Assembly: GCA_015067925.1 (NCBI GenBank)
Contig: SVLN01000015.1
Coordinates: 1 to 32,312 of the forward strand
DNA: 32,312 nt
Origin: Oscillospiraceae bacterium
GTDB taxonomy: Bacteria > Bacillota > Clostridia > Oscillospirales > Oscillospiraceae
Reading direction: 5' to 3'
The notes beneath the pieces were generated by a model. That model was not told where the DNA came from, searched no databases, and saw nothing but the letters and a program-made list of their open reading frames with translations. The position numbers and the translations under genes are program-made. How positions within the stretch are numbered: the stretch's first letter is position 1; each line of letters starts with the position of its first letter. Below are positions 1-32,312 of the stretch, piece after piece.

Positions 1-1
1 C

Positions 2-82
2 CCCTTCTATACCGGCAAGCAGAAGCTGGTTGACACCGGCGGACGAGTCGATCGCTTCAACAAGAAGTACGGACTCAAATAA
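2..82 (+). CDS. rpmE: 50S ribosomal protein L31, C-terminal end (partial)
   Basis: Only the last 26 codons and the TAA stop are inside the window; the gene begins to the left. The readable tail contains HisPhe-type context followed by YTGKQKLVDTGGRVDRF and ends in NKKYGLK, the highly conserved C-terminus of bacterial L31, a small protein of the large ribosomal subunit. The family's N-terminal cysteines, which separate zinc-binding from zinc-free forms, are not visible, so the paralogue type cannot be stated. A rho-independent terminator follows 10 bases later. Confidence 0.9.
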   Translation, partial: PFYTGKQKLVDTGGRVDRFNKKYGLK

Positions 83-88
83 GTACTC

Positions 89-122
89 AAAAACCCGCAC
101 CATACAGGTGCGGGTTTTTTTC
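89..122 (+). terminator. Rho-independent terminator after rpmE
   Basis: A 10-bp stem (AAACCCGCAC at 91-100 with GTGCGGGTTT at 108-117) with a 7-base loop is followed by a run of T. The hflX ribosome binding site begins only about 7 bases after the T run, so there is no room for a separate hflX promoter between them. Confidence 0.9.
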
Positions 123-139
123 TTAATTGGAGGCAATTT

Positions 140-1402
140 ATGGAGTCTTTACGCGCAAAACCTGTGGAGAGAGCGGTGCTGGTCGGCCTGAATGCCGATG
201 TGTTCACCAAGCAGGAAACCGCTAGCGAGGCCTCTTTGGACGAGCTGGAGGCGCTTTTGCAGACGGCAGGCGGTGAGTGTGTGGCCAAAGTGCTGCAGAA
301 CCGTCATACGCCGGATCCTCATTCCTTCATCGGTGAGGGAAAGGCCGAGGAAGTCAAGCAGATCCTGGAAAACGAACAGGCCCAGATGCTGATTTTCGAC
401 AATGATCTCACACCCTCTCAGATCCGCGCCCTGGAGGATATTACTGGCGCCACGGTCTTGGACCGCAGCGCGCTGATTCTGGATATTTTTGCCCAGCGGG
501 CCCAGACCCGCGAAGGCCGCCTGCAGGTTGAACTGGCCCAGTACCAGTATCTGCTGCCCAAGCTCTCCGGCATGGGCAAGTCCCTGTCCCGTCTCGGCGG
601 CGGCATCGGTACCCGCGGCCCCGGCGAAACCAAGCTGGAGACGGATCGCCGTCACATCCGCGAGCGCATTGACCGCCTGCGTGCTGAGCTCAAGGAAGTG
701 CGCAAGGTCCGCGCCGTGCAGCGCGAGCGCCGCATCAAGAACCGCGTGCCGGTGGTGGCCATTGTGGGCTACACCAATGCGGGAAAATCCACCCTGTTGA
801 ATACTCTGACGGACGCCGGCATCCCGGCCAACAACCGTCTTTTCGATACCCTGGACACCACCACCCGCCGCCTGCGCATTTCCGATACCATGGAAGTGCT
901 CTTGTCGGATACCGTCGGTTTTATCTCGAAACTGCCCCACCATCTGGTGGAGGCGTTCAAAGCTACCCTGGAAGAGCTGGAATATGCAGATCTTCTGGTG
1001 CATGTCATTGACGCTTCGGATCCCGACCGCGACGAGCATATTGAAGTTGTCAACAGCCTGATTACCCAGCTGGCCAAGCCAGGAGTGCCGGTGATCGAGT
1101 GCTATAATAAGTGTGATCTGGAGCCTGATGTGCCCTGGGGCGAGGATATTGTCCGCATTTCCGCCCGCACGGGTGCCGGCCTTAATGATTTGCTGCAGCT
1201 GATTGAAAAACGCCTGGACCGCGGTCTGCATCATGCCGTGTTCCTGCTGCCGTATTCCATGGCGGGGCAGATCGAGGTGCTGCATACCCAGGCCCAGGTG
1301 GAGTCCTGCGAATATGAAGCGGAGGGCATCCGCGTGAAGGCCGTCTGCGATGAGGTGCTCTTCGGCCGCCTGAAGGCCTATCTGGAGGAAGAACATGGAT
1401 GA
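140..1402 (+). CDS. hflX: GTPase HflX
   Basis: HflX is a ribosome-associated GTPase that in other bacteria splits or rescues stalled 70S ribosomes, notably under heat stress. The 420-residue product has the family order: an N-terminal HflX domain (about 1-190, with the glycine-rich GGGIGTRGPGETKLE segment near 153), then a TRAFAC G domain with G1 GYTNAGKS (210-217), G3 DTVGF (257-261), G4 NKCD (323-326) and G5 SA (341-342), and a short C-terminal domain. The ATG at 140 has GGAGG at 129-133. The gene overlaps the next one by 8 bases, so the two are almost certainly translationally coupled. It starts 17 bases after the rpmE terminator, so expression depends on read-through or on a promoter inside rpmE. 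Confidence 0.95.
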   Translation: MESLRAKPVERAVLVGLNADVFTKQETASEASLDELEALLQTAGGECVAKVLQNRHTPDPHSFIGEGKAEEVKQILENEQAQMLIFDNDLTPSQIRALEDITGATVLDRSALILDIFAQRAQTREGRLQVELAQYQYLLPKLSGMGKSLSRLGGGIGTRGPGETKLETDRRHIRERIDRLRAELKEVRKVRAVQRERRIKNRVPVVAIVGYTNAGKSTLLNTLTDAGIPANNRLFDTLDTTTRRLRISDTMEVLLSDTVGFISKLPHHLVEAFKATLEELEYADLLVHVIDASDPDRDEHIEVVNSLITQLAKPGVPVIECYNKCDLEPDVPWGEDIVRISARTGAGLNDLLQLIEKRLDRGLHHAVFLLPYSMAGQIEVLHTQAQVESCEYEAEGIRVKAVCDEVLFGRLKAYLEEEHG

Positions 1403-2027
1403 GTATCTGGTGCCGTCCGGCGCCTCGGAAACGGAATTTACGGAAAAGCGATCGCGATTCATCGGCCGCATCTGGCTGACGGAAACGGAAGAGGAGGCTC
1501 TGGCGTGCATTAAGTCCATGCGTGAACAGCATTGGGACGCCAAGCACAATGTCTATGCCTATATCATCAGAGGCGGCGCCACCCGCTACTCCGATGACGG
1601 CGAACCCCAGGGAACGGCAGGTATGCCGGTTCTGGATGTGCTGCGCCGGGAAGAGCTATTCAATGTGACGTGCGTTGTTACCCGTTACTTCGGCGGAATC
1701 CTGCTGGGCACGGGCGGCCTGGTGCGCGCCTATGCCAAGAGCGCCAAAATGGCGGTGGACGAGGCAGGCATTTCCATCAAACGTGTATGGGATCGGCTGC
1801 TTCTGGCCTGTCCATACCGGATGTATGAGCAAGTGAAGCTAATGGTCATGAATTACGAAGGCATTGTGGATGACACTGATTTCGGTGCCGATGTGATGCT
1901 GACGATTCTTATGCCCAATACGAAGGTTGCTCAGTTTGAGGAAAAACTCACAGACTTTTCCGGCGGGCAGCTGGAATGTGAGCATCTGGGACAAGAATAC
2001 CGAGCATTTCCGGTGGAACGTTCATAA
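1395..2027 (+). CDS. yigZ: YigZ/IMPACT (UPF0029) family protein
   Basis: The 210-residue product carries the UPF0029/IMPACT N-terminal domain: SDDGEP (66-71), TRYFGGI (96-102) and LGTGGLVRAY (104-113) are its conserved blocks. A DUF1949-like C-terminal domain of about 70 residues follows, the usual two-domain form of YigZ/YvyE. The IMPACT family is linked in eukaryotes to control of Gcn2 translation; the bacterial role is unsettled, and links to RNA or ribosome binding are only suggested. The start codon lies inside the last codons of hflX (8-base overlap), which pairs it with a ribosome-associated GTPase. No terminator is seen after it. Confidence 0.9.
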   Translation: MDEYLVPSGASETEFTEKRSRFIGRIWLTETEEEALACIKSMREQHWDAKHNVYAYIIRGGATRYSDDGEPQGTAGMPVLDVLRREELFNVTCVVTRYFGGILLGTGGLVRAYAKSAKMAVDEAGISIKRVWDRLLLACPYRMYEQVKLMVMNYEGIVDDTDFGADVMLTILMPNTKVAQFEEKLTDFSGGQLECEHLGQEYRAFPVERS

Positions 2028-2039
2028 TTTCATAAGATA

Positions 2040-2051
2040 TTTTGATCAAAA
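2040..2051. repeat. Palindrome TTTTGATCAAAA, possible operator
   Basis: Perfect 12-bp palindrome just upstream of the dgt -10. TTGATC/GATCAA half-sites also occur at the acpP transcription start (6069-6090). It could be an operator or simply an AT-rich palindrome. Confidence 0.35.
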
Positions 2052-2054
2052 ATC

Positions 2055-2063
2055 TGTTATAGT
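2055..2063 (+). promoter_or_regulatory. Extended -10 promoter for dgt-dnaG-rpoD
   Basis: TG-T-TATAGT at 2055-2063 is an extended -10 element about 30 bases before the dgt start. No good -35 box lies 16-18 bases upstream. A 12-bp perfect palindrome, TTTTGATCAAAA, at 2040-2051 sits where a spacer or -35 would be. Confidence 0.5.
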
Positions 2064-2093
2064 AAGTTTAGTTCGACGAAAGGGGGAACTCCC

Positions 2094-3104
2094 ATGAATA
2101 TTCGTGAGCAAATTGAGAAAGAGGAACTGCAGCGTTTATCGGTACATGCGGTAAAAGCCTGCCAGTCGAAAGGCCGTCCGAATCCTGAGGACGAAGAGAG
2201 CGATGTCCGTACCTGTTTTCAGAAGGATACGGACCGTATTGTGCACTGCAAATCCTTCCGCCGCCTGATGCATAAGACCCAGGTCTTTCTGCAGCCGGAA
2301 GGCGATCACTATCGCACCCGCATGACCCACACCATTGAAGTTTCCCGCATTGCGCGCACCATCACCCGTGCGCTGAATCTGAACGAGGATCTGACCGAGG
2401 CAATTGCGCTGGGCCATGACCTGGGGCACACGCCCTTCGGCCATGCCGGCGAATATGCCCTGCGGGACATTCTGGGCTATCCTTACAACCACAACGAGCA
2501 GTCTCTGCGGGTGGTGGACAGCCTGGAAAACAGCGGCCGTGGCCTGAATCTGAGCTACGAGGTGCGCAGCGGTATTCTGACCCACACGGGCGATACGCCG
2601 CCGCAGACCATGGAGGCTGCCATCGTGCGCCACTCCGACCGCATCGCCTATATCAACCATGACATTGACGATGCCATCCGTGCCGGCATCCTGACCAACG
2701 CGGATATTCCCTATGAGATCTCTTCTGTACTGGGATCTTCTCACTCCGAGCGCATCAACACCCTGGTCATGGATATGATCGCAGCTACCGGCACCGGCAG
2801 TACTGTACAGATGCATGAGGATGTGGCCGAGGCTATGGAGCAGCTGCATGAGTTCATGTTTGAGAATGTGTACCGCAATCCCATTGCCAAGGGTGAGGAA
2901 GTCAAGGCCAAGGAGATCGTCAAGATCCTGTTCGTTTACTACACCGAGCACCCTGATCAGCTGCCCAGAGAGTACCGCGCCATCATGGAGCGCGACGGCC
3001 TGGAGCGGGCGGTGGTGGACTACATCGCCGGTATGACGGACAAGTACGCGGTTTATAAATTCTCCGAAATCTACATTCCCTCCGCCTGGTCGGTGAAGGA
3101 TTAA
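2094..3104 (+). CDS. dgt: dGTP triphosphohydrolase family protein (HD domain)
   Basis: Members hydrolyse dGTP or other dNTPs to the nucleoside and tripolyphosphate and help set nucleotide pools. The HD-domain metal ligands are visible as His79 (in RTRMTHT), His108-Asp109 (in GHDLGHTPFGH) and Asp182 (in RHSDRIAY). The CKSFRRLMHKTQVF and HNEQSL blocks are typical of the dGTPase family. At 336 residues it fits the shorter Gram-positive type rather than the roughly 500-residue E. coli enzyme. The start has the purine-rich GAAAGGGGGAA upstream. It heads dgt-dnaG-rpoD, a common Firmicutes order tying nucleotide pools to replication priming and transcription. Substrate preference cannot be read from sequence. 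Confidence 0.92.
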   Translation: MNIREQIEKEELQRLSVHAVKACQSKGRPNPEDEESDVRTCFQKDTDRIVHCKSFRRLMHKTQVFLQPEGDHYRTRMTHTIEVSRIARTITRALNLNEDLTEAIALGHDLGHTPFGHAGEYALRDILGYPYNHNEQSLRVVDSLENSGRGLNLSYEVRSGILTHTGDTPPQTMEAAIVRHSDRIAYINHDIDDAIRAGILTNADIPYEISSVLGSSHSERINTLVMDMIAATGTGSTVQMHEDVAEAMEQLHEFMFENVYRNPIAKGEEVKAKEIVKILFVYYTEHPDQLPREYRAIMERDGLERAVVDYIAGMTDKYAVYKFSEIYIPSAWSVKD

Positions 3105-3127
3105 TTCTTTTGAAACGAGGTGAGCAC

Positions 3128-4876
3128 ATGGCATTCCCGGCATCGTTCCTGGACGAACTGGTTCAGCGCAATCCAATTGAAGAGGTGGTGGGCAGCTATG
3201 TCTCCCTGACCCGCCGCGGCAGCAACATGTTTGGCCTGTGTCCCTTCCACTCGGAAAAGACGGCGTCTTTCTCTGTTGCCCCGGACAAAGGCATCTATTA
3301 CTGCTTCGGCTGCCATAAGGGCGGCGGTGTGATTAACTTTGTGATGGAAGTGGAGTCGCTGGACTATCCCGATGCGGTGCGTCACCTGGCCAAGCGGGCC
3401 GGCATGACGGTGCCGGAGGATCAGCACCACGCTTCCACCTACAAGCGCCAGGAGCGTCTGTGGAAGCTCTGCCGCGATGCGGCGCGCTACTTCCACACCT
3501 GCCTGTCCGAACCTGTGGGCGCAGAGGCGAGAGCTTACATCGAAAAGCGTGCCCTGAGTCGTGGCACCGTGACCCGCTTCGGCCTGGGCTTCGCCCCGGA
3601 CAGCTGGTCCGGCCTCATTGATGCCATGGCGAAGCTTGGCTATGAAAAGCAGGATCTTATTGACGCGGGTCTTGCCGTCAAGGGCCAGAAGGGCGGCATC
3701 TATGACCGCTTCCGCAACCGGCTGATGTTCCCCATCATTGACCTTCGGGGCAATGTCATCGGCTTCGGCGGACGCGTGATGGATGATTCCACACCCAAGT
3801 ATCTCAATTCTCCGGAAACGATTATTTTCAACAAGCGCAAAAATCTCTTTGCCCTGAATGTGGTGAAGAAATCCAAGCAGGGCTTCATCATTCTCACAGA
3901 GGGCTACATGGATGCCATCGCCCTGCATCAGTACGGCTTTGACTGTGCTGTTGCCTCCCTGGGCACCTCCCTGACGGAGGATCACGCCAATCTGATTGCC
4001 AAGTATACCGACAAGGTGGTGCTCACCTTCGATGGTGACCAGGCCGGCCAGAACGCCACCCAGCGCGCCATTTCCATTTTGGAAAAGACCGGCGTGCAGG
4101 TCAAGGTCCTGCGCATGCAGGGAGCAAAGGATCCGGACGAATTCCTCAAAAAATACGGTGCAGATCGCTTCCGCCTGCTGCTGGAGCGTTCTGAAAACCA
4201 CATTGAATACCGCCTACTCAGCCTGCAGAGCCAGTACGACCTGCAGCAGGACGATCAGCGCGTGGCCTTTTTGAAGGCTGCCTCCGAGCTGGTAGCCAGT
4301 CTGAATAGCGCGGTGGAGCGGGAAATCTACGGCGCCAGAGCCGCGGAAGCTGCCGGCATTACGTCCGATGCCATGAAGCTGGAGGTGAACCGAGCCTTCA
4401 AGCGCCGTATGGCCCAAACCAGAAAAAAGGAGCAGCGCCAGGCGCTGCAGCCCGCTGCTCAGCAGCAGCCCAAAGCACGCTCAATCCATTACGACAACAT
4501 CAAATCCGCTATGGCGGAGGAACGGCTGCTCTCGGCTCTTGTGCGCGAACCTGCGCTGTTTGCGTCCTTGCAGGGCCTCAGCGGCGGGATGTTCTCATCG
4601 TCCCTTCTGGGCAGGGCCTACGACGCACTGCAGAGCATGTATCTGCAGCATTTGACACCGAACTTGTCGGCCCTGGACGGCGCCAGCTTCTCTTCTGAAG
4701 AGATGGCGCATCTGTCCATGGTGGCAGGCAAGGGCGACGGCCCTGTAAACCACGCGGCCTTTGATGATTATGTCAGCACCATTCGCGCAGAGTTTGCCCG
4801 TGCTCAGAGCCAGCAGCAGCCGGATCTGATGGCCATGCGCGAGCGTCTGCGCCAACAAAAAGGTTATGGAGGGTGA
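3128..4876 (+). CDS. dnaG: DNA primase
   Basis: DnaG synthesises RNA primers at the replication fork. The 582-residue product has the N-terminal zinc-binding domain (Cys38, His41, Cys59, Cys62 in CPFH...CFGC), the RNA-polymerase core with the TOPRIM glutamate in LTEGYMDAIAL (near 256) and the DGDQAG aspartates (near 301), and a divergent C-terminal helicase-binding region after about 440. I chose ATG 3128 over an in-frame TTG at 3110: GAGGTG at 3117-3122 is well spaced from 3128, and the product then starts MAFPASFLDEL as in other primases. The gap to dgt is 23 bases and to rpoD only 6, so this is one operon. Confidence 0.96.
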   Translation: MAFPASFLDELVQRNPIEEVVGSYVSLTRRGSNMFGLCPFHSEKTASFSVAPDKGIYYCFGCHKGGGVINFVMEVESLDYPDAVRHLAKRAGMTVPEDQHHASTYKRQERLWKLCRDAARYFHTCLSEPVGAEARAYIEKRALSRGTVTRFGLGFAPDSWSGLIDAMAKLGYEKQDLIDAGLAVKGQKGGIYDRFRNRLMFPIIDLRGNVIGFGGRVMDDSTPKYLNSPETIIFNKRKNLFALNVVKKSKQGFIILTEGYMDAIALHQYGFDCAVASLGTSLTEDHANLIAKYTDKVVLTFDGDQAGQNATQRAISILEKTGVQVKVLRMQGAKDPDEFLKKYGADRFRLLLERSENHIEYRLLSLQSQYDLQQDDQRVAFLKAASELVASLNSAVEREIYGARAAEAAGITSDAMKLEVNRAFKRRMAQTRKKEQRQALQPAAQQQPKARSIHYDNIKSAMAEERLLSALVREPALFASLQGLSGGMFSSSLLGRAYDALQSMYLQHLTPNLSALDGASFSSEEMAHLSMVAGKGDGPVNHAAFDDYVSTIRAEFARAQSQQQPDLMAMRERLRQQKGYGG

Positions 4877-4882
4877 AACAGT

Positions 4883-6007
4883 ATGGCAGAACAGAAGAAA
4901 ACCCCGGAAAACAAGGCACAAGAAACCCTGGAAAAGCTGATGAACGAAGCAAAGCAAACCGGAAAAATCTCTTCCAAGCAACTGATTGAAACCCTTGACA
5001 AAATCCATGCCACCGACGAGCAGACGGCCGTGTTTTATGAACAGCTGGAAGCTGCCGGAATCGAGATCGACGTGCAGGACATTCTGGAGGTCATTGGCAC
5101 CCAAAAGGAAGCCGCCGAAGATCTGTCCGAAGAGGAAGAAGTGGAGCAGATCGACCCCATGGCGCTGATGGAGGAGCTGCCCGTAGGCGACCCGGTGCGC
5201 ATGTACTTAAAAGAAATCGGCACCATTTCGCTCCTTACCACCGAGCAGGAGCAGGAGTTGGGCCAGCGCATTGCCGAGGGCGACGAGAGCGCCCGCCAGA
5301 GACTGGTGGAAGCCAATCTGCGCCTGGTGGTGTCTGTTGCCAAACGCTACGTGGGCCGTGGCCTGCAGTTTCTGGATCTGATCCAGGAGGGCAATGTGGG
5401 CCTGATGAAAGCTGCCGAGAAGTTCGACCACACCAAGGGTTACAAATTTTCTACTTATGCTACCTGGTGGATCCGCCAGGCCATTTCCCGGGCCGTGGCC
5501 GATCAGGCAAGAACCATCCGCATCCCGGTACATATGGTGGAGACCATCAATCGCGTGACCCGCACCTCCCGTCAGATGACCCAGGAGCTGGGCCGTGAGC
5601 CGTCTTTGGACGAAATCGCCGCGGAACTGGATCTTCCTGTGGAGCGTGTGGCGGAAATTCAGCGCATGTCCATGGAGCCTGTTTCCCTGGAGTCTCCCGT
5701 GGGCGAGGAGGATGAGAGCCACTTTGGTGACTTCATCGCCGACGCAGAAGCGGACGAGCCGGTGGAGGTGGCTTCCAACACCATACTGCACGAGCAGCTC
5801 AAGGAAGTGCTGGAAACCCTTACCCCCAGAGAGGCGGAGGTGCTGCGCCTGCGCTTCGGCCTGGAGGACGGAAAGGTGCGTACCCTGGAAGAGGTGGGCA
5901 AAGAGTTTGATGTGACCAGAGAGCGCATCCGCCAGATCGAGTCCAAGGCTCTGCGCAAGCTGCGTCATCCCTCCAGAGCCAAAAAGCTCAAGGACTTCTT
6001 ATCCTAG
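4883..6007 (+). CDS. rpoD: Primary RNA polymerase sigma factor (SigA/RpoD)
   Basis: This is the housekeeping sigma factor that directs RNA polymerase to -35/-10 promoters. In 374 residues it has a region 1.1-like N-terminus (about 1-80) and an acidic link ([10 protein letters not shown]). Region 1.2 starts near [11 protein letters not shown] (103), region 2 spans about 137-207 including the -10 reading segment [13 protein letters not shown], region 3 covers about 216-295, and region 4 ends with the helix-turn-helix [18 protein letters not shown]. The length matches Firmicutes SigA (about 370), without the large E. coli insertion. GGAGGG precedes the start. Promoters found in the window fit this factor. 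Confidence 0.97.
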
Positions 6008-6035
6008 GAAAAATCAGATAGCCGAAAAAACACTC

Positions 6036-6063
6036 TTGACTTTGCGGCAATTTTCCGTATCAT
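6036..6063 (+). promoter_or_regulatory. SigA-type promoter for acpP
   Basis: TTGACT (6036-6041), a 16-base spacer and TATCAT (6058-6063). This starts a new transcription unit 28 bases after rpoD; no terminator hairpin is visible in that gap, so rpoD transcripts may also run on. Confidence 0.65.
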
Positions 6064-6068
6064 ATTTA

Positions 6069-6090
6069 TTGATCGGGTTAAGCTGATCAA
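6069..6090. repeat. Inverted repeat at the acpP transcription start, candidate operator
   Basis: TTGATC (6069-6074) and GATCAA (6085-6090) are separated by 10 bases and overlap the expected start of transcription. The position suits a repressor site, but the arms do not match the FapR or FabT consensus as I remember them. Confidence 0.35.
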
Positions 6091-6120
6091 ACCGCACATC
6101 GATACATGGAGGAATGTATT

Positions 6121-6339
6121 ATGTTTGAAAAAATCGCGGCCTACTTGGCTGAACAGCTGGCGATTTCTGTTGATGAGATTACTGCCGATACCACCTTCGA
6201 TGCCCTGGGTGTTGACTCCCTGGATACCGTTGAGATGGTGATGGATCTGGAAGAAGAACTGGGCGTGGATCTGGAAATCAATGATCAGATCACTACCGTG
6301 GGCGAACTGGTCGCCTATGTGGAGTCCAAGGTCGGCTGA
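6121..6339 (+). CDS. acpP: Acyl carrier protein
   Basis: ACP carries growing acyl chains on a 4'-phosphopantetheine arm during fatty acid synthesis in the cytoplasm. The 72-residue acidic protein has the attachment motif DSLD with Ser33, plus the usual helix II sequence EMVMDLEEELGV. An upstream in-frame ATG at 6106 is rejected: TGGAGGA at 6107-6113 is the ribosome binding site of ATG 6121, so the earlier ATG overlaps it. The gene is separated from any fab cluster and sits alone between rpoD and the SRP RNA with its own promoter. Proximity to SRP RNA and dnaX does not suggest a specialised ACP; sequence and size fit the housekeeping type. Confidence 0.95.
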   Translation: MFEKIAAYLAEQLAISVDEITADTTFDALGVDSLDTVEMVMDLEEELGVDLEINDQITTVGELVAYVESKVG

Positions 6340-6380
6340 GCCGGTTTTATTTACTTGTTCTCGTTCTTGTCACAGCCTGC

Positions 6381-6676
6381 CGGCCCGTGACAAGGCTGCA
6401 CTAGTTGGGGAGATAGCGGTGCCCTGTAACCTGCAATCCGCTACAGCAGGGATGAATTCCCACCCCAGGGCATGCGTTGTTATGTCTGCCCGGTGTGAGC
6501 GGCGTTGACGAGACGGTCCTGCGCAACGGAATCCCGTGAACCATGTCAGGCGGGGAACCGAGCAGCATTAAGCGGTGTATTTCGTGTGCCGCGGGGGAGC
6601 CGTTTCTGAGCAAGCTGCACCGGTTACGGTGATAGCGTACTGTTCAAAGGTGGGTGTGCAGTCTTGTCATGGGCCG
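6381..6676 (+). ncRNA. ffs: Signal recognition particle RNA, large (Alu-containing) type
   Basis: The segment matches the Bacillus-type SRP RNA (scRNA) as I remember it. The Alu domain begins with GGGGAGATAGCGGTGCCCTG near 6407 and GCAATCCGCT near 6433. The S domain has GGTCCTGCGCAACGG and GAACCATGTCAGG near 6515-6551, then AGCAGCATTAAGC. A 13-bp terminal helix (6381-6393 with 6664-6676, one G-U) sets the likely ends, about 296 nt; a shorter mature form (about 6388-6669) is possible. SRP RNA with Ffh targets membrane and secreted proteins. It lies directly before dnaX-ybaB-recR, as in Bacillus. I found no convincing own promoter, so it may be processed from the acpP transcript. A T-rich stretch follows the helix. 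Confidence 0.93.
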
Positions 6677-6703
6677 GTTCTTATTTTGAAAGGAGGCATG
6701 CGC

Positions 6704-8329
6704 GTGTATCAGGCGCTTTATCGGAAATATCGCCCCCAGACCTTCGATGAGGTGGTGGGTCAGCGTGCGGTCACGCAGACGCTAAAGGCCCAGCTCTCCG
6801 GCGGAAAGATCAGCCATGCCTACCTGTTTACAGGAACCAGAGGCACGGGCAAGACCTCCTGCGCCAAGATCCTGGCCAAGGCCGTCAACTGCGAAAATCC
6901 CCACGACGGCAATCCCTGCAATGCCTGCCCGGCCTGCAAGAGCATCGATGCCGGCAGCTGCATGGACGTGATGGAAATTGACGCAGCCTCCAACAATGGC
7001 GTGGATCAAGTTCGCGTGCTGCGCGATGAGGCTGTTTACACGCCCGCAACGGTAAAAATGCGTGTGTACATCATCGATGAGGTGCATATGCTGTCCATTT
7101 CGGCATTCAATGCGCTGCTTAAGATCATTGAAGAGCCGCCGGCACACCTGCTGTTTATCCTGGCAACCACGGAACTGCACAAGGTGCCTGCCACCATTCT
7201 TTCCCGCTGCCAGCGCTTTTCCTTCCGCCGACTGCTGCCGGAGGACATTGCCTACCGCCTGAATTACGCTGCTTACGAAGAGGGCATCCGCATTGAGCCG
7301 GAGGCTATCTCGCTGCTGGCCCGTCTGGCGGACGGCGCCTTGCGCGATGGCCTGAGCCTTCTGGATCAGTGTGCTTCGGCCTCCGAGGGAAATGTGACCA
7401 GCGAAACGGTCTACAGCGTGTTGGGCCTGGCGGGCGACCGCAAAACGGCGGAGATCATGACTGCTGTGGCGAACCACGATGCCCAGACGGCCCTGAAGTT
7501 GTTCAACGACCTCTACTCCGGCGGCAAGGATGTTTCCGCTATGGTGGACGAGCTGACTATGCTTGCCCGGGATCTTCTGATTCTGAAAACGGCGGAAAAA
7601 GACGGTCTGAGCATGATCTCGGGCGTATGTACCGATGAAGAAATGAAGCCGCTGAGCGCGGCATTGTCCGCAGGGGAGCTTCTTTACATGACAGAGCTCC
7701 TGCAGCAGACGGCCTCCGGCTTTGCCCGCAGTGCAAACCGCAAGCTCGACACCGAGCTTTGCCTGATTCAGTTATGCAATCCGGCTCTGAGCCTGGACGT
7801 GAAAGCCATTAACGCCCGGCTGACCCGTCTGGAAGATCGGGTGGCCAACGGTCAGATCGTCGCCGCTGCGCAGAGTCCCAAAGCCGCAAAGACGCAGCAG
7901 AGCAATGATGATGAGGCCCCGCCCTGGGACGATGATGATGCACCGCCCCTGCCGGAAGAATTGCATGCACCGGAGCCCAAATCGGCACCACGGGCGCCCC
8001 AGGATGGCTTCTGGCCGGACTTTTTATCCCGAGTGCGAAATGTGGTGCCCATTAAGGCACGTGGCTTCTTCGCACCCAACGGACCCTTGCACGGCGAGGT
8101 CATTGGTGATATGCTGATTCTGACGGCAGATTCCGGTTTTGTGAAGGGCATTGTGGAGGATGAGAAGGTCCTCTCAGAAGTGCGTGCCGCTGCCGGTAAT
8201 ATGCTGGGCAGACCTATCGCCGTCAAAGTGGTGCTCAAGGGCGCAGGCGGCAGTGAAAAGGATAACGGCGCATTTAACGAGCTGCTCCGATTCGGACAGG
8301 AGCATTCCGATTTATTCAAAATCAAATAA
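6704..8329 (+). CDS. dnaX: DNA polymerase III subunits gamma/tau
   Basis: DnaX is the motor of the sliding-clamp loader. The 541-residue product has Walker A GTRGTGKT (44-51), four zinc-binding cysteines (63, 72, 75, 78), the Walker B-type DEVH (125-128) and the SRC sensor (167-169). An acidic, proline-rich linker lies near 405-430, followed by a C-terminal tau-like domain. GTG 6704 is chosen because AGGAGG ends 7 bases before it and the protein then begins MYQALYRKYRPQTF. ATG 6698 is 1 base from that site. The open frame back to 6575 runs through the SRP RNA and is not coding. I saw no obvious slippery heptamer for making gamma. Confidence 0.95.
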   Translation: MYQALYRKYRPQTFDEVVGQRAVTQTLKAQLSGGKISHAYLFTGTRGTGKTSCAKILAKAVNCENPHDGNPCNACPACKSIDAGSCMDVMEIDAASNNGVDQVRVLRDEAVYTPATVKMRVYIIDEVHMLSISAFNALLKIIEEPPAHLLFILATTELHKVPATILSRCQRFSFRRLLPEDIAYRLNYAAYEEGIRIEPEAISLLARLADGALRDGLSLLDQCASASEGNVTSETVYSVLGLAGDRKTAEIMTAVANHDAQTALKLFNDLYSGGKDVSAMVDELTMLARDLLILKTAEKDGLSMISGVCTDEEMKPLSAALSAGELLYMTELLQQTASGFARSANRKLDTELCLIQLCNPALSLDVKAINARLTRLEDRVANGQIVAAAQSPKAAKTQQSNDDEAPPWDDDDAPPLPEELHAPEPKSAPRAPQDGFWPDFLSRVRNVVPIKARGFFAPNGPLHGEVIGDMLILTADSGFVKGIVEDEKVLSEVRAAAGNMLGRPIAVKVVLKGAGGSEKDNGAFNELLRFGQEHSDLFKIK

Positions 8330-8355
8330 ATGAACGATAGATAAGGAGAATCATT

Positions 8356-8703
8356 ATGGCAAAAGGTGGATTCCGCGGCGGCCCCATGGGCGGCGGCATG
8401 AACATGAACATGATCAAGCAGGCTCAGAAAATGCAGCAGGATATGCTGAAAATGCAGGAAGAGCTGGAAAACCGTGAGTATACCGCTACTGCAGGCGGCG
8501 GCGTTGTCACCGCTACCGTGGGCGGCAACCGTCAGCTCAAGCTCATTGAGATCGATCCCGAAGCGGTGGACCCCGATGATGTCGAAATGCTGGAAGACCT
8601 GATCGTCGCGGCTGTCAACGAAGCCATCCGCGCTGCCGAGGCCGATACCGCTGCCTCCATGGGCAAGCTCACCGGTGGCCTGAACCTGGGCGGTATGTTC
8701 TAA
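8356..8703 (+). CDS. ybaB: YbaB/EbfC family nucleoid-associated protein
   Basis: A small DNA-binding protein of the YbaB/EbfC family, conserved between dnaX and recR in most bacteria. Its 115 residues start with a glycine/methionine-rich stretch, then the [19 protein letters not shown] helix and the core [25 protein letters not shown]. The fold is a dimer thought to bind DNA; its exact role near recombination genes is not fixed. AAGGAGA precedes the start, and the stop is one base from the recR start, so the two are coupled. Confidence 0.95.
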
Positions 8704-8704
8704 G

Positions 8705-9304
8705 ATGCGATACATTCCGCTTGCTTTGGAACGTCTGACGGAGGAATTCGCCAGATTGCCCGGAATTGGCGGCAAAACCGCCCAGCGCCTGGCTTTCCAT
8801 GTGCTTTCCATGGAGCGAGAAGACGCCGAGCGCTTTGCCTCTACGATTCTGGAAGTGAAAGATAGCATTAAGACTTGTCCCATCTGTCAGAACCTGACCG
8901 ATGAGGAACTGTGCCCCATTTGCGCGGATCCGGAACGTGACCACACCCAGGTGTGTGTCGTGGCCGAACCTAAGGATGTGGTGGCCATGGAGCGCGCCCG
9001 GGAATACCGTGGCGTGTATCATGTGCTGCACGGCGTCATTTCGCCCCTGAACCACGTGGGCCCCGATGAGATCCGCGTGCGGGAGCTGCTCACCCGGGTG
9101 GGTGAGGGCGGCGTAAAAGAAATCATTATGGCCACCAACCCCGATACGGAAGGCGAGGCGACCGCCATGTACATTTCTCGGCTGCTGCGACCCCTGGAGA
9201 TCCGCGTGACCCGTCTGGCTTACGGTATCCCAGTGGGCAGCCAGTTGGAGTATGCAGATGAAGTGACCCTCCTGCGCGCCCTGGAAGGCCGCCAGGAGAT
9301 TTGA
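8705..9304 (+). CDS. recR: Recombination mediator RecR
   Basis: RecR works with RecO and RecF to load RecA on gapped DNA. The 199-residue length is typical. The helix-hairpin-helix segment [15 protein letters not shown] is at about 18-32. The zinc finger has cysteines 58, 61, 70 and 73 (CPIC...CPIC). A TOPRIM domain follows ([12 protein letters not shown], then [13 protein letters not shown]). It starts one base after the ybaB stop with only a weak upstream purine stretch, so it probably depends on re-initiation. The dnaX-ybaB-recR order is the standard one. Confidence 0.96.
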
Positions 9305-9313
9305 GGTGAAACC

Positions 9314-9697
9314 ATGAGCATTGAAATTGGTATGAAGCACACCGTGGAACTGACGGTTGCCCCGGAGAACACCGCAAAAGTGGTGGGTTCGGGCGAGCTG
9401 GAAGTGTTTGCCACACCCATGATGGCTGCGCTGATGGAAAAAGCAGCGTATATGGCCATCGCGCCGAGTCTTCCGGAGGGTGACAGCTCCGTGGGCTGCG
9501 AACTGAAGATCAGCCATGTTTCCGCCACGCCGGTGGGTATGACCGTCCGCGCGGAAGCGGAAGTGACTGCCGTGGAAGGGAAGATGATCCACTACAGCGT
9601 GAAGGCTTATGACGAGCGCGGCCTGATCGGCGAGGGCACTCATGTGCGTGCGCTGGTTCATTCCGATCGCTTCCTGGAGCGCACAAACAACAAATAA
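9314..9697 (+). CDS. FlK-like hotdog thioesterase
   Basis: The 127-residue protein resembles the single-domain hotdog thioesterases related to fluoroacetyl-CoA thioesterase FlK. Thr34, Glu42 and His68 keep the 8- and 26-residue spacing I recall for the FlK triad Thr42, Glu50, His76, which supports a working acyl-CoA thioesterase. The substrate is unknown; most members outside fluoroacetate producers are not fluoroacetyl-CoA specific. It follows recR by 9 bases with GAGGTG as ribosome binding site and ends the dnaX operon at a strong terminator. A functional link with recombination is not evident. Confidence 0.8.
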   Translation: MSIEIGMKHTVELTVAPENTAKVVGSGELEVFATPMMAALMEKAAYMAIAPSLPEGDSSVGCELKISHVSATPVGMTVRAEAEVTAVEGKMIHYSVKAYDERGLIGEGTHVRALVHSDRFLERTNNK

Positions 9698-9701
9698 GCT
9701 T

Positions 9702-9731
9702 GAAAGGCCGGCGGATTCGCCGGTCTTTTTC
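9702..9731 (+). terminator. Rho-independent terminator of the dnaX-recR operon
   Basis: GGCCGGCG (9706-9713) pairs with CGCCGGTC (9718-9725) across a GATT loop, followed by five T. Confidence 0.9.
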
Positions 9732-9732
9732 C

Positions 9733-9761
9733 TTGCGCTTTTCGTGGAATTGGTTTATAAT
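9733..9761 (+). promoter_or_regulatory. SigA-type promoter for the nicotinate phosphoribosyltransferase gene
   Basis: TTGCGC (9733-9738), 17-base spacer, perfect TATAAT (9756-9761). It starts immediately after the upstream terminator. Confidence 0.8.
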
Positions 9762-9797
9762 AGACCAAATTTACTTTAGCGCTTTGGAGTGATAAAG

Positions 9798-11252
9798 ATG
9801 AATACCAATCAAAAACTCAATTTGACCATGCTCTGCGACTTTTATGAGCTGACCATGGGAGACGGTTATTTTGAGAACGGCTACAAGGATCGCATTACCT
9901 ATTTTGACCTGTTCTTCCGCTCCGTTCCCGACGATGGCGGCTTTGCCATCGCTGCCGGTCTGGAACAGGTGATCGACTATATTCAGGATCTGCACTTTTC
10001 CAAGGAGGATATCGACTACCTGCGGGAGCGGAACCTGTTCTCGAAGGATTTTCTGGAGTATCTGGCATCCTTCCGATTTACAGGCGATGTTTTCGCCGTG
10101 CCGGAGGGAACGCCGGTGTTTCCCAAGGAGCCGATCCTGACGGTTCGCGCCCCAGCCATTGAGGCCCAGCTGATTGAAACCTATCTGCTGTTGGCTATCA
10201 ACCACCAGAGCTTGATTGCCACCAAGGCCAATCGCGTGGTGCGTGCTGCCCAGGGAAGAACTGTGCTGGAGTTCGGCTCCCGCCGTGCTCAAGGTGCGGA
10301 CGCGGCCATTCTGGGCGCCCGGGCGGCCTACATCGGCGGTTGTCACGGTACGGCCTGCACCATTTCCGATCAGATGTTCGGCGTCAAGGCGGGCGGTACC
10401 ATGGCCCATTCCTGGGTGCAGATGTTCGATAGCCAGTACGAGGCTTTCGTGACCTATTGCCGCAAGTATCCCCATAACGCGACCCTGCTGGTGGATACCT
10501 ACGACTCTTTGCAGTCCGGCGTGCCGGATGCCATCCGCGCGTTCAACGAGGTGCTGCGGCCCATGGGCATCACCAATTGCGGCATTCGCATTGACTCCGG
10601 CGATATGACCTATCTGACCAAAAAGGCCCGCCAGATGCTCGATGAAGCCGGCTGGACGGATTGCAAGATCACGGTGTCCAATGCCCTTGACGAGTACCGC
10701 ATCCAGGACCTTCTGCAGCAGGGCGCCTGCATCGACGCCTTCGGCGTAGGCGAGCGGCTGATTACGGCCCGGTCCGAGCCGGTGTTCGGAGGTGTGTATA
10801 AGCTCGCTGCGGTGGAAAAAGAAAACGGCGAGATCATTCCCAGAATCAAGATCAGCGAGAACGTAGCCAAGATTACCAATCCTCACTTCAAGAAGCTCTA
10901 CCGCCTGTTTGCCAATGACACCGGAAAGGCCATTGCCGACTATATGTGCCTGCACGACGAGGTGGTGGATGACTCCAAGGACCTGGTGATTTTCGATCCC
11001 GAAGCCACCTGGAAGCAGAAAACGGTCTACAACTTTACAGCCAAAGAGCTTCAGGTTCCGGTTTTCAAAAACGGTGAGCTGGTCTATGAAAGACCGACCT
11101 TGGCCCAGATCCACGAATACTGCCTGCAGCAGGTGGATACCCTCTGGGATGAGGTCAAGCGTTTTGAGAATCCTCACACTTACTATGTGGATCTGAGCCA
11201 GAAACTCTGGGATATTAAGTATCAGCTGCTGAAAAATAAAGGAAAGCTTTAA
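9798..11252 (+). CDS. pncB: Nicotinate phosphoribosyltransferase
   Basis: The enzyme converts nicotinate and PRPP to nicotinate mononucleotide, the salvage entry to NAD. The 484-residue length fits the bacterial type. Family blocks visible are the N-terminal LCDFYELTMGDGYF, EFGSRRAQGADAAI near 160, HGTACTISDQMFGVKAGGTMAHSW (about 183-206, containing the expected catalytic histidine), RIDSGDM near 266 and FGVGERL near 318. ATG 9798 is preferred over GTG 9789 because TGGAG at 9785-9789 is correctly spaced only from 9798. It is a single-gene unit with its own promoter and terminator; no NAD-repressor site was recognised. Confidence 0.95.
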   Translation: MNTNQKLNLTMLCDFYELTMGDGYFENGYKDRITYFDLFFRSVPDDGGFAIAAGLEQVIDYIQDLHFSKEDIDYLRERNLFSKDFLEYLASFRFTGDVFAVPEGTPVFPKEPILTVRAPAIEAQLIETYLLLAINHQSLIATKANRVVRAAQGRTVLEFGSRRAQGADAAILGARAAYIGGCHGTACTISDQMFGVKAGGTMAHSWVQMFDSQYEAFVTYCRKYPHNATLLVDTYDSLQSGVPDAIRAFNEVLRPMGITNCGIRIDSGDMTYLTKKARQMLDEAGWTDCKITVSNALDEYRIQDLLQQGACIDAFGVGERLITARSEPVFGGVYKLAAVEKENGEIIPRIKISENVAKITNPHFKKLYRLFANDTGKAIADYMCLHDEVVDDSKDLVIFDPEATWKQKTVYNFTAKELQVPVFKNGELVYERPTLAQIHEYCLQQVDTLWDEVKRFENPHTYYVDLSQKLWDIKYQLLKNKGKL

Positions 11253-11258
11253 AGACCT

Positions 11259-11286
11259 GCCCGCCGTAAAAACGGCGGGCTTTTTC
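11259..11286 (+). terminator. Rho-independent terminator after pncB
   Basis: GCCCGCCGT (11259-11267) pairs with ACGGCGGGC (11272-11280) across an AAAA loop, followed by five T. Confidence 0.93.
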
Positions 11287-11299
11287 TTGAAAAAAGTAC

Positions 11300-11329
11300 T
11301 TACATTACTGCGTCAAAATGTGGTAAAAT
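11300..11329 (+). promoter_or_regulatory. Promoter for the CarD-like gene
   Basis: TTACAT (11300-11305), 18-base spacer, TAAAAT (11324-11329) preceded by TGG, an extended -10. Confidence 0.65.
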
Positions 11330-11373
11330 AGATAGAGAAAGAAGGAAAATCCGGGGAATTGAAGGGGGAACGT

Positions 11374-11886
11374 ATGTTTGCAGTTGGAGATTTGATTATT
11401 TACGGAACGACAGGTGTCTGCCGGGTGGAAGAAATCGCGCAGCGGGATCTTTCGGAAAAAGGGGAGAAGAAGCTCTTTTACATTCTACAGCCCGTCTATC
11501 AGAACTGTACGATTTCCACGCCAGTGGATTCCGGGAAGGTGTTTATGCGCCCTATCATCAGCAAGCAGGAGGCTGAATCCCTGGTTGCACAGATCCCACA
11601 GGTGCAGAGCCTGCAGCTCGATGGCCTGAGTACGAGAGAACTGACTGATTTGTACGAGCAGGCGATTCAGGCCCATGACTGTACCCGATTGGTGGCACTG
11701 GTTCGCGCAATCCATGAAAAGCGTGAGTCGATGCTGCAGCAGAAACGAAAATTCGGCGCATTGGATGAGCGGTTCTTCCGCCGGGCAGAGGAGCTTCTTC
11801 ATGGCGAACTGGCCGCTGCCTTGGAAATGAAAAAAGAGGAGATCCCCGGCTATATCGCCGAGCGGATCCGCGCAACTGAAAACTAA
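11374..11886 (+). CDS. CarD-family transcriptional regulator
   Basis: The 170-residue protein has the CarD/TRCF RNA-polymerase-interacting Tudor-like domain at its N-terminus (MFAVGDLIIYGTTGVCRVEEI... then VFMRPI near 58) and a helical C-terminal half. In other bacteria CarD binds the RNA polymerase beta subunit and stabilises the open complex at many promoters. ATG 11374 has AAGGGGGAA before it; the in-frame TTG at 11359 overlaps this site and is rejected. It has its own promoter and terminator. Whether it acts globally or on a few surface genes, such as its downstream neighbours, cannot be told from sequence. Confidence 0.88.
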   Translation: MFAVGDLIIYGTTGVCRVEEIAQRDLSEKGEKKLFYILQPVYQNCTISTPVDSGKVFMRPIISKQEAESLVAQIPQVQSLQLDGLSTRELTDLYEQAIQAHDCTRLVALVRAIHEKRESMLQQKRKFGALDERFFRRAEELLHGELAAALEMKKEEIPGYIAERIRATEN

Positions 11887-11902
11887 GAAAACAAACAGCA
11901 AC

Positions 11903-11934
11903 GGGGACGGAATGACCGTCCCCTTTATTTTTTT
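11903..11934 (+). terminator. Rho-independent terminator after the CarD-like gene
   Basis: GGGGACGG (11903-11910) pairs with CCGTCCCC (11916-11923) across AATGA, followed by a tract of ten bases that is all T except one A. Confidence 0.93.
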
Positions 11935-11996
11935 CCTCATTCTCCCAAAATACCGGTGTTTACCGCAAAATAGATGAAAAGAATTGCAGATTCTTC

Positions 11997-12025
11997 TTGA
12001 AAGATCTGCCCCTGCATGGTAAATT
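11997..12025 (+). promoter_or_regulatory. Promoter for the MBOAT-DHHW operon
   Basis: TTGAAA (11997-12002), 17-base spacer, TAAATT (12020-12025) with TGG just before it (extended -10). The expected start of transcription near 12032 leaves a very short leader before the possible TTG/GTG start codons. Confidence 0.72.
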
Positions 12026-12047
12026 ATAAAGTGCAAAATTTGTTGAT

Positions 12048-13502
12048 TTGGATGTGTTGCAGTTGGTATTTTCCAGTCTGATTTTTTTATACCTTTTTTT
12101 ACCCCTGTGCCTGATTGCCTATTCTCTGGTAAATAAAATTGCGTATAAGAACGCAATTCTGATTGCTCTTTCCGTGGTGTTCTATGCCTGGGGCGAGCCT
12201 GTTTATGTGCTTCTGATGATAGCCTCTGCGCTGGTCAATTACAGCTGCGGCCTGATGATCGGCAAGGCGGAGCTGCGGCAGGATAAAACGGGCAAAAAGC
12301 TTGCCATGATTCTGGCGATCATTGTGGACCTGGGTGCGTTGGGGTTCTTCAAGTATGCAGGCTTCCTGGTGGAGAATGTGAATGCCCTGACCGGTCTGGC
12401 AATTCCGGCTCCGCAAATCGCGCTTCCCATCGGCATCTCATTCTATACCTTCCAGGCCCTTACTTATGTCATTGACGTCTATCGCGGCGAAGTGAAGGTA
12501 CAGAAGTCCTACGCCAACTTCCTGATGTATCTGATCCTGTTCCCGCAGCTGATTGCAGGCCCCATCGTGCGCTACTCTGAAATTGAGCCGCAGATTACGG
12601 AGCGCAGCGCCGACAGCGAGGCCTTCTTCAGCGGAATCAATCGGTTCTGCATCGGCCTGGGCAAGAAGATCCTGATCGCCAACTACTGCGGCAGCATGGC
12701 CTCTCAGCTGCTCGACGGAAACACGGCCACCCTAACTACCGTGGGCGCCTGGCTGGGTATTCTGCTGTATACCTTCCAGATCTACTTTGACTTCTCCGGT
12801 TACTCCGATATGGCCATCGGCATGGGCAGGATGTTCGGCTTCAAGTACTCCGAGAACTTCAACCTGCCGTATATCTCCACCTCCATCACGGAGTTCTGGC
12901 GCCGTTGGCATATCTCTCTGAGCAGCTTTTTCAGAGATTACGTCTATATCCCTCTGGGCGGCAATCGCAAGGGCCTGCCCAGACAGCTTTTAAACATCCT
13001 GATTGTCTGGACGCTCACCGGCCTCTGGCACGGCGCCAACTGGAATTTTGTCCTCTGGGGCATGTATTTCGCGGTGCTGCTGGCTTTTGAGAAAATGTTC
13101 ATGAAGTACCTCAAAAAGATTCCTTCGCCCATCCGCTATGTGGCCACGATGCTCCTGGTTATGTTTGGCTGGACGCTGTTCTATTTCACGGATCTGAAGG
13201 ATGTGGGACAGACCTTTGCCGCCATGTTTGGCCAGGGAGCCGGATGGATCAACATCGATACCAAGCTGCGCGTGACCTCCAGCTTGCCGCTGATTGCTCT
13301 GGCGGCTGTTGGATCCACAGCACTGCCTCGTTGGTGCGCCATGGCTCTGGCGGTTCTGTTCCGTGGAAAAGGACGCCATGCCAGCAGATCCTCTTATGCG
13401 TTTACCATTCTGACGTTTGTCTTTGATGTGGCGATCCTGGTCTTGAGCACCATTTCTCTGGTGGGTTCCAGCTATAACGCATTCCTGTATTTCCGCTTCT
13501 GA
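12048..13502 (+). CDS. MBOAT family membrane O-acyltransferase (AlgI/DltB-like)
   Basis: This polytopic membrane protein is of the AlgI/DltB/PatA type, which passes acyl groups across the membrane for O-acetylation of exported polymers. The roughly 484 residues contain about ten hydrophobic segments. The core blocks are FWRRWHISLSSFFRDYVYIP, LGGNRKG and WHGANW (327-332), whose His328 is the expected catalytic histidine. No ATG fits: TTG 12048, GTG 12054, TTG 12057 and TTG 12063 are all possible. The last would give MVFSSLIFLYLFLP, a common MBOAT N-terminus, but the ribosome binding site is weak for every choice. It is followed after 12 bases by its DHHW partner. The polymer modified is unknown. 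Confidence 0.9.
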   Translation: MDVLQLVFSSLIFLYLFLPLCLIAYSLVNKIAYKNAILIALSVVFYAWGEPVYVLLMIASALVNYSCGLMIGKAELRQDKTGKKLAMILAIIVDLGALGFFKYAGFLVENVNALTGLAIPAPQIALPIGISFYTFQALTYVIDVYRGEVKVQKSYANFLMYLILFPQLIAGPIVRYSEIEPQITERSADSEAFFSGINRFCIGLGKKILIANYCGSMASQLLDGNTATLTTVGAWLGILLYTFQIYFDFSGYSDMAIGMGRMFGFKYSENFNLPYISTSITEFWRRWHISLSSFFRDYVYIPLGGNRKGLPRQLLNILIVWTLTGLWHGANWNFVLWGMYFAVLLAFEKMFMKYLKKIPSPIRYVATMLLVMFGWTLFYFTDLKDVGQTFAAMFGQGAGWINIDTKLRVTSSLPLIALAAVGSTALPRWCAMALAVLFRGKGRHASRSSYAFTILTFVFDVAILVLSTISLVGSSYNAFLYFRF

Positions 13503-13514
13503 TGGAGGATAGAA

Positions 13515-15035
13515 ATGAAAAAACTCTGTCTTGTTTTTAATATTATCATCGTCCTGGGGTTGATCACAGTGGGGATTGTTTCCTTGGTGGATACGGATCG
13601 CACTGTTTCCATCGTGGAAAACCGCACTCTGGCTTCCAAGCCGGAATTCTCCATCGGTGCGCTGCTGGACGGCAGCTATATCTCTGAGCTGGAGACCTAC
13701 TACTCTGATACCTTCCCCGGCCGAGAGACTCTGATGACCTACAACAAAACCCTCAATGGCTTTTACCGCTATTCCGGTAAGGGCGAGAACAATATGCTGA
13801 TTCTCAACAATACCGGCGCTGCTGCAGAAGGCGGCGTGTCTCTGGATGACTATGAAAACGCTGTCAATGGCGGTAGCCAGAAGCCCGATGACACCATGCA
13901 GAATCAGACGCCCGATGTTCCTGATCAGCCGGTTGAGGAAGAGCCGTCCGAAGGACAGGACCCTGTGCAGGATCCTGTCGATGGCGAGGAACAGCTGCAG
14001 GATCCCGAACTGGGGAAACTGCCCGAAAAGCCCATTGATCCCGGCCCCACAGATGAGGAGATCATCGACTCCAATGCCCCGGATGATTCCGGCTGGGAGA
14101 CCGATGGTGATGCCCATTACGATGACCTGGGTGCCATTATCATCATTGGCGATCAGGCGATGGAGATTCCCTATAAGAATCCCTCTGCCATTGAACGTTA
14201 CGCAGCAGCTGTTTCCGATATGGCGGCAGCCCTGCCGGATGTGCAGGTTTACTCTCTGGTCACGCCGAACTCCGCGGAATTTTACATGCCCAATGACTTC
14301 CGCAGCAGCTCTACCAATCAGCAGAGCATGATTGAGCTGTGCTACGAGAACATGGTCGAATCGGTCAAGTGTGTGGACGCCTACTCCAAGTTGGCCAAGC
14401 GTACCGATCAGTATATCTACTTCCGCACGGACCATCACTGGACTGCCCGAGGTGCCTATTGGGCCTACACCGCATTCTGTGAGTCGGCCGGCTTTGATGC
14501 AGTCTCTCTGGAAGACTTTGAGACCGGTCGCTACGATGAGTTCGTTGGAAGCCTCTATACCTGGACCAGCCAGTACGTGCAGTCTGAGGCCCTGTGGAAT
14601 CACCCGGACTATGTGGAATACTTCCTGCCCATCCGCGAGAGCCACGCAAAGTACTACACCGACTCTTCTCTGACCAACGGCATTCCCATTTCTGTGGTCA
14701 GCACCAACATCAGCAACTCCTCCAAACAGAACAAGTACCTCTGCTTCATCTCCGGCGATACACCCATCTGTGTGATCGAGACCGATGTGGAGGATGGCGG
14801 CGTGTGCGTGGTGCTGAAGGAGTCCTACGGCAATGCGTTTGTGCCGTTCCTGACCAGCCACTACAGCAAGATCATCGTCATCGACCCTCGTGAGTTCAAC
14901 CACGGCAGCAAGCCGACACTGGATCTGGTGAGCTTCGCCCAGGAGCAGGGTGTGACAGATCTGATCGCCATCAACTATCCGTTCATGATCAACAACACCA
15001 CCTACATCGCTTACCTGGAGCGATTGACCCCGTAA
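13515..15035 (+). CDS. DHHW/AlgX-AlgJ-like membrane-anchored protein
   Basis: The 506-residue protein has one N-terminal membrane anchor (about 5-25) and an extracytoplasmic SGNH-like domain with the signature RTDHHWTARGAYWAY; Asp306, His307, His308 and Trp309 give the DHHW name. By analogy with AlgJ/AlgX it would receive acetyl groups exported by the upstream MBOAT protein and transfer them to a surface polymer; this is inferred from the pairing. Between about residues 118 and 200 it has an acidic, proline-rich, low-complexity insert (repeated QDP, DPV and EEP units) that looks like a flexible spacer. GGAGGATAG precedes the ATG. A bidirectional terminator follows. Confidence 0.87.
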   Translation: MKKLCLVFNIIIVLGLITVGIVSLVDTDRTVSIVENRTLASKPEFSIGALLDGSYISELETYYSDTFPGRETLMTYNKTLNGFYRYSGKGENNMLILNNTGAAAEGGVSLDDYENAVNGGSQKPDDTMQNQTPDVPDQPVEEEPSEGQDPVQDPVDGEEQLQDPELGKLPEKPIDPGPTDEEIIDSNAPDDSGWETDGDAHYDDLGAIIIIGDQAMEIPYKNPSAIERYAAAVSDMAAALPDVQVYSLVTPNSAEFYMPNDFRSSSTNQQSMIELCYENMVESVKCVDAYSKLAKRTDQYIYFRTDHHWTARGAYWAYTAFCESAGFDAVSLEDFETGRYDEFVGSLYTWTSQYVQSEALWNHPDYVEYFLPIRESHAKYYTDSSLTNGIPISVVSTNISNSSKQNKYLCFISGDTPICVIETDVEDGGVCVVLKESYGNAFVPFLTSHYSKIIVIDPREFNHGSKPTLDLVSFAQEQGVTDLIAINYPFMINNTTYIAYLERLTP

Positions 15036-15043
15036 TACAGAAA

Positions 15044-15080
15044 ACGCCCTGTACCGTTTCGGTACAGGGCGTAGTTTTTT
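15044..15080. terminator. Strong hairpin terminator between convergent genes
   Basis: A 12-bp perfect stem (15044-15055 with 15061-15072) with a GTTTC loop is followed on + by AG then TTTTTT. On - it is followed by TTTT, so it may serve both the DHHW gene and the kinase gene at 15086. Confidence 0.88.
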
Positions 15081-15085
15081 ACGAA

Positions 15086-15643
15086 TTATACGTTTGCCTT
15101 CACATAAGAGAGAATGACGGCCTCAACCTTGCTGCGATCAAACACACCGTTGGCAACCACGTCAGCGTGCCAGCGGGTGGGCTCGATAAGCTCGTTGTGG
15201 CGGAAGCGGACGGTGTCGATGTAACGGTCGGTAACCTCCTGCTTGGTCTGGCCGCGGGCCATGAACTTGTCGATGCGGCGCACCAGACGCTCATCAGAAT
15301 CCAGATCCACGAAGATCTTCAGATCGGCGGAGCCGCGGATCTCGGGGGAGTAGAGGGCGAAGAGACCTTCTACGATGATGATCTGAGCGGCTTCTTCTGC
15401 GATGGCGGCAGCCAGGTCGGCGTGCAGATCGTCCATACGCAGGGCGTCCGGATGATTGTGCTCCACATATTCGATGCCGGTGATGGGGGCGATGGTGGTG
15501 ATGCCCGGACGGCGGAAATAGTGGTCCATATTGAAAAGCTTGACGGTGTAATTGTTCTGAAGGGCCTCGACCAGACGATCGGCCAGGGTGGACTTGCCGC
15601 TGCAGGTACCGCCGGCGATGGCAATGACAAAGGGCTTACTCAT
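15086..15643 (-). CDS. Uridine kinase-like P-loop kinase
   Basis: A 185-residue P-loop kinase of the uridine kinase/phosphoribulokinase group. GGTCSGKS (11-18) is the Walker A motif, NMDHYFRRPG follows near 38, and the segment IIIVEGLFALYSPEI is the usual strand before the acceptor site. It is shorter than typical Udk (about 210) and the DxYY motif is replaced by DHYF, so the nucleoside substrate may differ from uridine. GGAGG lies 7 bases before the ATG. It is a single-gene unit with its own promoter on the minus strand and a shared terminator. Confidence 0.82.
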   Translation of the reverse strand: MSKPFVIAIAGGTCSGKSTLADRLVEALQNNYTVKLFNMDHYFRRPGITTIAPITGIEYVEHNHPDALRMDDLHADLAAAIAEEAAQIIIVEGLFALYSPEIRGSADLKIFVDLDSDERLVRRIDKFMARGQTKQEVTDRYIDTVRFRHNELIEPTRWHADVVANGVFDRSKVEAVILSYVKANV

Positions 15644-15688
15644 AAGAAAACCTCCAATTCATATTTTGCTATGGGTTGTGACTCCTTA

Positions 15689-15717
15689 ATTGTAGCACAA
15701 ATGATTGCCATATGCAA
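15689..15717 (-). promoter_or_regulatory. Promoter for the uridine kinase-like gene
   Basis: Read on the minus strand: TTGCAT (15717-15712), 17-base spacer, TACAAT (15694-15689), with TGC before it as an extended -10. About 46 bases separate it from the ATG. Confidence 0.75.
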
Positions 15718-15735
15718 CCATGTTTGCTGCAAAAG

Positions 15736-15773
15736 GTAAAAAAAGAGAAAGGGCAGATAAACTGCCCTTTCTC
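15736..15773 (-). terminator. Rho-independent terminator of the Gfo/Idh/MocA gene
   Basis: A 12-bp perfect stem (15745-15756 with 15762-15773), loop ATAAA on +, followed on the minus strand by a run of seven T. It lies 17 bases after the stop codon at 15791. Confidence 0.93.
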
Positions 15774-15790
15774 AAGAAAGCTAAGTAGAA

Positions 15791-17056
15791 TTAGAAGCTC
15801 AGATCGTAGTGGATGGTGCCACCGGGGATATCCTGCTCGGTGATAGCCATGGACTTGGACATTGCGACGATTTCGTCAGCAGTGACTTCGCGGCCCAGCT
15901 CGGAGGACAGGAACATACCGTCGGTCAGCTTCAGCATGTTCAGAGCGACGTTCGGAGTGTTGTAACGAGTGGTGTCATCCAGGATGCCCAGCTTATAAGC
16001 CAGCCACATGCACTGGTTGTCGTTGTACAGCAGCCACTTGGCGGGATCGGTGCGCTGCTCGTAGTTGCCGTTCTCCCAGCAGTTGACATCGTACTCGAGC
16101 AGACGGCCGTTAACGTCGCCGTAGAACTTCAGCTCGGGATGGCCACCGAACAGGGTAGCAGCATCAGCATTGGCAGCAGCGGCGAACGGGCCACCAGTGG
16201 TGTCGGTGCCGGTGATTTCCAGACCGCCCTTGGAACCCAGGACATAAGTCATGCCGTAATCCTTGTAGTGACCGGCGGAAGCAGCCAGCAGGTTGAAGGT
16301 CATGCCGTTCTTGTACTTGGCCATAGCAGTGCCGAAGTCCTCAACGCCGAAGCCCTCGGGATCGGTGATGAAAGCGGGGTTGTACTCCAGGCCACGGGTG
16401 GCGAAACCGGAAACGCGGTCCAGTTCGGGAACACCGGTGATGAAGAGGATCTGGGAGATCAGGTAGATGCCCAGGTCGATGGAGGGACCATGGCCGGCGA
16501 CCTTCTTGGTGTAGAAGTCAGTGGTGAACTGAGGCAGGTCGTAGCCGGGACGGCGGCGCTGAGAGAAGAAGTGCAGGTTGACGTAGTACAGGTCACCCAG
16601 ATCGCCACGGGCGATCATGTCGCGGGCAACGCGGGACTGCGGGGTCATCAGAGAGCTGATCTGAACGTGGAACTTGCGGCCCAGCTTTTCAGCGCAGTCC
16701 ATCATCATCTTAGCATCGGCGTAGTTGGAAGCAACGGGCTTCTCGCAGTAGCAGTCGAAGCCGGCCTTCATAACGGCGATGGAGACGGGAGCATGCAGGT
16801 TGTTGTGGACGCAGACGTCGATGGTGTCCAGATCGTCACGCTTCAGCATTTCACGGAAGTCGGTGTAGCAATCCTTTGCATCGAAGCCATAGCGCTCTGC
16901 CCAAGCCTTCAGCTTAGCCTCGTCGATTTCAGCAATCGCGACGACCTTAGCAGTGAAGCCCAGCTCAGCAGCATGTCTCTGGATGTTGGAGTAGATGGTC
17001 ATATGACGATGGGAAATCATACCGCCGCCAATGATACCAACGCGGATTTCTTTCAT
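15791..17056 (-). CDS. Gfo/Idh/MocA family oxidoreductase
   Basis: A 421-residue NAD(P)-dependent oxidoreductase. The N-terminal Rossmann fold begins VGIIGGGMISHRH with the glycines at 10-12; CEKPVAS (Glu105-Lys106-Pro107) is the family's conserved EKP motif; a long C-terminal sheet domain follows. Members oxidise or reduce sugars, inositols and related compounds; the substrate is not readable here. AGGAGG lies 9 bases before the ATG. It forms a single-gene unit with promoter and terminator, not beside sugar transport genes, which leaves its pathway open. Codon use is strongly biased to the common codons of the window, suggesting high expression. Confidence 0.92.
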   Translation of the reverse strand: MKEIRVGIIGGGMISHRHMTIYSNIQRHAAELGFTAKVVAIAEIDEAKLKAWAERYGFDAKDCYTDFREMLKRDDLDTIDVCVHNNLHAPVSIAVMKAGFDCYCEKPVASNYADAKMMMDCAEKLGRKFHVQISSLMTPQSRVARDMIARGDLGDLYYVNLHFFSQRRRPGYDLPQFTTDFYTKKVAGHGPSIDLGIYLISQILFITGVPELDRVSGFATRGLEYNPAFITDPEGFGVEDFGTAMAKYKNGMTFNLLAASAGHYKDYGMTYVLGSKGGLEITGTDTTGGPFAAAANADAATLFGGHPELKFYGDVNGRLLEYDVNCWENGNYEQRTDPAKWLLYNDNQCMWLAYKLGILDDTTRYNTPNVALNMLKLTDGMFLSSELGREVTADEIVAMSKSMAITEQDIPGGTIHYDLSF

Positions 17057-17119
17057 GGTGGTTTACCTCCTATGTTTGTACTCTTCGTTCTTGTCGAATA
17101 GACAATCTAAGATAATTAT

Positions 17120-17148
17120 ATTCTACCACCATTTTTGTTGATTTGCAA
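17120..17148 (-). promoter_or_regulatory. Promoter for the Gfo/Idh/MocA gene
   Basis: Minus strand: TTGCAA (17148-17143), 17-base spacer, TAGAAT (17125-17120) preceded by TGG. A second -10-like TATAAT lies just downstream. The block TGGTGGTAGAATA is also found at the degV promoter. Confidence 0.75.
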
Positions 17149-17229
17149 CTACAAATCTTTTGGCAAAAAACTTTTTTTGTGTCGAATGACGAAGTTGAGA
17201 ATTAGTTGAAAAAATCCAGAAAAATTGGG

Positions 17230-17258
17230 TTGTTTTCGCGAAATTACGGGTGTATAAT
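17230..17258 (+). promoter_or_regulatory. Promoter for the ECF S component-ywlG unit
   Basis: TTGTTT (17230-17235), 17-base spacer, perfect TATAAT (17253-17258). The leader is only about 25 bases, so no riboswitch fits between it and the start codon. Confidence 0.75.
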
Positions 17259-17289
17259 ACGGGCAATCCATGTAGAGGAGTCCTTTGAC

Positions 17290-17811
17290 ATGAAACACTC
17301 AACTCAGAAAATGACAATGGCAGGCTTGTTTGCGGCGCTATGCTGCGTTATGACCATGGTGATTCAGATTCCATCGCCCACAGGCTATGTGAACCTGGGT
17401 GACTGTATGGTACTTCTCGGAGCCGTGGCCTTGGGGCCTGTTTATGGTACCGCAGCCGGCGCAGTCGGCTCTGCGCTGGCAGACATCCTTCTCGGATGGG
17501 CGGCCTTTGCTCCGGGTACCTTTGTGATCAAGGGAGGTTCTGCCCTGATCGCCGCCCTGCTCTTTGGCCTGATCCGTCACCCAAACAGCAAAGTCGGCGT
17601 TTTGATGCAGATCGTTTTCTTCGTTCTGGCTGAACTGTGGATGGCTGTTGGCTACTTTGTATATGAGTCTCTCATCCTGGGCTACGGCATGGCTGCTGTG
17701 GAAAGCATTCCGGGAAACCTGATGCAAGGTCTGGTTGGTGTGGTGCTGGCTGTGATATTGCACCGCCTGATGGCAAAAACACCACTATTTAACAAGGAGA
17801 GTAAAGTCTGA
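17290..17811 (+). CDS. ECF transporter S component (substrate unknown)
   Basis: A 173-residue membrane protein with five to six hydrophobic segments, of the substrate-binding S-component type that works with a shared EcfAA'T module to import vitamins or similar small molecules. Family-like features are the N-terminal MAGLFAALCCVMTMVIQIPSP helix, the VNLGDCMVLLGAVALGPVYG segment and the ADILLGWA region. The energising genes are not in the window. ATG 17290 has GAGGAG 9 bases upstream; the in-frame TTG 17206 lies before the promoter -10 and is rejected. Its stop overlaps the next start by one base (TGATG). The substrate cannot be assigned. Confidence 0.85.
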   Translation: MKHSTQKMTMAGLFAALCCVMTMVIQIPSPTGYVNLGDCMVLLGAVALGPVYGTAAGAVGSALADILLGWAAFAPGTFVIKGGSALIAALLFGLIRHPNSKVGVLMQIVFFVLAELWMAVGYFVYESLILGYGMAAVESIPGNLMQGLVGVVLAVILHRLMAKTPLFNKESKV

Positions 17812-18353
17812 TGGATATGATTACAAAACAGGCAAATACTGCTGTTAGAGAATTGTTTGAAGCTGCCGGAATCAAGCCAGGCCAACTGCTGGTGATCGGC
17901 TGCTCGTCCAGTGAGATCGTGGGCGAGAAGATCGGTAAGGGTTCCAGCATGGATGCTGCTCAGGCAGTTTGGGCGGGCATCGCACCTGTCCTGGCTGAAT
18001 ACGGCGTTGCCATTGCTGCCCAGTGCTGTGAGCACCTTAATCGTGCCATCATCATGGAGCGTGCCGAAGCAGAGAAGCGCGGTTATGAAATTGTCAATGT
18101 GATTCCCCAGCCCAAGGCCGGCGGTTCTTTCGCGGTGACGGTTTACAACAACCTGGTGGATCCCGTTGCGGTAGAAGCCTGCCAGGCGGATGCCGGCTTG
18201 GATATTGGCGGAACTCTGATTGGCATGCACTTAAAACGCGTCGCGGTTCCTGTCCGCCTGAGCCTGAATCATATTGGGCAGGCCCTGCTGCTGTGCGCCC
18301 GCACCCGTCCGAAGTTCATCGGCGGCAGCCGAGCCGTCTACGCCGAGGCCTAA
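17811..18353 (+). CDS. ywlG: YwlG/UPF0340 (TIGR01440) family protein
   Basis: A 180-residue protein resembling B. subtilis YwlG, family UPF0340, function unknown. Recognisable blocks are VIGCSSSEIVGEKIGKGSS, QCCEHLNRAIIMERA and DIGGTLIGMHLKRVAVP. In Bacillus, ywlG lies in the same region as prfA and ywlC (tsaC), and here it is about 0.8 kb from prfA-tsaC, a partial conservation of order. It is translationally coupled to the ECF gene. Its TAA overlaps the TAG of the convergent deacetylase gene by 4 bases (18350-18353), with no terminator hairpin between them. Confidence 0.87.
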   Translation: MDMITKQANTAVRELFEAAGIKPGQLLVIGCSSSEIVGEKIGKGSSMDAAQAVWAGIAPVLAEYGVAIAAQCCEHLNRAIIMERAEAEKRGYEIVNVIPQPKAGGSFAVTVYNNLVDPVAVEACQADAGLDIGGTLIGMHLKRVAVPVRLSLNHIGQALLLCARTRPKFIGGSRAVYAEA

Positions 18354-18997
18354 AGCTCGTCCAGCGTGACGAATTCATACCCCTGCTGCCGCAGCGCGTG
18401 GATGATCGTAGCGGTGGCATAGACGGTCTGCAGATCCAGATCGTGAAGCAGGATAATACTCTCGCCGCTGGTTTGCGTAAGCACACCGGCGGCGATTTTG
18501 TTTGCATCCTTGTAGCGCCAATCCTCCGGATCCACGTTCCATAGAACGGTCCGAAGTCCCAGATTGGCTGCAATGGCCTCCAACTGTGGATTGGTAAAGC
18601 CATAGGGCGGGCGGAAATGGTGCACACGTTGGCCCGTGATTTCCGTCACAGCGTTGATGCTGTCCGTCAGTTCAAAGCGCATCGCGTCTTCACTCAGAAC
18701 ATCCATCTGTACATGGGTGCTGCCATGCACACCGATGGTGTGGCCACGCTCTGCAATCTTTTTGGTCAACTCCGGATATTCCCGCACGCGATAAGCGCAC
18801 AGGAAAAACGTGGCCGGTACACCCTCCCGATCCAGCAGAGTAAGAAGCGTCTCTGTCACACTGCCGTTTGGGCCGTCGTCGTAGGTGAGGGCGACACGCT
18901 TGCGCTGTGTGCCGTCGGAAGAGGCAAGGGCAGAAGAGAGACAGAATATGAGTGCGAGAATGAGGGAGACTAGTCGGACAAAATGGCGTTTTTTCAT
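18350..18997 (-). CDS. Secreted polysaccharide deacetylase (NodB domain)
   Basis: A 215-residue secreted protein: signal peptide about 1-25 (basic start, hydrophobic core, ALA-S cleavage), then a NodB deacetylase domain. Motif 1 is TYDDGP with Asp40-Asp41, motif 2 is HGSTH (His91, His95) and motif 3 is RPPYG (129-133). All metal and catalytic residues are present, so a working deacetylase of peptidoglycan, chitooligosaccharide or another polymer is likely. I chose the ATG at 18997 because it begins a standard signal peptide and has GGTGAT upstream; the longer frame to 19288 would bury the signal peptide and run into the prfA promoter. No clear promoter was found. Confidence 0.9.
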   Translation of the reverse strand: MKKRHFVRLVSLILALIFCLSSALASSDGTQRKRVALTYDDGPNGSVTETLLTLLDREGVPATFFLCAYRVREYPELTKKIAERGHTIGVHGSTHVQMDVLSEDAMRFELTDSINAVTEITGQRVHHFRPPYGFTNPQLEAIAANLGLRTVLWNVDPEDWRYKDANKIAAGVLTQTSGESIILLHDLDLQTVYATATIIHALRQQGYEFVTLDEL

Positions 18998-19100
18998 GTA
19001 GATCACCAACGTGTTTGTCATTTTTGAAAGAATGTCGGATCTTAGTGTTCGCAAATATCGTGGTTCGGTGCGTGGAATTTTCAGGAGAAGCGCAAATTGG

Positions 19101-19129
19101 TTTACATTTGCATTGAAAAATGGTATTCT
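19101..19129 (+). promoter_or_regulatory. Promoter for prfA-tsaC-coaE
   Basis: TTTACA (19101-19106), 17-base spacer, TATTCT (19124-19129) preceded by TGG (extended -10). Confidence 0.72.
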
Positions 19130-19158
19130 ATTGGAAGAAATCAGAAAGGAGCCGTACG

Positions 19159-20238
19159 ATGCTGGAAAAACTGCGATTGGTGGAGCAACGCTATGCCGAA
19201 ATGGCCGAGCGTACATCTCAGCCTGATTTTTATTCCGATGCCAAGGCAGCCGCGCGGCTGCTGAAAGAACAGAAAAGCCTGGAACCATTAATCAACGCAT
19301 ACCGGGCATACTTAAAAACGGATGCGGAGCTTTCCGATCTGCGTCAGATGCTGGACGGGCAGTTGGACCCTGAGTTCCGCGATCTGTGCCAGGAGGAGTT
19401 CCAAGCGGCCAAGCAGAAGCTTGCTGATCTGGAACAGGAACTCAAAATCCTGCTTTTGCCCAAGGATCCCAACGATGATAAGAACGTCATTGTGGAGATC
19501 CGCGCGGGCGTGGGCGGAGAAGAGAGCGCTCTGTTTGCCCACTCGCTGCATCGCATGTATTCTATGTATGCCGAGTCCCGCCACTGGAACGTGGAGCTTC
19601 TGAATCTGAACGAAACCGAACTGGGCGGCGTGAAGGAAGTCACCTTCTCCATTTCCGGTGAGGGTGCGTATTCCCGGATGAAGTTTGAAAGCGGCGTACA
19701 CCGCGTCCAGCGCGTTCCTGAGACGGAATCCGGTGGCCGAATCCACACCTCCACCGCCACTGTGGCTGTCCTTCCCGAAATGGACGAGGCCGAGGTGGAG
19801 ATTCGCCCTGAGGATGTGAAAATGGATGTGTTCCGCGCCTCCGGCGCCGGCGGCCAGCACGTCAATAAAACCTCCTCCGCTGTTCGTCTGACCCATATCC
19901 CTACGGGCACCGTGGTGGAGTGCCAGCAGGAGCGCAGCCAGGTGCAGAACCGCCAGAAGGCCATGAATATGCTGGCTTCCATCCTGTATCAGGCGGAACA
20001 GGAGCGCATCAGCAGCGCATACTCTGCCGACCGCAAGAGTCAGGTGGGCACCGGCATGCGCAATGAGCGCATCCGCACTTATAATTTCCCCCAGGGCCGC
20101 GTGACCGATCACCGCATCGGCCTGACCCTGTATCAGATCGAATCCATCATGGATGGCGATATTGACGCCCTGATCGACGCATTGGTAACCGCAGATCAGG
20201 CGGAAAAACTGCAGAGAAGTGAGATGGACCCCACGTGA
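19159..20238 (+). CDS. prfA: Peptide chain release factor 1
   Basis: RF1 reads UAA and UAG and triggers peptide release. The 359-residue length is standard. The stop-codon recognition tripeptide region reads Pro187-Glu188-Thr189 (PxT type, RF1), and the catalytic GGQ is at 231-233 in RASGAGGQHVNKTSSAVR. AAAGGAG precedes ATG 19159; the upstream in-frame ATG at 19120 lies in the promoter -10 region. It overlaps tsaC by 4 bases (GTGA). The RF methyltransferase gene prmC, usually next to prfA in Firmicutes, is absent here. Confidence 0.96.
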   Translation: MLEKLRLVEQRYAEMAERTSQPDFYSDAKAAARLLKEQKSLEPLINAYRAYLKTDAELSDLRQMLDGQLDPEFRDLCQEEFQAAKQKLADLEQELKILLLPKDPNDDKNVIVEIRAGVGGEESALFAHSLHRMYSMYAESRHWNVELLNLNETELGGVKEVTFSISGEGAYSRMKFESGVHRVQRVPETESGGRIHTSTATVAVLPEMDEAEVEIRPEDVKMDVFRASGAGGQHVNKTSSAVRLTHIPTGTVVECQQERSQVQNRQKAMNMLASILYQAEQERISSAYSADRKSQVGTGMRNERIRTYNFPQGRVTDHRIGLTLYQIESIMDGDIDALIDALVTADQAEKLQRSEMDPT

Positions 20239-21257
20239 ACACCCTGTTTTTACCCGCTGATGCCCCAAATACTGTAACTGTAGCGGCCGAGATCATCCGT
20301 TCCGGTGGCCTGGTGGCCATTCCCACGGAGACGGTCTACGGCCTGGGCGCCAACGGCCTGAATGAAGACGCCGTGCGCCGCATTTTTGAGGCCAAGGGCC
20401 GCCCTCAGGATAATCCTCTGATTCTGCACATTGCCAAGGCAGAACAGATGGAGGACTTCTGCGAGGATGTGCCGCGTGTGGCTTATGACCTGGCTGATGC
20501 ATTCTGGCCCGGTCCGTTGACCCTGGTGCTCAAGTGCAAACCCATCGTGCCCAAGCGCACTACGGCTGGCTTGGATACGGTTGCCATCCGCTGCCCGGAT
20601 CATGATGTGACCCGGGCCATCATTGCTGCCTCCGGTGTTCCTGTGGCGGCGCCGTCTGGCAATACCTCCGGGCGTCCCAGTCCCACGAAAGCCAGCCATA
20701 TGGTGGAGGACATGAACGGAAAAATCGAGGCCATCGTCGACGGCGGCAGCTGCGGCATCGGCGTGGAATCCACCATCCTGGATCTGACGGTGACGCCGCC
20801 CCGTCTGCTGCGTCCCGGCGGTATGCCGGTGGAAAAACTGGCACAGATCGTGGGCGAAATTGCCGTGGATGATGCAGTAATCCGTCCCATGAAGGAAGGG
20901 GAGAAGCCCCGTGCTCCCGGCATGAAGTACCGCCACTATGCCCCCAAAGCACCTGTTACGGTACTCACGGGCACCGGTGCTGACACCGCGGCCTATATTG
21001 CCGAGCAGGTTCAGCCGGGGGACGGCGTGATCTGCTTCCAGGAGTATGCGCCAATGTTCCCGGATTGTGTTGTGCAGCCCATTGGCGAAGAGGTCGATGA
21101 TCTGGCCCATGCCCAGCGGGTATTCGACGCACTGCGCGCCTTTGACGGCACCGATGTGCCGCGCATCTTTGCCCAGTGCCCGCCGGAACAGGGCCTGGGG
21201 CTGGCAGTGGCAAACCGCCTGAAAAAGGCGGCAGGCTTCCATGTGATTGCGCTGTAA
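20235..21257 (+). CDS. tsaC: L-threonylcarbamoyladenylate synthase (Sua5/YwlC type)
   Basis: The enzyme makes threonylcarbamoyl-AMP from threonine, bicarbonate and ATP for the t6A37 modification of tRNAs that read ANN codons. The N-terminal YrdC domain shows IPTETVYGLGANG (near 31), KGRPQDNPLILH and SGNTSGRPSPT. The 340-residue length includes the extra C-terminal Sua5 domain (about 225-340), so it is the long type. The GTG start overlaps the prfA stop as GTGA, indicating coupling. coaE begins 11 bases later. Confidence 0.95.
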   Translation: MNTLFLPADAPNTVTVAAEIIRSGGLVAIPTETVYGLGANGLNEDAVRRIFEAKGRPQDNPLILHIAKAEQMEDFCEDVPRVAYDLADAFWPGPLTLVLKCKPIVPKRTTAGLDTVAIRCPDHDVTRAIIAASGVPVAAPSGNTSGRPSPTKASHMVEDMNGKIEAIVDGGSCGIGVESTILDLTVTPPRLLRPGGMPVEKLAQIVGEIAVDDAVIRPMKEGEKPRAPGMKYRHYAPKAPVTVLTGTGADTAAYIAEQVQPGDGVICFQEYAPMFPDCVVQPIGEEVDDLAHAQRVFDALRAFDGTDVPRIFAQCPPEQGLGLAVANRLKKAAGFHVIAL

Positions 21258-21268
21258 GGGGTGACAGA

Positions 21269-23254
21269 ATGAAAATCATCGGTATCACCGGCGGCACCGG
21301 ATCCGGCAAGACCACGGCGCTGCGAGTTGTGCAGCGTTTGGGCGGCTGCGTGATTGACTGCGACGCGCTGTACCACGAAATGCTGAAAACGGATGAGAAG
21401 CTGCTTTCTGCCATCGATGCGGCCTTCCCCGGTGTAGTGCAAGACGGCGCACTGAACCGCAAAAAGTTGGGCAGTATCGTTTTCTCAGATGCAACTTTGT
21501 TGGAAAAACTCAGCGCTGTGACCGACCCCATCGTTCATGCTCGGGTTCTTTCAATTCTTGAAACAGAACAACAAAACGGCAGAACGCTTGCTGCGGTGGA
21601 TGCCATCCGCCTGCATGAGAGCGGCCTGGGAAAACTCTGCTGTGCAACGGTAGCCGTTACTGCGCCGGTAGAGGTGCGTGTGGCGCGCCTGATCGCCCGG
21701 GAGGGCATCACAGAGGACTACGCCAGAAGCCGCATTGCTGCCCAGAAGTCGGATGACGAGTTCCGGGCTCTGTGTGACTATGTGTTGGAAAACGACGCAG
21801 AGGAAGCTGCGTTTTCACAGCGCTGCGAGGCGCTGCTTAGCAAGATTTTAGAGGAGGATAATACCATGAGTGAAGGAAAGTTCAAGGCTGAGCGCGAGGC
21901 GCTGTTGTACGAGCCGAAGCACGGCTATGAGTCTCTGACTGCTGAGCAGGCAGCAGAAATGCAGGAGTACTGCAAGGCTTATATGCAGTTCATCGACGCC
22001 GGCAAGACCGAGCGTGAGTGCGTGGATGAGTGCATCCGTCAGGCCGAGGCCGCCGGCTTCGTGGCCTGGGAGCCTGGCAAGACCTACGCCCCCGGCGACA
22101 AGATCTACGCCAACAACCGTGGCAAAGCTGCGATTTTCGCCGTTGTGGGTTCTCAGCCCGCATCCGAGGGCGTGAACATCACCGCCGCCCACATTGACTC
22201 CCCGCGTCTGGACCTGAAGCCCAACCCTCTGTATGAAGAGGCCGAACTGGCTCTGTTCAAGACTCACTACTACGGCGGCGTGAAGAAGTATCAGTGGACT
22301 GTCACGCCCCTGGCCATCCACGGCGTTGTGACCCGCCGCGACGGCGAGACCGTCAAGGTCGTGATTGGCGAGGATGACAATGATCCCATCTTCTGCGTGA
22401 CGGATCTTCTGATCCACCTGTCCGGCGATCAGATGAAGAAGTCCCTGGCTGACGGTATCTCCGGCGAGCAGCTGAATGTTTTGCTGGGTTCTACTCCGTT
22501 GGAAGGCGACGAGGGCGGCGAGCGCATCAAGTTCCACATTCTCAAGCTCCTGAACGAGAAGTACGGCATCGTAGAGCAGGATTTCTACTCCGCGGAGCTG
22601 ACCATTGTCCCGGCTCTGAAGGCCCGCGAAGTGGGTCTCGATCGCAGCATGATCGGTGCTTACGGCCATGACGACCGCGTCTGCGCTTATGCTGAGTTCT
22701 ACCCCATGCTGAGCCTGGATACCCCGGACAAGACCGCCGTGTGCATCCTGGCCGATAAGGAAGAGGTTGGTTCCTCCGGCGTTACCGGTATGACCAGCCG
22801 CTACTTCGAGTATTTCATGGAGACCATCTGCGGCGGCTCTGCCCGCAATTGCTTCGCCAATTCCAAGTGCCTGTCCGCGGACGTCTGCAACGCCTTCGAT
22901 CCCACTTTCCCGGAAGTCTCCGATCGCCGCAACAACGCTTTCTTCAATCGTGGCGTGGGCCTGTTCAAGTACACCGGTTCCCGCGGCAAGAGCGGCTCCT
23001 CCGATGCGACCTCCGAGCTCGTTGGTTACTTCACCCGCCTGTTTGATCAGAACGGCGTGCAGTGGCAGATGGGCGAGCTGGGTCGCGTGGATCAGGGCGG
23101 CGGCGGCACCGTGGCTGCCATCATGGCAAACCGCAACATTGATACCCTGGATGCCGGCGTTCCTGTTCTGTGTATGCATGCTCCTTATGAGATCGTTGCC
23201 AAGTATGACTGCTACATGACCATGCTGGCCATGAAGGTTTTCTACAATGCTTAA
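21269..23254 (+). CDS. coaE: Dephospho-CoA kinase reading in frame into an M18 aminopeptidase
   Basis: Residues 1-199 are a full CoaE, the enzyme that phosphorylates dephospho-CoA in the last step of CoA synthesis: P-loop GGTGSGKT (8-15), DCDALYHEML, the family's middle domain and the AREGITEDYARSRIAAQ segment. No stop codon separates it from the M18 aminopeptidase, which begins at Met200 in the same frame, giving 661 residues in total. ATG 21269 has AAGGGGTG upstream. The linker LLSKILEEDNT holds a GAGGAGG for the aminopeptidase. A single-base loss in TTTT (21846-21849) would put TAG directly after Ile193 of CoaE and give two normal separate genes, so a sequence error or recent indel is possible. 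Real fusion or mis-annotation cannot be settled here. Confidence 0.8.
   Translation: MKIIGITGGTGSGKTTALRVVQRLGGCVIDCDALYHEMLKTDEKLLSAIDAAFPGVVQDGALNRKKLGSIVFSDATLLEKLSAVTDPIVHARVLSILETEQQNGRTLAAVDAIRLHESGLGKLCCATVAVTAPVEVRVARLIAREGITEDYARSRIAAQKSDDEFRALCDYVLENDAEEAAFSQRCEALLSKILEEDNTMSEGKFKAEREALLYEPKHGYESLTAEQAAEMQEYCKAYMQFIDAGKTERECVDECIRQAEAAGFVAWEPGKTYAPGDKIYANNRGKAAIFAVVGSQPASEGVNITAAHIDSPRLDLKPNPLYEEAELALFKTHYYGGVKKYQWTVTPLAIHGVVTRRDGETVKVVIGEDDNDPIFCVTDLLIHLSGDQMKKSLADGISGEQLNVLLGSTPLEGDEGGERIKFHILKLLNEKYGIVEQDFYSAELTIVPALKAREVGLDRSMIGAYGHDDRVCAYAEFYPMLSLDTPDKTAVCILADKEEVGSSGVTGMTSRYFEYFMETICGGSARNCFANSKCLSADVCNAFDPTFPEVSDRRNNAFFNRGVGLFKYTGSRGKSGSSDATSELVGYFTRLFDQNGVQWQMGELGRVDQGGGGTVAAIMANRNIDTLDAGVPVLCMHAPYEIVAKYDCYMTMLAMKVFYNA
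21866..23254 (+). CDS. M18 family aminopeptidase (internal start within the coaE frame)
   Basis: From ATG 21866 the product is 462 residues, the usual size for M18 aspartyl/leucyl aminopeptidases. GAGGAGG at 21851-21857 lies 8 bases upstream, so a stand-alone enzyme is expected whatever happens with the fused frame. Motifs: AHIDSPRLDLKP (His and Asp zinc ligands), LADKEEVGSSG (catalytic and zinc-binding glutamates), CNAFDPTFPEV, and the C-terminal CMHAPYEIVAKYD histidine. It is a cytoplasmic, two-zinc enzyme that trims N-terminal residues from peptides. A terminator begins 11 bases after the stop. Confidence 0.92.
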   Translation: MSEGKFKAEREALLYEPKHGYESLTAEQAAEMQEYCKAYMQFIDAGKTERECVDECIRQAEAAGFVAWEPGKTYAPGDKIYANNRGKAAIFAVVGSQPASEGVNITAAHIDSPRLDLKPNPLYEEAELALFKTHYYGGVKKYQWTVTPLAIHGVVTRRDGETVKVVIGEDDNDPIFCVTDLLIHLSGDQMKKSLADGISGEQLNVLLGSTPLEGDEGGERIKFHILKLLNEKYGIVEQDFYSAELTIVPALKAREVGLDRSMIGAYGHDDRVCAYAEFYPMLSLDTPDKTAVCILADKEEVGSSGVTGMTSRYFEYFMETICGGSARNCFANSKCLSADVCNAFDPTFPEVSDRRNNAFFNRGVGLFKYTGSRGKSGSSDATSELVGYFTRLFDQNGVQWQMGELGRVDQGGGGTVAAIMANRNIDTLDAGVPVLCMHAPYEIVAKYDCYMTMLAMKVFYNA

Positions 23255-23265
23255 ATGAAACAAAG

Positions 23266-23302
23266 AATCCCTCCCGGCATAAACTGGCCGGGAGGGATTT
23301 TT
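23266..23302 (+). terminator. Terminator whose right arm contains the next gene's ribosome binding site
   Basis: AATCCCTCCCGGC (23266-23278) pairs perfectly with GCCGGGAGGGATT (23287-23299) across an 8-base loop, and the T run spans 23298-23302. GGGAGGG (23290-23296) in the right arm is 6 bases before the M14 gene's ATG at 23303. Confidence 0.88.
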
Positions 23303-24502
23303 ATGGATATTCAGGAACTTGCTCTGCAGCGTGCCGGCGCTGCAGATTGGCGGACCTTTCAGCGAATGCAAGGCTTGACCGTCACGGGGGATATGGATCA
23401 GGCCACGCGTCAAGCGCTCATGCCGTATCTGGTGGGTTATACGACAGAGCGAATCCAGGCGGGGGATACGTTGTATCTGCTTGCCCAACGCTTTGGAACC
23501 ACAGTGCAAGCAATCAAAACAGCAAATCCCGGCCTACAGGAGAAGAACCTGCCGATCGGTCGGGTTCTGACAATTCCCCTGGTGTTCGATGTTGTACCCA
23601 CCAATGTGCCGTTTACATCCCAGGTGCTGCAATACTGCATTCGTGGACTTACCGCACGGTATCCTTTTCTGGCTGCGCAGGACATTGCACGTACCAAACA
23701 AGGAAAACCCGTGACGCTGTTGCGCGTGGGAACCGGTCCTCGCCGGGTGTTTTATAATGCCTCGCACCATGCAAATGAGTGGATCACAACGCCGCTGCTG
23801 ATGAAGTTTCTGGAAGATTGCTGCAAGGCAATTTCGATCTCCGGTCAAATCATGGATGTGGATGCAAAGGCGCTCTTTGCCGGGGTGAGTTTGTACATGG
23901 TTCCCATGGTAAATCCGGACGGCGTGGATCTTGTGACTGGGTTTTATGCTAAGAACAGCATGGTCTATCAGGATGCGCAGAGACTTGCAGAAAACTATCC
24001 TGCTATTGCGTTCCCGGATGGATGGAAGGCGAACCTCAATGGTGTTGATTTGAACCTGAACTATCCTGCAGGCTGGGAAGAGGCCAAACGCATCAAGGCA
24101 GAACATGGGTTCACGGGCCCTGCGCCTCGAGATTTTGTGGGTCTTGCGCCCTTGGATCAACCGGAGAGCGCTGCTATGGCGGAGTGGACCAAACGGATTG
24201 ACCCGGCGTTGACCCTGTCCTATCACACCCAAGGCAGAGTGATTTACTGGAAGTATCTGGATATGGAGCCGCCCGGCGCCAGGGAACTGGGAGAACTGTT
24301 CGGCCAGGTGAGCGGTTACGCCCTGGAGGATACGCCCTATGCTTCCGGTTTTGCAGGCTACAAGGACTGGTTCATCCAGGAGTATAACCGCCCGGGGTAT
24401 ACCGTCGAGGTTGGATTTGGGGAGAATCCGCTGCCCCTGAGCCAATTCGACGAGATCTATGAAGAGAATCTTGGAATCCTGATTTTGGGTATGACAGGCT
24501 AA
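23303..24502 (+). CDS. LysM and M14 metallopeptidase, likely gamma-D-glutamyl-diamino acid endopeptidase
   Basis: A 399-residue protein. About residues 1-45 look like a peptidoglycan-binding helix bundle (FQRMQGLTVTGDMDQATRQALM), about 48-95 is one LysM domain (IQAGDTLYLLAQRFGTTV), and from about 105 an M14 carboxypeptidase-type domain follows: HHANEW supplies the His and Glu zinc ligands, SYHTQG the third histidine and EVGFGE the catalytic glutamate. This layout matches the endopeptidase I type that cleaves the gamma-D-Glu to diamino acid bond of cell-wall peptides. No signal peptide is visible, so it may act in the cytoplasm on recycled muropeptides. ATG 23303 is chosen over ATG 23255, which would translate the terminator. 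Confidence 0.88.
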   Translation: MDIQELALQRAGAADWRTFQRMQGLTVTGDMDQATRQALMPYLVGYTTERIQAGDTLYLLAQRFGTTVQAIKTANPGLQEKNLPIGRVLTIPLVFDVVPTNVPFTSQVLQYCIRGLTARYPFLAAQDIARTKQGKPVTLLRVGTGPRRVFYNASHHANEWITTPLLMKFLEDCCKAISISGQIMDVDAKALFAGVSLYMVPMVNPDGVDLVTGFYAKNSMVYQDAQRLAENYPAIAFPDGWKANLNGVDLNLNYPAGWEEAKRIKAEHGFTGPAPRDFVGLAPLDQPESAAMAEWTKRIDPALTLSYHTQGRVIYWKYLDMEPPGARELGELFGQVSGYALEDTPYASGFAGYKDWFIQEYNRPGYTVEVGFGENPLPLSQFDEIYEENLGILILGMTG

Positions 24503-24533
24503 AAAATAAGCAGGCAGCATTTGCTGCCTGCTT
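24501..24533 (-). terminator. Terminator of the CDF transporter gene (possibly bidirectional)
   Basis: AAGCAGGCAG (24508-24517) pairs with CTGCCTGCTT (24524-24533). On the minus strand the hairpin is followed by TATTTTTT, a good T run; on the plus strand the tail is weaker. Confidence 0.85.
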
Positions 24534-24536
24534 TGC

Positions 24537-25712
24537 TTATTGGGGATTGAATGCGGTGGAATCATAGGTGATATCGGTGAGGTAAAGAGTCTCTTCCTTC
24601 TTGAGGGCCTCGTCGATGCACTGCTTGATTTCCTGCTTATTTTCTTCCAGTCGATAGGGGAGGGCCAGATCAAACACAAGGTGGGTGTGCTCGTCCTCAC
24701 GCACCATGCGGAAATCGTGGATGCTCAGCTCTGGGTCTACGTCGCGGATCAGTTTGTTGATCTTTTTCTGCAGAGCGCTGGACTCCTTGTCGTTCGTGAC
24801 CTGCGGATCGTAGTGGATCGTCAGATGAATGCCATGCTCTTCCAGCATGGTGCGTTCAATGGTGTCCAGCAGTTCGTGAGCTTCCAGGGGATCCAGCTGA
24901 GAATCAAGTTCAACATGGATGGTTGCATAGCGCTTGCCAGGACCGTAGTCATGTACCATCAGGTCGTGCACGCCGAGCACCTGGCCACATTCGTTGACGT
25001 GTTCGCTGATTTCGTTCAGCACAGCGGAATCTGGAGCCCGACCCAACAAGGGTTCCATGGTGTCACGAGCAACGCCGATGCCGCTCCAGAGAATGAACAA
25101 AGCTACCAGCAGGCCCATGATGCCGTCCAGGTTCACGTGCAGGAAATGAGCCAGTACGCAGCCAAGCAGAACCGCCGCCGTGGAAATCACATCGTTGCGG
25201 CTGTCGGTTCCGGTGGCGAGCAGGGCGGCAGAATCAATTTTCTTGCCCAAAGAACGATTAAAAAGAGCCAACCAGAGCTTGACGGCAATGCTGAGCAGCA
25301 GAATTACAACCAGTGCTAAGGAGAACTGCACAGACTGCGGATGCAGGATTTTTTCCACAGAGGTTTTGGCTAGCTCAAATCCGATAAACAGAATAAAAGC
25401 GGCAACGACCAAACCGGTCAAATACTCAATACGGGCGTGACCGTAGGGATGCTCGTCATCGGCCGGCTTGGACGAAAGACGGAAACCGATCAGCGTCACA
25501 ATGGAACTGGCAGCATCCGAGAGATTGTTCACTGCGTCAGCAGCGATGGAAATACTGCCGCTTATGAGGCCGATCGCCAGTTTGCAGGCAAAAAGAAGCA
25601 GATTGCAGACGATACCTACCACGCCGGAAAGTTTTCCATAAGCAGCGCGAACATGTGCGTTTTGTACATTGGAATGATCTTTGACAAACAGCCGCAACAG
25701 AAGGGCGGTCAT
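24537..25712 (-). CDS. CDF family metal transporter with NDDD site, probable Mn2+ exporter
   Basis: A 391-residue cation diffusion facilitator: six membrane segments (about 28-215), then a long cytoplasmic domain. The transport-site residues are Asn62 and Asp66 in TM2 (NNLSD) and Asp170 and Asp174 in TM5 (DSRND). This Asn-Asp-Asp-Asp set is what I recall for pneumococcal MntE, a Mn2+ exporter, whereas zinc transporters use His-Asp-His-Asp. Mn2+ export is therefore the best guess, not proven. The C-terminal part exceeds the usual single domain and extends past residue 300 with another about 70 residues. AGAGGTG precedes the ATG on the minus strand. No Mn riboswitch (yybP-ykoY) was recognised in the short leader. 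Confidence 0.9.
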   Translation of the reverse strand: MTALLLRLFVKDHSNVQNAHVRAAYGKLSGVVGIVCNLLLFACKLAIGLISGSISIAADAVNNLSDAASSIVTLIGFRLSSKPADDEHPYGHARIEYLTGLVVAAFILFIGFELAKTSVEKILHPQSVQFSLALVVILLLSIAVKLWLALFNRSLGKKIDSAALLATGTDSRNDVISTAAVLLGCVLAHFLHVNLDGIMGLLVALFILWSGIGVARDTMEPLLGRAPDSAVLNEISEHVNECGQVLGVHDLMVHDYGPGKRYATIHVELDSQLDPLEAHELLDTIERTMLEEHGIHLTIHYDPQVTNDKESSALQKKINKLIRDVDPELSIHDFRMVREDEHTHLVFDLALPYRLEENKQEIKQCIDEALKKEETLYLTDITYDSTAFNPQ

Positions 25713-25744
25713 GTAAGGTCACCTCTTAAAAGTGTGTTTTGGGT

Positions 25745-25773
25745 ATTATAACATGATAAGGTATCTTATTCAA
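25745..25773 (-). promoter_or_regulatory. Promoter for the CDF transporter gene
   Basis: Minus strand: TTGAAT (25773-25768), 17-base spacer, TATAAT (25750-25745) with TGT before it (extended -10). It is very close to consensus. Confidence 0.85.
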
Positions 25774-25858
25774 TGTACAGAGCGAATTAAAAAGCAAGTA
25801 GTACAAGAGGATTCTTTATAGAAGGGCACAAAAATCATAATGAAAATCACATTGTGTG

Positions 25859-25887
25859 TTTACATTTACAAAATTTGGTGGTAGAAT
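25859..25887 (+). promoter_or_regulatory. Promoter for the degV-family gene
   Basis: TTTACA (25859-25864), 17-base spacer, TAGAAT (25882-25887) preceded by TGG. Confidence 0.75.
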
Positions 25888-25916
25888 AAAGACAGAAAGC
25901 AAAAGGAGGCACGCAT

Positions 25917-26774
25917 ATGTCTTTTTCTATTATTACCGATTCTTCCTGTGATCTGAGCCTTCAGCAGGCAAAGAACCTGGGTATTGCGATGGTTCAGCTC
26001 AGTGTTGAAGTCAACGGTGCGACCTACGCCAACGATCAGCTGGATTACCCGGTATTTTATCAATGGATGCGTGACGGAGCCTCCGCAAAGACCTTCGCAG
26101 CCAACCCGGAACAGTGGGCGGCGGAAATGAAAAAGGTGTTGGATCAGGGCAAGGATGTGTTGGTGCTGGCCTTTTCTTCCGGCCTGAGCAATACCTGCCA
26201 GGCAGCGAATATCGCAGCAGAAGAGCTGCGTGCCGACTATCCTGAGTGCAGAATCGTTGTGATGGATACCCTCTGCGCCTCTCTGGGTGAGGGTATGATC
26301 GTTTACTTCTGCGCGAAGATGTGCCAGCAGGGCAAGAGCCTGGACGAGGTCATTGCTTATGCTGAGAAGAATCTGCCGAAGCTTGCCCATTGGTTCACAG
26401 TGGATGATCTTGTTTACCTCAAGCGCGGCGGCCGTATCAGCGCAACGACTGCAGTTGTGGGTTCTCTTCTGAACATTAAGCCTGTTATGCATGTGGATGA
26501 CGCCGGCAAGCTGGTCAGCGTTTCCAAAGCCAGAGGTCGCAAGGCTTCCATCGAAGCGATGATTGCCAGCATGAAGCGTTCAGCCATCAACCCTTCCGAG
26601 CAGGAAGTGTTCATTAGCCATGGCGACTGCCTGAAGGACGCAGAGTATCTGGCCCAGCGTGTGAAGGAAGAGTTTTCCGTCAAGGCCGTGCACATCGGTT
26701 ATGTTGGCGCTGTCATCGGCGCCCACTCCGGTCCCGGCACTCTGGCGTTGTTCTTCTATGGCACAGAGCGATAA
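25917..26774 (+). CDS. DegV family fatty-acid-binding protein
   Basis: A 285-residue DegV/FakB-type protein. The N-terminal IITDSSCDLS and the AFSSGLSNTCQAANIA segment are family hallmarks, and GGRISATTAVVGSLLNIKPVM is the conserved part of the lid. FakB proteins present exogenous fatty acids to the kinase FakA for entry into phospholipids; no fakA is in the window, and this link is by family only. AAAGGAGG lies 8 bases before ATG 25917. It is a single-gene unit with promoter and terminator. Confidence 0.93.
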   Translation: MSFSIITDSSCDLSLQQAKNLGIAMVQLSVEVNGATYANDQLDYPVFYQWMRDGASAKTFAANPEQWAAEMKKVLDQGKDVLVLAFSSGLSNTCQAANIAAEELRADYPECRIVVMDTLCASLGEGMIVYFCAKMCQQGKSLDEVIAYAEKNLPKLAHWFTVDDLVYLKRGGRISATTAVVGSLLNIKPVMHVDDAGKLVSVSKARGRKASIEAMIASMKRSAINPSEQEVFISHGDCLKDAEYLAQRVKEEFSVKAVHIGYVGAVIGAHSGPGTLALFFYGTER

Positions 26775-26784
26775 ATGAATGAAA

Positions 26785-26815
26785 AAGCCGTCGGTGAAAA
26801 CCGACGGCTTTTTTG
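26785..26815. terminator. Bidirectional terminator between degV and the MATE gene
   Basis: AAGCCGTCGGT (26785-26795) pairs with ACCGACGGCTT (26800-26810) across GAAA. It has T runs on both strands (TTTTTT on +, TTTTT on -), serving convergent genes. Confidence 0.93.
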
Positions 26816-26821
26816 TATCTG

Positions 26822-28204
26822 TTATGCTTTTTCTTCCGCGGGCACTTCCTTACGGGTCAGATCACGGATCCAGTTGAAGGAATTGATTTTGACCACAGCA
26901 ACGAAGCATTTGAGGATCTGATCGCTCATCAGGCAGGCGTAGACAACCCAGGCCGGAGCGTGGAAGAGATTCTGTGCAATCAGGGCAGAGGGGAGCACAA
27001 CCAGGAAGACGAAGATCGTGTCGTTCTTAAAGACAAAGCTGGTGTCGCCGCCGGCCTTGACCAGACCGGACAGACAGGTGGCCTGATAGCAGCGGCCTAC
27101 CATGGCAACGGAAAGAACTGTCAGGAACTGCTTGGCAACCACGATGGTTTCGGGCTCAAGGGTGTACAGACTCAGGAACAAATCCCGGGCCAGGAACATT
27201 ACAATACCGCAGAACCAACCGATCAGGGCGAAGAGAATCTGCGCGGTCTTGGCGTACTGCTTCATCAGATCGATCTTGCCGGCGCCGACGGTCTTGCCGG
27301 TAATGATGCCCAGAGCTGCCGACAATCCAAGAACGGTCATGAACAGCAGGGAGTTGAGCATACCTGCAACGGAAACAGAGGCAATGGCCTCGGCGTTCAT
27401 GTGACCAATGATGGCGCTCTGCGCCAGAGAGTTGATGGCCCAGACCACCTGGCCGCCCAGAACGGGCGCACCGTAACGAACCAGGTCTTTGGCCAGCAAA
27501 CTACCGCAATGCAGGAAAACATGCTTTACGCGGAACTGCAGCTTCTTGTCCATATGCAGGACGTAGACGCACATAATCACAGCTTCACAGATGCGGCTGA
27601 AGAGGGTCGCGATGGCAGCGCCGCGGATGCCCATGGCGGGCAGGCCAAGCTTACCGAAAATCAGGATGTAGTTCAGCGAGACGTTGGTAATCAGCGTGGA
27701 GATGGAGATGACCAGGCCGATACGGACCGTTTCCACCGCGCGCATAGCGGACATGAGCAGCTGGCTGATGCAGAAGAAAATATAGGACCAGCAAACGATC
27801 TGCAGGTACTTCTTTGCCTCGGCAATAACGTTGGCGTCATTGGTGAACAGGCCCAGCAGCATCTCCGGGAAGAGGAATGCGATGACGGCCAACAGGGCGC
27901 CAACCACGGTGATGAGCCGCAGACAGAAGGCGGTCATCTTGCGGATGGGCTCAATGTCGCGCTTGCCCCAGTACATGGCAGCAAGAATCAGCAGGGCGTT
28001 GGATACGCCGTTAACAAAGAACTGCAGGAAGGTGTGGATCTGGTTGCCCATGTACACGCCTGCAATGACGTATTCGCCCAGGGTGCCAATCATCAGGTTA
28101 TCCGCAAAATTGACTGCAAAGGCAAGAAAATTTTGCAGCGCAATGGGGATCGCAAGCGTGATGAGTGACTTGTAAAAGCTTTTGTCGCGCACAAACAGTG
28201 CCAT
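26822..28204 (-). CDS. MATE family efflux transporter
   Basis: A 460-residue protein with about twelve membrane segments, of the multidrug and toxin extrusion family, which exports organic cations or drugs using Na+ or H+ gradients. Family features: an N-terminal LITLAIPIALQNFLAFAVNFADNLMIG segment and the internal two-bundle repeat, the second half starting near LVRYGAPVLGGQVVWAINSLAQSAIIG. Substrate is unknown. The ATG at 28204 has AAGGAGG upstream; an open frame back to 28291 lies over the promoter and has no ribosome binding site. Confidence 0.93.
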   Translation of the reverse strand: MALFVRDKSFYKSLITLAIPIALQNFLAFAVNFADNLMIGTLGEYVIAGVYMGNQIHTFLQFFVNGVSNALLILAAMYWGKRDIEPIRKMTAFCLRLITVVGALLAVIAFLFPEMLLGLFTNDANVIAEAKKYLQIVCWSYIFFCISQLLMSAMRAVETVRIGLVISISTLITNVSLNYILIFGKLGLPAMGIRGAAIATLFSRICEAVIMCVYVLHMDKKLQFRVKHVFLHCGSLLAKDLVRYGAPVLGGQVVWAINSLAQSAIIGHMNAEAIASVSVAGMLNSLLFMTVLGLSAALGIITGKTVGAGKIDLMKQYAKTAQILFALIGWFCGIVMFLARDLFLSLYTLEPETIVVAKQFLTVLSVAMVGRCYQATCLSGLVKAGGDTSFVFKNDTIFVFLVVLPSALIAQNLFHAPAWVVYACLMSDQILKCFVAVVKINSFNWIRDLTRKEVPAEEKA

Positions 28205-28244
28205 AGAGATGCGCCTCCTTAGCTGGTAATGATGGACTATTTTT

Positions 28245-28273
28245 ATGGTAGCACGATTTGTGGACATGTGCAA
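28245..28273 (-). promoter_or_regulatory. Promoter for the MATE gene
   Basis: Minus strand: TTGCAC (28273-28268), 17-base spacer, TACCAT (28250-28245) with TGC before it. Confidence 0.65.
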
Positions 28274-28306
28274 GCATTTGCGCATGGACATTTCGACCTT
28301 TTTGAC

Positions 28307-28334
28307 GAAGAAAGCCGCCCGATTGGGCGGCTTT
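28307..28334 (-). terminator. Hairpin terminator of the gene at 28340-29098
   Basis: AAAGCCGCCC (28311-28320) pairs with GGGCGGCTTT (28325-28334). The T tail on the minus strand is short (TTTCTTC), so termination may be partial. Confidence 0.75.
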
Positions 28335-28339
28335 GTGAG

Positions 28340-29098
28340 TTATTTTCCTTTAAAGGGAGCGTCGGAGGGGTGTCCGCCGCGCAGCTTCTGCATGGTGCGG
28401 GGAACGGCGTCCCGGGAGTTCTTCCAATCTGCTCCGGCCTGACGGTAGTCGAACATGCCCACAAACCAGTCCAGATCTTCCTTGACCCGGGCCATGTTCT
28501 GCTTCATCAGGCGGAACACGGTGGGGTAGAACCACTCTCTCTGAGAGTTAGGCAGGTTGCGCTCTGCGGATTCGATCAGCTCGGCAAAGTGCTGCAGGCA
28601 GAAGCCCTTGCAGGCTTCCACGCGGCTGCGGAACTCTGCTTCCTTGGACAGAGCAAAAAAGGTCTCGTAATAGCGGGTCATGTTGTATTCCATCTTGCCG
28701 CAGATATAGCAGGTACTCTGCTTTTTCTTTGCCCAGCGAAGCAGAGCTGCCTGGTCGTCGCTCTCAGCTTTCTTGCGGGGCAGAAGACCGCGCTTGGGCG
28801 GCATATCAAAGCCTTCAATTTCGTCGTCAAGCTCTTTGTTGAGAATCTTGAAGTAGGTCTGAAGGATCAGCGCATTGCCCAGGGAATTGCCAAAATCATA
28901 GAGCATTTTCAAGTGATTGCGGCAGAAACCCTCCTCGTCAGTCAGACCTCTGGCTTCGGACTCCATATAGCTGGCCTCTGGGCCGACGGCGTAGTTGATG
29001 GCGCGCTGCTCCACCTGACGTTCCAAAAAGCAGAACGGACATTCATCGCCGGAGAGAAACGCGTCGTTGACGGGTATGGTGTGGATCTGTTCTTTCAT
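28340..29098 (-). CDS. Protein with two CxxC...CxxH modules (DUF6062-like)
   Basis: A 252-residue soluble protein that I associate with DUF6062, a family found in Clostridia with no known function; the family name is from memory. Two copies of one cysteine/histidine pattern are clear: Cys20-Cys23 with Cys59-x2-His62, and Cys130-Cys133 with Cys167-x2-His170. Each CxxC to GFCxxH spacing is nearly equal (36 and 34 residues), so the protein looks like a tandem duplication of a zinc-binding module. There is no signal peptide or membrane segment. It has its own strong promoter and lies divergent to tldD-pmbA. A redox or metal-structural role is possible, but nothing shows which. Confidence 0.75.
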   Translation of the reverse strand: MKEQIHTIPVNDAFLSGDECPFCFLERQVEQRAINYAVGPEASYMESEARGLTDEEGFCRNHLKMLYDFGNSLGNALILQTYFKILNKELDDEIEGFDMPPKRGLLPRKKAESDDQAALLRWAKKKQSTCYICGKMEYNMTRYYETFFALSKEAEFRSRVEACKGFCLQHFAELIESAERNLPNSQREWFYPTVFRLMKQNMARVKEDLDWFVGMFDYRQAGADWKNSRDAVPRTMQKLRGGHPSDAPFKGK

Positions 29099-29129
29099 GG
29101 CCGTACCTCACTTTGCTGTATGATAAATG

Positions 29130-29158
29130 ATTATACTGTAAATTGCTTTGTCTGTAAA
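29130..29158 (-). promoter_or_regulatory. Promoter for the CxxC...CxxH protein gene
   Basis: Minus strand: TTTACA (29158-29153), 17-base spacer, TATAAT (29135-29130). It is divergent from the tldD promoter, with the two -35 boxes 23 bases apart. Confidence 0.82.
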
Positions 29159-29181
29159 GAAAAAAGCGAAACCGGCGGGGA

Positions 29182-29210
29182 TTGCAAGTTGTTGAGAAAC
29201 ATGATAAGAT
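29182..29210 (+). promoter_or_regulatory. Promoter for tldD-pmbA
   Basis: TTGCAA (29182-29187), 17-base spacer, TAAGAT (29205-29210) with TGA before it. Confidence 0.65.
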
Positions 29211-29246
29211 GACTTCAACAAATAAAAAACGAGAAGGAGAGCGCAT

Positions 29247-30629
29247 ATGATTTCAAAAGATGTATGCCAGCGGGTACTGCAGAAAGCAGTATCCACCGGT
29301 GCGGACTACGCTGAGATTTTTGCCGAACATTCGGACGAGCGTGCCATCACCATGCTGGACAATAAGGTCAACTCCATTCGTACCAGCGCCATTGTCGGTG
29401 CGGCGGTCCGTGTTTACAAGGGCCTGCGCAGCGTTATGGCTACCACTGTCGATACCTCCGAGGAAGGCCTGATCCGCTGCGCGGCAAAGGCTGCCGAAGC
29501 CCTGGGCGAGGGTACTGCCGAGATCGAGATCGTTCTCAGAGAGCGTCTGTTCGGCGATATCCACCCCGTTCGCATTGTTCCTGGCAGCGTGGGCAACGCG
29601 GAGAAGATCGAAGTGCTCAAGGAAGGCTACTTTGCGGCCAAGGAATACGGTGAGCAGATCAAACAGGTATCCGGCACGCTGCTGGATATTGACCACAAGA
29701 TCCTTATCGCCAGCACGGAAGGCTTGTATACTCAGGACCGCCAGATCCGTACCCGTATGAGCATCTCTGCCGTGGCAGAAGTCAACGGCGAGACCCAGAC
29801 CGGCTCCTGCAACCCCGGCCGCCGCATGGGTATGGAGATGTTCGAGAAGGAAGTCATTGCCAAGAACGTGGGTGCCGAGGCTGCCCGCCAGGCCACCGTT
29901 ATGGCCGGCGCCGGCTACTGTCCCGCAGGCGTGATGCCTGTGGCCATCGGCAACGGTTTCGGCGGCGTTATTTTCCACGAAGCCTGCGGCCACTCTTTGG
30001 AAGCCAGCAGCGTTGCCTACGGTACCTCTCAGTTCGCCGGCAAGCTGGGCCAGAAGATCGCCAATGAGAAGGTCACGGCCATTGACGACGGCACCATCCC
30101 CAACGCCTGGGGTTCCATCAACATCGATGACGAGGGAACCCCCGCCCAGAAGAATGTGCTGATCGAAAACGGCGTCCTGAAGAGCTACATGATCGATAAG
30201 TTCAATGGCCGTCGTATGGGCATGGCTTCCACCGGCAACGCCCGCCGTCAGAGCTACGCTTACACCACTACCTCCCGTATGACCAATACCTATATTGCCG
30301 AAGGCACGGACGATAATGAAGAGATCATTGCCTCCATCGAGTATGGCCTGTACGCCAAGGCCATGGGCGGCGGCTCCGTCAACCCCGCCACGGGCGAATT
30401 CAACTTCGCTGTCAACGAGGGTTACATGGTCCGCAACGGCAAGATCTGCGAGCCTGTCCGCGGCGCCAGCCTGGTGGGCAAGGGTTCGGACGTTATCATG
30501 AACATCGACATGGTGGGCACCAATATGGAAATGGGCCAGGGCATGTGTGGCTCCTCCAGCGGCTCCGTCCCCACGAACGTGGGCCAGCCTCTGATCCGTG
30601 TGTCCTCCATCACCGTCGGCGGCAGATAA
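29247..30629 (+). CDS. tldD: TldD metallopeptidase subunit
   Basis: TldD and PmbA (TldE) form a heterodimeric metallopeptidase that trims unfolded or leader peptides; in E. coli they process microcin B17 and CcdA. The zinc-binding HExxxH is present as HEACGH (His244, Glu245, His249), which marks this subunit as the catalytic one. GQGMCGSSSGSVPTNVG near the C-terminus is the usual end block. The 460-residue length fits. AAGGAGA precedes ATG 29247. The pmbA-like gene begins 12 bases after the stop, so the pair is an operon. No small precursor peptide gene was found nearby. Confidence 0.94.
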   Translation: MISKDVCQRVLQKAVSTGADYAEIFAEHSDERAITMLDNKVNSIRTSAIVGAAVRVYKGLRSVMATTVDTSEEGLIRCAAKAAEALGEGTAEIEIVLRERLFGDIHPVRIVPGSVGNAEKIEVLKEGYFAAKEYGEQIKQVSGTLLDIDHKILIASTEGLYTQDRQIRTRMSISAVAEVNGETQTGSCNPGRRMGMEMFEKEVIAKNVGAEAARQATVMAGAGYCPAGVMPVAIGNGFGGVIFHEACGHSLEASSVAYGTSQFAGKLGQKIANEKVTAIDDGTIPNAWGSINIDDEGTPAQKNVLIENGVLKSYMIDKFNGRRMGMASTGNARRQSYAYTTTSRMTNTYIAEGTDDNEEIIASIEYGLYAKAMGGGSVNPATGEFNFAVNEGYMVRNGKICEPVRGASLVGKGSDVIMNIDMVGTNMEMGQGMCGSSSGSVPTNVGQPLIRVSSITVGGR

Positions 30630-30641
30630 GGAGGCAGGAAT

Positions 30642-31988
30642 ATGGATTATCAGTCTTTTAAGCAGGCGATCATTGCCAAGGCTGCAGAGCTGGGCATCGC
30701 CGAATATGAGCTGTACTATCAGGCGGGCTCCAGCACCAGCGTGGATGCCTTCCAGCACAGCATCAATGAGTTCTCCGCTGCCGAAGAGGGCGGCGTGTGC
30801 TTCCGCTGCATCGTGGATGGCAAAATGGGTTATGCCTCCACCCAGGCGCTGAGCGAACAGGAAGCCAATGCCATCGTCACCCAGGCGGTGGAAAATGCTA
30901 AAGTCTTGGAAACTGACGAGCAGGTGTTCCTCTGCGAGGGCGGCCAGGAATATGAGCCCCTGAATGTGAAGAGCTACGATCTGCCCGATACCGAGGCGCT
31001 GATCGCCAAGGTCCTGGACACCCAGGAAAAGCTCTATGCAGCTGATCCCGCTGTCATCGACGGCAGCTCCACCCAGGGCGTCGTGGATCACAGTGAGCTG
31101 GCCATTTATAACTCCAAGGGCCTGGACCTGCACTGGGAAAACAGCATGTTTGGCCTGGTCGTGGCGGCTGTTGTCTCCGATGGCAAGGAGATGTCCAACG
31201 AGTACGAGATCAAGGTCGGTGAGCCGGATCAGCTGGATGCCGATGAGATCGTCAAGACTACCGTTGAGAGCGCCAAGCGCAAGCTGGGCGGCGAGCCTCC
31301 CGTCACCGGCGAATACCCGGTTGTGTTCAGTCCTGAGGCTATGAGCAGTCTGCTGGGCGTGTTCTCCTCCGTGTTCTCATCCGAGAACACCCAGAAGGGC
31401 CTGTCCCGCCTGGGCGGCAGGGAAGAAGAGACCATTGCCGCACCTTGTGTTACCCTGGTGGACGATCCGTTCCATCCTGATGCAAGCGCCCAGATGAATT
31501 TCGACGCTGAGGGCTGCCCGACCCACAAGAAGAACGTGATCGAGAACGGCGTTCTGAAGACGCTGCTGTATAACATGAAGACCGCAGCAGTAGCAGGGAA
31601 GAAGACCACCGGCAATGCTGCCAAGGCCGGCTATGACGGCGCTGTTCTGGTTCGCCCGTTTGCCATGTACCTGGCGCCCGGCCAGAGCACGGAGGAAGAG
31701 ATCCTGGCCAAGGCCGACGGCGGTGTGCTGATTACCTCCCTGGGCGGTCTGCATGCCGGTGCAAATCCGATCTCCGGCGACTTTTCGCTGCAGAGCGCAG
31801 GTTTCCTGATCCGTGACGGCAAGAAGGCAGATTACGTCAAGTCCTTCACCGTGGCAGGCAACTTCTATGATCTTCTGAATAAGATCACCGACTTGAGCGA
31901 TAAGGTCACTCTGGTTCGCCCGATGAGCGTGAATGTGTTCGGCTCGCCGTACGTGCTGGTGGATTGTATGCCCATCGCGGGCAAGTAA
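30642..31988 (+). CDS. pmbA: PmbA/TldE-like subunit
   Basis: A 448-residue protein of the TldD/PmbA family lacking the HExxxH zinc motif, as expected for the non-catalytic TldE/PmbA partner. Visible blocks are the N-terminal helix region, DGSSTQGVVDHSELAIYNSKGLDL near 140, GEYPVVFSPEAMSSLLG near 225 and the C-terminal GANPISGDFSLQSAGFLIRDG. AAGGAGG lies 8 bases before the ATG. The pair ends at a strong terminator. Partnership with TldD is inferred from adjacency and family knowledge. Confidence 0.93.
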   Translation: MDYQSFKQAIIAKAAELGIAEYELYYQAGSSTSVDAFQHSINEFSAAEEGGVCFRCIVDGKMGYASTQALSEQEANAIVTQAVENAKVLETDEQVFLCEGGQEYEPLNVKSYDLPDTEALIAKVLDTQEKLYAADPAVIDGSSTQGVVDHSELAIYNSKGLDLHWENSMFGLVVAAVVSDGKEMSNEYEIKVGEPDQLDADEIVKTTVESAKRKLGGEPPVTGEYPVVFSPEAMSSLLGVFSSVFSSENTQKGLSRLGGREEETIAAPCVTLVDDPFHPDASAQMNFDAEGCPTHKKNVIENGVLKTLLYNMKTAAVAGKKTTGNAAKAGYDGAVLVRPFAMYLAPGQSTEEEILAKADGGVLITSLGGLHAGANPISGDFSLQSAGFLIRDGKKADYVKSFTVAGNFYDLLNKITDLSDKVTLVRPMSVNVFGSPYVLVDCMPIAGK

Positions 31989-31997
31989 AAAAGAGAG

Positions 31998-32026
31998 AAC
32001 CGGGAGGCAAATGCCTCCCGGTTTTT
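31998..32026 (+). terminator. Rho-independent terminator of tldD-pmbA
   Basis: AACCGGGAGGC (31998-32008) pairs with GCCTCCCGGTT (32013-32023) across AAAT, and the T run covers 32022-32026. Confidence 0.93.
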
Positions 32027-32064
32027 GCGGCAAAAAAGAAAATGAAAAAAGAAGAAAAAAGTAC

Positions 32065-32093
32065 TTGCAATTTTGAGTGGAGTGTGTTAATAT
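32065..32093 (+). promoter_or_regulatory. Probable promoter for the tRNA region
   Basis: TTGCAA (32065-32070) and TAATAT (32088-32093) with a 17-base spacer; the stronger TATAAT at 32091-32096 would need a 20-base spacer. Transcription would start near 32100 and first run through the truncated tRNA copy. The leader contains a small hairpin (GGGC 32108-32111 with GCCC 32116-32119). Confidence 0.6.
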
Positions 32094-32132
32094 AATGCAC
32101 GGCGCGAGGGCAACCGCCCAAGCGGATCATAT

Positions 32133-32180
32133 GGGGGTATAGCTCAGCTGGGAGCCCGGTTGAAGCGGTAAACAACCCCC
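32133..32180 (+). pseudogene. Truncated tRNA-Ala 5' copy (tRNA remnant)
   Basis: Bases 32133-32154 are identical to the first 22 bases of the tRNA-Ala at 32217-32238, covering the 5' acceptor strand and D arm. The copy then diverges and lacks a recognisable anticodon arm, T arm and CCA end. GGGGGT (32133-32138) can still close with ACCCCC (32175-32180), and a 4-bp D stem with a 6-base loop (GCTC/GAGC) forms inside. So it may be a remnant, an assembly join, or a small folded leader RNA. Confidence 0.55.
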
Positions 32181-32197
32181 GTACAAAAAACTCAATA

Positions 32198-32310
<113 letters not shown>

Positions 32311-32312
32311 GA

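Follow-up and report, generated by a model that had tools for sequence, protein, structure and literature searches.

Does a reading frame that runs without a stop from one enzyme into another encode one protein or two, or is the open joint an error in the sequence? The question is raised by the window, the 32,312-nucleotide stretch of Oscillospiraceae DNA analysed here, in which positions 21269-23254 of the forward strand form a single open frame of 661 residues from the ATG at 21269 to the TAA at 23252-23254, with no internal stop. An initial annotation had described a dephospho-CoA kinase (CoaE) of 199 codons passing uninterrupted into an M18 aminopeptidase, with GAGGAGG lying 8 bases 5' of the in-frame ATG at 21866, and all of this was as described (Table 1). 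It had offered three outcomes: a purely bifunctional protein, a mixture of fused and stand-alone aminopeptidase through dual initiation, or an indel at the joint. The comparative sequence evidence favours the mixture. It is likely that this one frame would yield two proteins ending at one stop, a CoaE-M18 fusion and M18 alone, and the locus is best taken as two genes overlapping in phase, each with its start and both with the same stop.

Organisation of the locus and its domains

Table 1. Positions of the features in and around the CoaE-M18 frame of the window.
Feature	Positions	Strand	Evidence or remark
Sua5-type threonylcarbamoyl-AMP synthase	20235..21257	+	PF01300 207 bits, PF03481 107.1 bits
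SD-like AAGGGGTGA 5' of CoaE ATG	21256..21264	+	sequence
CoaE (dephospho-CoA kinase) part, 199 codons, without own stop	21269..21865	+	PF01121, TIGR00152, P-loop
TTTT run suspected of an indel	21846..21849	+	relatives: not an error
Internal Shine-Dalgarno GAGGAGG, duplex -11.8 kcal/mol, within linker E-E-D codons	21851..21857	+	
Internal in-frame ATG, predicted stand-alone M18 start	21866..21868	+	ATG in 40/40 fused loci, window counted
M18 aminopeptidase (PRK02256 type), 462 codons + stop	21866..23254	+	PF02127, NF002600
13-pair hairpin, then T run	23266..23299	+	called on - strand only; + strand: GGGATT, then TTTATGG

The Sua5-type gene, whose stop lies 11 bases 5' of the CoaE ATG, is the upstream neighbour of coaE and apparently belongs to the same operon, and it is this gene that other genera carry fused to CoaE; a release-factor gene (19120-20238) lies upstream along with it. 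The hairpin and T run behind M18 are likely the operon terminator. A listed open reading frame (23255-24502) starts directly after the M18 stop and runs through this terminator-like hairpin; it corresponds to a LysM + M14 carboxypeptidase gene whose true start is likely the ATG at 23303.

Both domains are complete. The CoaE part matched PF01121 at residues 3-178 (124.8 bits; curated cut-off 27) and TIGR00152 (110.6 bits; cut-off 65.55) and carries the P-loop GGTGSGKT, while the M18 part matched PF02127 at residues 241-659 (263.1 bits; curated cut-off 24) and, over its full length, NF002600/PRK02256 (634.9 bits; cut-off 529). HIDSPR, GHDDR, DKEEVG and MHAPYE, which we take to be M18 motifs, are all present in the latter. 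With loosened patterns, the P-loop was matched in 38 of 40 fused loci (misses, L016 and L053), HxD in 37 (misses, L044, L078 and L082) and four other motifs in all 40.

M18 enzymes form multi-subunit (dodecamer) shells, and the best solved relative of the M18 part was 2glj, whose entry has 24 chains. In a structure model (20 sequences), the CoaE blocks had pLDDT values of 78-92 and residues 197-219 fell below 50, so this linker is read as loose; with CoaE predicted to be well formed on one side of it, both parts could fold. The M18 part was largely poorly modelled (mean pLDDT 66.9) and gave no basis for conclusions on M18 assembly.

CoaE was found as a single copy in the window's genome (G000), which is 77.7% complete, so that a second CoaE might have escaped detection. 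There was one CoaE per genome in 17/17 fused genomes searched, 10 of them at least 90% complete, and a second copy that would make the fused CoaE dispensable was found in none of the 17. The window's genome holds a second, distant M18-type aminopeptidase (L002; contig C23, 24862-25905; 29% identity), and a second M18 copy also occurs in many relatives.

Samples and definitions

The genus sample comprised about one genome per genus of the family, and was picked with nothing but the M18 part, which gives fused pairs no advantage. Matches were obtained in 102 of 109 genomes, and 96 genus representatives were read (94 first and two added later, one of which, G129, is a piece); additional genomes from a genus already represented (G001, G130, G131) were left out, as were those that yielded just a fragment or a paralogue (G017, G061, G082). 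Among the 96 there were 85 tight coaE-M18 pairs, six representatives with CoaE at least 200 bases away and five that lacked an adjacent upstream CoaE or lay at a contig end.

A set of 155 loci was taken from the highest-scoring hits to the fused protein. Fused and in-phase pairs are over-represented in it, and frequencies are therefore taken from the genus sample only. It includes a few loci from other families of the order (L009, L016, L028, L029), one of which, L016, is the only one of its 40 fused loci from outside the family. Five loci that were not tight or had no start found were removed for the 150-locus tree. An SD was called strong when its duplex energy was -8 kcal/mol or better.

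The open joint is not an indel

An indel in TTTT, by sequencing or assembly, would turn the locus into an ordinary gene pair. The run is a homopolymer placed at the joint, and the sequence confirms that with one T fewer TAG falls in frame directly after CoaE. However, the comparison with close relatives proposed in the initial annotation found the frame open in all three of the following. The nearest protein cluster, P0002 (five members), has a 661-residue representative that differs at one residue, on a contig of 10,577 bases; this residue and this contig are the grounds for treating it as a separate assembly. P0003, 84% identical overall, has the linker KILEEDTKTM where the window has KILEEDNTM, one codon longer, so that the reading frame has survived an in-frame change. 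Another genome of the window's genus, G001, has the same joint. Other relatives also hold the frame open, L061 is fused in a single-contig genome (G182), and 14 of the 85 tight pairs in the genus sample are fused. Against this evidence an indel is extremely improbable, and we rejected it.

M18 keeps its own start signals inside the fused frame

ATG was present at the M18 start of every one of the 40 fused loci, and a strong SD preceded it in 37 of 40, compared with 34 of 653 (5.2%) other in-frame ATGs of the same frames, a contrast that is somewhat favoured by taking as M18 start the best-scoring start codon from -75 to +30 bases (about 35 codons) around the expected site. Mean duplex energies were -10.1 kcal/mol at the 40 M18 starts and -3.4 at the 653 others. 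The three weakest SDs of the fused loci (-5.9 to -6.5) may mark poor starts. A strong SD was likewise found at 14/14 fused M18 starts of the genus sample, as against 17/214 other ATGs, and all 15 fused loci of a second collection had an ATG with an SD at -8 or better.

These signals bear on the proposal that the frame encodes a single bifunctional CoaE-M18, its activities selected to be joined, with the internal SD a by-product of the linker peptide. The frame is open in all 40 loci, and LGG, LKG or KE, whose codons tend to resemble an SD, are frequent in the linkers. Yet when synonymous codons were shuffled over the seven residues that precede the ATG, the real SD on the whole exceeded what the peptide demands (combined p = 1.7e-10 for the 40 related loci; p = 0.0045 for the 14 genus representatives), which, together with the invariant ATG, speaks against a by-product. 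Taken singly, 12 of the 40 tests gave p < 0.05 and 28 did not; at L007, L110 and L114 the real SD was weaker than the mean for random synonymous codons, and at L016 it was nearly equal to that mean. Since the M18 SDs of non-fused loci were about as strong as those of fused loci, SD retention shows that initiation at M18 is needed, not that the fusion product is abundant. Of the features expected of a dual-start (phase-0 overlapping) gene, the locus shows a second start, in frame and preceded by an SD, within one open frame, and these internal signals are conserved among its relatives.

Sua5-CoaE fusions provide a control

At 33 of the 150 tree loci (e.g. L010, L019, L063, L069), Sua5 and CoaE are joined in a single frame. 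These fusions share the operon and the CoaE with the CoaE-M18 joint and likewise come from neighbouring genes, but they have lost their internal start signals: the CoaE start codon was missing near the joint in 10 of the 33, and a strong SD at CoaE was found in none of them, compared with 66 of 77 separate CoaE genes. On these features Sua5-CoaE looks like a single-product fusion. The loss of internal start signals that would mark CoaE-M18 as such a fusion was not found there. Because the Sua5-CoaE fusions drop these signals, the CoaE-M18 joint is of a different kind, and M18 apparently still needs its own start. Given this contrast and the ATG and SD counts, the purely bifunctional 661-residue protein of the initial annotation is unlikely.

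The two joints did not occur together at any of the 40 fused loci. Two loci that looked like a triple Sua5-CoaE-M18 fusion (L032 and L047, frames of more than 1000 codons) were rejected as such, because the end of Sua5 lies at +1 relative to the CoaE start, the surplus being upstream open frame. In the genus sample, Sua5 fusion was found in 0/14 CoaE-M18 fused pairs and 29/69 others (Fisher's exact test, P = 0.0016, with ancestry ignored and before the last two loci joined). Among overlapping pairs, M18 fusion occurred in 0/16 with a Sua5 fusion and 14/29 without (P = 0.0006). On the tree, Sua5-CoaE fusions fall into clusters (8 changes), and the exclusion may therefore be due to ancestry.

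The joint recurs among relatives

The 85 tight pairs of the genus sample comprised 14 fused, 10 in phase with an intervening stop and 61 out of phase. Overlapping pairs were spread over phases 0, 1 and 2 as 14/14/19, and the fused share of 14/47, about one third, is as expected from random phase (binomial P = 0.87 against one third, computed on the first 45 overlapping pairs, before the last two loci joined). The joint thus appears neither avoided nor clearly preferred, with no clear sign in these sequences of selection for or against it. Overlaps without a Sua5 fusion were fused in 14 of 29 cases, above one third though not significantly so (P = 0.11), which may reflect mild selection for the joint.

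On the 150-locus tree, which consists mostly of high scorers, the fused state required a minimum of 19 changes, and well-supported branches forced 16 of these. The state was stable within some clades, such as a group of 8 loci with 7 fused. Such stability, and the 14 of 29, speak for selection of joined activities, whereas the phase counts agree with chance; with the start signals also against it, a protein selected to be bifunctional is improbable. CoaE-M18 is probably a joint that is tolerated rather than specially useful.

Fusions were also seen in the second collection, at 15 of 76 classified loci; it was limited to the 80 best loci out of 574 and is hence biased as well, four without a CoaE match were left uncounted, and its assemblies are partly shared with the first set. 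The fused records there are metagenome-derived or uncultured, many of them from gut or rumen.

The suggestion that no CoaE-M18 fusion was known held for the searchable literature, where none was found among open-licence papers, but not for sequence databases. A search with the CoaE part gave 766 matches, and of the 120 clusters listed, 38 carried both CoaE and M18 domains, the window's cluster counted. One database entry, P0104, is named simply 'aminopeptidase [Faecousia sp.]'. Other partners of CoaE among the same 120 clusters were Sua5 (PF01300) in one chain (52 clusters), a class III aminotransferase domain (PF00202; 28 clusters, e.g. P0004 and P0006, mostly of about 612-619 residues) and acetyltransferase domains (two clusters). 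In these bacteria, it seems, CoaE readily becomes fused to other proteins.

How one frame would give two proteins

Under the dual-start reading, ribosomes starting at CoaE would meet no stop, so that every one of them would carry on into M18 unless it slipped or dropped off. As the coaE gene found is the only one, CoaE would then exist only in an M18-tailed form of about 72 kDa. Initiation at the internal ATG by other ribosomes would give the 462-residue M18. Fused and bare forms would probably mix in the multi-subunit shell of M18, a guess from the kind of shell that M18 enzymes form. The likely origin is a drifting coaE stop that was lost in an overlap happening to be in phase with M18, the fused state being tolerated and likely acquired and lost time and again. 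M18 has presumably retained a start of its own because it is required separately from CoaE or in greater quantity.

A different outcome would follow if CoaE were freed, by programmed frameshifting or by proteolysis of the linker, leaving functionally two separate proteins. The other two frames stop near the window's joint (TAG 21849, TAA 21859) and the linker is predicted to be loose, which speaks for this, but no slippery site is conserved. In-frame X XXY YYZ heptamers were found at 4 of 40 joints and in 7 of 200 control windows from the same genes, a slightly higher rate made up of scattered sites with differing letters. A programmed frameshift was rejected on this count, and release of CoaE as a whole seems quite doubtful.

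Bolder still, CoaE of this family might be stabilised by a tether to one operon neighbour or the other, the preceding Sua5 or the following M18, though not to the two together. In the latter case CoaE would sit on the surface of the M18 shell and tie the last step of CoA synthesis to the turnover of peptides, and the internal start would determine the proportion of decorated and bare subunits. The idea draws on the exclusion of the two joints (0/14 versus 29/69) and on mycobacterial CoaE, which is reported to need a partner at its C-terminus (PMC2765170). Many relatives have a free-standing CoaE, which argues against it, and we hold it to be a long shot. The dual-start overlap remains our preferred reading.

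Comparison with known systems

Several bacterial genes are read from either of two in-frame starts to a single stop, among them those for CheA (long and short forms), IF2, ClpB and B. subtilis aspartokinase II. CoaE-M18 resembles them in having one frame with an internal SD and ATG, and a shorter product that is a complete functional unit. Unlike them, its long form joins two unrelated enzymes, and the pair are ordinary neighbours in related genomes, with many changes of state. One family offers a natural series in which the pair is separate, overlapping, in phase with a stop, or fused with two starts, and the Sua5-CoaE fusions, lacking an internal start, stand beside it as a control. The series lets one watch neighbouring genes turn into fused proteins, and allows a test of whether an enzyme of an essential pathway can tolerate a 462-residue tail without selection. 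It also carries a warning: a frame of this sort may be entered in databases as a single fusion protein even though a second product is likely.

PMC2542354 describes phase-0 overlaps as rare. In many non-fused relatives the coaE stop lies at +1 or +5 of the M18 ATG, a spacing within the short-distance geometry of termination-reinitiation studied in PMC10666635. Unlike these coupled pairs, the window has no stop, so that termination-reinitiation is impossible and de novo internal initiation would be required.

A known fusion is the mycobacterial CoaE-UPF0157, whose kinase part is reported to be produced in soluble form only with UPF0157 or GST attached at its C-terminus (PMC2765170). There too a C-terminal partner lies in the frame of CoaE, but in CoaE-M18 this partner is a peptidase of the M18 type that has a start site to itself, and the two-domain model NF002879 (CoaE-UPF0157, 395 positions) matched at positions 2-204 only, with 121.8 bits against a cut-off of 215. 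As far as our searches reach, the dual-start kind of gene is known, and what is new is the pair of enzymes, the recurrence of their joint and the control built into the same operon.
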